Shown here: positions 1 to 64,000 of the stretch, one piece after another
Layout: the number at the start of each line of letters is the position of its first letter
Numbering within the stretch: the first letter of the stretch is position 1
Origin: Bacteroidia bacterium
GTDB lineage: Bacteria > Bacteroidota > Bacteroidia > B-17B0 > Aurantibacillaceae
Assembly (NCBI GenBank): GCA_026003255.1
Contig: BPGX01000002.1
Location: 1-64,000 of the forward strand
Direction of reading: 5' to 3'
Length of the DNA stretch: 64,000 nt
The notes under the pieces: generated by a model
What the model was told of the DNA's origin: nothing
Databases searched by the model: none
Seen by the model: the letters and a program-made list of their open reading frames with translations, nothing else
Made by a program: the position numbers and the translations under genes

Positions 1-2
1 GT

Positions 3-668
3 ATTTATTACACGTTCAAATGGGGGAGTGAATGGGTAAGTGCATTTGTGGCCGATATTATACCTGTTGAAATTCAGGAACAAATGGGACAATATACTTT
101 ACAATCTCTGGAAGCACAGGGAATGCAACAAAGTAAATTGCCTGTTTTTACTCAAAATAAAATTCGTCGTTTCTTTAATAATATAATGGATAAAGATAGT
201 GTGAATATTCATCTTGTTTTTAAAGATGCTGAATTCCCGAATGCTCTTGCACTTCCGGGTAATACAATTGTTTTGTTGGATTCTCTCATATTATTGAGTA
301 AAGATACCGTAAGGTATGAAGATGTTTTAGGAGTGCTGGCGCACGAGGCGGGGCATTTGCATTACAAGCACAGTTTGAAGTTGATGATAAAATCTGGTTT
401 GACAGCTGCAGTAGTGGGTTATTTCATTGGCGATTATTCTGCTTTTCTGGCTACATTAGCCCATCAATTGTTTTCATTGTCTTATTCAAGAAGTTACGAA
501 GAGCAGGCCGATGATTATGCCATTCAATTATTGAAACAACACAATATTTCTACCTTACCATTAGCAGATTTGTTAGAAACCATTAGTAAAGATACCGAAC
601 ACATTCCTGCTTTTTTATCAACACATCCAGTTACAAAAGAAAGAGTGAAGAAGTTGAGAGGAAGTTAA
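3..668 (+). CDS. M48 family metallopeptidase, 5' truncated by window edge
   Basis: HEAGH zinc motif (VLAHEAGHLHYKHS) and C-terminal STHPVTKERVKKL. The frame is open upstream of the listed GTG at 48 (YYTFKWGSEWVSAFVADIIPVE), so 48 is probably an internal Val. Confidence 0.9.
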   Translation: MYYTFKWGSEWVSAFVADIIPVEIQEQMGQYTLQSLEAQGMQQSKLPVFTQNKIRRFFNNIMDKDSVNIHLVFKDAEFPNALALPGNTIVLLDSLILLSKDTVRYEDVLGVLAHEAGHLHYKHSLKLMIKSGLTAAVVGYFIGDYSAFLATLAHQLFSLSYSRSYEEQADDYAIQLLKQHNISTLPLADLLETISKDTEHIPAFLSTHPVTKERVKKLRGS

Positions 669-684
669 GTGTGTTATTTAACTC

Positions 685-1114
685 AAATAATGTATTTAAT
701 GCTTCGTAAGTGCCTTGTTTTTCTTTGCTGATGCATTCTTGTTTGTTTTTTATTTTCACCAATTAAGTGCTTGGTAATAGCGAAGAAAAAGGGCGTCATT
801 GCGACCCTTCCATAAAATGGAAGTGAAAGCGATCTCGCAAAGGAAGGAGGAATAACTTTTGAGATTGCTTCAGGAACGATGTTCCTTCGCAATGACGGGC
901 ATTTTCATTTGAGATTGCTTTGGAAGCGATGCTTCCTCGCAATGACGGGCAACTTCATAAGGGATTGCTTCGTCGCTACGCTCCTCGCAATGACGCGTCG
1001 GGATTGCAATGACGGGCATGTTCACAGGAGATTGCTTCGGATGCTTTGCATCCTCGCAATGACGGGCTTATTCAAACGTTTTAGAAATGCCTAATGAATA
1101 ATTTAGGTTAAAAT
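685..1114. repeat. Composite intergenic repeat: outer motif plus several tandem ~40-60 bp hairpin units (gagattgctt-hairpin-ctcgcaatgacgggc)
   Basis: Units at 861-900, 911-950, 961-996 and 1028-1067; a related inverse-orientation piece near 794-840. Outer motif ataatgtatttaatgcttcgtaagtgc recurs at 57172; end motif cctaatgaataatttaggttaaaat recurs inverted at 61879-61903. Confidence 0.85.
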
Positions 1115-1257
1115 TATTTTTTTCTTTGAAAAATATTTCTTACCTTTGTGTCAAAATCTACAATTATGAAAACACAATTATCTACTCCGGCAAAAGGTGT
1201 AGAAATGTTTTCTACACTACACTACACTACCAACATTCATCTTTGAAGAAAAAGAAT

Positions 1258-4200
1258 ATGTTGGAGTATTTTATTTGTCGGAGCAAACGATGGTGGCAGG
1301 TAGTGTTTGTTTTTTTAAGTGGTTTGTTTTTTGAATTGCAAGCACAGTTTCAGGCGGGACTGGATGCCGGTCATCCATTTACAATCCTTGTAAATACGGA
1401 TAGTATTTATTATCAAAATCAAACACATGGATGGTTTAAGTTTAATACCAACAATTTTAGTAATATTACTGGAAATGCGGTGACTTTAAAAGGGGCGTTA
1501 TTACCCACTTCATCAAGAATCATCCAGTATGATACCGTATTTGTAAAAAGTTTGATTATTTATGATAGTTTGATGAATATCGTATTTGCAGATACAATAA
1601 AACACATTCAAGACACATTAAATATCAATGTAACACTTAATAAGAATCAAAACTACTGGATAGATGTAATAGCGAATTATCCCTGTGATACTTGCGTGTA
1701 CAATCAGGAAGTAACTTATAGTTTAGGTATTTTAGGTTGCCCATCTTGTCCACCGATTAATTTATGTTTTGTATGTAATGTGTTAAGTGGGGTTTTGACT
1801 ACCAGCCCACCGCCAAACCAGAGATATTGTATTAATTCTCAAGTCATCATCAATAGTAATATCACATTTTCTTCTTCTGAATTCAAGATGGGACCGAATG
1901 CAAAGATAATTATTGGAAACGGCGGTATGCTGACGATTGATAATTGTCATATTTATACCTGTGGGAACTGGATGTGGGATGGTATCAAAATTTACGACCC
2001 GGCTACTAATTCGGCGTCTACTGGCCGGTTATTTATTCAGAATAATAGTTTAATTGAAGATGCGAAATGTGCAGTAAGTATTCCTTATGGTTCACCGGTA
2101 GTGTGGACAAATTTACTTGGTGTTACGAACACTGTTTTCAATAAAAACGATACGGCCATTGCTATTCGTAATTTTTATCCTACTACTTCACCTGCGTTAA
2201 TTGGTATTTCGTCTACGATTTTCACTTGTCGGAAAATTCCATACAGTCAAAATCCGCCTTTTGTAGTACCGGCGGCCTATTATACAGCCGTGCGTGGCAG
2301 CAGTTCATATCCCGGTTCGGCATTAACCAGCCCTTATATAAATAATTCTACTTATCCTGTTACCACTACTAAGGCGGGACAGAATGCCAAAATTGGAATT
2401 TATCTGAATGATGTTGGAACTACTTCGGGTACGTCTTTGCCATTATCTTATAATGTCATTCAAATTGGTTTTGGCTCATCCTTTATTCCTGTTGGTACCG
2501 TTAAGGATATCAATATTTTTGATAATATGCAGGAGGCCGGTATTTATGCTATTAATGCTAATCTGAAATGTGTCAATAATGTGTTTCAAAACGGAGCACC
2601 AAAATTATCGAAGAAATTTGGTATCATATACGGACAAGGTATTTATGCTGAAGCTACCACAAAAAATTGTGTTTTGAGAGTTAGGCATGTTCTTCCATTT
2701 TTTTCACCTGTGAATCCTTATTCTTATTGGGGACCTGGTAATAATATCTTTTTTGATGTGAGCAGAGCCGTTAATGTTAAAAATTATTTAGATGTAGAAA
2801 TAAATAATTGTGATATTCGCAGTACACAAACGGCTACTGGTACCTTGCATAAAGGAGAGTTCGGCATTTTAGATAATACCTATCAGTTTTTCAGACACTA
2901 TGTAGTGTTCAATACACTCTTTAATATTGAGAATGGTATTGCAATCTGGACGGATTATGGATCTGTTAATATCCCCTCTGTTGGTTCTTTTGCCAATGCT
3001 CAATACTCCGGACGAATGAAAGTAGATAGTAATATCGTACAAGCGAATTATTTCTCTCAAACAGTTACCACACAATTTGTCAGTAATGCTATTGTAGTTG
3101 ATAATACTGCTGTTACTGGTGTACCATTAATCGCACCTTACATTATTTCCGTTAAAGGGAATACCTTGAAAGATGTATATAGAGGCATTTATGTCAATAA
3201 TTATTTTAAGAAAAATGTGTATGTTTATAGAAATTGCATTACTTTGAGAACAGAAAGTGGGAACCCATTGCAATACGGTATTGTAAAAAAGATGTTGACC
3301 GGCACCGGATTTCTTACTAATTTTTGTACAGAAAATGATATTAAAGGACCGGGACCTACTAACCCGAATATGTACGGCATACGAATCGACCAATCTTTGA
3401 ATGAGCAGGTCAAATGTAATAGAGTGGACAAAGTGTATAACAGCATTGCTTTTGATGGAGGCAGCGGTGTATGCCGGTTTACAGGAAACTCCATGTTTAA
3501 TTACATGTATGGCTATTCGCTGAAAAACAATTCTATTATCGGACCACAAGGTGCACCCGGCAGCCCTTCTGACAACCAATGGGGCGCTGCTAACTGTTTT
3601 ACACAATTCAAAACACTGGTAATGAATGCCAACGCTCTATCATCGCCTTTGTATGTCCGCCCCAATCCACCAGTTTTTAATCCTAATGGGTGCGGTTTTG
3701 CCGTAGGAGGTATGCCCTATTCTGTTTCTAATGGTTTAATTTACACTACTGGTGGCATTGCTTTGCCTTGTGGAATACCGACACAATTTAATACTTGTGA
3801 TCCTTACTTTCCACCTACCCCTATTACCCCATCTAATGAACCCACTCCACCACCATTTGCCTCTACGGCCAGTGTGGCTTTGATACAAACCTTAGAAAAA
3901 ATTGCCCAGAATCAAATCCCTCTGCCGGCACTGGATCAATGGCAACAGCATAATTTTCTCTACCGTTTGCTGAGCAGTGATACTGCTTTGAGGAGCACTT
4001 CGCCGATATTAAACAATTATTATTTAGCCAATCAAAACAGTGTTCATCAGAATATCATGGATATTGAGAACGATTTGTTTGGAGGCAATTTAGCAGGAGC
4101 GCAGAGCAAACTAATGAGCTGGAACCCGCAAAACAGCAAAGAAAGTACCTTAAAGGATTACTATACCATTCGTTTAAATTATGCTTTGAATAACCAACAA

Positions 4201-4647
4201 TTAACTACCAACGATAGTATTCAGTTGTACTCTATCGCTGCTTCCTGTGAACAAACCAATGGCTATGCGGTGAGTTTTGCCCGTACATTTTATGATATGT
4301 TATATGAACGGATTCATCTCTGGACAGATAATTGCAACACTTCCAGTGGTCAGAGAAAACTACAATCCGATATTTATCATCCGGTCAGTGATGCCAATTC
4401 GAATCTGAAAGTTATACCCAATCCTGCCAGAGAAAGTTCGGTTCAACTCTGGTGTGAGGATTGTGCGGAGGTTACTAAAATTAAAGTGATGGATTTGAGT
4501 GGCAAAGTATTGTATGAGAAAACAGAAGAGAAGGTTCAATTCCCATATACTTTAAGTATACCTTATTCATCCGGTGTGTATCTCATTCAGATTATGGAAG
4601 GTAATGGTACCATACACACTCAGAAAGTCATTTTACAAAACCGATAG
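1258..4647 (+). CDS. Secreted protein, probable right-handed beta-helix, T9SS type A sorting domain
   Basis: Signal peptide MLEYFICRSKRWWQVVFVFLSGLFFELQAQ begins at 1258 (in frame with the listed start 1126). C-terminus VIPNPARESSVQLWCEDC...GKVLYEKTEE...GVYLIQIMEGNGTIHTQKVILQ is T9SS type A-like. Confidence 0.8.
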   Translation: MLEYFICRSKRWWQVVFVFLSGLFFELQAQFQAGLDAGHPFTILVNTDSIYYQNQTHGWFKFNTNNFSNITGNAVTLKGALLPTSSRIIQYDTVFVKSLIIYDSLMNIVFADTIKHIQDTLNINVTLNKNQNYWIDVIANYPCDTCVYNQEVTYSLGILGCPSCPPINLCFVCNVLSGVLTTSPPPNQRYCINSQVIINSNITFSSSEFKMGPNAKIIIGNGGMLTIDNCHIYTCGNWMWDGIKIYDPATNSASTGRLFIQNNSLIEDAKCAVSIPYGSPVVWTNLLGVTNTVFNKNDTAIAIRNFYPTTSPALIGISSTIFTCRKIPYSQNPPFVVPAAYYTAVRGSSSYPGSALTSPYINNSTYPVTTTKAGQNAKIGIYLNDVGTTSGTSLPLSYNVIQIGFGSSFIPVGTVKDINIFDNMQEAGIYAINANLKCVNNVFQNGAPKLSKKFGIIYGQGIYAEATTKNCVLRVRHVLPFFSPVNPYSYWGPGNNIFFDVSRAVNVKNYLDVEINNCDIRSTQTATGTLHKGEFGILDNTYQFFRHYVVFNTLFNIENGIAIWTDYGSVNIPSVGSFANAQYSGRMKVDSNIVQANYFSQTVTTQFVSNAIVVDNTAVTGVPLIAPYIISVKGNTLKDVYRGIYVNNYFKKNVYVYRNCITLRTESGNPLQYGIVKKMLTGTGFLTNFCTENDIKGPGPTNPNMYGIRIDQSLNEQVKCNRVDKVYNSIAFDGGSGVCRFTGNSMFNYMYGYSLKNNSIIGPQGAPGSPSDNQWGAANCFTQFKTLVMNANALSSPLYVRPNPPVFNPNGCGFAVGGMPYSVSNGLIYTTGGIALPCGIPTQFNTCDPYFPPTPITPSNEPTPPPFASTASVALIQTLEKIAQNQIPLPALDQWQQHNFLYRLLSSDTALRSTSPILNNYYLANQNSVHQNIMDIENDLFGGNLAGAQSKLMSWNPQNSKESTLKDYYTIRLNYALNNQQLTTNDSIQLYSIAASCEQTNGYAVSFARTFYDMLYERIHLWTDNCNTSSGQRKLQSDIYHPVSDANSNLKVIPNPARESSVQLWCEDCAEVTKIKVMDLSGKVLYEKTEEKVQFPYTLSIPYSSGVYLIQIMEGNGTIHTQKVILQNR

Positions 4648-4668
4648 AAAATTTAAGAACAGAGGGAC

Positions 4669-4703
4669 AACAGAATGCACGGACATTTGCCGTGCATTCT
4701 GTT
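4669..4703 (+). terminator. Strong perfect hairpin, probable intrinsic terminator
   Basis: acagaatgcacgg-acatttg-ccgtgcattctgt, 13 bp perfect stem, followed by tttatatttt. Confidence 0.75.
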
Positions 4704-4724
4704 TTATATTTTAAGAAATTAAAA

Positions 4725-7211
4725 ATGAAAAAAAAGAAATATTATTTCTGGGGAGTTCTGATATTGTTTCAATGTTTGTTATTGACGGCTCAGACGAAGT
4801 TTGACAAGTTGATATGGTTTAATAATTTGCCGGCTTATGTAGCGAAGGATAATGCGCATTTTTATGTGAATGCAATAGAATATAATAAGGCGTATTATGT
4901 ATTTGGTTTTAATACAGGGCGGATACAGACGAGTAATTGCAATGATAGTTATGATGGCTGGAATGTGTTTAAGTTGGATAGCAATGGGAATTTGTTGAGG
5001 GCATTGAGGATAGGAGGACCGATAGATGGAGAGAGGATGTTTGGACCTGTTATTCAGACGAGAGATAAGGGTTTTTTAATATCGGGCCATAGTACTTCTT
5101 TTTCATACACTCAAAGGTGTGATTCGTTTGATATGGATTGTAATTTTTTGAAACTGGATAGTAACTTAAATTTTCAGTGGTTAAAGTCCGTTGGTGGTCG
5201 TAAAAGTGAGATATTAGTGAAATGTTATGAATTAAAAAATGGTGGATATATGGCATTTGGAGCGACGAATTCTTTTGGTTATGGGGGCAATGATTCTTTG
5301 TTGAAGGATATATTTGACAATGGGGATATTTACATTATGAAACTTTCATCGAATGGACAATTATTAGGGAGTATTACTTATGGTACTAAGTATGCGGATA
5401 TAATTTTAGATGTTGAGAAGGATGAGGGGGATAATTTTTACATAATTGGAAGGTATCAAGAAAATGATACAAGTTCGAATCCAATTGGTACAAGAGTATT
5501 GCCATTTGTTATGAAAGTGGATAGTAATTTAAATGTTTTATGGTCGCATTACTATTATATTACACCAATTACACCATTAGATCCATTAAAAACAGCTTCT
5601 ATCTTTGGAAGTATAAAATTATTAAAAAACAATGTTCTTTATCTTACTCAGTATCATCCCAAACCTGGTTCAAATTCTTATTTTCAGAAAATTTTGAGAA
5701 TAGATCCTAATACAGGTAATATAATACCTGCAAATAATAATTGGTATCTTTTTCCAAGTGAAGTGCCTGGTGCTGCTGGTCCTGATGAGAAAATTTTAGT
5801 ATATAATAATAATTTATACGTTCAATGGTGGTCGTTTTATACTTACATTGCCTATTTATCCAGAATAATTGGTGTTTTTGATACTTCTCTTTATTTATTA
5901 AAAATGAGCCATATTCCTCGACCTTTGAAAGAAGTATGCATGTACTCTATAGGTCCTGGTAGTTTGATAAATCATCCTTTTATTGATTCTCACAGTGATT
6001 TCCTTTTAGGTTCAACGGCTATTTTAGATACAATGAATTTTACTAAAAATTATCTATATCTCACGAAGATGACCCCTGATTTTGAGACCTGTTATCCGGA
6101 TACGGGCTCTATTCCAGAGGATACGGCTACTATTTCTTACATTCCGGTAGCCACCGGAAGTATTACTTCTATCAATCAAGGAATTGTATTGAGTTGGACA
6201 CCGACAATCGTAGAAGGCGCAAAAGATTCTACGCTTTGTTTTTGCCCAGGTATTCCGATGCAAACGCAGGTTACACCGGTCAATTGCTTTTCAAACGGTG
6301 CTGCTACTCTCACGCCATTACAAAACGGGAATTACACTTATCAATGGACACCTTCTGTAAGTTCAACCAATACTGCCAGCAATCTAACGGCTGGTACATA
6401 TACGGTTATTGTTTCAGATTCTACGGGCTGCTGGCACAGGGAATTGATTACGATACCGGTACAGATGTCGTTTCCTTTGACAGTAAGCGGTTCGACGGCA
6501 TTATGTTCCGGAGAGAGCGGGACGATTTCTGTTAGAGGTGGAGAGTCGTATAGTTGGAGTACAGGAGATACGAGCAGTGTGATAGTGGTACAACCTTCTG
6601 TTACGACGAATTATACTCTTACTGCTGCTGCCGGGAGTTGTACTCAAACGGTTGTGTACACGATATCTGTAACTGCTACGCCGACGGTGGTTGCTTCGCC
6701 ATTGAGTGGTACGATTAGTAGTGGAGATACGATAGAGATAACATTAAGTGGTGCGGGAAGTTATTCAATAGTTTCCGGTGGTAATTATTTATGGATAGAT
6801 ACGAATAAGGTGTTGTTATATCCGAGGGAGACGGAGATATATTGTATAGAGGGGGAGAACCTGGGTTGTGTAGATAGTAGTTGTGTTCGTGTGGTAGTGG
6901 ATGGTTCGTGTATGGATGTGGAGGTTCCGAATGTATTTACGCCGAATGGGGATGGTGTGAATGAGTGGTGGAAGGTGAATTGGCGATGTTCGGAGTTGGT
7001 GGAGGGTTTTAAGGTGGAAGTATTTGACAGGTGGGGAGTTTTGGTTTATGTGAGTGAGGATAAGTTTTTTCGTTGGGATGGTAGATGTAAAGGCGGAAAG
7101 GTATTAGGTGATGGGGATAGGTGTGTGAGTGGGACGTATTATTATGTGATGAGTTGGGAGGTGCATAAGAAAAAGGTAGAACGGAAAGGTTATATAACAT
7201 TGTTGAGATGA
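4725..7211 (+). CDS. Secreted protein with gliding-motility-type C-terminal domain (CHU_C, T9SS type B)
   Basis: Start MKKKKYYFWGVLILFQCLLLTAQ. C-terminus VPNVFTPNGDGVNEWW...VEVFDRWGVLVYVSEDKFFRWDGRCKGG...SGTYYYVMSW. Confidence 0.85.
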   Translation: MKKKKYYFWGVLILFQCLLLTAQTKFDKLIWFNNLPAYVAKDNAHFYVNAIEYNKAYYVFGFNTGRIQTSNCNDSYDGWNVFKLDSNGNLLRALRIGGPIDGERMFGPVIQTRDKGFLISGHSTSFSYTQRCDSFDMDCNFLKLDSNLNFQWLKSVGGRKSEILVKCYELKNGGYMAFGATNSFGYGGNDSLLKDIFDNGDIYIMKLSSNGQLLGSITYGTKYADIILDVEKDEGDNFYIIGRYQENDTSSNPIGTRVLPFVMKVDSNLNVLWSHYYYITPITPLDPLKTASIFGSIKLLKNNVLYLTQYHPKPGSNSYFQKILRIDPNTGNIIPANNNWYLFPSEVPGAAGPDEKILVYNNNLYVQWWSFYTYIAYLSRIIGVFDTSLYLLKMSHIPRPLKEVCMYSIGPGSLINHPFIDSHSDFLLGSTAILDTMNFTKNYLYLTKMTPDFETCYPDTGSIPEDTATISYIPVATGSITSINQGIVLSWTPTIVEGAKDSTLCFCPGIPMQTQVTPVNCFSNGAATLTPLQNGNYTYQWTPSVSSTNTASNLTAGTYTVIVSDSTGCWHRELITIPVQMSFPLTVSGSTALCSGESGTISVRGGESYSWSTGDTSSVIVVQPSVTTNYTLTAAAGSCTQTVVYTISVTATPTVVASPLSGTISSGDTIEITLSGAGSYSIVSGGNYLWIDTNKVLLYPRETEIYCIEGENLGCVDSSCVRVVVDGSCMDVEVPNVFTPNGDGVNEWWKVNWRCSELVEGFKVEVFDRWGVLVYVSEDKFFRWDGRCKGGKVLGDGDRCVSGTYYYVMSWEVHKKKVERKGYITLLR

Positions 7212-7225
7212 AGTATACGTCATAT

Positions 7226-7960
7226 TTATCTCTTCACAATTAAAATATCTTCTCGTCTGTTGGCCATTGGTAGATTAGGATTTTGAGGAAGTAAATAGGT
7301 TTCACAACCAAATTTTCTGAACCGCATCATCAAAGAAAATATTACAGTATCGTCCATTTTTTGATTCAAATTTTCGTGAGCGGTTGCACCTTTTAATTTT
7401 TTCTGATTTTTCAGAAATGCTTTACCTTCAGCTGATTGTAAAAAACGATTTCGCTTATCAATATTAGGAATGTCTCCAATCAACATTCTTCCGCCCGGTT
7501 TTAATAAATCTACGGCTTCGTGAAGAAATTGGAAGATATTATCGTTTGCAAACACATAAAATAATACACTGTAGCATAAGATGTAATCTACTTTTCCTTT
7601 GTATCGCTTCAAAGTAGGATGTTCCAGAGGAAATTTTCCTGCAATATGTTTCGGGTAATTATCTTTTGGTAAATTATCTAACATTTCCTGAGAATCGTTT
7701 AATAATAATGTGTGTTTTTGTTTTTTACACAAATCAATGATTTTGTGTGTCAAAACATCACAACCACAACCAATGTCTAATACAACCTTTTTTGTTTCTT
7801 TATCAAAAGGTAATTTTGAAAGGATGTCTTCTAATATAGCATCGTAATACCCTTCTCTATAAGAGTTGGGGAAGCCGATTTTTTCTGGTAGTTTAAGATT
7901 TTTTTGTCGGGCTAATTTTTGAAAATCTTCAAAAGTCAGTTCTTTATTTTTTTTACTCAT
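7226..7960 (-). CDS. Class I SAM-dependent methyltransferase
   Basis: Motif I VVLDIGCGCDVLTHKIID; YILCYSVLFYV; LLKPGGRMLIGDIPN. Confidence 0.8.
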   Translation of the reverse strand: MSKKNKELTFEDFQKLARQKNLKLPEKIGFPNSYREGYYDAILEDILSKLPFDKETKKVVLDIGCGCDVLTHKIIDLCKKQKHTLLLNDSQEMLDNLPKDNYPKHIAGKFPLEHPTLKRYKGKVDYILCYSVLFYVFANDNIFQFLHEAVDLLKPGGRMLIGDIPNIDKRNRFLQSAEGKAFLKNQKKLKGATAHENLNQKMDDTVIFSLMMRFRKFGCETYLLPQNPNLPMANRREDILIVKR

Positions 7961-8367
7961 ACATAAAATGCTTTATATTTATTGTAATCACGAATATAAT
8001 CATTTTCGTCGTAAATTTCACTTGCTAATACTAATTGTACGGCTGTGTGTGAGTATTCCATGTAATGCCAGCAATAAGGAGGTAAATAAATACCTATGTT
8101 TGGTTTATCAAGCGTGTAGGCATTTTTAGTGCCATCGGGTAGTTCGGTATGAACAATGATTTTTCCGGCAACGGCTATGAGAATTTGTTCGGCTTTGTAA
8201 TGAGCGTGATGTCCGCGAGTCAGTTCTTCTGGAGTGAAGTAAGTCCAAAAAACTCTTTTTATCTCAAAAGGGATACTTTTCAAATTTTCAGCAACAGATA
8301 TATAACCAACTGTGCTATTGCCAATTTTTGAAAATTCTATAAAATAAGGTGGGGAATATTGGGTCAT
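7957..8367 (-). CDS. WxcM-like / FdtA-type cupin (sugar ketoisomerase family)
   Basis: VFWTYFTPEELTRGHHAHYKAEQILIAVAGKIIVH...GIYLPPYCWHYMEYS. ATGA overlaps with both neighbours. Confidence 0.8.
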   Translation of the reverse strand: MTQYSPPYFIEFSKIGNSTVGYISVAENLKSIPFEIKRVFWTYFTPEELTRGHHAHYKAEQILIAVAGKIIVHTELPDGTKNAYTLDKPNIGIYLPPYCWHYMEYSHTAVQLVLASEIYDENDYIRDYNKYKAFYV

Positions 8368-9029
8368 AATTGAGTTATCTTCTGATTTTCGCAAATTAAC
8401 GTAATTCCTTTGATTTTTTGATATACTAAAATGTCGTGCGTAGCTAAAAGAACGGCTGTTCCTTGTTCAGAGAGTTTTTTAAGCAATTGAACAATTTCAA
8501 GAGATGTTTGTGGGTCTAAATTTCCTGTTGGTTCATCGGCAATGATTAATTCGGGTTGATTAACTAATGCACGGGCAATACACACTCTTTGCTGTTCTCC
8601 GCCTGAAAGTTCGTAAGGCATTTTGTTGTGTTTGCCTTTAAGCCCAACGCTTTCAAGAACTTCGTGAATACGGTTATCTATTTTTTGCGCTTGTTCCCAT
8701 CCAGTGGCTTTCATTACAAAAAGTAAATTGTCATACACATCACGGTCAGGAAGGAGTTGAAAGTCCTGAAAGACAATGCCGATTTTTCTTCTTAAGTATG
8801 GAATTTCTTTGTTTTTTATTTTAGTGATGTTGTAATTGCATACAACAGCATTGCCTTTTTTAATGGGAATATCCGCATAAATACTTTTTATCAAACTGGA
8901 TTTACCACTCCCACTTTTTCCTAATAAATACACAAAATCACCTTTTTGAATATGAAGATTAACATCCTGTAATATTAAATGATCGTCGTAGTAAATATCT
9001 ACATTTTCGTACTTTAATACAGTGCTCAT
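8364..9029 (-). CDS. ftsE: FtsE-like ABC transporter ATP-binding protein
   Basis: Walker A LLGKSGSGKSS, signature ELSGGEQQRVCIARAL, Walker B ELIIADEPTGNLD. Confidence 0.85.
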   Translation of the reverse strand: MSTVLKYENVDIYYDDHLILQDVNLHIQKGDFVYLLGKSGSGKSSLIKSIYADIPIKKGNAVVCNYNITKIKNKEIPYLRRKIGIVFQDFQLLPDRDVYDNLLFVMKATGWEQAQKIDNRIHEVLESVGLKGKHNKMPYELSGGEQQRVCIARALVNQPELIIADEPTGNLDPQTSLEIVQLLKKLSEQGTAVLLATHDILVYQKIKGITLICENQKITQL

Positions 9030-9182
9030 TGTTCAATTTTGAATGGACAAAGTTAATGGGATTATATGGAGTAGTAAGATAGTTATGCGGAATTTTACTA
9101 ACAAGAGCAGGTGGATAAAATTTGGAGTTTAGTAGCAGAATACACTACATCAATATATAATTTTACCGAAATTTTTTGAAGA

Positions 9183-12100
9183 ATGAAAGTGGTTGTAAAA
9201 CTAATAAGTGTTTCATTTTTTTTTACTTATGTTTTTGCTCAAAAGACAGTTTATTATACAAATGATAATTTGAACTATCAAAAAGCACTGGAATTATTTG
9301 ACAATAAGGATTATTCTAATGCCTATCAATTGTTTGAAAAATACTTACAGCAAAAAAACAAAGAACAATTATTAACTACAGATGCAGAATACTTTAAAGC
9401 ACTTTGTGCGTATTATCTTGAAAATAAAGATGCGGAACTACAATTGAAAACTTTTATTGAGAAACATCCTGAAAATACACGGATTAACGATGCTTTGTTT
9501 TATCTTGCTGATTTGTATTACAAAAGAAAAAAATACGATGAGGTATTACGAAATTATGAACGAATAGAATTAGAAAATTTGACGAAACATCAACAGGCGG
9601 AATATCACTTCAAGAAGGGTTATGCTTTAATGGAAAAAGGAAAATTAAACGAAGCATCTGCAGAGTTTTATGAAATCAAAGACACAGATAATCCCTATTA
9701 TCAGCACGCTACTTACTATTACGCACATATTGCCTATCAACAAAAAAAATACGAAACGGCTCTTGAAAATTTTCTTAAATTACAAAAAAGCACACACTAT
9801 GGAATTATTGTTCCCTATTATATCACGCATATTTATTTTATACAAAATAAATTCGAAGAAGTTGTAAAAAGTGTTTCACAATTAGTTCAGGATTCATTGT
9901 TTTATCAGAAATTGCCTGAAATTCAACGAATGTTAGGAGAATCGTATTTTAATTTGAAACAATATGAACAATGTGCTGAAGCGTTGGAAAAGGCGAATCA
10001 ATTGAGTGGGCTGGATAATCAAGGAAATTATATTTTAGCGTACGCATATTATCAAGTCAGAAATTATGATAAAGCAGCAAAATATTTTGAGAAGTCCGTA
10101 GGTAAGAATGATTCTATTGCACAGAGTGCATGGTATCATTTAGCCGATTGTTATTTGAAACTCAATCAAAAAGACAAAGCCAAGAACGCATTTTATGGAG
10201 CATCACGATTGAATTTTATTCCATCTATTACAGAAGATGCATTGTTCAATTTTGCTAAATTATCCTATGAATTAGAGTATAGTCCATTTAGTGAAACGAT
10301 TAAAGCATTTACTGATTACATTCAACTTTATCCAAAGTCGTCCAGAAAAGATGAAGCGCTGAAGTATTTAATCAATGCGTATGCTACTACAAAAAATTAT
10401 GAGATGGCATTAAAGAGCATAGAGGAATTATCTATCAAAACTCCGCAAATTGAACAGATTCAACAACGTTTGTTGTACAATCTTGCAGTCAAATATTTTA
10501 ATGATAAAAATTATCCATTAGCGGAATTGTATTTCAATAAAGCCATTAAAGTTTTGAATGAATCTATTTTTACTACATTATCGTATTATTGGTTAGGAGA
10601 AATTTTTTACCAGAATAAAGATTATACTAATGCCATTACTATTTGGAAGAAGTTCCAATTGTTGCCTTTTGCTCCATCTATGAAGGAATATGATATAAGT
10701 AACTATAACATAGCGTATTCTTATTTGAAGCGTCAACAAGAAAATGATATTTCAGAAGCGGCTGTTTTTTTTGCAAAGTTTGCCAATAGCAGTTCTAATG
10801 ATTATTTGAAAAAAGCAGATGCTTCCGTTCGTGCAGGTGATTGTTTTTTTCTTCAACAAAATTATCCAATGGCTATTGATTATTACAATAAAGCCATTCT
10901 GTTAGATAAAATGGATGTGGATTATGCAATGTATCAAAAATCTTTATGCTCTGGCTTGATGAAAAAGTTAGATGAAAAAATTTCCACGCTCAAGCAGTTG
11001 ATTCAACAATATCCAAAATCAGAATATAGACCGTTGGCTATCCTTGAAATAGCGGATACTTACAACAACGATTTGAAGAACAATACTATGGCCATTCAAT
11101 ATTATCAACAGTATCTTTCAGAGTTTCCTGAACATTCATCATCTACCAGAGCGATGGTCTCAATTGGTTTAATTTATTATAGTCAAAAAGAGGATGATAA
11201 AGCATTCCAATATTTTGATAAAGTGGTGAAAGCCAATCCAAAGAGTGAAGAAGCACAAGAAGTATTACCAATTATAAAAAAGATTTTTGAAAACAAAGGT
11301 CAAATTGCTGAAATGGAAAGATATTTTGAAAGTATTGGAAATCCTTTGTCTATAAGCCAAGTAGAAAGTTCATTGTATGAATCCGCAAAAGATTATTACT
11401 ACAATCAGAAAAATTGTGAGAAGGCGAAATCATTATTTGAAGAATATCTTCAAAAGTTCCCTGATGGAAAATATAATTTAGAAGCACATTATTGCATTGC
11501 GGAATGTTTGTATAATACCAATGATTCTTTCAATGTTTCAAAGGCAATTGAACATTATCAGGTTATTATTAAGCATCCCAATCGTTTTGTATTTACTGAA
11601 GATGCTTTATCCAAAACAGCGTTTTATTTTTACAAAGTAAAACGTTATACAGAAGCGTTGCCATTATTATTGAAATATGCTGAAATAACGGAAGAACCAA
11701 ATAATATTTTTCAGGCAAAATGGTTGGCTCTTAAATCTGCTTTTCAAATCAATAATTACGAAAAAGTGTTAGAATTAAGTAACTATATTATTTCCAATAG
11801 TACCAAAGCAAATGACAACCAGATTAAAGAAGCCAAGTATTATCGTGCAATAGCGTTATATGAACAACAGCAATATAATGAAGCATTGAAAGAATTTATA
11901 GTATTGCCGAAATTGCTTAAAAACTCTAATGGTGCAAGGTGCTTTGTGTATGCTGCAAAAATTTATTTAGGGCAAGGAAATTATAAGCAATGTGAAAATA
12001 CAATAAACGATTTACTTTCTTATCAATATACCAATGAAAATGTAAATGCAGAAGGAATGCTTGTGTTGGCTGATGCATATATTCAACAAAAAGATTATGC

Positions 12101-12284
12101 CAATGCCAAAGTGATTCTGGAAACAATATTATCAGCCAAAGTAAAACAAGAATATATCCAGCAAGCCCAACAAAAATTAGATGAAGTCAATAGGTCATTA
12201 AATCAAAATGAAAATAAAGAACAGGATAAAGATTTGTTTGATAAAATGTTTGAGGAATATCAACAATCTAAACAACAACAATAA
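9183..12284 (+). CDS. Large tetratricopeptide-repeat protein, exported
   Basis: Signal peptide MKVVVKLISVSFFFTYVFAQ and many TPR-like units (e.g. YFEKYLQ..PDGKYNLEAHYCIAECLYN). Confidence 0.85.
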   Translation: MKVVVKLISVSFFFTYVFAQKTVYYTNDNLNYQKALELFDNKDYSNAYQLFEKYLQQKNKEQLLTTDAEYFKALCAYYLENKDAELQLKTFIEKHPENTRINDALFYLADLYYKRKKYDEVLRNYERIELENLTKHQQAEYHFKKGYALMEKGKLNEASAEFYEIKDTDNPYYQHATYYYAHIAYQQKKYETALENFLKLQKSTHYGIIVPYYITHIYFIQNKFEEVVKSVSQLVQDSLFYQKLPEIQRMLGESYFNLKQYEQCAEALEKANQLSGLDNQGNYILAYAYYQVRNYDKAAKYFEKSVGKNDSIAQSAWYHLADCYLKLNQKDKAKNAFYGASRLNFIPSITEDALFNFAKLSYELEYSPFSETIKAFTDYIQLYPKSSRKDEALKYLINAYATTKNYEMALKSIEELSIKTPQIEQIQQRLLYNLAVKYFNDKNYPLAELYFNKAIKVLNESIFTTLSYYWLGEIFYQNKDYTNAITIWKKFQLLPFAPSMKEYDISNYNIAYSYLKRQQENDISEAAVFFAKFANSSSNDYLKKADASVRAGDCFFLQQNYPMAIDYYNKAILLDKMDVDYAMYQKSLCSGLMKKLDEKISTLKQLIQQYPKSEYRPLAILEIADTYNNDLKNNTMAIQYYQQYLSEFPEHSSSTRAMVSIGLIYYSQKEDDKAFQYFDKVVKANPKSEEAQEVLPIIKKIFENKGQIAEMERYFESIGNPLSISQVESSLYESAKDYYYNQKNCEKAKSLFEEYLQKFPDGKYNLEAHYCIAECLYNTNDSFNVSKAIEHYQVIIKHPNRFVFTEDALSKTAFYFYKVKRYTEALPLLLKYAEITEEPNNIFQAKWLALKSAFQINNYEKVLELSNYIISNSTKANDNQIKEAKYYRAIALYEQQQYNEALKEFIVLPKLLKNSNGARCFVYAAKIYLGQGNYKQCENTINDLLSYQYTNENVNAEGMLVLADAYIQQKDYANAKVILETILSAKVKQEYIQQAQQKLDEVNRSLNQNENKEQDKDLFDKMFEEYQQSKQQQ

Positions 12285-12293
12285 AATTTTGAT

Positions 12294-13962
12294 ATGAAAA
12301 AAAATAAAGCAGCATTATTTGCAATATTTTTAATAGCGGGAGTTTTGTTGATACCCGCACAAGTGCAGGATATAAGTTTTAATGTGCAATCCCATTTTCA
12401 ACCTATCATCAAATCAGCGAATAAAATTTCTGATAATCCAGAGGTGGCTGATACAATAAAAAAAAATTAATACATTTGATTATTCTATTACATCTTTTCC
12501 TATCTATAAAAAGTATACACTGGAACCATTGACTTACGCGAAGCATAAAGAAAAATATATCTGGAATGCTTATCAATCCTATATTAAAGGAGGATATGGA
12601 TTGATGTATAATATGCCCTTGTTGGAATTGTATTTTGGAAACAAGAATGATAAGGATTTGCGGTATGGAATTTTGTATAATTTATTAGCATCTGGAAAAC
12701 AATTGCAGAATGTGGGTTATAGCGGTTTTACTGACCACAAAGCCGAAGCATTTGCTGAAAAATATATTGCTAAACATTTTGTGAAGTTTAATTTAGATTA
12801 TGCTAATAACAAGTTATACAATTACGGATTTGATACATCGGTAGTAAAAATTTCAGATAGAAGCGCATACAGACAGCAGTATTATTATTGGTCTCCAGCA
12901 TTAAGAATAAAAAGTAATTACAACGACTCTGATAAAATTCATCATGATATTATGCTTTCTTATTACAATTTACAAAATTACAGCGATGCGAGAGAAAATA
13001 ATTTTAAGTTGAATGCTTTATTAAATAAATTTATTCATCAGGAAAATTTTTATTTGCAAGTAAATTATGATTTCTATAATCATAAATTAAATCAAGATAC
13101 CTTGAATAACCAAATTTTTACATTGTCCCCGTACTTTTTATCAAAGAATGAAGATTTGGAAATTCGTGTAGGAGTGAAAACTACATTAGATGTTTTTAAA
13201 ACGAAAAAATTTTATTTTTATCCTGTATTTTTTGGTAATTATAATCTGTATCGGCATATTATTGAGGTTTTTGCAGGCATTGATGGACAATTACAAAAGA
13301 ATAGTATTCAATCATTATCTAATGAAAATCCATTTATTGCAACACAATTTTATGCATATAACCAGAGTTTGCATCTTGCTAATTCCAATCAATCTATTAA
13401 TATCTATGCAGGATTCAAGGGACGTTTAAGTTCCAAAACAGATTATATTGTACAAGGAAGTTATGAACGATGGGATAGTTTGTATTTCTTTAATCCGTTT
13501 TTTGATAAAAACACTAATTTATCTAACCTGTATCAGGTGGAATACGATAATACAACGCTTTATACTTTAAATGCACAAGTGCGATTTGATGCAAGCAGGC
13601 AAGTACAAATCATTGCATCTGGAAATTATTATCATTATCAATTAAAAAATTTCACACGGCCGTGGCATAAGCCGTTATACAAAGCACAATTATCTGCAAA
13701 ATATAAGTTGAATAATTCTTTTCATTTTGGTTTAGATGCTTTTCTGATAAGTGAAAGATGGGCCAAATCATCTCTCAATGGAGATACAAAATTATTATCT
13801 TCTATTGTGGATGTAAATCTGATTGCAGAATACAAACGCAATCAAAAGTTTTCTGTATTTGCTATGATTAACAATATTGCGAATTTGCGTTATTATCAAT
13901 GGTACAATTATCCTTCGCAACGATTTAATTTAATGCTTGGATTTACGTATGTTCCTTTTTAA
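12294..13962 (+). pseudogene. Outer-membrane beta-barrel protein gene interrupted by a 1-nt frameshift at an A9 tract
   Basis: ATG at 12294 encodes a signal peptide and ...IKSANKISDNPEVADTIKKN then TAA at 12468-12470. The +1 frame continues INTFDYSITSFPIYKKYTLEPLTYAKHKEKYIW into the listed ORF 12529-13962. Confidence 0.75.
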
Positions 13963-14094
13963 CGAAATACATTTTTAATATGTAAACCGATAGAACGCAG
14001 ATGACACAGATAAGAACAGATTTTCGCAGATTTGATACCAGACAGTGCTACAAGTGAAGGTTCAATCTATTTAAAAAAATAATAAGATTATAAA

Positions 14095-15471
14095 ATGAAA
14101 AAAATCACTCCACAATTTTTCAGTATTGCAGGGCTTTTTTTCTTTTGGGGATTTGTTGCGGCCAGCAATGATGTGCTAATTCCTATATTCAAAGACCATT
14201 TGCAATTAGAACAATGGCAATCACAAATGATTTCTTTTGTGTTTTATGTGGCATACACTATTGGCAGTATTTTGTATTTATGGATATGTCAAATATTGAA
14301 AGCCGATTTACTTGAAAAGATGGGATATACAAAAGGTTTAAGTATAGGTCTACTTATTTCATTTATTGGTGTCTTGTTTTTTATTCCAGCATCGCTTTAT
14401 AGTTCTTTTCTGGCATTAATAATTGGGTTATTGATAATTGGTTTAGGTTTTTCACTTCAACAAACTGCTGCGAATCCACTTGTAATAAAATCAGGTGATG
14501 AATCCTTTGGTTCTCAACGATTAAGTTTAGCAGGAGGTATTAATAATATTGGGACAACTATTGGACCACTATTAGTATCTTATGCTGTATTTGGGCAATC
14601 CAAGGATATTGAAAGTTTAAATAACCTGATGTATCCTTATTTATTTCTGGGCTTGTTGTTTATTGTGTTTACCATTTATTTTCAAATGATAAAGATAAAT
14701 TTTTCAAATGATTCAAAAATATCTGTTGTTACAAACCTGCAAAATATAAAAGATGTTATTATTCAAAAAGATGTATGGATGGCTATGCTGGCTATTTTTA
14801 CTTATGTTGGTGTAGAAGTATCAACAGCGGCTAATCTGGCTGAATTTGCAAAACAAAAGGCAAATGTTTCTACAAGTGAAATAGCGCCATTCATTTCATT
14901 GTATTGGGCTTGTTTGATGATTGGAAGGTGGGCTTCTGCTGCTGATGTTTTCGCAAACAGAAAATTCATTAAAATCTTTTTCAAAATTCTTTTTCCACTT
15001 CTTGCTTTTGGATTGTTTATGATTATTTTAAATCTCAATAATAAGTCCATTCCACACTTAGAATGGATGTTTGGATTTATTGCTTTATTAATAGTTGCGG
15101 ATTTTATTTCGGAGGGTAATGCGAATAAGCAACTAATATTATATGCAGCACTTGGTTTGATAATGATAACAATTGGTATGGCTTCAAATGGCTTAACTGC
15201 TGTGCTTTTTATGGTGTCGGTTGGTTTGTTTTGTTCAACACTATGGCCTTGTATTTTTGAAATTGCCCTAAAAGGGAAAAAACACAATTCTGGATTAATT
15301 TCAAGTTTGCTGATTATGATGATAATGGGCGGCGGATGGATTAGTATATTACAGGCCTATTTATCTAAATTTGTTGGAATAAACGCAAGTTATAGCGTTG
15401 GCGTATGTTGCTTTGTGTATTTGATGATTTATGGAATCCAATCAATGAGAAAATTAGATAATGCGAATTAA
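14095..15471 (+). CDS. Sugar MFS transporter, FucP/GluP-like
   Basis: Polytopic; N-term FFFWGFVAASNDVLIPIFKDHLQL and GLGFSLQQTAANPLVI are typical of this family. Confidence 0.8.
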   Translation: MKKITPQFFSIAGLFFFWGFVAASNDVLIPIFKDHLQLEQWQSQMISFVFYVAYTIGSILYLWICQILKADLLEKMGYTKGLSIGLLISFIGVLFFIPASLYSSFLALIIGLLIIGLGFSLQQTAANPLVIKSGDESFGSQRLSLAGGINNIGTTIGPLLVSYAVFGQSKDIESLNNLMYPYLFLGLLFIVFTIYFQMIKINFSNDSKISVVTNLQNIKDVIIQKDVWMAMLAIFTYVGVEVSTAANLAEFAKQKANVSTSEIAPFISLYWACLMIGRWASAADVFANRKFIKIFFKILFPLLAFGLFMIILNLNNKSIPHLEWMFGFIALLIVADFISEGNANKQLILYAALGLIMITIGMASNGLTAVLFMVSVGLFCSTLWPCIFEIALKGKKHNSGLISSLLIMMIMGGGWISILQAYLSKFVGINASYSVGVCCFVYLMIYGIQSMRKLDNAN

Positions 15472-16530
15472 ATGGAAATTGACAAAATCCAAAAATTACC
15501 AATACATTTTATTTTTTGCACTGAACGTTCAGGAAGTAGTTTGCTAAATACAATACTCAATCAATCCCCTGAAATATTGGCCACTTCAGAAGAATTATTT
15601 GCATTGTATTTATATCCTAAATACCACAAGAAAATTTCTTACACCGAAAAGGAAATTAAAACATTAGTAAGAGAGTTTGTTTATGTGTCGGAGAAAAATT
15701 TAAAGATGTTTTTTAGTGATATTAAAGTATTTGAAGAAAATTTAATGAAACATAAAGAACATCTCCCCTACTCTTTTTTGGTGCGTCTTATCTACTTTCA
15801 TTTTTTTGATTTGAAGGATAAATTACAATTAAAACTGATTGTTGATAAACAAATTAAATTTTTATATTACATTGAAGATGTGCTAAAAATATTCCCTGAT
15901 TCAAAATACATTATTCTGGTTAGAGATGTGCGAGATAATGTATTAATCAGAAAAAGCAGAAACCTTGATAATACAAGCGATGTGGTATATATGGCAGGTA
16001 TATGGAATGATACATATAAAAATGTAGAATATCTTTTTGACAAAATTTCAAAGGATAAAATTTTAGTGATTCATTATGAAGATTTGATGAAAAGTACTGC
16101 AGAAGTTATTCGAAAAACATGTCATTTTTTAGAAGTCAATTATTTTCCAGAAATGTTGAATTATCAGGAAACTTATAGAAAGTTTATTGAATTAAAACGA
16201 CCATTAGTTGGTGAAGAATATTACAAAAGAACATTAGATTTTCATAGCGGTTTGTTGAAGCCGATTTCAACGGAAAAGATTGGAATCTGGAAAAAAGAAT
16301 TAACACCATTGCAACTCCAAAAAATTGCCACAATATGTGGAAAAACTGCTTCTTATCTTGGATACGACTTATCTGAAAACGGAACAACATCATTAACATT
16401 TAACGATAAATTTCAATTGCTTAAAGCAAGATTAAAAAGATATTGGTTTTTGAAGTTTTATTTGAAATTACCACTTGGGCTAAAAGTATTTATCAAAAAA
16501 GTCAGAGGTAAAAACACAATGGATGTTTGA
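15472..16530 (+). CDS. Sulfotransferase family protein
   Basis: 5'-PSB-like motif FIFCTERSGSSLLNTILNQSPEI and 3'-PB-like region SKYIILVRDVRDNVLIRKSR; starts directly after the MFS stop codon. Confidence 0.8.
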   Translation: MEIDKIQKLPIHFIFCTERSGSSLLNTILNQSPEILATSEELFALYLYPKYHKKISYTEKEIKTLVREFVYVSEKNLKMFFSDIKVFEENLMKHKEHLPYSFLVRLIYFHFFDLKDKLQLKLIVDKQIKFLYYIEDVLKIFPDSKYIILVRDVRDNVLIRKSRNLDNTSDVVYMAGIWNDTYKNVEYLFDKISKDKILVIHYEDLMKSTAEVIRKTCHFLEVNYFPEMLNYQETYRKFIELKRPLVGEEYYKRTLDFHSGLLKPISTEKIGIWKKELTPLQLQKIATICGKTASYLGYDLSENGTTSLTFNDKFQLLKARLKRYWFLKFYLKLPLGLKVFIKKVRGKNTMDV

Positions 16531-16544
16531 TAAATAATGAGAAA

Positions 16545-17129
16545 TTAGTTTTTGAGAATTGAATTTAATTGATGTTTCAGAGATTTAACAATAGGTACAA
16601 CTTCATTATCATTTAATTGATAACCTAAGTAATAGTTTTTACCTAACACATTTATTCTGATTCTTGGCTTGCCTTTATTCCAGAAACTATTTGAAATAAA
16701 GTCAGTAAAGCTTTTTTCATTAAATTCTTCAATAGCAACCTCATTGATGTGTTCAATTTTCCATTTAAATGTTTTAGATTTTTTCAAAATACTTTCTTCA
16801 TAAAATAACTCATTGTTTTTTATCCATAATTTTTCTTTTCCCCATTTTCTCCATCTAAAAATTTGAATCATTTTCCATTCATAATACAGCCAGAATACAA
16901 CAAAGACAATAATAAACAACTTTTGTTCATTAGTAGTAGTGAGTTTGTAACTTGAAATAATTAATATACCACAAACGGTCCAGGCAATAACCCATGCTAT
17001 TAATGCCCAATACCTCCATTTATCAATATAGGGCAAAATAACTAAACTCCAGATTTTATTATCATTAGAATAGGATTCTGCAATGGATATTCTGTTACCA
17101 ATGGTTTTAATTTTCAAATTTTCGGACAT
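16545..17129 (-). CDS. Hypothetical membrane protein
   Basis: ORF of 194 aa with two predicted TM segments (WALIAWVIAWTVCGILII, KLFIIVFVVFWLYYEW). Confidence 0.6.
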   Translation of the reverse strand: MSENLKIKTIGNRISIAESYSNDNKIWSLVILPYIDKWRYWALIAWVIAWTVCGILIISSYKLTTTNEQKLFIIVFVVFWLYYEWKMIQIFRWRKWGKEKLWIKNNELFYEESILKKSKTFKWKIEHINEVAIEEFNEKSFTDFISNSFWNKGKPRIRINVLGKNYYLGYQLNDNEVVPIVKSLKHQLNSILKN

Positions 17130-17133
17130 AAAA

Positions 17134-18723
17134 TTAGAGTAACATACTGATAGGATTTTCTAAATAACTTTTTAGTGTTTGCAGAAAAGCCGCACCAGTA
17201 GCACCATCCACTGTCCTATGGTCGCAAGCCATAGTTAATGTCATAACATTACCAGGAACTACCTGATTATTTTTCACTACAGGAACAGCACGAATAGCAC
17301 CTACTGATAAAATGCAAGATTCAGGGCTATTGATAATGGATGTAAATTGAGAAATTCCGAACATGCCAAGATTAGAAACTGTAAAGGTATTGCCTTCCCA
17401 ATCTTTGGGCTGTAATTTTCTTTCTTTGGCTTTTTGTGCAAGCGCTTTACTCTCGGCTGATATTTGTAGTAAAGATTTCTGGTCTGCAAAACGAATAACG
17501 GGCACTATAAGTCCATCTTCAATGGCTACAGCTACACCAATATGAATATGATTGTAATAGCGAATTTTGTCACCTAACCAACTGCAATTTACTTTTGGAT
17601 GTTTTCTCAATGATATTGCAGCGGCTTTTATAATAATGTCGTTGAATGATATTTTGGTTTCGGTATTTTGATTAGCCATGTTGCGGAATGCAATGGCATT
17701 GTCCATATCTACATCAATCGTTAAATAATAGTGTGGTGCAGAATTTTTACTTTCAGTTAGGCGACGGGCAATGGTCTTGCGCATTTGCGTTAATTCTTCA
17801 TCACGATAAGATTCCTGATATATTTCAGTAGTAGAGGCAATAGTAGAAGTTGCAACAGGTTTGAAGTTTTCAACATCTCGTTTTGTAATTCTTCCATTTT
17901 CGCCTGTACCTTTCACTTGTGATAAGTCAATGCCTTTTTCTTTGGCTAATCGTTTGGCTAATGGAGATGCTTTGATTCTGCCAGATGGGGTGGTGGAGGT
18001 AATATTAGATGAGGAAACAACAGGTGCAGAAGTAGTTTCTGTTTTGGTGCTTGTCGAAGCAGAAGCAAATGTGGAGGTTTTTGTGGAAGCCCCAGAATTA
18101 TTTAGAGCGCCTAATATCGCATTTACATCTTCATCGCCCTTTCCAATAATGGCTAATAAACTATCTACCGGTGCAGATTGTTTTTCCTGAACTCCGATGT
18201 GTAACAATACACCATCGTAAAAAGATTCAAATTCCATCGTGGCTTTATCTGTTTCAATTTCAGCCAGTATCTCTCCGCTTTTGACTTTATCACCTACCTT
18301 TTTATTCCATTTTGCTACTACACCTTCCGTCATTGTGTCGCTTAATTTGGGCATTTTGACAATGTGAACAGTAGGTGGTATAGAAACATTGATAGTGGAA
18401 GCAGATGTGGTTTCAGATTTTTTTTCAGGTGCAGGTGTTGAAGATGTACCATTGGAATTATTGAGTAATGCTTGAATATCTTCTCCTTCGTTGCCAATAA
18501 TAGCAATGACAGCATCTACTGGCACTGCTTTCTTTTCAGGTACGCCAATGTGTAACAATACGCCATCATAAAACGATTCAAATTCCATGGTTGCTTTATC
18601 GGTTTCAATTTCAGCCAATATATCTCCGCTTTTTACCTTATCTCCTACTTTTTTATTCCATTTCACAATTACGCCTTCCGTCATTGTATCACTTAATTTT
18701 GGCATTTTGACAATGTGTGCCAT
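17134..18723 (-). CDS. pdhC: Pyruvate dehydrogenase E2, dihydrolipoamide acetyltransferase with two lipoyl domains
   Basis: Two copies of HIVKMPKLSDTMTEGV...GDKVKSG.ILAEIETDKATMEFE; E3-binding region ASPLAKRLAKEKGIDLSQVKGTGENGRITKRDV; catalytic DHRTVDGATGAAFL. Confidence 0.95.
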   Translation of the reverse strand: MAHIVKMPKLSDTMTEGVIVKWNKKVGDKVKSGDILAEIETDKATMEFESFYDGVLLHIGVPEKKAVPVDAVIAIIGNEGEDIQALLNNSNGTSSTPAPEKKSETTSASTINVSIPPTVHIVKMPKLSDTMTEGVVAKWNKKVGDKVKSGEILAEIETDKATMEFESFYDGVLLHIGVQEKQSAPVDSLLAIIGKGDEDVNAILGALNNSGASTKTSTFASASTSTKTETTSAPVVSSSNITSTTPSGRIKASPLAKRLAKEKGIDLSQVKGTGENGRITKRDVENFKPVATSTIASTTEIYQESYRDEELTQMRKTIARRLTESKNSAPHYYLTIDVDMDNAIAFRNMANQNTETKISFNDIIIKAAAISLRKHPKVNCSWLGDKIRYYNHIHIGVAVAIEDGLIVPVIRFADQKSLLQISAESKALAQKAKERKLQPKDWEGNTFTVSNLGMFGISQFTSIINSPESCILSVGAIRAVPVVKNNQVVPGNVMTLTMACDHRTVDGATGAAFLQTLKSYLENPISMLL

Positions 18724-18735
18724 AGTTTTCAAAAT

Positions 18736-19205
18736 TTAATTGGTTTTATAGTTTGTAGTAATGTAATTTTCAATTTTTTTAATATCGTTCAAGATAGAGG
18801 GTGTGTAATTTAAGATATTTTGATAAAGTTCTGCATAATTCGTTAAAGAATAATCGTGTGCAGAATAGTTTCTGATTTCCCGAATTTTTATCCATATATC
18901 GCTATCAGTTATCCATTCCTTTTTTTCTGCTATGTTTAATAAATCTCTCAAACTTTGAAATTCAAACAATTCTATTTGTGCAAGGAGTTTAATCATTTTT
19001 TTTAGAAATATATCACTTGTTCTTGCAAATCGACTGGCAAATGCTTCCAATTTCATAAGCTCCTGATCATTTAATTTTTCCCAATTATTTATATTTTATT
19101 TATTGTATGACATTGTTCAAAAGATTCACTTAATCTTTGAGCGCTTTTTTTTAATAAATTTAAGGTAAAATACAAATGTTCCCATTCTTCTTTTGATATT
19201 TTCAT
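18736..19205 (-). pseudogene. HEPN-domain protein of a MNT/HEPN (HepT-like) pair, reading frame interrupted near 19090
   Basis: ORF 18736-19056 carries the Rx4HxY motif (REIRNYSAHDYS). An upstream piece from ATG 19205 (MKISKEEWEHLYFTLNLLKKSAQRLSESFEQCHTINKI*) stops at 19089; the downstream frame continues INNWEKLNDQELMKLEAFASRFARTSDIF. Confidence 0.7.
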
Positions 19206-19486
19206 AATTCAATCAGGTCTTTTGAAATACTTTTAATAAAAGGGTTTTCGTCTAATCGTTTTGCAATCACAACATCTATTTTTTGTTCTTCCATTTGTTT
19301 GAATAAATCACACCGAATGTCAATAAGGTCAGAAAAACTCAGTGTATCGGATAATACTAAAATATCAATATCCCCTCCTTTTTTGTTGTCTTTTGTGCGA
19401 GAACCAAATAAAAAAATTTTTGCGTTTTTATCTCTCTTCAAAATGGATGTTTTAATTATTTTTATCTCATCAGGTTGGATACGCAT
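19202..19486 (-). CDS. MNT-type nucleotidyltransferase (MntA-like)
   Basis: FLFGSRTKDNKKGGDIDILVLS nucleotidyltransferase motif (GS-x9-DxD); ATGA overlap with the HEPN start at 19205. Confidence 0.85.
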   Translation of the reverse strand: MRIQPDEIKIIKTSILKRDKNAKIFLFGSRTKDNKKGGDIDILVLSDTLSFSDLIDIRCDLFKQMEEQKIDVVIAKRLDENPFIKSISKDLIEL

Positions 19487-19495
19487 TTAAAAAAA

Positions 19496-20521
19496 TTATT
19501 CTTTAATGAAAGGATAATCGCTTTGAACATAGACATCTTCATAAAGTTCGTATGGATCTGGGTAAGGACTTTCTTCGGCAAATTGAACGCTTTCTTCAAC
19601 AATGGCTTTTACTTTTTCTTCTAACTTTTCAATATCATCATCGGTGATCCAATTATTTTCTTTCATGGTTTTTATCACTCTTTCAATACAATCGTTTTTC
19701 TTATACTCTTCTACTTCTTCTTTTGTTCTGTAGGTTTGAGGGTCAGACATGCTATGTCCTCTGTAACGATAAGTACGCATTTCTAAGAGGGTAGGGCCTT
19801 CGCCTCTTCTGGCTCTTTCAGCAGCTTCATATATGGCATTATGAACATCTTCTACACTCAATCCGTCCACCTGATAGGAAGGCATTTCATAAGCACATCC
19901 AAGTTTATAAAGATCTGTAACATTGCTGGTTCTTGCAACAGATGTGCCCATTGCATATAGATTATTTTCAATAACAAACACAACCGGTAATTTCCAGGTC
20001 ATGGCCATGTTCAGGGCTTCGTGAAAGGCGCCTTGACGAACAGCACCGTCTCCCATAGAAGTGATGCACACATTCGTAGTGCCTAAGTATTTTTCAGCAA
20101 AGGCAATACCAGCACCCAACGGAATTTGTCCACCTACAATACCATGACCTCCAAAGAAATTGTGTTCTTTACTAAACATGTGCATGGAGCCGCCTTTTCC
20201 TCTGGAACAACCCGTTTTTTTGGCGTACATTTCTGCCATGACATATTTAGGATGTAGCCCTAATGCAATGGGATAAGCGTGGTCTCTATATGCTGTAATG
20301 TGTTTGTCGTCTTTTTTAGTAGCACTGACAATACCTGCTGCTACGGCTTCCTGTCCAATGTACAAATGGCAAAAACCCCTGATTTTTTGCTGAACATAGA
20401 GTTGCCCTGTCTTTTCTTCAAAACGACGCATGAGCAACATTTGTTCTAACCATTGATAGTATTGTTCTTTTGAAAAAGAAGTAGTTTTTTTATTAGATTT
20501 TTTGGTTTCTACCTTTCCCAT
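19496..20521 (-). CDS. pdhA: Pyruvate dehydrogenase E1 alpha subunit
   Basis: RRFEEKTGQLYVQQKIRGFCHLYIGQEAVAAG; TPP-binding GDGAVRQGAFHEALNMA...NNLYAMGTS. Confidence 0.95.
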   Translation of the reverse strand: MGKVETKKSNKKTTSFSKEQYYQWLEQMLLMRRFEEKTGQLYVQQKIRGFCHLYIGQEAVAAGIVSATKKDDKHITAYRDHAYPIALGLHPKYVMAEMYAKKTGCSRGKGGSMHMFSKEHNFFGGHGIVGGQIPLGAGIAFAEKYLGTTNVCITSMGDGAVRQGAFHEALNMAMTWKLPVVFVIENNLYAMGTSVARTSNVTDLYKLGCAYEMPSYQVDGLSVEDVHNAIYEAAERARRGEGPTLLEMRTYRYRGHSMSDPQTYRTKEEVEEYKKNDCIERVIKTMKENNWITDDDIEKLEEKVKAIVEESVQFAEESPYPDPYELYEDVYVQSDYPFIKE

Positions 20522-20961
20522 GACGCAAATTTGTTTGGCTACAAAAGTAAATTATTTTTTTCTGATAATAAAATGATAAAAGATGGTTGTTCAATTATTC
20601 TCCTGTAAATATCCTTGTGTAAAAAACATTTATTGCAAATATTGCAAAAATTTTATACAGATGCGCTTATAAAATGAAAAGAATTGAATATAGATGTTAT
20701 TAATGAAATTTCATGCCACGAATGACACTAATTATTCGTGTATTTGTGGCGATTTAGATTTAAACGAATTTTCACAGGTTGTTTTTCAAGATTTTTGAAT
20801 ATTCTATAAATGGAAGATTTTCATTTGCTGGTATGTTATTAAAAGAACTTTTTTAGATGAAATACATAAAAAATTTGACATGTGTAAAAATTTCAATAAA
20901 AAAAATCTGAATTAATCATTTTTAGCAATGTACAACTGATTTTTTTCCAATAATGAACAAT

Positions 20962-20985
20962 ATACCTAAAAGTAGGTATTTTTTT
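20962..20985 (+). promoter_or_regulatory. Hairpin/palindrome ataccta-aaag-taggtat followed by T-run, upstream of feoA
   Basis: Perfect 7 bp inverted repeat plus T7, about 30 bp before feoA; candidate operator or terminator. Confidence 0.45.
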
Positions 20986-21002
20986 AGCGGGTATTCATTT
21001 AC

Positions 21003-21010
21003 TATCTTTG
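21003..21010 (+). promoter_or_regulatory. Bacteroidota-type -7 element TATCTTTG upstream of feoA
   Basis: TAnnTTTG match just before ATG 21017. Confidence 0.45.
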
Positions 21011-21016
21011 TCCTTC

Positions 21017-21256
21017 ATGAAAAACAATAATTTATATACCTTGAAACAAGCACACCAGGGAGAAAAATTGGTCATAAAATCTATAAAAGATTCTCATCTC
21101 AAAAATTATTTGGGACAAATAGGTATTTTTACGGATCAGGAAATTATCGTTACTAAAATAGCACCTTTTGGTTCTATGATTGCAGTATTGACAAATGATA
21201 CTGAAATCGCCATAAGAAAAGAAGTAGCGGAAGTAATAGAAGTTCAATCTCTGTAA
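21017..21256 (+). CDS. feoA: FeoA domain protein
   Basis: Small FeoA/SH3-like ORF directly upstream of feoB. Confidence 0.85.
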   Translation: MKNNNLYTLKQAHQGEKLVIKSIKDSHLKNYLGQIGIFTDQEIIVTKIAPFGSMIAVLTNDTEIAIRKEVAEVIEVQSL

Positions 21257-21267
21257 CTAATTGTAAC

Positions 21268-23280
21268 ATGTCTTCGTTTAAACGTTTTCTGCTCGTCGGT
21301 TCGCCTAACACAGGAAAAACAACGCTTTTTAATAGTTTAACAGGTTTACATCAGCGAACGGCCAATTATGCGGGCGTTACAGTTGAAAAAACAATAGGTA
21401 CTTTTTTAAGCGATGGTGAAACTTTTGAAATTATTGATTTGCCGGGTATTTACTCACTTTATTCAGAAAGTTTAGATGAACAGCTTGCTATTCAGGAAAT
21501 TCTGGAAGGCAATTATGATGGTATTATTTTAGTGGCAAATGCTGACCAGTTACAGAAAAATTTACTATTGATTTTGCAAGTTTTAGATTTAAGAAAGCCC
21601 TGTGTGTTGGTACTGAATATGATTGATGAGGCGCAAAAAAAGAAAGTGCGGATACACACAGATGTATTATCCAATATTCTGAATGTTCCTATTGTGTCAA
21701 CCAATGCCAGAACGCAAGAGGGTATTAATGACCTAAAATTAGCATTGAAGAAAAAATCTTCAAGTAATGGCATTTTTCACGATGTAAATATTTTCAATAA
21801 GATATCTGATTTCAGGAATAAAGAGGTAAGTTATTTAGAATGGATAGATTATTATTTAAAGCAGTTACAACATTCTAATGATAATAAGTCCAATTATAGT
21901 TCAGTTGTGGAAGAAGATTTGAGTTATAAGCAGCAATTGATAAAATATATTACTTCAAAAGTTGTAAGCAGACATACTCTCATTCAGAATTACTCATCCA
22001 GAATAGATTACTATTTAACGCACAAGGTTTGGGGATTTGTATTTTTGATATTAACACTTCTAATTGTGTTTCAGGTAGTGTTTTTAGTGGCAGAATATCC
22101 GATGCAATGGATAGAGTGGGGATTAAGCAATTTTTCAAGATGGATAGATCAATTTTTGCCACCGACAGAATGGGCTAATTTAATTGTAAATGGTGTTATT
22201 CCCGGAATTACAGGGGTTGTGATGTTTGTGCCACAAATTGCATTATTGTTTTTAATGATTGGGATTTTAGAAGAATCGGGATATATGGCCAGAATTAGTT
22301 TTTTGCTGGATAGTGTTTTTCGTCAATTTGGCTTAAGTGGAAAATCGTTGATACCATTGGTAAGTGGAACGGCCTGTGCAGTACCTTCTATTTTGTCGAC
22401 GCGCACTATTACAAACGTAAAAGAAAAAATTATAACCATAATGGTGTTACCATTTATGAGTTGTTCAGCGCGTTTGCCTGTTTATACAATGTTGATTAGT
22501 TTGATATTTCCTGAAAATACAAATTTTGGCTTTTTGAATCTTAAAGGATTAATGCTGTTAGGAATGTATTTGTTTGGATTAGTAGTGGCATTGTTGTATG
22601 CGTGGATATTTCATAAATTAATGAAACAAAATCAGAGGAGTTTTTTCTTCATTGAATTACCTTCGTACAAAGTGCCATATTGGAAAAATTTATTTATCAA
22701 TGTATGGAATAAAGTGAAGATTTTTATTCTGGATGCCGGAAAAATTATCATGGCTATTTCAATTGTCTTATGGTATTTAAGTGCTCATACTTTCCCTTCT
22801 ATTCAAAAAGAACTTGAAAGAAAATATGCACATCATTTACAGGATGAAAATGTACAAAAAGAATATCAAAGAGAATTATTAGAGCAATCTTATGTGGGAA
22901 TAATTGGTAAAAAGATAGAGCCCATTATTGCGCCGCTTGGCTATGATTGGAAGATAGGTATTGCCTTGGTTACATCTTTTGCAGCAAGAGAAGTTTTTGT
23001 GGGTACCATGGCAACTTTGTATTCAGCTGAGTCAGAAGACGATTTGATTACATTAACTGAAAAAATTCAACATGCTCGAAAAAGCAATGGAGAATATGTG
23101 TTTTCAACAGCCACTTGTGTTTCATTGCTCGTTTATTATGCGCTGGCAATGCAATGTATCAGCACAATGGTAGTTGTTTATAGAGAGTTGCGGTCTATAA
23201 AGTGGATGATTCTACAGTTTTTAATAATGAGTGGGACGGCTTATGTGTTGTCGTTTGTCGTATACCAGTTGTTAGTTTAA
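21268..23280 (+). CDS. feoB: Ferrous iron transporter B
   Basis: G1 LLVGSPNTGKTTLFNSLTG, G3 DLPGIYSLYSES, gate motifs LVSGTACAVPSILSTRTI and VLPFMSCSARLPVY. Confidence 0.97.
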   Translation: MSSFKRFLLVGSPNTGKTTLFNSLTGLHQRTANYAGVTVEKTIGTFLSDGETFEIIDLPGIYSLYSESLDEQLAIQEILEGNYDGIILVANADQLQKNLLLILQVLDLRKPCVLVLNMIDEAQKKKVRIHTDVLSNILNVPIVSTNARTQEGINDLKLALKKKSSSNGIFHDVNIFNKISDFRNKEVSYLEWIDYYLKQLQHSNDNKSNYSSVVEEDLSYKQQLIKYITSKVVSRHTLIQNYSSRIDYYLTHKVWGFVFLILTLLIVFQVVFLVAEYPMQWIEWGLSNFSRWIDQFLPPTEWANLIVNGVIPGITGVVMFVPQIALLFLMIGILEESGYMARISFLLDSVFRQFGLSGKSLIPLVSGTACAVPSILSTRTITNVKEKIITIMVLPFMSCSARLPVYTMLISLIFPENTNFGFLNLKGLMLLGMYLFGLVVALLYAWIFHKLMKQNQRSFFFIELPSYKVPYWKNLFINVWNKVKIFILDAGKIIMAISIVLWYLSAHTFPSIQKELERKYAHHLQDENVQKEYQRELLEQSYVGIIGKKIEPIIAPLGYDWKIGIALVTSFAAREVFVGTMATLYSAESEDDLITLTEKIQHARKSNGEYVFSTATCVSLLVYYALAMQCISTMVVVYRELRSIKWMILQFLIMSGTAYVLSFVVYQLLV

Positions 23281-23440
23281 TTGCTTGCATTTTATAAGTA
23301 TTTTGTTTGAAGTTTTCTTGTTAAATTTATACCTGGATAAAAGAATTTTTATTAAATTTGTTGTTCAACAAACATTTTAATATCAATACGAAAAAAATTA
23401 GATATTTATTTATATTAAAAACAAATATCAAAAGAGAAAA

Positions 23441-24154
23441 ATGCATAAAACAAAATGGATAATAGGGAGTTTGTTTTTGGGTTGTATGATGGTTTTAAGT
23501 TTTTATGGTCAAAATGATTTTCATTTTAATAAAAAAAATTACTTCACTATAAGTTGTAAGGGAAGAGCGATGTTCCCCCTGGTATCTCAAAGAAAAATAA
23601 TTGATGGATGGATAATTGAAAATAAAAATTTCAGCGATACTTTATATTTAAAAACTTCTTTCAATCCAGCAGTAGAAATGAGTTTTATGAAAACATATAA
23701 AAGATGGGTTTGGAGTGTTGGTGGAGAGGTAGGATGGACTAGTTTTGGTACATTTTCTGCGTTCTCTTCTTCGTGTAATTGTATTAAAAAGGTAAATGGT
23801 AGTATTTATTATTTAGATGGTCTTTTTCATGCTGCTTACAGAATGGATGCGAGAAAATTTTCTATTTTGTCGGGATTAACTTTAAGAAGTAACTTTACTT
23901 ACTGGTGGAGTAGTCATGAGGCAGCATCTCTGCAGTACTATGAAGGGTTTGACTTTAGAACATCCGGAATATTTTTTATTCCGTTGCAAATTAATTTTAG
24001 AGGAAGTGTGGTATTCCCAATTAAGAATAGTGACAAGAAATGGTGTGTAGGGATTGAATTGTTGGGAATTGACAATGCGTCCAATTGGCGATTTTTCAAT
24101 TACATGAAAGGGAGTTATTATTTTGCAATTTTGGGAATTGGATTAATACTATAA
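23441..24154 (+). CDS. Hypothetical exported, probable beta-barrel protein
   Basis: Signal peptide MHKTKWIIGSLFLGCMMVLSFYGQ and alternating aromatic beta pattern. Confidence 0.6.
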   Translation: MHKTKWIIGSLFLGCMMVLSFYGQNDFHFNKKNYFTISCKGRAMFPLVSQRKIIDGWIIENKNFSDTLYLKTSFNPAVEMSFMKTYKRWVWSVGGEVGWTSFGTFSAFSSSCNCIKKVNGSIYYLDGLFHAAYRMDARKFSILSGLTLRSNFTYWWSSHEAASLQYYEGFDFRTSGIFFIPLQINFRGSVVFPIKNSDKKWCVGIELLGIDNASNWRFFNYMKGSYYFAILGIGLIL

Positions 24155-24641
24155 AAGTATAAATGATGATGGGTATGCTGAGAGAGATAAAAATTAGATT
24201 AGTTCTTAAAATCTGCTAGTGAAATTACAAAAATTTTTCTATAACCAGTTGTAACTCTTGTTAATTCAACATTTAATAAAATTAAGTTATTTTGTTAAAT
24301 GCACTATTTTGGTGCATTATAGTTTTAGAAAGTTGTGTCTTAATCCTGCTTACGCCTTTGATTCTGGAAGTATGCATAAAAATTACTTGAGGATTTTAGG
24401 TAGTAATTACAATGGTTAATTCAAACTTCAATGCTGAATTGCCCTTTGGTGTAGTCCAGTGTTTAAATGGTATTATTTGTCGTTTTTAAGAAAAAACTGA
24501 TTTATATGAAATTGTTTGAAATGTCTGTGTTTTCCTATTGTTTAAATATTCTTGTAAACCATTAACATTTTTTATTTTTACCTTATTCTTCGCTTTACAA
24601 TCTATAAAGAATTATTGTCTAAATTTATCCGCCAAAAAAGT

Positions 24642-25154
24642 ATGTATCAAATACATCTGGATAATCAGCAAGTTTTTACATTTGATGAAATAAAATTAAA
24701 CGATAACGTTATCACAGGTAAAATTAACAATACGCCTTTTTCTGCAGAAGTTCAACAAACACATACCTACGAATATTTCTTGAGATACAATAATCAATCT
24801 TTTAATATCTTATTACTAAAATTTTTTCCTGATGAAAAAAAAATGGTTTTGAAAATTAACGGGAAAAGAACCACTATACAGATAAAGGATAAATATGATT
24901 TGCTCTTACAACAACTTGGAATGGATAAAATGTCCTCCAAAAAAACAGAAAGTATCAAAGCACCTATGCCCGGCCTGGTATTGAATGTTTTGGTTTCTGA
25001 AGGGCAGGCTGTTAAAAAAGGTGATACTATTCTTATTCTAGAAGCCATGAAGATGGAAAATGCTTTGAAAGCGCCCCACGATGGGATTGTTAAAAAAGTA
25101 GCGGTATCAAAAGGAACAGCCGTAGAAAAAAATCAATTACTCATTGAACTCTAA
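24642..25154 (+). CDS. Biotin carboxyl carrier-like protein
   Basis: Biotinylation motif LILEAMKMENALKAP in IKAPMPGLVLNVLVSEGQAVKKGD. Confidence 0.85.
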   Translation: MYQIHLDNQQVFTFDEIKLNDNVITGKINNTPFSAEVQQTHTYEYFLRYNNQSFNILLLKFFPDEKKMVLKINGKRTTIQIKDKYDLLLQQLGMDKMSSKKTESIKAPMPGLVLNVLVSEGQAVKKGDTILILEAMKMENALKAPHDGIVKKVAVSKGTAVEKNQLLIEL

Positions 25155-25165
25155 AAATAAAATAT

Positions 25166-25939
25166 ATGAAAACTAATAGAAGGCAATTTTTATTTACCAC
25201 CTCTTTAATTGGCTTTGGATGGATATTGAATAAAGCAGGATTTTTATTTGGACATCAATCATCTTTACATTATTCCGAGGAAACGATTTCTAATTCAGTG
25301 ATGGATAGTAATTTTGGAGACCAATTCCCTTATTCTTTGCCTAAATTACCTTATGCTTATGATGCTTTGGAGCCCTTTATTGACAAGCAAACGATGGAAA
25401 TTCATCATACCAAACACCATCAGGCATACGTGAATAATTTAAATAAAGCACTGGAAAACCAATCTTTCAAAAATGCCCCTTTAGTTGAATTGTTTAAGAA
25501 AGTATCTACATTAGATAAAGCTATACGTAACAATGGTGGTGGGCATTACAACCATACTTTGTTCTGGCAAATGTTGAAAAGTAATAAAGAGAACAAAGAA
25601 AATTTACCTTCTCAAAAATTGATAGAAGTTTTAAATAAACATTTTGGAAGTTTTGAAAACTTTAAAAAGGAATTTTCTGAAAAAGCACTAAAACTCTTTG
25701 GTAGTGGCTGGTGCTGGCTTGTAAAAGATAATAAAAATACTCTCAAAATTGTTACAACGCCCAATCAGGATAACCCTTTAATGGATGTGGTTGATGAAAA
25801 AGACCGTGGTTTTCCATTATTAGGAATAGATGTGTGGGAACATGCTTATTATTTAAAATATCAAAACAGACGTGCAGAATACATTGAAAATTTCTGGAAA
25901 ATTATTAACTGGGAATTTGTAGAAAATAGATTGTCTTAA
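25166..25939 (+). CDS. Fe/Mn superoxide dismutase with N-terminal Tat-like signal
   Basis: NRRQFLFTTSLIGFG leader; FPYSLPKLPYAYDALEPFIDKQTMEIHHTKHHQAYV; GSGWCWLV; DVWEHAYYLKYQNRRAEYI. Confidence 0.93.
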   Translation: MKTNRRQFLFTTSLIGFGWILNKAGFLFGHQSSLHYSEETISNSVMDSNFGDQFPYSLPKLPYAYDALEPFIDKQTMEIHHTKHHQAYVNNLNKALENQSFKNAPLVELFKKVSTLDKAIRNNGGGHYNHTLFWQMLKSNKENKENLPSQKLIEVLNKHFGSFENFKKEFSEKALKLFGSGWCWLVKDNKNTLKIVTTPNQDNPLMDVVDEKDRGFPLLGIDVWEHAYYLKYQNRRAEYIENFWKIINWEFVENRLS

Positions 25940-25961
25940 TAATTTTCGTTAGAATGATTTT

Positions 25962-26372
25962 ATGAAAACATCTGTTGTAAAGAAAATTACGTTTTGTGCC
26001 GCACATCGCTTACATAATCCGGAATGGGATGAAGCAACTAATCAAAAAGTTTTTGGAAAATGCAATCATCCTAATTATCACGGACACAATTATGAACTAC
26101 ATGTGAAAGTTACTGGTGAAATAGATCCTTCTACTGGTTTTGTAATGGACTTAAATGTATTGAGTGATATAATCAAAAAAGAAATTCATCAAAAATTTGA
26201 TCATAAAAATTTAAATCTGGATCTGGAAGAGTTTAAAAATCTCAATCCTACTGCTGAAAATATTGCGGTAGTTATTTACAATTTATTACGACCTAAAATA
26301 TCGGAACATCTGGAATTGCAAATTATTCTTTATGAAACACCAAGAAATTATGTTATTTATCCAGAAAAATAA
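25962..26372 (+). CDS. 6-carboxytetrahydropterin synthase / 6-pyruvoyl-tetrahydropterin synthase family
   Basis: FCAAHRLHNPEWD...GKCNHPNYHGHNYELHVKVTGEIDPSTGFVMDL. Confidence 0.9.
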   Translation: MKTSVVKKITFCAAHRLHNPEWDEATNQKVFGKCNHPNYHGHNYELHVKVTGEIDPSTGFVMDLNVLSDIIKKEIHQKFDHKNLNLDLEEFKNLNPTAENIAVVIYNLLRPKISEHLELQIILYETPRNYVIYPEK

Positions 26373-26424
26373 TTGCAAAACTCATTTTTAATATCGTTAT
26401 TTGCGAATATAAACTGGTTATTTC

Positions 26425-27048
26425 ATGGAAATTTTGTTACTCATCATTGCTGCGTACTTGTTAGGTTCAATTCCTACTTCGGTATGGATAGGTAAGTATT
26501 TTTATGGAATTGACATTCGTGAGCATGGCAGCGGAAATGCAGGTGCTACCAATACTTTTCGGGTTTTAGGTAAAATTCCGGGAATCATAGTATTGATTAT
26601 AGATATTTTAAAAGGTAGTGCGGCGGTGAGTTTGGCGTATTTGTTTGAAGACACATTACCTTCCAATGAGTTTGTGGACATTGAAATAGGATTGGCGATT
26701 GCGTGTGTGTTTGGACATATTTTCCCAGTGTTTGCAGGATTTAGAGGTGGGAAAGGCGTGGCTACTTTGTTAGGGGCTACTGCTATTATTACGCCTATTT
26801 CATGTGCATTAGCGTTAGTGGTATTTCTGCTTGTGCTTTTTTCATCGCGCTATGTGTCATTAAGTTCTATGTCAGCCGGTGTGAGTTATCCTATTATATT
26901 GCACTTAATTATGCATAACGAACAACGCACCTTAACCATTTACTCTATTTTAATAGCCATACTATTAATTATCACGCATCGCAAAAACATTCGTCGCTTA
27001 CTTTCAAAAACAGAATCTAAAGTGGTATTGTTTAAATCAACGGCATAA
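26425..27048 (+). CDS. plsY: Glycerol-3-phosphate acyltransferase PlsY
   Basis: YLLGSIPTSVWIGKYFYGIDIREHGSGNAGATNTFRVLG; FRGGKGVATLLG. Confidence 0.93.
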   Translation: MEILLLIIAAYLLGSIPTSVWIGKYFYGIDIREHGSGNAGATNTFRVLGKIPGIIVLIIDILKGSAAVSLAYLFEDTLPSNEFVDIEIGLAIACVFGHIFPVFAGFRGGKGVATLLGATAIITPISCALALVVFLLVLFSSRYVSLSSMSAGVSYPIILHLIMHNEQRTLTIYSILIAILLIITHRKNIRRLLSKTESKVVLFKSTA

Positions 27049-28322
27049 TGTTTTTTATACGCTGTTTTATTTTTCTGAATGTTATAATTTCGATATTACA
27101 GGCACAAAATCTTCATTACGAAGATTATGTTTATCAAAAAAATATTCGTTCCGTATTTCTACATCCAGCAGATTTTGAAATGGGCTTACCAGTATTGGAC
27201 TTAAATAATGCTGACCAACAATTGGAATTAAGTTTTGATGATTTAGATGCCGATGTGAAAAATTATTCTATTTACTTTATTCATTGTGATGCTTACTGGA
27301 GACCAAGTGATTTAATGACTTCTGAATACATCAATGGATTTTTTGAACTCAATATTCTTAATTATGCTTTTTCTCAAAACACCTTACAAAAATATACACA
27401 TTATGATATTAAATTTCCTACACCTAATATGCAATTCACAAAAGCAGGGAATTATTTGTTAGTGCTCTATCAAACACCTGATAAGTCAAAGATTGTCGCC
27501 ACCAAACGTTTCTATGTTTTAAATAATGTAGTGGATATTGCAGCCCAGATTACACAACCTATTGGAAATGATTTACAATATGTTGGGCAACATATTGATT
27601 TTACTATTAGTGCAAAAAATTATCCATTAACCAATCCTGTAACAGATATGAAAGTTTTTTTAATGCAAAATGGCAGATGGGACAATATGGTAAGCAATAT
27701 TCCCGCTACGTTTATGACCGGCAATAGTTTTCAATACACTTTAGATGACCGCACAACCTTTTTAGGTTCGAATGAATTTCGCTACTTTGATATTCGTACG
27801 TTATTCACTTATACAGAGCGTATTGCGAACATAGTAAAAGACGATAATGGTAAATGGCACGTTTATCTCACTCCTGATGAACCGAGATATAAGCAAAAAT
27901 ACGCTTTTCAAAATGATATTAACGGGAATTTTTTAATTCGTAATAATGATCGGCTATCCAATCCAGATTTAGAAGCCGATTATGCGTATGTACATTTTCA
28001 ATTTTCTTATCCCTATCCGATTAGCAAAGGGAATGTATATATTTTAAGTCGTATTAATAATTGGGCACTAACTGAAGATAATAAAATGACTTACAATGAA
28101 ACCACAAAAGCTTATGAATGTACGATGTATTTAAAGCAAGGTTATTATAACTACATTTATTCTATTCAATATGATGATGATACAAAATGTAATGAAACCG
28201 AAACAGAGGGTAATTATTGGCAAACAGAAAATGATTATTACATCTTTGTATATCATCAACCGAGAGGATATTTTTATGATCAATTGGTAGGACTTTTGCG
28301 TATCAATACTTTGAAAAGATGA
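27048..28322 (+). CDS. T9SS plug-like protein (DUF5103 type)
   Basis: YEDYVYQKNIRSVFLHP...ELSFDDLDADVKNYSIYFIHCDAYWRPSDLMTSEYINGF and C-term PRGYFYDQLVGL. Confidence 0.8.
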   Translation: MFFIRCFIFLNVIISILQAQNLHYEDYVYQKNIRSVFLHPADFEMGLPVLDLNNADQQLELSFDDLDADVKNYSIYFIHCDAYWRPSDLMTSEYINGFFELNILNYAFSQNTLQKYTHYDIKFPTPNMQFTKAGNYLLVLYQTPDKSKIVATKRFYVLNNVVDIAAQITQPIGNDLQYVGQHIDFTISAKNYPLTNPVTDMKVFLMQNGRWDNMVSNIPATFMTGNSFQYTLDDRTTFLGSNEFRYFDIRTLFTYTERIANIVKDDNGKWHVYLTPDEPRYKQKYAFQNDINGNFLIRNNDRLSNPDLEADYAYVHFQFSYPYPISKGNVYILSRINNWALTEDNKMTYNETTKAYECTMYLKQGYYNYIYSIQYDDDTKCNETETEGNYWQTENDYYIFVYHQPRGYFYDQLVGLLRINTLKR

Positions 28323-28828
28323 AGGCGTTTTCGAGATGTTATTTACTTTTGTTTATAACTTTTTTATTTTTTATAAATTTTATTTATAGTCAAAATAAGG
28401 GCAAGTATCAATACCGTTGGGCACTATTTCATCCTGTGGCTGCCATTAAGGTCAAAAAAATTTACAAGAGAAATTTGTATATTTACCAAGAAGTGAAGCA
28501 ACAAAAATTATTAGATACAATTGAAAATGGAGGAAAATTGGATGCCTTTCGACATGCCTTTTTTATGGCGTGTTTTGCTCAAAAAGTGAAGCCCAAAAAA
28601 TTAGTGAAATTAGGCATAGCACACGAAAAAGATGATGTGTGGTTGTATAAGAAAAAGAGAAAAATAGAATTTCGAGATGTGCCGGATAGTGCAAGTATTC
28701 AAATGGATTTGTATAACAATCAGGTGGGAATTGAAATAGGAAGAAAATATAGAAACATCACAACAATTCAATTGAGGGACACGATATTGTTTTATGTGAA
28801 GGAGAATAAATTTAGAACTATTCGATAA
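28319..28828 (+). CDS. Hypothetical exported protein with DAFRHAFFMACFAQK...LGIAHE motif
   Basis: ATGA overlap with preceding gene; short conserved-looking His-rich motif. Confidence 0.6.
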   Translation: MKAFSRCYLLLFITFLFFINFIYSQNKGKYQYRWALFHPVAAIKVKKIYKRNLYIYQEVKQQKLLDTIENGGKLDAFRHAFFMACFAQKVKPKKLVKLGIAHEKDDVWLYKKKRKIEFRDVPDSASIQMDLYNNQVGIEIGRKYRNITTIQLRDTILFYVKENKFRTIR

Positions 28829-29008
28829 AAGTAAAATTAAATTTGGTTTTGAAAAAATGAACAAACGAAAATTATGTGTATTGTAAATGAGTTACAAAAT
28901 CTTAACTTTGTGGCCTTTGATAAAATCTTTTAATTCATTTTGGGTTTATAAATCTTTTGAAACTTAAATTGTTTAAGTATAAAAAATGTACCTTAATGCC
29001 CGAAATGT

Positions 29009-30157
29009 TTGACTATGAATAAACTTTTCAATCATAAAAAAATTGGTATACTTGGCGGAGGACAATTAGGAAGAATGTTATTACAAAAAGCAATGGATTT
29101 TGCATTAGAGGTGTATGTTCTTGATCCAGATAAAAGTGCACCTTGTAAAAGCATTACTTCTAACATTGTAAATGGTGATTTTAAGAATTACGAAGATGTT
29201 TATCATTTTGGAAAAAAATTGGATTTAATTACCATTGAAATAGAAAATGTCAATGTAGAAGCACTGAAAAAGTTACAACAAGAAGGCAAGGAAGTTTATC
29301 CTCAACCCGAAATTATTGAAATGATACAGGACAAAGGATTACAAAAAATTTTTTATCAAACGCACGGTATTCCAACAGCCGATTTTTTTCTTGTGGAAAA
29401 CAAACAGCAAATTGAAAAGTATCTTGATTATCTGCCTTTCTTTCAAAAAACACGCAAGGGCGGATATGATGGAAAAGGAGTCAGAAAAATAGTCGCTAAA
29501 CAGCATTTGAGTAATGCCTTTGATGAACCCTGTGTTTTAGAACGAATGGTAGATGTGGCTAAAGAAATCAGTGTGATCGTAGCACGAAATGTAGCGGGTG
29601 AAATTCAAACATTTCCGCTAGTTGAGAGTGTATTTAATCCACAAGCACACCTGGTAGATTTTTTGATTTGCCCTGCAAGTGTTTCAAAAAAGATTCAGGA
29701 AGAAGCGGAAAATCTTGCAAGAAAAATTGCTGAACAGTTGAATTTAGTCGGATTACTTGCTATTGAGTATTTTCTAACAAAAGATGGAAAACTATTGGTC
29801 AATGAGATGGCGCCTCGGGTGCATAATTCAGGGCATCATACCATTGAAGCGTGTGTAACTTCTCAATTTGAACAACACTGGCGTTCTATATTAAATTTGC
29901 CATTAGGAGATACATCGCTTGTTAGACCTGCAGTAATGGTAAATTTGTTGGGTTCAGAAGGTTTTGAAGGCGAAGCGCATTATGTTGGCATTGAACAGAT
30001 ATTGAAATATAGCGGCGTGTATCCACATTTGTATGGAAAAAAGAAAGTGAAAGCGTACAGAAAAATGGGACATATTACTGTTACAGATAAAACTCTTTCA
30101 TCTGCCATGCAAAAAGCCAGAAAAATTAAAGAACTTATTAAAGTAACGGCACTGTAA
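29009..30157 (+). CDS. purK: 5-(carboxyamino)imidazole ribonucleotide synthase
   Basis: GILGGGQLGRMLLQKAMDFALEVYVLDPD; KTRKGGYDGKGV; NEMAPRVHNSGHHTIEAC. Confidence 0.95.
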   Translation: MTMNKLFNHKKIGILGGGQLGRMLLQKAMDFALEVYVLDPDKSAPCKSITSNIVNGDFKNYEDVYHFGKKLDLITIEIENVNVEALKKLQQEGKEVYPQPEIIEMIQDKGLQKIFYQTHGIPTADFFLVENKQQIEKYLDYLPFFQKTRKGGYDGKGVRKIVAKQHLSNAFDEPCVLERMVDVAKEISVIVARNVAGEIQTFPLVESVFNPQAHLVDFLICPASVSKKIQEEAENLARKIAEQLNLVGLLAIEYFLTKDGKLLVNEMAPRVHNSGHHTIEACVTSQFEQHWRSILNLPLGDTSLVRPAVMVNLLGSEGFEGEAHYVGIEQILKYSGVYPHLYGKKKVKAYRKMGHITVTDKTLSSAMQKARKIKELIKVTAL

Positions 30158-30159
30158 TT

Positions 30160-30264
30160 ATGGACGATTTTGTAGTTTTGATAATTGTTGGTTTATCAGC
30201 CATTTATCTGGTATACAGAATATTCAGGAAGAAAAAATGTAATGATAACTCGTGCTGTAAATGA
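30160..30264 (+). CDS. Small FeoB-associated-like Cys-rich membrane protein (34 aa)
   Basis: Translated by eye, not in ORF track: MDDFVVLIIVGLSAIYLVYRIFRKKKCNDNSCCK, one TM helix followed by Lys- and Cys-rich tail; 2 nt after purK stop. Confidence 0.6.
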   Translation: MDDFVVLIIVGLSAIYLVYRIFRKKKCNDNSCCK

Positions 30265-30404
30265 TTTTTCTGTATCACTATGAATTAATTACCAGGTCAA
30301 TTTCAAGAAACGATTAAGAGTTGTTTTGTTTAAGTATTGCGCTACATACCTTTTTAGTTACGAATTTCTTTCAGTATTTTTGCTACTGATAGAAGTTTTT
30401 TGAT

Positions 30405-32501
30405 ATGAAAAAGAATTTTACACCGCATATAAATCGTGAAATTAGTTGGCTATCTTTTAACGAAAGGGTGTTGCAAGAAGCAGAAGATAAAAGGAATCCA
30501 CTTTTAGAACGTTTGAAATTTTTAGGTATTTTTAGTAATAACAGAGATGAATTTTATCGTGTCAGAGTCGCTACTGTTAAACGTTTAATGAAATTGGGAC
30601 ACAGAGCCATTGAAATTTATGGTGAGGATCCGGAAGTTTTATTAAAACAATTGCAAAACAAAGTATTAGCGCAGCAACAGAAGTTTGATGAATTGTATTT
30701 GCAAATTTTGGAGGAATTGAAAGAGAATAATATCTTTATCGTAAATGAAAGAGAAGTATTGGAAGAACATAAAGAATATATATCTAATTTTTTTCATAAT
30801 GAAGTGATGCCTTCCCTTTTCCCCATCTTAATTGACGCCCGAAGACCATTTCCTTTTTTAAAGGACAAGTATGGTTATTTGTATATAAAACTTCGTTCAA
30901 TTTTTGCACCTAATCAAAATAAATTTGCACTCATTGAAATTCCTACTAAGGTATTAAGTCGTTTTGTTATTTTACCACCCGTCAAGAGTAAAAAATATAT
31001 TATTTTATTAGATGATGTGATTCGTTTAAACATCAACGAAATTTTCAATGTGTTTGGATTAGAATGTGTGGGAGCATATAATATTAAATTAACAAGGGAT
31101 GCGGAGTTGGAAATTGATAATGACCTGAGCGAAAGTATTTTAGAAAAAGTGAGTAAAGGATTGAAGGATAGGCAAAAAGGCAAGCCCGTTCGATTTGTTT
31201 ATGATAAAGATATGCCACAGGACATGTTACAATTTGTTATGCGAAAGCTAGGAATGACAAATACAAAAGATAGTGTAATTCCGGGTGGAAGGTATCACAA
31301 TTTCAAAGATTTTATCAACTTTCCGGATTTGGGATTAAAGCATTTAACTTTTCAAAATCCGCCGCCAATCAATATTCCAGAATTAGACGAATTGAATACG
31401 CCTATCATTGATTATGTCTTAAAAAAAGACATTCTTTTTCATTTTCCTTATCATTCTTATAATTATCTGATTAAAATTTTACAGGAGGCGTCAATTGATC
31501 CAAGAGTTCAAAGTATTCAAATCACATTGTATCGTTTAGCAGAATCATCAAGAATTGCGAATGCTTTAATTAATGCAGTAAAGAATGGAAAAAAGGTTAC
31601 AGTTGTTGTTGAATTACAGGCCAGATTTGATGAAGAGCATAATATCTATTGGGCTGAAAAATTGAAGGAAGAAGGCGCGGAAGTAATTTATGGTGTGCCC
31701 GGATTAAAAGTACATTCAAAGTTGTTTTTAATTGAGGGCAAAATAAAAAATCAGTCATTTAGAATTGCTCATATTGGAACAGGAAATTTTAATGAGAAAA
31801 CGGCGAGAGTTTATACGGATTTATCATTGATTACTGCTCATAAAGGTATCTGTAAAGATGTTGGGACAATTTTTAATTTTTATCGTAATAACTTGAAAAT
31901 CGGAGAATACAAACATTTGATTGTCTCGCCATTTAATATGCGTTCTGAATTTATTAAGTATATTCACAAAGAGATTAAAAATGTCAAAAGAGGATTAAAA
32001 GGTGAAATTATTTTAAAGTTGAATAATCTTGTAGATAAAGAGATGATAAGCCATTTGTATAAAGCATCGCAGGAGGGGGTGCAAGTTTTTTTAATTGTTC
32101 GGAGTGCTTGTTCATTGGTTACAGAATTACCAAATTATAGTGATAATATTCGTGCTTATAGTATTGTGGATAAATACCTTGAACACGCCAGAATTTTTAT
32201 TTTTCACAATGGTGGAAATGAAAAAGTTTTCATATCATCGGCAGATTGGATGACCAGAAATCTTGATCATCGCAGTGAAGTGGCTACACCAATTTATGAT
32301 GAACACATCAAAAAAATTATCAAGGATTTGATAAACATTCAATTATCTGGTAATCAAAAGGTGAGAATCATTGACAGACATCAAACCAATAAATACAAAC
32401 TGCCTGCACCGGGAGAAGAAATCATTCGTGTGCAGGATAAAACTTATGAATATCTGAAAGAATTGCCATATAAAAAAACAGCGAAAATTAATCTGGTATG
32501 A
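30405..32501 (+). CDS. ppk1: Polyphosphate kinase 1
   Basis: REISWLSFNERVLQEAED; SPFNMRSEFI; PLD-like HSKLFLIEG, HIGTGNFNEKTARVYTDLSL; SSADWMTRNLDHRSEV. Confidence 0.96.
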   Translation: MKKNFTPHINREISWLSFNERVLQEAEDKRNPLLERLKFLGIFSNNRDEFYRVRVATVKRLMKLGHRAIEIYGEDPEVLLKQLQNKVLAQQQKFDELYLQILEELKENNIFIVNEREVLEEHKEYISNFFHNEVMPSLFPILIDARRPFPFLKDKYGYLYIKLRSIFAPNQNKFALIEIPTKVLSRFVILPPVKSKKYIILLDDVIRLNINEIFNVFGLECVGAYNIKLTRDAELEIDNDLSESILEKVSKGLKDRQKGKPVRFVYDKDMPQDMLQFVMRKLGMTNTKDSVIPGGRYHNFKDFINFPDLGLKHLTFQNPPPINIPELDELNTPIIDYVLKKDILFHFPYHSYNYLIKILQEASIDPRVQSIQITLYRLAESSRIANALINAVKNGKKVTVVVELQARFDEEHNIYWAEKLKEEGAEVIYGVPGLKVHSKLFLIEGKIKNQSFRIAHIGTGNFNEKTARVYTDLSLITAHKGICKDVGTIFNFYRNNLKIGEYKHLIVSPFNMRSEFIKYIHKEIKNVKRGLKGEIILKLNNLVDKEMISHLYKASQEGVQVFLIVRSACSLVTELPNYSDNIRAYSIVDKYLEHARIFIFHNGGNEKVFISSADWMTRNLDHRSEVATPIYDEHIKKIIKDLINIQLSGNQKVRIIDRHQTNKYKLPAPGEEIIRVQDKTYEYLKELPYKKTAKINLV

Positions 32502-33421
32502 ATCATTCAAATAATGAAAAGCAGTATGGAACGTTATTAGCGGCTATTGATATAGGCAGCAATGCTATTCGCTTGTTGTTATCAAGAGTTTTTGAAGATA
32601 AAAATTTGTTGTTATTTCATAAAGAAGAATTGATTAGAATGTCCATTCGTCTTGGTGAAGATGTTTTTTTGCAAGGAAAAATTTCAGATGAAAAAATCCA
32701 ACGATTAATTCATGCCATGAAGGCCTATCATCATATTATGAATGTTTATCAAGTCAAGGCCTATAAAGCGGTAGCAACCAGTGCGATGCGAGATGCTCAA
32801 AATGGTAAAGAAGTAATTCAATTGTTGGAAAAAGAAACAGGCATTAAGATTGAAATTTTAGATGGCAAAACAGAAGCCAGTTTAATTTTTGAAAATCATA
32901 TTGAAGAGATTTTAGATCCGGATAAAGCATATATGTACATTGATGTGGGTGGTGGAAGCACTGAAATTACCATTTACAATAAACATAAAGCCATTGCTTC
33001 CAAGTCATTCAATATTGGTACCTTACGGCTTCTCTACAACAAAGTAGAAGAGAATACATGGGACGAAATGAAACAATGGATAAAAAAACAAACGCAAGGT
33101 ATTTATCCTATCTATGCCATTGGATCTGGTGGGAATATCAATAAATTGTACAAGATGAGCGGCAAGAAGGAGAATAAATCATTGGGATATAATAAATTGA
33201 AAGGATTGTACGAAATGCTGCAATCGTATACTTATGAAGAGAGAATGAAATTATTGGGTTTAAAGCCAGATAGAGCTGATGTAATTGTGCCTGCCGCTAA
33301 AATATATTTGACTGCAATGAAAACAGCCGATATTGAAAAAATTTATGTTCCACAAATTGGATTGTCTGACGGGGTGATTCATAAGTTATATGAAGAATTA
33401 AAATCAAAAGATCTTGTATAA
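32498..33421 (+). CDS. Ppx/GppA exopolyphosphatase family
   Basis: AAIDIGSNAIRLLLSR; VATSAMRDAQNG; YIDVGGGSTEITIY; ATGA overlap with ppk1. Confidence 0.92.
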   Translation: MNHSNNEKQYGTLLAAIDIGSNAIRLLLSRVFEDKNLLLFHKEELIRMSIRLGEDVFLQGKISDEKIQRLIHAMKAYHHIMNVYQVKAYKAVATSAMRDAQNGKEVIQLLEKETGIKIEILDGKTEASLIFENHIEEILDPDKAYMYIDVGGGSTEITIYNKHKAIASKSFNIGTLRLLYNKVEENTWDEMKQWIKKQTQGIYPIYAIGSGGNINKLYKMSGKKENKSLGYNKLKGLYEMLQSYTYEERMKLLGLKPDRADVIVPAAKIYLTAMKTADIEKIYVPQIGLSDGVIHKLYEELKSKDLV

Positions 33422-34213
33422 ATGCACGAAAGTAAGGACATATTACATATTGGTTGGAATGATGTATTAGACATTTTTTTGGTTGCTGTATTGTTGTATG
33501 TTTTATATAATTTAGTGAAGGGCACATCTGCTCTTAAAGTATTCTGGGGACTTGGATTAATTTACTTGGTATGGGTAATTGTTACTGCTCTAGATTTCAA
33601 ATTATTAAGTTCTATTGTTGGCAAGTTTATCAATGTAGGTATTATTACAATTATTGTGATATTTCAACAAGAGATTAGAAAATTTTTATTACTAATAGGT
33701 TCTACTCAATTTTGGAAACAACACTATTCATTATTCAAAATAAAAGAAGCTTTTAAAGAAGATATTATAGTTAATATTCCATTAAATATTTTACAAGATG
33801 CTTGTTACAACATGTCACGTAATAAAACAGGAGCATTGATTGTTATTGCTCAAAAAGATGATCTGAACTTATATGAACAATCTGGCTGGCCGGTGAATGC
33901 ACCGGTAACAGAGTATATGTTAGAAAGCATATTTTATAAAAATGCTCCGATGCACGATGGTGCCGTGATTATTAAAAATAACATTATTGTGGCCGCTAAA
34001 TGTATATTACCGGTGAGTGAATCCGATAAATTACCTTCACACGCTGGTACAAGGCATCGTGCAGCACTTGGCATTTCTGAACAAACCGATGCTCTGGCTA
34101 TTTCTGTAAGTGAACAAACAGGGGCTGTTTCAATTGCAAAAAACGGCGAATTGCATCATAATGTAGAACACAAAGATTTTATTCCATTGTTGGAAAAATT
34201 ATTAGCACCATAA
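33422..34213 (+). CDS. cdaA: Diadenylate cyclase CdaA-like
   Basis: DAC domain motifs MHDGAVII and GTRHRAALGISEQTDALAISVSEQTGAVSIAKNG after N-terminal TM segments; ATG immediately follows the ppx stop. Confidence 0.94.
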   Translation: MHESKDILHIGWNDVLDIFLVAVLLYVLYNLVKGTSALKVFWGLGLIYLVWVIVTALDFKLLSSIVGKFINVGIITIIVIFQQEIRKFLLLIGSTQFWKQHYSLFKIKEAFKEDIIVNIPLNILQDACYNMSRNKTGALIVIAQKDDLNLYEQSGWPVNAPVTEYMLESIFYKNAPMHDGAVIIKNNIIVAAKCILPVSESDKLPSHAGTRHRAALGISEQTDALAISVSEQTGAVSIAKNGELHHNVEHKDFIPLLEKLLAP

Positions 34214-34214
34214 A

Positions 34215-35555
34215 TTATTCAACATCTTTTAGGATTCTCCATTCTGTTGGGAAGTAATTATTTACTCTGTTCTCCAATACTTTGATCCATCCTAATCCCA
34301 AATTTTTGTATCTCAACAAATACAAGTTTTTCTCGGCGTGAATGTGCAATGTACTTTTCTGCAAAAATTTAATTGCTTGGTCTTTTGAACATTCCAGATT
34401 TAAAATGTTTTGATTGAGATATAAAGATAATGCAAGTTCAGCAGCAGGAATGTGAGAGTTTTTTTCTGCTATGAATGTGCCTATTGAAAGATAATTAAAT
34501 CCAGAGGATAAAACACATTCAATCATTTGATTAGATAAAAATAACTTGTTTTTTATTTGGTAAGCAGCGTGAAAGCTTTGCCAATCAATAAAATCTTTAA
34601 ATGCAAAATTTTCTTTGTTCGGTAATTTTTGTGGAATGTTTTTTTTATTGAATTTATGGATAATTTGTGTTGATGAAGTATTTATTTTTTGAAATACAGC
34701 GTAATAAAAACCTTCCGTATTGGATAAATGCGGAAAGAAACGAAGTCCCATTGTAGATTTGAGAATTCCCCATTTTTGGGGTACATCAATCTCTATGTGT
34801 TCAAAACCATTATTTATGATAAATTGAGCTATGTCTTCATTTTCTTCGGATGTAAATGAGCAAGTACTGTATATTAAATAACCTCCACTCTTGATAGTGC
34901 AAAAGATGTTTTGAAGAATTTGTTTTTGACGCTGCACACATTGTTCTACGAGTTTTTCATTAAAGGTATTCATCCACTCGGGATATTTTCTAAATAGACC
35001 AGAACCAGAACAAGGCGCGTCACATACCACAACATCAAATAAATCTTGAACAGCATTGAATTTCACAGAGTCGTTATTAGTAACTAAAAAATTACACTTT
35101 CCCCATTTTGATAAATTGTACGATAAAATTTTAGCACGATTAAAATTTATTTCATTACTCCACAATACACCTTCATCATTCAAATAATTACTTAGTATTA
35201 TAGATTTTCCGCCGGGTGCTGCTGCAATGTCCAATATATAAGCATTTTTTGAAACATTTAATTGTTTTAGTAGATATTCCAAAAACATTGAAGATGCGTC
35301 CATTACATAGTATCCGCCTGCATAAAAGATAGGGTCTGCATAAAAAGCCGGTCTATCATCAACATAAAAACTATTGTCAGCCCATTGGATTTTTTTACCC
35401 AATATAAATTCAAGTGTATTTGTATCTTTGATTTTATTGGTATTTAATTTAATACTTGTTTTTGGCGATTTTTGATGGGCTTCAAGAAATTGTTGTTCAT
35501 CAATAGAAACGGATTTTTTAATGCTTTCTAATGCAAGAGATAATGCTTTGTGCAT
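34215..35555 (-). CDS. RsmF/NOL1-NOP2-sun family RNA m5C methyltransferase
   Basis: LDIAAAPGGKSIILSNYL; VVCDAPCSGSGLFRKYPEW; YSTCSFTSEENEDI. Confidence 0.92.
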   Translation of the reverse strand: MHKALSLALESIKKSVSIDEQQFLEAHQKSPKTSIKLNTNKIKDTNTLEFILGKKIQWADNSFYVDDRPAFYADPIFYAGGYYVMDASSMFLEYLLKQLNVSKNAYILDIAAAPGGKSIILSNYLNDEGVLWSNEINFNRAKILSYNLSKWGKCNFLVTNNDSVKFNAVQDLFDVVVCDAPCSGSGLFRKYPEWMNTFNEKLVEQCVQRQKQILQNIFCTIKSGGYLIYSTCSFTSEENEDIAQFIINNGFEHIEIDVPQKWGILKSTMGLRFFPHLSNTEGFYYAVFQKINTSSTQIIHKFNKKNIPQKLPNKENFAFKDFIDWQSFHAAYQIKNKLFLSNQMIECVLSSGFNYLSIGTFIAEKNSHIPAAELALSLYLNQNILNLECSKDQAIKFLQKSTLHIHAEKNLYLLRYKNLGLGWIKVLENRVNNYFPTEWRILKDVE

Positions 35556-35564
35556 TTGATTGAT

Positions 35565-36455
35565 TTAAAAACGTTTGTCGGTGCCCCAGTATAACTTAGT
35601 TTTTAAGGAATGAAAAAAATGAAAAGGATGTGGAATAACTAATTGAAATTGATGTGCAAGTTTTGAAACTTTTATGGACTCTTTTGAAAAATCCATATTT
35701 GGTTGATATACTCTTGAATCTAAAGATAAAGTATATTGCGGATTTCGGCCATATAGTTTAAACGACAAAATATGTTGATTGGAAATAACAATGGGTCTTG
35801 CATTAAGAGAGTGAGATGCAATGGGCGTAATAATCATTGCATTTAATCCAGGTTCAAGAATTGGACCTCCGCAACTCAACGAATAAGCAGTAGAACCAGT
35901 AGCAGTTGAAACAATAACGCCGTCAGCAAAAAATGTAGTAAGATATTGATCATCGATGAATATTTCAATATACAACATTGAACCGGTATCTTTTTTATGA
36001 ATAACAATTTCATTCAATGCATAATTGATTTCTCCAATATCGTGTTGTGGGAGTATTAACTCTATCAGATTTCGCTTTTCTATAGAATATTTTTTTTGCA
36101 AGATTAAATCAATGGCATCTGAAATGTTTTGATTGAAATCATAAGTTAAAAAGCCCAGTTTCCCTGTATTGATACCGAACACAGGAATGGGAAGCTTCTT
36201 AATAAGAGATAAAGTTTCTAACAAAGTGCCATCTCCACCTAAACTGATTAACAGATCTATTTTATAGTTAAGGAAATCTTCTGTGTTGCAAATAATAGGC
36301 ACATCTAAGTTAAAATTAAAATTGTTTTTTAAGAAATTGTAATAGGATTCGCAAATGAAGAGTTGGTTATTTTGTTCTTTCAATTTTTGATAAATTTCCA
36401 GAACTAATTCTGGTTTGTTGGCTATTGTGTTTCTGGCGTATAATGCGATATTCAT
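35565..36455 (-). CDS. nadK: NAD kinase
   Basis: SLGGDGTLLETLSL; GINTGKLGFLTYD; DGVIVSTATGSTAYSLSCGGPI. Confidence 0.94.
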   Translation of the reverse strand: MNIALYARNTIANKPELVLEIYQKLKEQNNQLFICESYYNFLKNNFNFNLDVPIICNTEDFLNYKIDLLISLGGDGTLLETLSLIKKLPIPVFGINTGKLGFLTYDFNQNISDAIDLILQKKYSIEKRNLIELILPQHDIGEINYALNEIVIHKKDTGSMLYIEIFIDDQYLTTFFADGVIVSTATGSTAYSLSCGGPILEPGLNAMIITPIASHSLNARPIVISNQHILSFKLYGRNPQYTLSLDSRVYQPNMDFSKESIKVSKLAHQFQLVIPHPFHFFHSLKTKLYWGTDKRF

Positions 36456-36466
36456 AAATTTATAGT

Positions 36467-39274
36467 TTAATGAGCATCTAACCAATTATTTCCAATACCG
36501 ATATTAACTTCAATTGGAACTTCTAAAGGTAAGGCATTTTTCATTTCTTGCGTTACAATTTCTTTTAAGGTAACTACTTCATTGTGTGGAACTTCAAATA
36601 ATAATTCGTCGTGAATTTGTAATAGTAATTTAGATTTTAATTTTTCTTTTTTGATTTTGTGGAAGATGTTAATCATTGCAATTTTAATCATATCGGCTGC
36701 TGTGCCTTGTATAGGTGTGTTGATGGCAATTCTTTCAGCATTAGCCCTAACATTGGCATTTTTGGAGTGAATGTCTGGAAGCCATCTTTTTCTTCCTGAT
36801 AGTGTTTGAGTATATCCTTTTTCTTTAGCCGTTTGTATCAGATTGTCCATCAATTGTTTGATTTTGGGATATTTTTCAAAATAATTTTCAATTAGTTTTT
36901 TAGCTTCTGTTCTTGAAATACCAAGATTTTCTGCTAATCCAAATGCGCCCTGTCCATAAATGATTCCAAAGTTTACACTTTTTGCTTTGCGACGCATATC
37001 TTTCGTTACTTCACTTTCAGGAATGTTATAAATTTTTGCTGCTGTAGAAGTATGAATATCTTTTTGATGTTTGAATGCATCTATCATTGATTCATCTTTG
37101 CTTAATGCGGCTACAATTCTCAATTCAATTTGAGAATAATCGGCGCTCAATAAAACGTGTTGTTCATCCGATGTTATAAATGCTTTTCTTACTAGTTGAC
37201 CTAATTCAGAACGAATGGGAATGTTTTGCAAATTCGGATTATCGCTGCTTAATCTGCCTGTTGCTGCAATGGTTTGATTAAAGGTAGTATGTAAGCGTTT
37301 TGTTTTAGGATTGATTAGTTTGGGTAAAGCATCTACATAAGTTGTTTTTAATTTGGTGAGTTCTCTGTAATTTAATATTTCTTCTACAATCTTGTGTTTG
37401 TGTTGTAGTTTAAGCAAAATATCTTCACTGGTGGCATATTGACCTGTTTTTGTTTTTTTAGGTGCTTCGTCAATTTTAAGGTGTTCAAATAAAATTTCTC
37501 CAACTTGTTTGGGTGAAGCGATATTAAAATATGTTCCTGCGTAGTCATATATTTTCTTTTCAGTTTCTTTTATTTTGTAATCAATTTTTTCAGAGAGTTG
37601 TTTTAAGAAAGCTGTGTCTAATTTTACGCCATTACGTTCCATTTCTACTAATACTGGTATGAGCGGCATTTCAATTCTTTGAAAAACTTCCGATGTTTGT
37701 GTTTCATCTAATTTTTTTTCCAGAATATTTTTTAATTGGAGTGCAATATCAGCATCTTCTGCAGCGTAATCTTTAATGGCATTCCCGTCTAATATACTCA
37801 TGCTCAATTGTCCATCTTTTCTGCTTCCAATTAAGGCATCAATTTTAATGGGTGAATAGTTTAAATAGGTTTCTGATAAATAATTTAAATTATGTTTATT
37901 GTCATCTGGATTTATGAGAAAATGTGCTACCATTGTGTCCCACAACTGGCAATGAATAGAAAGGTTATGATTATTTAGTATATGATAATCGTATTTAATA
38001 TTTTGACCAATTAAAATTTTATGTTGGTTATTAAAGTAAGTTTGTAGTTTTTTCAAAATTTCATTGGCATCAGGGTTATTAAACAAATGAATATAATAGG
38101 CAGTATGTGGTTCAAAAGCAAAAGACATTCCTACTATTTCAGCTAATAAAGGATGGAGAGAGGTTGTTTCTGTGTCAAAAGCAAAACACTTGTGATGTTT
38201 TAATTTTTCTAATAGTTCATTAAATTTTTCATCGTTTATGCTTTCAATCAAATAATAATGATGTGGCGTGTTGTGAATAGTATTAAAATTGGAAAAATCA
38301 ATGTTTGGTAAATTTTCTGATGAGTGTGTTTGGGAATTGGAGGCATTATCGTCAAAAAGAGAAGGTGGATTTTTTTGTATTTCTTTTCCCCATTCTAAAA
38401 CCTGTGCTGCTAATTTTTTGAATTCAAGTTCTTTGAAAACGTCCAATAATTTTTCTTTGTGGATGTTTTTTACTTTCAAATCATCTAATGTGTATTGAAT
38501 AGGTACATTCGTATTAATAGTGGCTAATTGTTTGGATAAAAATGCTTGTTCTTTATATTCAAGAAGTTTGTCTTTTAACTTGCCTTTTACTTCATCTATG
38601 TTTGTGTAAATGTTTTCAATACTTCCGAATTGATGAATGAGTTGAGTAGCAGTTTTTTCACCGATTCCTGGCACTCCGGGGATATTATCCGATGTATCGC
38701 CCATTAATCCAAGTATATCAATGATTTGATGAGGGTGTTGGATTTGCCATTTTTCACATACTTTTTGCGTATCCAATACTTCTGCATCATCGCCACTTCT
38801 GCCGGGCTTGTAAATAAAGATGTGTTCATTCAGTAATTGCCCATAGTCCTTATCTGCAGACATTATGTATACATCAAAATGCTTTTTACTTAACTGAATA
38901 GCCATTGTTCCAATGATATCATCGGCTTCATAGCCATCCAACATAATAGAATGAATATTCAAACCTTCAATGATTTTATGGATATAGGGAAGATTGTTAA
39001 GTATATCTTCTGGTGTTTCCGGGCGTTGGGCTTTATATTCTTTAAATTGGATGTGTCGTTCTGTTGGGGCTTTGGTATCAAAGGCAATGGCAATATGCGA
39101 AGGTTGTTCGTTTTTCAAAACGTGTAAAATGGAATTAGTAAAACCGAATGAAGCCGATGTGTTCAGTCCTTTTGAATTGATGAGTGGATTGCGAATAAAT
39201 GCAAAGTATGAACGATAAATTAAAGCCATTGCATCTATCAGAAATATTTTATTTTTAACAGGTTTAGTGAGCAT
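36467..39274 (-). CDS. polA: DNA polymerase I
   Basis: 5' nuclease, 3'-5' exonuclease (FAFDTETTSLHPL) and polymerase (SADYSQIELRIVAALS; RRKAKSVNFGIIYGQGAFGLA; QIHDELLFEVP) domains. Confidence 0.97.
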   Translation of the reverse strand: MLTKPVKNKIFLIDAMALIYRSYFAFIRNPLINSKGLNTSASFGFTNSILHVLKNEQPSHIAIAFDTKAPTERHIQFKEYKAQRPETPEDILNNLPYIHKIIEGLNIHSIMLDGYEADDIIGTMAIQLSKKHFDVYIMSADKDYGQLLNEHIFIYKPGRSGDDAEVLDTQKVCEKWQIQHPHQIIDILGLMGDTSDNIPGVPGIGEKTATQLIHQFGSIENIYTNIDEVKGKLKDKLLEYKEQAFLSKQLATINTNVPIQYTLDDLKVKNIHKEKLLDVFKELEFKKLAAQVLEWGKEIQKNPPSLFDDNASNSQTHSSENLPNIDFSNFNTIHNTPHHYYLIESINDEKFNELLEKLKHHKCFAFDTETTSLHPLLAEIVGMSFAFEPHTAYYIHLFNNPDANEILKKLQTYFNNQHKILIGQNIKYDYHILNNHNLSIHCQLWDTMVAHFLINPDDNKHNLNYLSETYLNYSPIKIDALIGSRKDGQLSMSILDGNAIKDYAAEDADIALQLKNILEKKLDETQTSEVFQRIEMPLIPVLVEMERNGVKLDTAFLKQLSEKIDYKIKETEKKIYDYAGTYFNIASPKQVGEILFEHLKIDEAPKKTKTGQYATSEDILLKLQHKHKIVEEILNYRELTKLKTTYVDALPKLINPKTKRLHTTFNQTIAATGRLSSDNPNLQNIPIRSELGQLVRKAFITSDEQHVLLSADYSQIELRIVAALSKDESMIDAFKHQKDIHTSTAAKIYNIPESEVTKDMRRKAKSVNFGIIYGQGAFGLAENLGISRTEAKKLIENYFEKYPKIKQLMDNLIQTAKEKGYTQTLSGRKRWLPDIHSKNANVRANAERIAINTPIQGTAADMIKIAMINIFHKIKKEKLKSKLLLQIHDELLFEVPHNEVVTLKEIVTQEMKNALPLEVPIEVNIGIGNNWLDAH

Positions 39275-39360
39275 TGAAATTTTATTTGCTGAAAGTTACT
39301 GAAAATTCAGATGTAAAATAAAAATTCTGTATGTTCGCCATACCTTGATTTATATTAAAA

Positions 39361-40266
39361 ATGGGATATATTGATTCATCATCGCTATTTATTATCAATA
39401 CATTATCTGGTAATCGTCGTGATAGAACGGATTTACTGAAAAGTATAAAAGTTAATTATCCCAATGCTAACATCTTCATAATAAAAAACAGAAATGATTT
39501 TAACCAATGTTTTGAATTAAGTAAACAAGACCAATTTCGTTATTTAATTATCAATGGTGGTGATGGTACGATTAATAGTTTTTTACCGATATTAATTCAA
39601 TACAATAAGATACTTGGGATATTGCCTTCTGGGTCTGGTAATGGATTGGCAAGAACATTAGGTATTCCATTAAATGCTTTTAAAGTACTTGAAATTTTGA
39701 AAAATCAAAATATTCAGTCAATAGATATTGGAAAAATTATTATTGATTTCGGCTCTAATCAAATTTTGAATTATTTTAGTTGTGCGGTTGGTTTTGGGAT
39801 AGATGCATACATTGCGCATCGTTTTGAGCAACAAAAAATGAGAGGATTGATGGGATATGTGATTGCAGCAATGAAAGAATTTTTTAAATACAAAGAAGTT
39901 ACTGCTAATTTGATAGTTGATAATAATGATATTGTAAAAAATAATTTTTTGATTCTATCAGTTATGAATATTCCGCAATATGGGAATGAGTTTTATTTAT
40001 CTCCATCTGCTCAATGCGATGATGGTTATTTAAATCTTGTTTCTTTAAACAAAATTTCAATCATACAATATCCTTTTGTGTTATTTAATTTGTTGAGAAA
40101 AAAAGAAAGAAAGCCAATGCAGTTTTTGAGATTGAAGAATTTGCAAATCAAAATTTTGAATGCAGAAAAAATTGTATATCATATTGATGGAGAGCCAAAA
40201 GTGATAGGTTCAAATGCTAATATAAAATTAGAAATTATGCCTTTAGCAATAAGAGTTTTGTGTTAA
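39361..40266 (+). CDS. Diacylglycerol/lipid kinase family protein
   Basis: INGGDGTINSFLPIL; LGILPSGSGNGLARTLGIP. Confidence 0.9.
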   Translation: MGYIDSSSLFIINTLSGNRRDRTDLLKSIKVNYPNANIFIIKNRNDFNQCFELSKQDQFRYLIINGGDGTINSFLPILIQYNKILGILPSGSGNGLARTLGIPLNAFKVLEILKNQNIQSIDIGKIIIDFGSNQILNYFSCAVGFGIDAYIAHRFEQQKMRGLMGYVIAAMKEFFKYKEVTANLIVDNNDIVKNNFLILSVMNIPQYGNEFYLSPSAQCDDGYLNLVSLNKISIIQYPFVLFNLLRKKERKPMQFLRLKNLQIKILNAEKIVYHIDGEPKVIGSNANIKLEIMPLAIRVLC

Positions 40267-41549
40267 GAATGATGGATGTAATTATTAAGTACATTTAAGG
40301 TTTTGAATGTAGCACCTTTATGAGCATCAATAAATGAAATAATTGATTTTTGTGCAGAATGATAGAACTCTTTATTGTTAATCAATTGATGAAAAATAAT
40401 GAATACTTCTTCTTCATTTTGTATACTAAAAGCGCCTTTTAACTTTATCAACTCTACTGCTTCATAAAATTTCTGATATTTTTTTCCAAAGATTACAGGT
40501 AGACCATAAACAGCAGGTTCTAAAATACTATGTATTCCATCTGAAAATCCGCCGCCAATGTATGCAATATGCGCAAAGCGATAAATTTTATTGAGTATTC
40601 CAATAGTGTCAATTATTAAAACATCTACTGAATTTAGTTGTGTGTTATTCTTTTCAATTTGTGTGTAACGAAGGTATGTTAATTGATATTTTTCAAACAA
40701 TTGAATTAATTTTTGAATGTTTTTTTCTTCAACTTGATGGGGTGCAATTATGAAACGAATATTGGAAATAGATTGCTTTAATTTTGCCCAAACAGGAATT
40801 AATAATTTTTCATCGGGATACCAGGTACTGCCTGCAATAATGATTTTATGAGATTGACAGAATGCTTTTATTTCATGAAAATTTACTTCTTGCTGTGCAA
40901 TTTCAATAACTCTATCAATTCTTGTATCACCTGCTAAAACAATATCGTTTTCAAAATTTATTTTTTTTAATAATCGTAATGATAATTCATCCTGAACAAA
41001 AATTTTGTCAAAAACCTTAAGAGCATCAATAAAAATAGAACCGTACCATTTGAAGAATGGCTGATGTTTGCGAAATATGGAAGAGATTAAGAAACATTTA
41101 ATATTATATTGTTCTTTTTTTTCTTTTAAGGTGAAAAGGAAGTTTAACCAGAATTCGTATTTTACAAATATTACAATAGAGGGTTTGACTATATCTATAA
41201 AATCATTGGCATTTTGAGGAATATCGTAGGGTAAATAGAAAACATAATCGGCATATTCAAAGTTTTTACGAGCATTAAAACCAGAAGGTGAGAAAAAGGT
41301 AAGAAGTATTTTGTAGTGAGGATACGATGTTTTAATTTGAATAATCAATGGTCTTGCTTGTTCAAATTCGCCTAATGATGAAACGTGAAACCAGATAATT
41401 GGTGCTGTGTTGTTTGATAATTTGTCCTTTAATTGTTTTCTCCAGTTCTTTCTGCCACTTATGGCTTGATGTGCTTTTGAATTGAAGAGGGCGGCTAATC
41501 GTATGATTAAAATTAAACAATAAATAGAAATGGAATATAAGATTTTCAT
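40263..41549 (-). CDS. waaA: 3-deoxy-D-manno-octulosonic acid transferase
   Basis: WFHVSSLGEFEQARPLI; IFVKYEFWLNFLF; AGDTRIDRV; AYIGGGFSDGIHSILEPAVYGLPVIFG. Confidence 0.92.
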   Translation of the reverse strand: MKILYSISIYCLILIIRLAALFNSKAHQAISGRKNWRKQLKDKLSNNTAPIIWFHVSSLGEFEQARPLIIQIKTSYPHYKILLTFFSPSGFNARKNFEYADYVFYLPYDIPQNANDFIDIVKPSIVIFVKYEFWLNFLFTLKEKKEQYNIKCFLISSIFRKHQPFFKWYGSIFIDALKVFDKIFVQDELSLRLLKKINFENDIVLAGDTRIDRVIEIAQQEVNFHEIKAFCQSHKIIIAGSTWYPDEKLLIPVWAKLKQSISNIRFIIAPHQVEEKNIQKLIQLFEKYQLTYLRYTQIEKNNTQLNSVDVLIIDTIGILNKIYRFAHIAYIGGGFSDGIHSILEPAVYGLPVIFGKKYQKFYEAVELIKLKGAFSIQNEEEVFIIFHQLINNKEFYHSAQKSIISFIDAHKGATFKTLNVLNNYIHHS

Positions 41550-41555
41550 ACACGA

Positions 41556-42320
41556 TTAGTCATAAAAAAATATCCCATCGGCTTTGCGATATACTGGTAA
41601 AATCCAACCAAACTTTATACCAGCCAGCATATCGTGGCGAATTTTAGTATCTATTGATGCAGTAGCATAATCGTAATACCGAACATTTTGAGTGATAGCA
41701 TAATAAAACTCTAAACCTATTGTAAAGTTGACAAAACGATTTGATGAAAGATAAGTGTAGCCCAAATAATTGTAAACACAGCCGCCTATTGAAAGTCGGT
41801 CGTAACCTTTTATTCTATCACCTTTTATGGCGGCAATTTTTTGTTGAGCATCGTAGAGTTTTATTTTATGCTGTAAGTAGCCCAATCCAATTTGATAATG
41901 AATACCTCTGTTTTTGTTGTTCCCACCGATGTAGAAAATTTTACCAAAATTTAAAGTCAGATTCCAACCTCTTTCGGTGATTCTCAAATCAGCAGGAAAT
42001 CCTTCGTTGTCAATGACAAAACTTTCGCCACTTGGGGTAGATGTTTTCAGTTGAGACATTACATCTTCTTTAACATTTTTACTAAAAAAGTAGTTACCAT
42101 CAATGGCGAAGAGATAGTTGCTTTTTAATTTGTAAATAGTACTTCCCCCCACACTCATATTGTTTCCAAAACGTTTGCTTAAATCACCATAAGGTATTTG
42201 AAAAGAGGCGTGGAATTGAAAATAAGGAAACGTTAAAGACGAGTCATAAGTAAGTTGAGCAACATTTTTTAAATAAAGTAAATGAAGGAAAAATGTAAAT
42301 GCTATTATTTTATTTTTCAT
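41556..42320 (-). CDS. Hypothetical outer-membrane protein
   Basis: Signal peptide MKNKIIAFTFFLHLLYLKNVAQ and beta-strand pattern; C-terminus GIKFGWILPVYRKADGIFFYD. Confidence 0.6.
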   Translation of the reverse strand: MKNKIIAFTFFLHLLYLKNVAQLTYDSSLTFPYFQFHASFQIPYGDLSKRFGNNMSVGGSTIYKLKSNYLFAIDGNYFFSKNVKEDVMSQLKTSTPSGESFVIDNEGFPADLRITERGWNLTLNFGKIFYIGGNNKNRGIHYQIGLGYLQHKIKLYDAQQKIAAIKGDRIKGYDRLSIGGCVYNYLGYTYLSSNRFVNFTIGLEFYYAITQNVRYYDYATASIDTKIRHDMLAGIKFGWILPVYRKADGIFFYD

Positions 42321-42436
42321 TGCTGCAAAAGTAGTAAATATAAATACATCCACCTATTTTGCTTTGATATGCTGATAGAGTTTTTATTTTACACATCTTT
42401 GAATATTCTGTATTATTGCAAAAAATCATTTTTACA

Positions 42437-43381
42437 ATGCAAGAAATCATTCCGCCTGTAAGTAAAGATATACTGATATCAGAATTAACAAAAGACAGAT
42501 TTGTTCGTTATACTAAAAATGGGAAGAATGAAATCTACATTGTCAATTATCACAATGCGCCTAATGTATTGAGAGAAATAGGAAGATTAAGAGAAATCAC
42601 ATTCAGACACGCCGGCGGCGGAACTGGAAAGGAATTGGATATAGATGAGTTTGATACTTCTGAAAATTGTTATGAACAATTGATTGTCTGGAATCCGGAA
42701 GAAAAAGAAATTGTAGGTTCATACCGATTTATTCTATGTAAAAATGCTTTCGTAAATGGTGAGTTACATCTTGCAACTTCAGAATTATTTCACTTTAGTG
42801 AAAAGTTTATTAAAGAATATGCACCATATACTATTGAGTTAGGACGTTCATTTATTCAGCCGAAGTATCAGCCAACGGAGGATTATCGGAAAGGATTGTT
42901 TAGTTTGGATAATTTATGGGACGGGCTGGGAGCATTGGTAGTAGATTATCCTGATATGCGTTATTTTTTTGGAAAAGTAACGATGTATACGCATTTTAAT
43001 AGAGAAGCACGAGATTTGATTTTAGGATTTATGCGATATTTTTTTCCGGATAATGAACATCTTGTTACACCTATTCATCCGATAGAAATTGAGCACGATA
43101 TTAGTTGGTTTATTGAGAAAATCAAAGGAATGTCTTACAAAGAAGCACATCTTGAACTGACACACGAAGTGAAAAAGAGAGGCGAACGAATACCACCATT
43201 GGTTAATAATTATATGAATTTATCTTCCACAATGAAAACCTTTGGAACAGCGATAAATCCGGGGTTTGGTGGAGTAGAAGAAACAGGGCTGATGGTGACT
43301 ATTGCAGATATTTATCCATCTAAAAAAGACAGGTATATACAGCCCTATATTGAGTATAAGAACAGCAAACAATTAACGTAA
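42437..43381 (+). CDS. GNAT-type N-acyltransferase (OlsB-like family)
   Basis: REIGRLREITFRHAGGGTGKELDIDEFD...IVGSYRFILC...ELGRSFIQPKYQP. Confidence 0.75.
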   Translation: MQEIIPPVSKDILISELTKDRFVRYTKNGKNEIYIVNYHNAPNVLREIGRLREITFRHAGGGTGKELDIDEFDTSENCYEQLIVWNPEEKEIVGSYRFILCKNAFVNGELHLATSELFHFSEKFIKEYAPYTIELGRSFIQPKYQPTEDYRKGLFSLDNLWDGLGALVVDYPDMRYFFGKVTMYTHFNREARDLILGFMRYFFPDNEHLVTPIHPIEIEHDISWFIEKIKGMSYKEAHLELTHEVKKRGERIPPLVNNYMNLSSTMKTFGTAINPGFGGVEETGLMVTIADIYPSKKDRYIQPYIEYKNSKQLT

Positions 43382-43894
43382 TGGAGTAGAATTATTCGTA
43401 GTGTCTGTCTCTGGTTCAAATTCAATACTTAAAGAGTTGACACAATAACGTTTTCCGGTTTGGGTAGGTCCATCGTCAAAGAGATGTCCAAGATGCGAAC
43501 CACAACAAGCACATAAAATTTCGGTTCGAATCATGCCGTAACTATAATCGGGTCTTTTGAGAATACGTTCGTTGTTACCTATTTCATCATCAAAACTGGG
43601 CCAGCCGCAGTGCGATTCAAATTTCATATCGGAAGTAAAAAGTTCATAACCACAGGCCGCACATTTGTAAATGCCCTTTTCAAAATGCATATAATACTTT
43701 CCGCTGAAAGGTGGTTCCGTTCCTTTTTCTCTTAAAATGTGGTATTGTTCAGGCGTGAGAATTTTTTTCCATTCTTCTTCCGTTCTAATGATTTTATTTT
43801 CTGACATAGTCGTTTTATTTTTGAATTGATTTTGACAAAAAGTTAATGAAGAGATTGTAAAAATAAGAAGATATAATAAAATACTGTTTTTCAT
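43373..43894 (-). CDS. msrB: Peptide-methionine (R)-S-oxide reductase, exported
   Basis: CAACGYELFTSDMKFESHCGWPSFDDEI...LCACCGSHLGHLFDDGPTQTGKRYCVNSLSIEF. Confidence 0.95.
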   Translation of the reverse strand: MKNSILLYLLIFTISSLTFCQNQFKNKTTMSENKIIRTEEEWKKILTPEQYHILREKGTEPPFSGKYYMHFEKGIYKCAACGYELFTSDMKFESHCGWPSFDDEIGNNERILKRPDYSYGMIRTEILCACCGSHLGHLFDDGPTQTGKRYCVNSLSIEFEPETDTTNNSTPLR

Positions 43895-43972
43895 TGAGAG
43901 AATAATACTATCTGACAAATTTAAGGGATTTGTTTTTAAAAATAAGGTGAGTGAAAGATAAAATAACAAAAA

Positions 43973-44593
43973 TTAAAAATTATCGAAAAAAGAGTTTTGA
44001 ATTAAAATTTGTTTGAATTCATTGAGAATAAGAGCCGTGGCGCCCCAGATTATTTCATTTTGATAAATAAAAGCAGGAGCATCAATGTTCAGGTTATCTA
44101 CTAATCGGACTTTTGTCAATTGTTTTTTGAATCGGATTAATTCTATTATTGAACAAAATAAAATCTTTTCAACTTCATCAGGATTGAAATGAAAAGTAGG
44201 TGTCTGTGTGGTATAGCATATTATTGGATAAACAATGTGATTGCTCACAGGAATGTATAATTCGGTTAATCTTCGAATAGGAATAATGGTATTTCGAGAA
44301 ATTCCAATTTCTTCTTCACATTCTCGAACGGCGCAATGTTCAATATCTTCATCGGGGTCTAAACGTCCACCGGGAAGTGCGATTTGTCCTTTATGATGGA
44401 GGGAGTTGGCAGTTCTTTTAATAAGTGGAAAAAATATTTGTTGATTGTTTTCATAAAGTAAGATACATACCGCACTTGGAATAGCGTTAGAAGGTTTTTC
44501 AAAATTTCGATTGGTGAAGCTCATTTCTTTATGAGCAGAAATTCCGGGTAGTTCAGCGGATTTAAGATATTGGCAAACTTGTTTGATATTCAT
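43973..44593 (-). CDS. NUDIX hydrolase, CoA pyrophosphatase-like
   Basis: Nudix box GGRLDPDEDIEHCAVRECEEEIGI. Confidence 0.9.
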   Translation of the reverse strand: MNIKQVCQYLKSAELPGISAHKEMSFTNRNFEKPSNAIPSAVCILLYENNQQIFFPLIKRTANSLHHKGQIALPGGRLDPDEDIEHCAVRECEEEIGISRNTIIPIRRLTELYIPVSNHIVYPIICYTTQTPTFHFNPDEVEKILFCSIIELIRFKKQLTKVRLVDNLNIDAPAFIYQNEIIWGATALILNEFKQILIQNSFFDNF

Positions 44594-45543
44594 TTGGTTT
44601 TAGAACTTGTATTATTTAGCCATTTTTCAATTTCATTTTGTTGAAGCGCGATGTAATTTACTCTACTTATCACAGTATCATTTTGAACCAGATAGATGGA
44701 TGGTAAATTTAGTCCAGCAAGATATACAAAAGGTTTCCCTAAAAGCATGCAATAAGGAATGTTAGTGGCTTTTGTGTCATTAAAAAATTTTTGTAAATCA
44801 GCTTCTTCACCATTTAATACAAAATAGAAAGGAAGGTTAGGATTACGTTCTTTCATCAGGCGCATTTTTTTGGCGGCGATTCTACAATGTGGACAGGTTA
44901 AGCTCATAAATGCAATGATGTGTTTACCTTTTTTTAATTCTTGTGGTGGTTGATGTATTTTGGCATATTTAAATAAAGTATCTAATTCAAGTGGGTAAAT
45001 ATCTTCTTTTTTTACGAGATAGTGTTCAGAATAAGATAATTCTACATAGTTTAAAATATGAGGAAGTGCCAGTGATGATAGAGCATTGAGAAGAATAAAA
45101 TATTTTGATTTATTCCAGTCGAAACCATTGTGAAAGAAATAAATTACCAACAGCAATCCTATCATTAAAATGTTTTTAATAAGTGCCTGCAAAGGGGTCA
45201 TAATTATTCGGGTTCCAAAACAACCACAATTTCCAGTATTGCCCTGAAACATTAGTATTGCTGTGAGGTAAATACAAAAAAGAAACAAAACTGCAATGGC
45301 TAATTTAGATGAGAATTTGACTTTTAGATTTGAGATAAGCATTAAACCGATAAAAAATTCTACGCTAATTAAAAAGCGAGCAATAAAGGGCGCTGTATAC
45401 CAATTGGCGATTTTTAGTTCAACAAAAGTAAGTTCAAAAGGTTCAATAGGATATAGCTTTGAATAAGCGGAGTAAATAAAAATTAAACCCAGTATTATAT
45501 TTAGAAAAGTAAGTAGTGAATGTTTAATTTTTGCTTGCATCAA
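44590..45543 (-). CDS. DoxX/MauE-type membrane protein fused to a thioredoxin-like domain
   Basis: N-term YSAYSKLYPIEPFELTFVELKI, GNTGNCGCFGTRI; C-terminal MSLTCPHCRIAAKKM. Confidence 0.8.
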   Translation of the reverse strand: MMQAKIKHSLLTFLNIILGLIFIYSAYSKLYPIEPFELTFVELKIANWYTAPFIARFLISVEFFIGLMLISNLKVKFSSKLAIAVLFLFCIYLTAILMFQGNTGNCGCFGTRIIMTPLQALIKNILMIGLLLVIYFFHNGFDWNKSKYFILLNALSSLALPHILNYVELSYSEHYLVKKEDIYPLELDTLFKYAKIHQPPQELKKGKHIIAFMSLTCPHCRIAAKKMRLMKERNPNLPFYFVLNGEEADLQKFFNDTKATNIPYCMLLGKPFVYLAGLNLPSIYLVQNDTVISRVNYIALQQNEIEKWLNNTSSKTK

Positions 45544-45620
45544 TAGAATTGTTTTAGGGTGTGAAGTTACTGATTTTAATTTTTAAAAAAATAATTGTAC
45601 TTTTGTAGTCAAATTGTTTC

Positions 45621-46496
45621 ATGTTTAGGTTGAGAGCAATTGTAGTTTTATTTTGTGTTATTTCATTTATTTCTGATTGTACAATACAAAAGCGCTTGTA
45701 TCGAAATGGGTTTTATATTGACAGAATAAGTAAGAACAAGGAGATTAAGCAAAGTAATAGTTCAAGATATAATGAAATTAGTTTTAATCCTATTCCTATT
45801 TTGGCCTTGAAAAATGAGAAATTATCAACGGAGTATGTTCAACTGATTAGTGTAAGTAACATTAGGGTACAAAATATAATTGTCCATAAAAAAAATAATA
45901 GAATAATACAGGATAGTTGTAATGATAAACTAATTTTTAGAAATGGAGATATAATAAAAGTTCGTGTAATAGAAGTGTCAGAAGAAAGCGTAAAGTATAA
46001 GCGGTGTGATATGTTAGATGGACCAATTTATTCAGTAGGTATAAATAAGATATATGCAATAGAATATAGAAATGGATATAAAGAATATTTTGAAAACAAA
46101 AAAATACAGGAGAAGATTGTAAGAAGTGATACTGAAAGGCAGTTCCCTCCAAGCTTGACAATTGCATTAATTATTGCTATCACCGGAATTATTGGTTATG
46201 GTTTACTTTTATATCCTTTAATTCCTTTTCTTACGGCCAATGCTAAAAAGAAGATAAAAGAACAACCGGATAAATATAAAGGTTGGGAGTTAAGCGGATG
46301 TTTGTATGCTGGTTCTCTTGTGATTATCGCAATGTTTGTATTAGCTTTATTGTTGATGTTTGCTTTTGAAAGTAGTGCGTTTGGTGGACTTACCTTCAGT
46401 TATTTGTTTTTGTTTTTCTTAATTTTGTTGGGGATAGGTTTATTTATTGCAGCAGCAAACAGTAAACGTACACCTAATAAAGATACTCAATTATGA
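45621..46496 (+). CDS. Lipoprotein/membrane protein, QKRLYR family, paralog 1
   Basis: DCTIQKRLYRNGFYI; DKLIFRNGDIIKVRVIEVSEESVKYKRCDMLDGPIYSVGINKIYAIEYRNG; two C-terminal TM regions. Confidence 0.65.
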   Translation: MFRLRAIVVLFCVISFISDCTIQKRLYRNGFYIDRISKNKEIKQSNSSRYNEISFNPIPILALKNEKLSTEYVQLISVSNIRVQNIIVHKKNNRIIQDSCNDKLIFRNGDIIKVRVIEVSEESVKYKRCDMLDGPIYSVGINKIYAIEYRNGYKEYFENKKIQEKIVRSDTERQFPPSLTIALIIAITGIIGYGLLLYPLIPFLTANAKKKIKEQPDKYKGWELSGCLYAGSLVIIAMFVLALLLMFAFESSAFGGLTFSYLFLFFLILLGIGLFIAAANSKRTPNKDTQL

Positions 46497-47407
46497 AATT
46501 TAAGTATAAGTTTTCGTTATTGTTGATTTCATTTACTCTAATTTTTTTGTTCTCGTGTGATATTCAAAAACGTTTATACAGAAAGGGATATTATTTTGAA
46601 GGATGGAATAAAAAATCGAAAAATCCGATAGTAGTATCAAAAAATGCCTGTTATCAAATACTTTCACCTATTGGTTTAAAAGCAAGTAGAAATTTTAATG
46701 ATGAAACAAAACTGATAGTTGAAAATAAAAAACTTACAACATCACACATCAATACTAAACAAAAGTATAACAAATCGTATGTTCAAAAGCCCGATAGTTG
46801 TGGGGATAAATTATTATTAAAATCTGGTGATGAGTATGTTGTAAAAATAGTGGAAATATCGGATGACATGATTAAGTATAAACGTTGTGATTTTTTAGAT
46901 GGTCCGCTATACACTATTCATAAATCCAAAGTATACATGATTCAATATTCGAATGGAATTATTGAACATATTATTTATGAAGGAGAAAAGATTGAGAAAA
47001 AAACAAATGAATCGACTACAAATGTTTATTCAAATAACAATGCTTTAAAGAAATATCCAAGTGATTATTGGCTAACCATTACGCTATTTATAGTGGGTTG
47101 GTTTTTTGGTTTAGGTGCAATCTCATGGTACATGGCATTGTTTTATGCAAGAAAGACAAGACGAATTATTCAATCCAATCCGTCTCTATACAAGGGGTAT
47201 TTTGAGATGGGACTTATTATGTATTTTTTATTAACGATATTTAGTTTAGCGGCTATTTTGTCTTTTGTTATTGGAATAGTTATCTTTGCTATGGACCCTT
47301 ACTATCCATTGGCTTCTGCAATTGGTTTAGTATTAATAATTATAGGTATACTATTAGCTATACCACTTGTTTATTTTTTCAGGACCTCTAAAAAAACAGA
47401 TTTTTAG
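46493..47407 (+). CDS. Lipoprotein/membrane protein, QKRLYR family, paralog 2
   Basis: [66 protein letters not shown]; two C-terminal TM regions; ATGA overlap with paralog 1. Confidence 0.65.
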
Positions 47408-48348
47408 GCATTAATCCTTGTAAGTTGATTTTCTAAAAAATCCTGGTAGGTCATACGAATGCCTTCTTCCAATTCAATTTTTGAATACCAACCTAGTTGA
47501 TTCAGGTATGTGAGGTCTAATAATTTTCTTGGTGTTCCGTCGGGTTTACTGGTATCAAATACGATTTCTCCTTCAAAACCTACAATTTTTTTTACCAATT
47601 CTGCCAGTTCTTTGATGCTTATGTCTTTTCCTGTGCCAACATTGACAAATTGTTTTTCATTGTAATTTTTCATCAAGAAAAGACAAGCATCAGCTAAATC
47701 ATCCACATGCATGAGTTCTCTTCTTGGGCTACCGGTTCCCCATACAACAACATGAGGTAGATTGTTGATTTTAGATTCGTGGAACTTACGAATTAATGCG
47801 GGTAAAACATGAGAATTATTTAAATCGTAATTATCATTAGGTCCGTATAAGTTTGTAGGCATGGCGGAAATGAAATTACAACCATATTGGTCTCTATATG
47901 CTTCACACATCTTAATGCCCGTAATTTTTGCAATAGCATAAGGTTCGTTAGTCGGTTCTAAATAGCCCGATAAAAGGTATTCTTCTTTCATGGGTTGTGG
48001 AGCAAATTTGGGATAAATACAAGAAGAACCCAAAAAGAGCAATTTTTTTACACCATACTTATATGCAGAGTGAATCACGTTGTTTTGTATCATTAAATTG
48101 TCATATAAAAATTCTGCACGATAAGTATTGTTTGCCAGAATACCACCTACTTTGGCGGCTGCTAAAAAAACATATTCTGGTTTTTCATTCTTAAAAAATT
48201 CTTCAACCGATTGTTGGTTCCTTAAGTCCAATTCTTTTGATGTTTTTGTGATAATGTTAGTATATCCCTCCTTTTGAAGTTTTCTAACAATAGCAGAACC
48301 TACCATTCCTCTATGTCCTGCCACATATATTTTAGAGTTTTTGTCCAT
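47404..48348 (-). CDS. fcl: GDP-L-fucose synthase
   Basis: [73 protein letters not shown]. Confidence 0.95.
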
Positions 48349-48357
48349 ATAAAAATT

Positions 48358-49065
48358 TTAATGCATGGGTACTTCTATGAGTAATAAATCAGATAAGATA
48401 TTTTGGGTTTGAAATGTTATTTTCTTATTTGTATCCCAGATACCAATGGCATCTCTGTTATTGAGCAATTGTTGTGTTATCTCAACTTGCCCATTAATAC
48501 ACATTAAGTATAATCCATTATCTGAATGATGTAATGAATAATCAAAAGATTTTCCTTGTTCCAATAGTATTCTTGATATGTAAGCGTTTTGATGAATGTG
48601 TAGTCCGATTGGTTCATTAAAAGGTGTTACAAGGTAAATTAACTCGTTGTTTTTTAATTCATATTTCATTTGTTCGTAACGTGGTGTTAAATTTTTTTGG
48701 TCAGGAAAAATCCAGATTTGAAATAATTTTACAATTGAGTCACTACTATTTTTTTCTGAATGAAAAATGCCGCTGCCGGCGCTCATCACCTGTACCTCGT
48801 TTTGTTGAATAGTACCTTTGTTACCCATAGAATCTTCGTGAGTAAGCTCCCCTTCAAGCATTATAGTAATTATTTCCATGTCTTTGTGCGGATGAAAATC
48901 AAAACCAGAATGTGGGGCAATGGTATCATCATTTAAAACTCTCAACATTCCAAAATGAATAAGATGAGGATTATACCAATTTGCAAAAGAAAATGAATAA
49001 TAAGTTTTAAGCCAACCGTAGTCAGCATGTCCTCTTTCATTAGCCGGGAAAAGACGAAAGTTCAT
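48358..49065 (-). CDS. Pirin family protein
   Basis: GWLKTYYSFSFANWYNPHLIHFGMLRVLNDDTIAPHSGFDFHPHKDMEIITIMLEGELTHEDSMGN. Confidence 0.92.
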   Translation of the reverse strand: MNFRLFPANERGHADYGWLKTYYSFSFANWYNPHLIHFGMLRVLNDDTIAPHSGFDFHPHKDMEIITIMLEGELTHEDSMGNKGTIQQNEVQVMSAGSGIFHSEKNSSDSIVKLFQIWIFPDQKNLTPRYEQMKYELKNNELIYLVTPFNEPIGLHIHQNAYISRILLEQGKSFDYSLHHSDNGLYLMCINGQVEITQQLLNNRDAIGIWDTNKKITFQTQNILSDLLLIEVPMH

Positions 49066-49070
49066 AAGTT

Positions 49071-50438
49071 TTATTGATATTGAAATGGATGAAATTGAAG
49101 TTGTTGTAAGATGAATTGCTCTGTTTCTGATGAATCCCACTTTTGTTCAATGTTAGGTAATTGCAACACTTTTTGGATGATAGCGTCTTGATAATAACCT
49201 TTTTGCAATGCTTCACTGTAACGAATATCCGGGCGGTATGTAACCATATCGTATAATGGGATCCATTTATCGGGATGAAGTTTGTAAAACCATTGTTCAA
49301 TTTTCTTTTGCAGAATGAACTGTAGATTGGCTGTTTTATCGCGCATTTCAATGTGATTGTCTAATGCTAATTGAGCAATGGCATCTCCGTCTTTTTTTCT
49401 AAGCGTTTGATACTCTTGCAAGATTTTGTGCCAATTTCCGGAGTGTTTATCAATTAGTTCCATTAGTATAACACAATCTTCAAATCCGGCGTTCATTCCT
49501 TGACCATAAAAAGGAGTGATAGCATGTGCAGCATCGCCGATGAGTGCAACTTTGTTAATAACCCATGGATAGCAGCGGACGGTCACAAGAGAAGAAGTAG
49601 GATTTTTGAAAAAATCTTTGATGTAAGTATGCATTAAAGGAACGGCATCGGGGAAATGTGTTTCAAAAAAGTTTTTGACATCGCTTTCTGTTATGAGTTG
49701 TTCAAAGGAATTTTTTCCTTCAAAGGGCATAAAAAGCGTGCAAGTAAAATCACCAGTGGGATTGGGAAGTGCCATCAACATAAATTCTTTGCGTGGCCAG
49801 ATGTGCAGGGCTTCGTGATTATCAAGTTGAAATTTTCCATTAGCATCAGGAGGAATGATGAGTTCTTTATAACCTGTTTCAATGTAAAATTGTTGATACT
49901 GGTAACGGTCATTTTTGATCATCATATTGAGTCGTACAGCAGAGAAGGCACCATCAGCACCGAAAATAATTTCTGCTGATTCGGTTTGTAAATGTTTTGT
50001 CTCAGTATTTTCAAAGGTTGCAGTAGTGTTATTAAAATCAATGTCAATGCATTTTTCATTGAAGTGAAATGAAACATTGGGTAATTGTTCAGCAATATCC
50101 ATTAGCAAGAAGTTAATTTCAGAACGCGACACAGAGTAATTGCATTTTCCATCTGCACTATAAGGTTGAAAATAAGTGGATTTATCAGGTTGGTGAATCA
50201 TTCGCCCATAGACAGGGACGGTAATTTTCATCACTTCATCGTAAACACCGGCTAATTTTAATCCACGAATACCTCTATCACTGAGTGCTAAGTTAATTGA
50301 TTTTCCGGCGTATTGTCTGGTTTTACGCATGTCTGATCGCCGTTCAAATACTTTTACAGTATATCCCTTTTTCCCAAGTAGAATGGCTAATAATGAACCG
50401 ACTAATCCTGCACCAACAATGATAATGGGCTTATTCAT
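49071..50438 (-). CDS. kmo: Kynurenine 3-monooxygenase
   Basis: IIIVGAGLVGSLLAILLGKKGYTVKVFERRSDMRKTRQYAGKSINLALSDRG; LIGDAAHAITPFYGQGMNAGFEDC. Confidence 0.93.
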   Translation of the reverse strand: MNKPIIIVGAGLVGSLLAILLGKKGYTVKVFERRSDMRKTRQYAGKSINLALSDRGIRGLKLAGVYDEVMKITVPVYGRMIHQPDKSTYFQPYSADGKCNYSVSRSEINFLLMDIAEQLPNVSFHFNEKCIDIDFNNTTATFENTETKHLQTESAEIIFGADGAFSAVRLNMMIKNDRYQYQQFYIETGYKELIIPPDANGKFQLDNHEALHIWPRKEFMLMALPNPTGDFTCTLFMPFEGKNSFEQLITESDVKNFFETHFPDAVPLMHTYIKDFFKNPTSSLVTVRCYPWVINKVALIGDAAHAITPFYGQGMNAGFEDCVILMELIDKHSGNWHKILQEYQTLRKKDGDAIAQLALDNHIEMRDKTANLQFILQKKIEQWFYKLHPDKWIPLYDMVTYRPDIRYSEALQKGYYQDAIIQKVLQLPNIEQKWDSSETEQFILQQLQFHPFQYQ

Positions 50439-50491
50439 TTTTTTGAAACAATAATACAAAATTTAATAGGAGAAAAGCAAATGTGAGGTTA

Positions 50492-51133
50492 CTATTCTTC
50501 TTCTTTTAAACTTGGCTTTAATTCTGGCGTTTTAGGTTCTAATACAGGTAAGTTAGCAGATTCGTTTATTGTGTTGTTTTCAGTATCTGATTTTCTTTTT
50601 CTTTTTTTCTTTTTTGGCAATGGGTTGTTAGTAAATTGAGAGGATGAGTCCACATTATGGGTAGTATTTGGCGAAACGTTAGTATTAGTAATAGTTGTGG
50701 TTGTGTTTGATTGTATAACTGTGTTCGTGGTGGTAGCAGGAGATGAAGTAGAGAGAGAATCATTTGAAACATTTTTATTAGAAGATTTCTCAAGGATGCT
50801 ATCTTTGTTTGATTGGGGCAAATGTGTATTAGGGGTTGTATCATAGTATGAGACATCTGTGTTGGAAATATTTTCTTTTGGAGATGAGGGAGATAGTTTT
50901 ACAAAAATGTAAATGATAAATAAAATTATGAGAATTGAAATAGAGATAATTTTGAAGGTGGGATTTTTTAGAATATCGTGTAAAGAAAGTTTAAATGAAG
51001 AATGTTGATGTTTAATATTTTGAAATTCCTGTAATAAGGTTGTTTTTGTTTCTTCAGAAACAGGGATAGTAAAATTTTTTAAAGTTTCTCTGATGTATTC
51101 TTCAATTTGTTTATCTTCATTTAGTTCAGCCAT
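50492..51133 (-). CDS. Single-TM protein, possible anti-sigma-like partner
   Basis: Short cytosolic N-term, one TM (TFKIISISILIILFIIYIFVKL), Ser/Thr/Asn-rich low-complexity exported region; start overlaps stop of upstream ORF. Confidence 0.5.
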   Translation of the reverse strand: MAELNEDKQIEEYIRETLKNFTIPVSEETKTTLLQEFQNIKHQHSSFKLSLHDILKNPTFKIISISILIILFIIYIFVKLSPSSPKENISNTDVSYYDTTPNTHLPQSNKDSILEKSSNKNVSNDSLSTSSPATTTNTVIQSNTTTTITNTNVSPNTTHNVDSSSQFTNNPLPKKKKRKRKSDTENNTINESANLPVLEPKTPELKPSLKEEE

Positions 51134-51690
51134 TATACAATTGATTTAATGGAGGTAAATAAATTGTACTTTGCTTTTTCTAGGAGCGCTTTGATACTTA
51201 ACTCGTTATGTTCTAATATCTCTGCTGTTTCAGAAAGTGAAAATTGGTCAATACAAATAAGATTGTAAATTAATTGTTGTAAGGTATTCAGTTTTCGTAA
51301 ATGTTGAATAAGGTCGTTAGGAGTGAGTGTTTTATAATACTCAGAAGCTGCAAATAAATTAGTATCTTTCTTTTTGTAGGAAGAAACAATTGTGGTATCG
51401 GCGATTCTTTCTCCTTTTCTTTCGGCTAAAATTGTTTTGGCAACACATATAGTAAATTGTTTCAAAAAAGTAGTGTTGTCAAATTCTTCTTCTTCCCGGT
51501 CAAGCAATATTTTAAGAGTTTTCAAAAAACAGGATTTTGTATGATTATTAGCTTGCTCATCCGTTTTGGCATAACGAGAAGCAATACCATTGCAGTAGGG
51601 ATAAATATTTTCAATTAACTGTTCTAAAAAGGCATTATTATTTTTTTTGTGAACTAAAAAATCTTGTTTATTATAGATAATTTTTTGCAT
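51133..51690 (-). CDS. Divergent ECF sigma factor-like protein
   Basis: Region-4-like LNTLQQLIYNLICIDQFSLSETAEILEHNELSIKALLEKAKYNLF. Confidence 0.55.
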   Translation of the reverse strand: MQKIIYNKQDFLVHKKNNNAFLEQLIENIYPYCNGIASRYAKTDEQANNHTKSCFLKTLKILLDREEEEFDNTTFLKQFTICVAKTILAERKGERIADTTIVSSYKKKDTNLFAASEYYKTLTPNDLIQHLRKLNTLQQLIYNLICIDQFSLSETAEILEHNELSIKALLEKAKYNLFTSIKSIV

Positions 51691-51758
51691 TTTGTAGTTG
51701 GTTGCCCCAATATACGAAATAGTACGGTAGTGTTCAAAAAAAATATTTAGTTCAAAAA

Positions 51759-52241
51759 CTAAAAATTTAGACTTAAAGGATTCCCTTCGTAATTAGTAGG
51801 TATTTTTTTTCGCAATAAAAATTTTCCAGCTTTGATATGTCCGTGAATCTTTAATCTAAATGAATTGGGTTGGTATAAAGTGTTTAATATGTCTTGCATA
51901 GTAATTTTGTCAAATGTGGTATTAAGTAATAAGTTATACGATTCAGATGAATTAGCAGGTATGTATATTTTTTTCATTAGAGTAGCTGTGCCTAGTGGAA
52001 GATTCATAAATTGAACATCTGCCTTACCTGAATAGATGTAAAATCCAAAATTATTGGGATTTTTAATTTTCACGGTGATTTCGGTTTGCATTCCTTCTTT
52101 TGAAATTTTTTTTACTTTGAATTGTTCAATGCCTTGCACTGAAACGTCTTTAATACTCAAGCAAGATGTGAAAATGATAGAAAATGTGAGTATTATAAAT
52201 GAATAAACAGATAGTGTTCTTATTTTAATGAAATGTTTCAT
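51759..52241 (-). CDS. LEA14-like lipoprotein
   Basis: Lipobox FTSCLS; GIEQFKVKKISKEGMQTEITVKIKNPNNFGFYIYSGKADVQFMNLPLG. Confidence 0.75.
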   Translation of the reverse strand: MKHFIKIRTLSVYSFIILTFSIIFTSCLSIKDVSVQGIEQFKVKKISKEGMQTEITVKIKNPNNFGFYIYSGKADVQFMNLPLGTATLMKKIYIPANSSESYNLLLNTTFDKITMQDILNTLYQPNSFRLKIHGHIKAGKFLLRKKIPTNYEGNPLSLNF

Positions 52242-52500
52242 TTTTTAGCTGTAAATATATTGAGAAAATAAATGTCCAATTATTTATTAAATTGCAATTA
52301 GAAAAAATATGGGGTTAATCTTTATGGTAAAGAAGCGAAGAATATAGAAGCAGAGAAAGGATGAATTGTAAAGTTTTTGGGGATCAAATAGAATTAAATA
52401 TATGAGTTTCAAAGAAATACATTTTTTCTAAAAAACAATTTTGAAATTTGATAAATGTTTATGTACATTTGCGGGCGATATTTTGAGGTACATTAAAAAC

Positions 52501-52575
52501 GGGATCATAGCTCAGCTGGTTCAGAGCACCTGCCTTACAAGCAGGGGGTCACAGGTTCGAATCCTGTTGATCCCA
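52501..52575 (+). tRNA. tRNA-Val (anticodon TAC)
   Basis: Acceptor GGGATCA/TGATCCC; anticodon stem CCTGC-CTTACAA-GCAGG with TAC at 52536-52538; T arm with GGTTCGAATCC. Confidence 0.96.
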
Positions 52576-53048
52576 CTACTTTTACTAGGTTTATCATTAA
52601 AATTTGTTTTTATTTTTATTTTGTAATTTTTTATCAGAAAATTGTGAAGTTTCTTATTCCGTTATTTTGTAATATTGTAAAGTATTAGATGTTTCATTGA
52701 AAGTTTGAATATATTTCTCCCATAAATCTTCATTAGATAAACTTAAAACAATAGAACACAGATGCCACAGATTGAAACAGATTTTCACAGATTGTTTCTA
52801 CAAGATTTTTATTTGTCTGTGTGTCATTTGAAGAATTTCATGTACATTTCTAAATAAAATTAGAATATCATTTTTAAGTTTTCATTATGAAGGTAATGAA
52901 GAATTGTGTGCGAAGTTTATTAGTTTCAAAAAGTTGTAATATTAAAAGAACAATTAAGTACATTTATACTATTTTAATAATCATAAAAAAAAACCTAAAC
53001 TTGCAGCACAAAAACATCATTTCATCTAAACTTTAAACTCTTTTATCT

Positions 53049-54693
53049 ATGAAAAAAATAGCATTTGGTGTGGGATTTGTAACATTAATTTTTGCTTCCT
53101 GTAAAAAAGAAAAGTTTGATTTTGACAAATTTTCAAATTCTAATTTTAATGGTGAATACGCTGCTCCCCTGGTAGCATCAGAACTAACGATTCAGGACAT
53201 ATTGACAAATGCAGACAAGAATAACAACATTCAAGTAGGAAACGATGGTTTTTGTACATTAGTTTATCGCGGAACTTTGTTTACTTCCCGCGCTAAAGAT
53301 TTTGTGATTATTGGAAATCAAAATTTAGTGGGTTATACCTACGATTTTTCCAATACCACTTCATTAGCAAGTTTTAATGCTGCAGCCAATGGTACGCAAT
53401 TTGGACCCTACACGAATTCTGTTACTTCTATATATTGCGCCCACACCACCTTTAATTGATTCTCTTTATACAAATAGCGGTACATCTCTGGATATTACTA
53501 TTACAAATAATATGCCTGCTACGGCTTCGTTTACAATCTCTTCTTCCAGTATTATAGACCTTTCTACAAATTTAAATTTTAATAAAAATATAGTTTTAGC
53601 GCCCAATACGAGTACTCTTGTATCTTATGATTTAGGTAATCATTTGTTGAAATTAAATGATGGTGTCAATAGAAGCAGGTTGGGACTTTCTTATTCAGTA
53701 AAATTACAAAAATCTGGGAATGCTACCGGATTAGAGCAAATTGGAATCTCTGCAAGTTTAAATAATATCAGTTTTAATAAATTTATTGGTTATTTAGGTA
53801 ATAACTATACACATCCTAATTTTGCCCCTTATAAAGACACTGTTCCTATTACTTTGTTTTCAAGCACAGAACCTACTTACACAAACACAATTTTTTATTT
53901 AGTTGATCCTAAATTTGATATTCGTTTTTACAATGAAGTAGGCGCTTCGGCTGAAATTGATGTTACCCGATTAGATGCGTATACACCGGATGCATGGGGT
54001 AATAACTTAAATCCAAATACCTTAACAGGAAGTGCTGTTATTCAAAATGTAGTTATAAATTCTGCTACAGGTTTTAGCTCGCCAGTTACAACAACTCTTT
54101 CTATTAATAAAAATAATGAACCTCAAGTTGTTCCATTTATTAACTCTCGTCCAAAAAATGTAATTTATGAAGTGAATGGAAATATCAATCCTAATACTAC
54201 CGGATATGTGAGAAATTTCTTTACAGATACTTCTAAGATTAGAGTTGACTTAGATGTTATTCTTCCACTATGGGGAAATATGAAAGATTTGGTTTTTGTA
54301 GACACCATAAAAGATGTTGATTTGTCTAATATCCCGGAAGAAACTAAAAAGGTCTTATTACGAACCTATTTTGAAAGTACTTTCCCAATTGATATGGGTA
54401 TTGAAGTTGTTTTTACGGATTCTTTGTATCTTCCACAATATGTTTTTATACCTGCTAATACGGTGGTTATTCCGGGTGCATCTGTAGATAGTAATGGGAA
54501 TACATCTTCACCAAAGATATTTAAAAAAGATTACATTATACCTCAATCTGCAATGCCTAATGTTAGGAAAACAAGGAGAATTTTGATTCGTGCTTTTGCA
54601 AATACTACTAATTATCCAACGAACATTAAGATATATAATTTTCAAAAACTTAAAGTTAGAATTGGTGTAGATGTACAACCAGGGGTTAAGTAA
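53049..54693 (+). pseudogene. Exported lipoprotein-like gene split by a frameshift near 53425-53450
   Basis: ORF 53049-53459 (lipobox ASCKKEKFDFDKFSN) runs into ORF 53377-54693 in the +1 frame. The continuation ...TQFGPYTNSVTSI / APTPPLIDSLYTNSGTSLDITITNN reads as one protein. Confidence 0.7.
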
Positions 54694-54760
54694 TTTCAAA
54701 CTTAAAACTTAATATCTATAAATCTATAAAAAATATTAACTCTTTATTAAAAGTAACATT

Positions 54761-57127
54761 ATGAGAAAAGTAAGTGTAACATTTTTATTTCTTATTATCG
54801 CTAATTATATCAGTGCTCAATTTCAAATGATGCACTACAATTTAAAGCAAATACCTCAAACCTATCAATGGAATCCTGCTTTAATACCTCAATATAAATT
54901 TTACTGGGGAACAACATTTGTGCCTTTTGCACTGTCGCCAATGCCTGTTGCTAATTACTTGTATTTTAATAAAGGTACTACTGGCCCAGTAGTAAGAGAT
55001 TTCTTTCAAAAAAATGGTGACTCTGTTCAAGTTAATTATAATGTTCTTTCTTTATCTAAGAAAATGAACTATACACATTACAATTTTGAAATTGGGATTT
55101 TATCGTTTGGCTTCAGAATAAAAGACATTAATTATATTCATTTTTACTCTGCCCTCAAAAATCATTTCTGGTTAGGATATACCAAAGATGCATTGAAATT
55201 TTTAATAGAAGGTAATGGTGGAGCAAACGTTGGATACAATTTTGATATGAGTATTAAATCGAATCATAATTCTTATGTAGAAACCGGTATTAGTTTTGCA
55301 CGAATAATTAAGGAAGATAAATTGCAAGTAGGTGGTACACTCAAAATGTATAATGGTTTAGCAAACTTTCAAACAAAGAAAAATAAAACTACTTTCCTCA
55401 CAGGAGATACTGCTTTTGAATACATTGCACAAGCAGATTTGCAAGTTAATACAGCATATATTTATGACACTGCATCCAATTCTGTAAAAATAGGAAGCGC
55501 CTTTAAAAACATGGGTTTTGGAATTGACTTAGGTGCTCAATATGTTATTAACGACAAGTTTACTGTTAATGCAGCAGTTGTTGACTTGGGGTATATTAGA
55601 TACAAAACAAATGCTAAAAATTATGCATTTAATGATAAATTTTACTTTCCCGGAATAGATGTAAAAAAAATTATATCTGATACAATTGATGTAGATAAAG
55701 CACTAAAAGATTTACAAGATTCACTTTCGAAAAGATATAAATTTACTGAGACCAATAATGCTTACACTGTTTGGATGCCTACTAAAATCAATATTCAGGG
55801 AATTTATAATTTACATCCTAAGCATTCCTTTTCCGGAATTTTACAAACCGTTTTCTATGATAAAAAGCCGCATTTAGCAGGTTCTATTGCTTATGTATTT
55901 CGTCCTAATAGATGGTTCAATGCTTCTATAGCGTATCAAATTTACAATAGAAGTTATTCCAATATTGGGTTAGGTTTTGCATTTAATCTTGGATTTATGC
56001 AATGGTATGTAATGACAGATAACCTAATGGGTTTCTTCCGATATGCAGATATTTCATTCACAGCAAAAGAAAATGATAAAACGTATCGTTATACCATTAC
56101 CATTCCAACAAGTAAAAATATTAATATCCGAACAGGATGCAACTGGACATTTGGTGCTAAACCAAAAGACAGAGATAAAGATGGTATTCCAGATAGAAAA
56201 GATGTTTGTCCGGATAATTATGGTTTAGCCATTTATCAAGGATGTCCCGATTCTGATAACGATTCCATACCGGATAAAGATGATAAATGTCCTAATATCG
56301 CTGGTTTAAAGACCTTGCAAGGTTGTCCTGATAAAGATGGTGATGGCATTACCGATGCAGAAGATGCTTGCCCGGATGATGCAGGATTAGCAGAGTTTAA
56401 AGGATGCCCCGACAAGGATGGGGATAAGATTATAGACAAAGAAGACGATTGTCCGGAAGAAGCAGGATTGGCGGAATTTAAAGGTTGTCCAGATAAGGAT
56501 GGAGATGGCATACCAGATAAACAAGACGATTGTCCGGATGTTGCTGGATTAAAAGAGTTCATGGGTTGCCCGGATAAAGATTCAGATGGATTAATTGATA
56601 AAAACGATCAATGTCCGGATGTCGCTGGTCCAAAAGAAAACAACGGTTGTCCATGGCCGGATACTGATAACGATGGAATAGTAGATAAAGACGATGCCTG
56701 CCCCAATCAACCAGGAGTTGCAGAATTAAAAGGTTGTCCACCAGCACCTAAATTAACCGCCAAAGAAGAAAAAATCATCCAGAAGGCATTCAGTAATCTT
56801 GAGTTTGAAACTGGCAAGGATATTATTAGACCTAAATCTTTCCCAGCACTCAATGAGTTGGCTGGATTAATGAAGCAACATCCGGATTGGGTATTGACAC
56901 TTTCTGGATATACTGATAACCAAGGTGATCCGCAGAAGAATATGATATTATCTGAAAAACGTGCTAAAGCCGTCGCTAAATACTTAATTAAAAAAGGTGT
57001 AAAAGCAGAAAATATTGTTACAGAATGGTTTGGTGATACAAAACCAATTGCAGACAACAATACACCACAAGGAAGACAAAAGAACCGCAGAGTAGAAATG
57101 AAGATAACTTACAAAGAAAAACAATAA
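54761..57127 (+). CDS. OmpA family protein with DUF5723-like N-terminal region and thrombospondin type 3 repeats
   Basis: QMMHYNLKQIPQTYQWNPALIPQYKFYWG; repeated GCPDKDGDGI.D..D.CPD.AGL; OmpA-like LSGYTDNQGDPQKNMILSEKRAKAVAKYLIKKGV...NRRVEMKI. Confidence 0.9.
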   Translation: MRKVSVTFLFLIIANYISAQFQMMHYNLKQIPQTYQWNPALIPQYKFYWGTTFVPFALSPMPVANYLYFNKGTTGPVVRDFFQKNGDSVQVNYNVLSLSKKMNYTHYNFEIGILSFGFRIKDINYIHFYSALKNHFWLGYTKDALKFLIEGNGGANVGYNFDMSIKSNHNSYVETGISFARIIKEDKLQVGGTLKMYNGLANFQTKKNKTTFLTGDTAFEYIAQADLQVNTAYIYDTASNSVKIGSAFKNMGFGIDLGAQYVINDKFTVNAAVVDLGYIRYKTNAKNYAFNDKFYFPGIDVKKIISDTIDVDKALKDLQDSLSKRYKFTETNNAYTVWMPTKINIQGIYNLHPKHSFSGILQTVFYDKKPHLAGSIAYVFRPNRWFNASIAYQIYNRSYSNIGLGFAFNLGFMQWYVMTDNLMGFFRYADISFTAKENDKTYRYTITIPTSKNINIRTGCNWTFGAKPKDRDKDGIPDRKDVCPDNYGLAIYQGCPDSDNDSIPDKDDKCPNIAGLKTLQGCPDKDGDGITDAEDACPDDAGLAEFKGCPDKDGDKIIDKEDDCPEEAGLAEFKGCPDKDGDGIPDKQDDCPDVAGLKEFMGCPDKDSDGLIDKNDQCPDVAGPKENNGCPWPDTDNDGIVDKDDACPNQPGVAELKGCPPAPKLTAKEEKIIQKAFSNLEFETGKDIIRPKSFPALNELAGLMKQHPDWVLTLSGYTDNQGDPQKNMILSEKRAKAVAKYLIKKGVKAENIVTEWFGDTKPIADNNTPQGRQKNRRVEMKITYKEKQ

Positions 57128-57130
57128 AAC

Positions 57131-57160
57131 AAAAATCCCCTCAAAATTGAGGGGATTTTT
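57131..57160 (+). terminator. Intrinsic terminator aaaaatcccctcaa-aa-ttgaggggattttt
   Basis: Perfect inverted repeat with A/T flanks directly after the OmpA stop. Confidence 0.85.
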
Positions 57161-57171
57161 ATTTATCCCAG

Positions 57172-57406
57172 ATAATGTATTTGATGCTTCGTAAGTGCTC
57201 TGTTTCATTCAATTGGTGCGGTTTTCGTTCATTTTTTACTTTTATGATTTGAGGAGTTGATAAGCATGAAGAAAAAGGGGTCGTTACAACTCTTTCATAT
57301 TATGGAAGGGTCGCAATGACGAGAGAAAAGTCCGTCATTGCTAGGATTCAACGTTTCCAAAGCAATTGCTTTTGAATAACCTTAATTTCTAATGCATAAT
57401 TTTAGG
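57172..57406. repeat. Second copy of composite intergenic repeat
   Basis: ataatgtatttgatgcttcgtaagtgc (57172-57198) matches the motif near 687-713 with one mismatch; inner tggaagggtcgcaatgacg and gtcattgc...gcaattgc; end ttctaatgcataattttagg. Confidence 0.75.
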
Positions 57407-57407
57407 A

Positions 57408-59519
57408 TTAAGCAATTTTAATCCACAATGGTTTTTCTTTTTCATTTTGAAGAATGTATTCTCTAATAGGCCAATGTTCCGGGAATTGCAAATTTTCATC
57501 TTTCTCAAGTAATTCAATAGCACTTTCGCGTGCCGCTTTGAGTATTGGATAATCGGTTGTCAAATCGGCTATTTTAAAGTTCAACATACCACTTTGCCTT
57601 GTACCGGCTAATTCACCTGGTCCCCGCAATTTCAAGTCCACTTCACTGATTTCAAAACCATTGGTTGTTCGTACCATAGTTTCTATTCTAACCTTTGCAT
57701 CTTCACTTAAATTATTGGTCAATAATATACAATACGATTTTTCTGAACCCCGCCCTACTCTTCCTCTTAACTGATGCAATTGAGAAAGTCCAAAGCGATT
57801 GGCGTTTTCAATTACCATAATACTTGCATTGGGCACATCTACACCAACTTCAATAACCGTCGTCGCCACCATAATTTGTGCTTCTCCTTTGTAAAAGGCC
57901 TGCATAGCCGCTTCTTTTTCCTCATTGCTCATTTTACCATGCACTTTTACCAATTTATACTTATCTTCCGAGAAGAATCGTTTTAAATCTTCATACCCTT
58001 TTTCAAGATCCTCCAGATCCATTTTTTCGCTTTCCTGAATCAGCGGAAAAACAAAGTAGGCCTGCCTTCCTGCATCAATTTGATCTTTCACAAATTGTAA
58101 TACATCCATTCGTTTGCTATAATAACGATGTGCCGTAACAATGGGCTTTCTGCCGGGCGGCAATTCATCCAAAACAGAGACATCCAAATCACCGTAAATC
58201 GTCATGGCTAATGTTCGTGGTATTGGAGTAGCGGTCATTACCAGTACATGCGGAGGAGGCTCACTTTTCAATTGTATTTTAGCACGTTGAGCTACTCCAA
58301 AACGATGCTGTTCATCAATAATCACCAATCCTAATTTATGGAATTGAACATTATCTTCAATTAAAGCATGCGTACCAATAAGAAAATGTAATTCATTCGA
58401 AAGTAACTGTTCGTGAATCAATTTTCTTTCTTTATTCGGAGTAGAACCGGTCAGTAGTTTTACATTTACTGGTAAAGATTGAAGTAACTTTGAAATGTTT
58501 TGAAAGTGTTGTTGTGCAAGAATTTCAGTTGGCGCCATCATAGCGACCTGAAAGCCATTGTCAATGGCAAAGAGAGCAGAAAAGACCGCTACAATCGTTT
58601 TACCACTTCCTACATCGCCTTGTAACAAACGATTCATTTGACGACCTGTTTTAGTATCGTTTCGAATTTCTTTAATTACGCGCTTTTGGGCATTGGTTAA
58701 TTCAAATGGTAGATGTTTATTGTAAAACTCATTAAATAACTCGCCCACATTCTGAAATACATATCCTTTACTCAACTTCATTTTTTTGTGCTGGCGGGCA
58801 ATATCCAACTGTGCAAAAAACAATTCTTCAAACTTTAAACGTGCTCGGGCTTTGTTTATTTGTTCTTTATTCTCAGGCAAATGAATCCATTTATAGGCCT
58901 GTTCACGACTGATCAGCTGATTTTTTTCAATGATTTCTTTGGATAAATTTTCCGGAATCTGTAATTGTGGATATTGTTGGTAGATATTGAATATCCACTT
59001 ACGAATGCTTTCTGTGTCAATTCTCCATTTTGAATTTTTGAGTCGTTCGGTAGTATTATATACTGCGCACCATCCTGCTTTAAATTTTAATGTCTCTTCT
59101 GTTGCTTCTTCAATTTCCGGATGTTGAATATTATAAGTATCTCTGAATTGATTTACTTTTCCATAAGCAATGTAGGTTTTCCCTATTTTCAAAAATTTTG
59201 AAAGCCATTTGATTCCGTTAAAAAAGACAAGATCAATTTTACCGGTAGCATCTTTCATTTGGGCAATTAGAACCTCTTTGTTTACGAACCTGTCTGTAAA
59301 GATATTGACAATATGTCCTTTGATTTGTGCATATTCAATAGTGTAATTGATAGAAGATATATTGTGAATAACAGACCTGTCTTCGTAGCGAAAAGGAAAG
59401 TAATTCAACAAATCAAATACTGTAAAAATTCGCAATTCTTCATTCAGCAGTTTAGCTCTATCCGGTCCAATTCCTTTTACATAAGCTATGTCTTGATATA
59501 AAATATCTCTGTATTTCAT
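57408..59519 (-). CDS. recG: ATP-dependent DNA helicase RecG
   Basis: LLQGDVGSGKTIVAVFSALFA; IIDEQHRFGVAQR; TATPIPRTLAMTIYGDLDVSVLDELPPGRKPI; QLRGRVGRG. Confidence 0.97.
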   Translation of the reverse strand: MKYRDILYQDIAYVKGIGPDRAKLLNEELRIFTVFDLLNYFPFRYEDRSVIHNISSINYTIEYAQIKGHIVNIFTDRFVNKEVLIAQMKDATGKIDLVFFNGIKWLSKFLKIGKTYIAYGKVNQFRDTYNIQHPEIEEATEETLKFKAGWCAVYNTTERLKNSKWRIDTESIRKWIFNIYQQYPQLQIPENLSKEIIEKNQLISREQAYKWIHLPENKEQINKARARLKFEELFFAQLDIARQHKKMKLSKGYVFQNVGELFNEFYNKHLPFELTNAQKRVIKEIRNDTKTGRQMNRLLQGDVGSGKTIVAVFSALFAIDNGFQVAMMAPTEILAQQHFQNISKLLQSLPVNVKLLTGSTPNKERKLIHEQLLSNELHFLIGTHALIEDNVQFHKLGLVIIDEQHRFGVAQRAKIQLKSEPPPHVLVMTATPIPRTLAMTIYGDLDVSVLDELPPGRKPIVTAHRYYSKRMDVLQFVKDQIDAGRQAYFVFPLIQESEKMDLEDLEKGYEDLKRFFSEDKYKLVKVHGKMSNEEKEAAMQAFYKGEAQIMVATTVIEVGVDVPNASIMVIENANRFGLSQLHQLRGRVGRGSEKSYCILLTNNLSEDAKVRIETMVRTTNGFEISEVDLKLRGPGELAGTRQSGMLNFKIADLTTDYPILKAARESAIELLEKDENLQFPEHWPIREYILQNEKEKPLWIKIA

Positions 59520-59653
59520 TATCTAATAATTGGGCTAAAAATACAAAATCAGGATAAGAATGGGCATATTGAATTCACTGATAATTACAAAATTAAAAAA
59601 AATGAGAGTGTTTTATTTAGATAGATTTATTTCTTTCTTCACATAATAATGAT

Positions 59654-59801
59654 AAGAAACACAAAACGCACAAAGTTTTCAAAAAGTACACAAAGTAGAT
59701 TTATCAGATCATTTTAGAAATTATTGTCTTGTCAGCATAGACAAATCTGGAAAATCTTTGAGTCCTTTGTGAAAAAAAACTTTGAGACCTTCGTGGTTTC
59801 T
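59654..59801. repeat. Imperfect long inverted repeat of CACAAAG/CTTTGTG type
   Basis: Left arm gaaacacaaaacgcacaaagttttcaaaaagtacacaaagtagattt; right arm aaatctttgagtcctttgtgaaaaaaaactttgagaccttcgtggtttc is approximately its reverse complement. Confidence 0.6.
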
Positions 59802-60086
59802 GTTAATAACTTATTTACTTGATAAAGTAAGAAACTCTATCCTTATTTTACACTCTCAAAAAAATAATATACTTTTCTTGAAAATATCGTAGTATAAATT
59901 TATTAAGAAAAATTTTTCATTCGTTGATGTATTGGCACTGTTAAATATAGCAACTAACAGGATAAATTTGGAAAATCTCACATGCCTTTTGTATTAAGTT
60001 GATAGAACTTTAACCATATAAAGCCATTCTAAACTGGATGCCGAAGGCATCAAACGATTATAACAATAATAATCAGCCAATTTCTA

Positions 60087-60114
60087 CGACCCCTTCCACT
60101 TTCTGGAAGGGTCG
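60087..60114. repeat. Hairpin repeat cgaccccttcca-ctttc-tggaagggtcg
   Basis: Inverted repeat; the same arms occur near 802-821, 57296-57308 (right arm) and 61963-61984. Confidence 0.6.
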
Positions 60115-60320
60115 CACAATGCTTTTTATCCAATATCTGGCAACCTTCAATCCCTTCGGGATAAGATACGATTTAAAATTTTCGCAGAAATCGTTTTTTG
60201 TATGTTCTATTATGAAATAATAAATGCAAGTTGGTGTAAAAATTTTAATGCTAAAAAGTTTTTCATTCGTTGGTGCATAATTGAAAAAATTTATTTAAAT
60301 TTGACCTAAAATGTAAGATT

Positions 60321-61850
60321 ATGAAAACAACTTTACACTTTCTTATACTATTTTGGAGCATAATTCAAATCTTTGTTTTTGAAATGCAAGGACAACAGGG
60401 AACTCTGGATAGCACATTTGGGATTGGAGGAAAAGTAATTACTTCAATTGGGACAACTAGTGCTACTGCCCATTCTATAGCTATTCAAAATGACGGGAAA
60501 ATAGTAGTTGCTGGTGAAAGTTTAAATGGCTCCAATATGGATTTTGCTCTTGTACGTTATAATACAGATGGATCACTTGACAATACATTTGGGAATAATG
60601 GTATTGTTATCACCGATATTAATAATTCCTGGAATAGTGCATATTCTATTGCCATTCAAAATGATGGTAAAATTTTAGTAACGGGTGATAGTGATTATGG
60701 CGTGGCATTAATGCGCTATAATACCGACGGCTCTCTTGATACTACTTTTGGAACAAACGGAAAAGTTCTAACTTTTGTTTATGGTACTTCAGACGTTGGT
60801 CGTTCTGTAATTATTCAAAATGATAATAAGATATTAGTAGCAGGAGACAATGAAGAGAATTTTTTCATCATTAGATATAATCCAGACGGAACATTGGATA
60901 ATTCCTTTGGTACTGGAGGTAAAGTACCTATTCTTGCCGGTATAGTATCCCAATTAAATTCTGTAGTGCTTCAAAATGATGGAAAAATAGTAGTAGCAGG
61001 ATGGAATTATAGTGTACCCTATAACGGAAATGACTTTGTATTATTTCGTTTAAATACTGACGGCACACTTGATAATACATTTGGTTCAAATGGAAAAATA
61101 GTAACTGATTTTAGAACAAATCACGATGATGGAAGAAATGTTCTCATCCAAAATGATGGAAAAATTGTGGCAGTTGGTAGCAGTTATTACAGCTATTTGA
61201 CTTACAACTGGGATTTTGCCCTGGCAAGATATAACAGCAATGGTTCTTTAGATACAACTTTTGGTACAAGTGGAAAATCAGTGCTAATTATTAGTAATAA
61301 CATTGATTTTTGCTATTCTGGAATTCTGCAAAGTGATGGAAAAATTTTAGCAGTTGGAACAAGCTCAATCGGTACTAACTATGATTTTGTTTTAGTTCGT
61401 TTCAATAGCGATGGAACATTAGATAGCACCTTTGGTACAAATGGTATTGTTTTTACTGATTTTAGTAACAATTGGGACGAAGCTCACGCCGTTGCATTGC
61501 AAAGTGATGGAAAAATAGTGGTAGCAGGATTTAGTGATAATGCTACTGTAAGAAGTTTTGCTGTAGCAAGATATAACAACCAAATTGTTAATTCTCTCAA
61601 CTCTTTTAATGGTAAAATGAGTATATTAATATTTCCCAACCCAACGAACAATGTTTTAAAAATTTACCATCTTCCTAAAAAAAGTCAGATCAGAATATTT
61701 GACGTTTATGGAAAATTAGTTCATGAAAAAATAATCTCTGAAGATAATAATACTACTCTACAATTAGGATATTTAGAAGAAGGAATATATACTGTACAAA
61801 TACTTAATAACGACTTTCTATTTCAGAAAAAAATAATCGTAACGAAATAG
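60321..61850 (+). CDS. Delta-60-type repeat protein with T9SS type A sorting domain
   Basis: Repeated NDGKIVVAG....DFALVRYNTDGSLDNTFG units; C-term IFPNPTNNVLKIYHLPKKSQIRIFDVYGKLVHE...GIYTVQILNNDFLFQKKIIV. Confidence 0.92.
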   Translation: MKTTLHFLILFWSIIQIFVFEMQGQQGTLDSTFGIGGKVITSIGTTSATAHSIAIQNDGKIVVAGESLNGSNMDFALVRYNTDGSLDNTFGNNGIVITDINNSWNSAYSIAIQNDGKILVTGDSDYGVALMRYNTDGSLDTTFGTNGKVLTFVYGTSDVGRSVIIQNDNKILVAGDNEENFFIIRYNPDGTLDNSFGTGGKVPILAGIVSQLNSVVLQNDGKIVVAGWNYSVPYNGNDFVLFRLNTDGTLDNTFGSNGKIVTDFRTNHDDGRNVLIQNDGKIVAVGSSYYSYLTYNWDFALARYNSNGSLDTTFGTSGKSVLIISNNIDFCYSGILQSDGKILAVGTSSIGTNYDFVLVRFNSDGTLDSTFGTNGIVFTDFSNNWDEAHAVALQSDGKIVVAGFSDNATVRSFAVARYNNQIVNSLNSFNGKMSILIFPNPTNNVLKIYHLPKKSQIRIFDVYGKLVHEKIISEDNNTTLQLGYLEEGIYTVQILNNDFLFQKKIIVTK

Positions 61851-61878
61851 AATTTTGCTTAGTTTTTCTATATTACTC

Positions 61879-62180
61879 ATTTTAACCCAAATTATTCATT
61901 AGGACTTTCTCAAACGGTCTGCTCTTCTTTGCTACCGCTGGTTTTAGGCAATGTTTATTTTCACCCTTCCAAAGGTGGAAGGGTAGTTGTAAGAATAAAA
62001 AATAAGCCCGTCATTGCGAAGGCGTGTAACGCCTGAAGCAATCTTAACTTGCATTCTCCCTTCTCTTTCGAGATTGCTTCGCTACGCTCGCAATGACGAA
62101 CACCACACCCGTCATTGCGAGGAGCACAGCGACGAAGCAATCCCCCTGTGAATACATATAATTTCTAATGAATAATTTGA
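61879..62180. repeat. Third composite intergenic repeat region
   Basis: Inverted copy of the 1090-1114 end motif at 61879-61903; hairpins at 61963-61984 and 62020-62034; gtcattgcga/tcgcaatgacg units at about 62007-62042, 62069-62098 and 62108-62142. Confidence 0.8.
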
Positions 62181-62379
62181 GATAATCTGGGATAATTTGG
62201 TTCAGAATAAACAATGAAAATTTTTTGCACGAAAAGAATTTTTTTTATTAACATTGCAAAAAAATGTAAAACAATGAAACCACTATTACAAAAAAATAAA
62301 ACTACAACAATGGCGGCGCACCGCAAAATACAATACAATACAATTAGCGCACCGCGCATTTTGGGGCGTATGTAGTGCT

Positions 62380-63726
62380 TTGATGTGTTTGAATTTGAAT
62401 GCTCAAAATGTAGGAATTAATCCAACAGGAACTCCTCCTAATAATAGTGCTGGATTGGATGTAGATTTTCCAAATAAAGGTTTATTGGTTCCACGAGTAG
62501 CATTGACAAGTACAACAGATGGAGCAACTATTCCATCACCGGCGACTTCTCTTTTGGTGTATAATACTGGTGCTGGTGGCTTAACACCTGCTGGCTACTA
62601 TTACAATGCCGGAACACCTGGTTCACCAAACTGGGTACGCTTACTCATCACCGGCACGCCTTCTGATACATGGCTCACACTCGGAAATGCAGGCACTACA
62701 GCAGGGACACATTTTGTAGGGACAACGGATAATGTGGATTTAGTATTCAAAACAAACAACCTTGAAAGAATGCGTATTACAAGCACTGGCAACGTCGGCA
62801 TCGGGACGACGACACCGATGGCGAAGTTGGAAGTAAGCGGGAATATACTTCAACAAAATCAGAATGTTCTAATGGCCAGAAATTCTAGTGGAGTAGTAGA
62901 GGTCTGGATGTGGCCGAGATGGTCAGATGATGTTATGTACACCAATTTTGGTTCCGGCGGATGGAATATCAGAAATAACTCTTCTTCCAATGTTATGTTT
63001 TTGACAAATTCCGGCAACGTCGGCATCGGGACGACAAGCCCTGCAGTTAAACTTGAAATTGTTAATGGTAACAATACCGAATTTGTTCGATTAAATAGAG
63101 GTGTAGGGAATCCATTCCAAATTCTTTTTGGTGATAATCAAGGTGGAGAAAGTAACCCAGCTGGTGTTGTTTATTTTGAAATCGGTGGTAATGAATCTTA
63201 CGTCTTTGGGGGACATACAATGCCAGACGGTAATCTATCCAGAAATTTAGGTAAACCAGGCCATATGTGGAATGGTGTTTATGCCAGTGACTATTATATC
63301 AATGTCTGTGGAAGCTGGCTTTCGGCATGGACATGTTCTGATATCAGATACAAAAAAGACATCAAAGAGATAAGTAACACCTTAAATGATGTACTAAAAT
63401 TACAACCTGTATACTACAAATGGAGAAAGGATGAATTCCCAGATATGCATTTTAATGAGAAACAACAAATAGGTTTAATTGCACAGGATGTAGAAAAAAT
63501 ATTTCCTGAATTAATAAGTACTAATGATAAAGGATACAAATCTATTGATTATGGAAAATTTGCTCCTATACTTATTCAAGCCATAAAAGAACAACAATTA
63601 TTAATAACAGAACTCCAACAAAAAAATAAGATTTTAGAATCAAAAATTAAAGAATTAGAAAATCTGAAAGAAGAAATAGAACCCATTAAAAAAGGGATAG
63701 AAAGTAAAACAACAAGCAGTAAATAA
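62380..63726 (+). CDS. Exported protein with C-terminal Peptidase_S74-like intramolecular chaperone domain; true 5' end probably frameshifted from ATG 62274
   Basis: SDIRYKKDIKEISNTLNDVLKLQPVYYKWR...QQIGLIAQDVEKIFPELI; coiled coil C-terminus; NVGIGTTTP repeats. Listed start is a TTG inside an apparent signal peptide. Confidence 0.8.
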   Translation: MMCLNLNAQNVGINPTGTPPNNSAGLDVDFPNKGLLVPRVALTSTTDGATIPSPATSLLVYNTGAGGLTPAGYYYNAGTPGSPNWVRLLITGTPSDTWLTLGNAGTTAGTHFVGTTDNVDLVFKTNNLERMRITSTGNVGIGTTTPMAKLEVSGNILQQNQNVLMARNSSGVVEVWMWPRWSDDVMYTNFGSGGWNIRNNSSSNVMFLTNSGNVGIGTTSPAVKLEIVNGNNTEFVRLNRGVGNPFQILFGDNQGGESNPAGVVYFEIGGNESYVFGGHTMPDGNLSRNLGKPGHMWNGVYASDYYINVCGSWLSAWTCSDIRYKKDIKEISNTLNDVLKLQPVYYKWRKDEFPDMHFNEKQQIGLIAQDVEKIFPELISTNDKGYKSIDYGKFAPILIQAIKEQQLLITELQQKNKILESKIKELENLKEEIEPIKKGIESKTTSSK

Positions 63727-63750
63727 ATGAAAACATTCACAAAAAGCGTT

Positions 63751-63779
63751 TTGAATAACAAAAAATTTCCTACCTTTGC
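63751..63779 (+). promoter_or_regulatory. Bacteroidota-type promoter upstream of rpsP (TTTG-N17-TACCTTTG)
   Basis: TTTG 63751-63754 and TACCTTTG 63772-63779, 28 nt before ATG 63808. Confidence 0.65.
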
Positions 63780-63807
63780 CCCCCTTAATAATTAAAAACA
63801 ACTAACA

Positions 63808-64000
63808 ATGGCTACAAGAATGCGTTTACAAAGACACGGAAAGAAGAATTATGCCTTCTTTCACATTGTGGTAGCGGACAGTAGAGCCCCACGAGATGGG
63901 AAGTTCATCGAAAAATTAGGTTATTATAATCCTAATACCAACCCTGCCACCATTGAATTAAACTTCGATAGAGCCCTCCATTGGCTTAATGTAGGTGCTC
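63808..64000 (+). CDS. rpsP: 30S ribosomal protein S16, 3' truncated by window edge
   Basis: Translated by eye, absent from ORF track: [64 protein letters not shown]. Confidence 0.95.

Follow-up and report, generated by a model that had tools for sequence, protein, structure and literature searches.

A probably decaying MNT-HEPN toxin-antitoxin pair between pdhA and pdhC in a Bacteroidia genome

The closest described counterpart of the locus analyzed here is the type VII toxin-antitoxin system MntA/HepT, represented by SO_3165/SO_3166 of Shewanella (PMC7641770), which consists of adjacent small genes for a minimal nucleotidyltransferase (MNT) with a GS...DxD motif and a HEPN protein with an Rx4HxY motif. 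Class I of that study pairs a PF08780 or PF01934 partner with PF01909. Makarova 2009 (PMC2701414) reports an MNT-HEPN module within the lysine biosynthesis operon of one Thermus thermophilus strain, HB8, that is missing from another, HB27; the same source remarks on many solo toxins and antitoxins. Nothing specific on toxin-antitoxin pairs within pdh operons came up in a literature search.

The MNT-HEPN locus between pdhA and pdhC

We analyzed a 64,000-nucleotide stretch of a Bacteroidia genome (hereafter the window; its genome is G000). The gene order pdhA, MNT, HEPN, E2 runs on the minus strand throughout, with gaps of at most 12 nt (Table 1). The strand of the four genes, the positions of pdhA and MNT, and the 9 nt between them were reproduced from the initial annotation, which was also right in assigning the pair to the MNT/HEPN (MntA/HepT-like) family and in placing it inside the pdhA-E2 transcription unit. 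Both pdhA and E2 exceed curated model cut-offs and are true pyruvate dehydrogenase (PDH) subunits. At the downstream end, the spacing read earlier was likewise confirmed, with 12 nt from the HEPN stop to the E2 ATG and 3 nt to an alternative TTG. MNT adjoins HEPN in one operon, and the spacing suggests that the two genes are co-transcribed with pdh. Promoter and terminator scans of the coding strand from pdhA to E2 gave nothing over shuffled sequences with the sigma-70 consensus, a poor fit for Bacteroidota.

Table 1. Features of the pdhA-pdhC region of the window
Feature	Position	Strand	Profile evidence
pdhA, pyruvate dehydrogenase E1 alpha, 341 aa	19496..20521	-	TIGR03182, 469 bits (cut-off 394)
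MNT, minimal nucleotidyltransferase, antitoxin-type, 94 aa, intact	19202..19486	-	PF18765, 35.5 bits; PF01909, 33.3 bits
HEPN N-terminal piece, 38 codons opening at the ATGA overlap and closed by TAA	19089..19205	-	HEPN profile positions 3-34
HEPN C-terminal piece, other frame, with RNYSAHDY, 119 open codons	18736..19095	-	HEPN profile positions 33-146
pdhC, PDH E2 dihydrolipoamide acetyltransferase, ATG start, 529 aa	17134..18723	-	TIGR01349, 559.7 bits (cut-off 445)

The window MNT is a Pol-beta-type nucleotidyltransferase that passes the curated Pfam cut-offs for PF18765 and PF01909. Alignment of 17 family members revealed that all family-invariant residues are kept in the window protein. 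The GS-x9-DxD motif, noted earlier from the sequence, is present and is shared by 16 aligned relatives; it is one residue shorter than the published GSX10DXD. PADLOC returned weak PDC-S09/M05A matches for MNT and no match for HEPN, and the PDB sequence matches (Legionella MNT/HEPN, HI0073, and HI0074) were weak.

The HEPN gene, FRAMESHIFTED, is split over two frames. The ATGA that overlaps the end of MNT (19202-19205) is present as first described, but the HEPN reading frame does not start there as proposed, since that ATG opens only the short N-terminal frame. The predicted RNYSAHDY motif (Rx4HxY) is indeed encoded, in an ORF whose first ATG at 19056 gives 106 aa (18736-19056) and whose frame is open from about 19095. 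The ATGA frame and the motif-bearing ORF are offset by 149 nt, which is not a multiple of 3, and the two frames share the 4 nt at 19092-19095. The profile of 56 intact HEPN relatives spans both frames end to end with nothing missing, so that, as assembled, the gene is best read as a HEPN of full length whose frame changes once, near 19092-19095. The protein belongs to the HEPN-M superfamily (PF08780/PF01934), whose helical bundle has a conserved R and a conserved H; in our alignment, R, N, H, and Y of the motif are all invariant. A search of the genome with PF05168 (HEPN-T) found no match, because this HEPN is PF08780-like.

Related insertions in congeners and at sdhC

Comparison with congeners revealed the same pdhA-E2 insertion in the sister species G002 (pdhA 93% identical). 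Its MNT is intact and 70% identical to the window MNT, and its HEPN lies in four pieces in three frames, with three frame changes, in an assembly independent of that of the window. The HEPN lesions of the two genomes are not identical, and a first lesion in a variable loop may be common to both. The congener G003 (pdhA 89% identical) has pdhA and E2 without the insertion, and the incomplete assembly G001 yielded no pdhA orthologue. The possibility that the pair is ancestral and conserved, which the initial annotation had named as counting against its reading, therefore holds in part: the insertion is present in two of the three congeners with a readable pdhA-E2 junction and absent in G003. Between G000 and G002, pN/pS was 0.25 for MNT and 0.48 for HEPN, and dN/dS was 0.05 for pdhA and 0.08 for E2, all rough ratios at saturated synonymous sites. 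The pN/pS values indicate some constraint on both MNT and HEPN during part of the divergence, weaker on HEPN.

Most other family-level relatives have no insertion, with a pdhA-E2 gap of about 0-110 nt. In 6 of 30 loci (L004, L006, L020, L024, L025, and L030), the gap holds instead an ORF resembling TIGR02436, a four-helix-bundle (S23/IVP) family; one of the six was run against the model and the other five were assigned by a common motif. Elsewhere, AT-rich imperfect inverted repeats with scores over those of simple shuffles border several TIGR02436 copies, which suggests a mobile or repeat-borne element.

A second insertion lies at sdhC. In G005, of the same family, an intact MNT-HEPN pair directly follows sdhC, and the contig ends before the next gene. 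In the window genome itself (contig C8:62888-63088; L043:1474-1701, minus strand), a frameshifted MNT remnant lies between sdhC and sdhA and HEPN is gone; in G002, a stub of about 36 MNT codons is left at the same site. The loci recorded for the insertion at sdhC are L043, L161, and L034. In the MNT tree, the sdh copies cluster together (support 0.96) and the pdh copies cluster elsewhere, beside a Ferruginibacter pair (support 0.90), the other nodes of this short protein being weak. Given these separate positions, the two insertions look like separate acquisitions, with the one at sdhC the older. Read together, the two sites form a decay series that runs from a frameshifted HEPN, through loss of HEPN with a frameshifted MNT, to a stub.

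Distribution and genomic context of the family

In a survey of 80 MNT-family loci from genomes of many phyla, which is biased by its anchoring on MNT, HEPN lies in a single frame in 61, mostly with the ATGA overlap. In some of the remaining loci, MNT is intact and HEPN is damaged or absent, and relatives with the same site keep both. Such cases of a surviving MNT are L052 (vs L071), L061 (vs L064/L075), and L095 (vs L090/L109); solo MNTs also recur in other phyla. When 248 genomes of the phylum were surveyed with HEPN as the anchor, each of the 28 intact HEPNs examined had an MNT next to it, and the two broken HEPNs both lay beside an intact MNT. Individual loci depart from the usual arrangement. 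G043 (L033:1342-1815) has an intact HEPN of 157 aa without a recognizable MNT alongside, and a Rickettsiaceae metagenome-assembled genome (L107:4001-4738) has MNT and a HEPN-like domain fused in one 244-aa ORF. Contig C1 of the window genome (L036:1366-2115) carries an intact pair in reverse order, HEPN then MNT, with an HI0074-type HEPN of 145 aa (105 bits, cut-off 55.8; RNQTSHTY) and an MNT of 102 aa.

Placement in a core-metabolism operon had been thought unusual, and this view is not borne out. The pair also occurs between cysD and cysN (Saprospiraceae), between alaS and rpsA (Hydrogenothermaceae), and between sdhC and sdhA, beside the published lysine-operon case in Thermus (PMC2701414). 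Two candidate core-operon cases were dropped: L082, where the gene upstream of the presumed nuoG neighbor has no Pfam match, and L124 (atpD), where MNT lies at a distance of 250 nt and the gene upstream is no atp gene. No enrichment in operons was observed; both neighbors were co-directional within 100 nt for 12 of 53 pairs and for 32 of 98 control genes (ordinary genes of the same loci; Fisher p = 0.26). Co-directional flanks were rarer for MNT-HEPN (26/53) than for controls (70/98).

Decay of the pair and comparison with described systems

Judged from sequence, the locus likely holds a decaying, horizontally acquired MNT-HEPN (type VII, MntA/HepT-like) pair in which the toxin was lost first and MNT was left as an orphan antitoxin gene. 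The pair would have entered the pdhA-pdhC junction in a recent ancestor of the genus, bringing no promoter visible by simple scan, and would have been read as part of the pdh transcript. In the ancestral intact pair, by analogy with characterized relatives (PMC7641770, PMC11586414), MNT would have silenced the HEPN ribonuclease by nucleotidylating the Tyr of its Rx4HxY motif. Breakage of the HEPN frame in the window genome, subject to assembly accuracy, would leave no full-length toxin, and the intact MNT would persist as an orphan antitoxin gene tolerated in the operon. What is left today is thus most likely a toxin remnant that is silent and an orphan antitoxin gene that is probably dispensable. 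Some observations weigh against parts of this account. The four HEPN lesions against none in MNT are not significant by length alone (about 0.14, a simple share-of-length estimate), and G043 shows that an intact HEPN can occur with no recognized MNT. The internal ATG at 19056, behind an AGGAG at 19064-19060, could give the 106-aa fragment with the motif, and faulty assembly could explain the one frameshift of the window, yet the independent G002 assembly has three frame changes.

The initial annotation proposed that the toxin-antitoxin module is functional, its expression tied to PDH. This is unsupported, HEPN being frameshifted here and more heavily broken in G002. A version of it, with the window frameshift put down to faulty sequencing or assembly and a functional MntA/HepT-type pair expressed together with PDH, is unlikely. 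It would account for the single frame change, the two HEPN halves aligning with no profile position missing, the intact RNYSAHDY and MNT active site, and a HEPN pN/pS below 1, but it is at odds with the G002 lesions in a separate assembly and with the uninterrupted HEPN frame of 61 of the 80 relatives. Programmed frameshifting or internal re-initiation, yielding a full or shortened HEPN from two frames, is extremely improbable: despite the 4-nt overlap and the AGGAG 3 nt ahead of the ATG at 19056, HEPN is single-frame in relatives, three shifts at different positions would be required in G002, and by eye no classical slippery heptamer is seen at the site.

The orphan MNT might also have been exapted, either to nucleotidylate some host target, such as a PDH component, or to neutralize HEPN toxins encoded elsewhere. 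Its being intact and constrained in two species, the recurrence of solo MNTs in other phyla, and the intact HI0074-type pair elsewhere in the window genome would fit such a role, which we nevertheless consider very unlikely. At the sdhC site, MNT decays too after HEPN loss, and orphans are therefore disposable; G003 has no MNT at all; and the other HEPN of the window genome is only about 25% identical to that of the pdh locus. With its toxin gene frameshifted, the decaying pair is probably an ordinary genomic hitchhiker rather than a working metabolic switch. A PDH-coupled working toxin would be more striking, and the sequence gives it no support.

The two core loci within one genus provide a clean example of a chromosomal toxin-antitoxin pair acquired in an essential operon and apparently dismantled toxin first. 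They also carry a warning, as motif-level detection (Rx4HxY, GS...DxD) can call a working toxin-antitoxin pair though the toxin gene is broken. A doubtful generalization would be that such pairs repeatedly settle just behind stop codons in core-metabolism operons (pdhA-pdhC, sdhC-sdhA, cysD-cysN, alaS-rpsA) because an indispensable host transcript gives expression and makes polar loss costly, and that they then die toxin first, with orphan antitoxins that may immunize the host against re-entry.

Compared with MntA/HepT, the window pair shares the adjacent small MNT and HEPN genes, Rx4HxY in HEPN, and the GS...DxD outline in MNT. It differs in having GS-x9-DxD throughout its subfamily, where MntA/HepT has GSX10DXD, and in its frameshifted HEPN. 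It falls below the curated NCBIfam cut-offs for MntA and HepT (NF047752, 28.5 vs 60; NF047751, 17.1 vs 60), and the intact G005 relative has no NCBIfam match at E<=1e-5. The HI0073/HI0074 family (TIGR01987, PF08780) is the best family for the HEPN fragment, yet the C-terminal fragment alone scores 34.7 bits against TIGR01987 (cut-off 55.8) and 31.4 bits against PF08780 (cut-off 31.8). The Thermus case resembles the window in that a module is inserted in a biosynthetic operon and missing from a close relative; it is unlike the window in that the operon is different and, in the passages of PMC2701414 consulted, HEPN decay is not described. The window pair is a further example of these systems with clearer decay stages, and no new kind of system.
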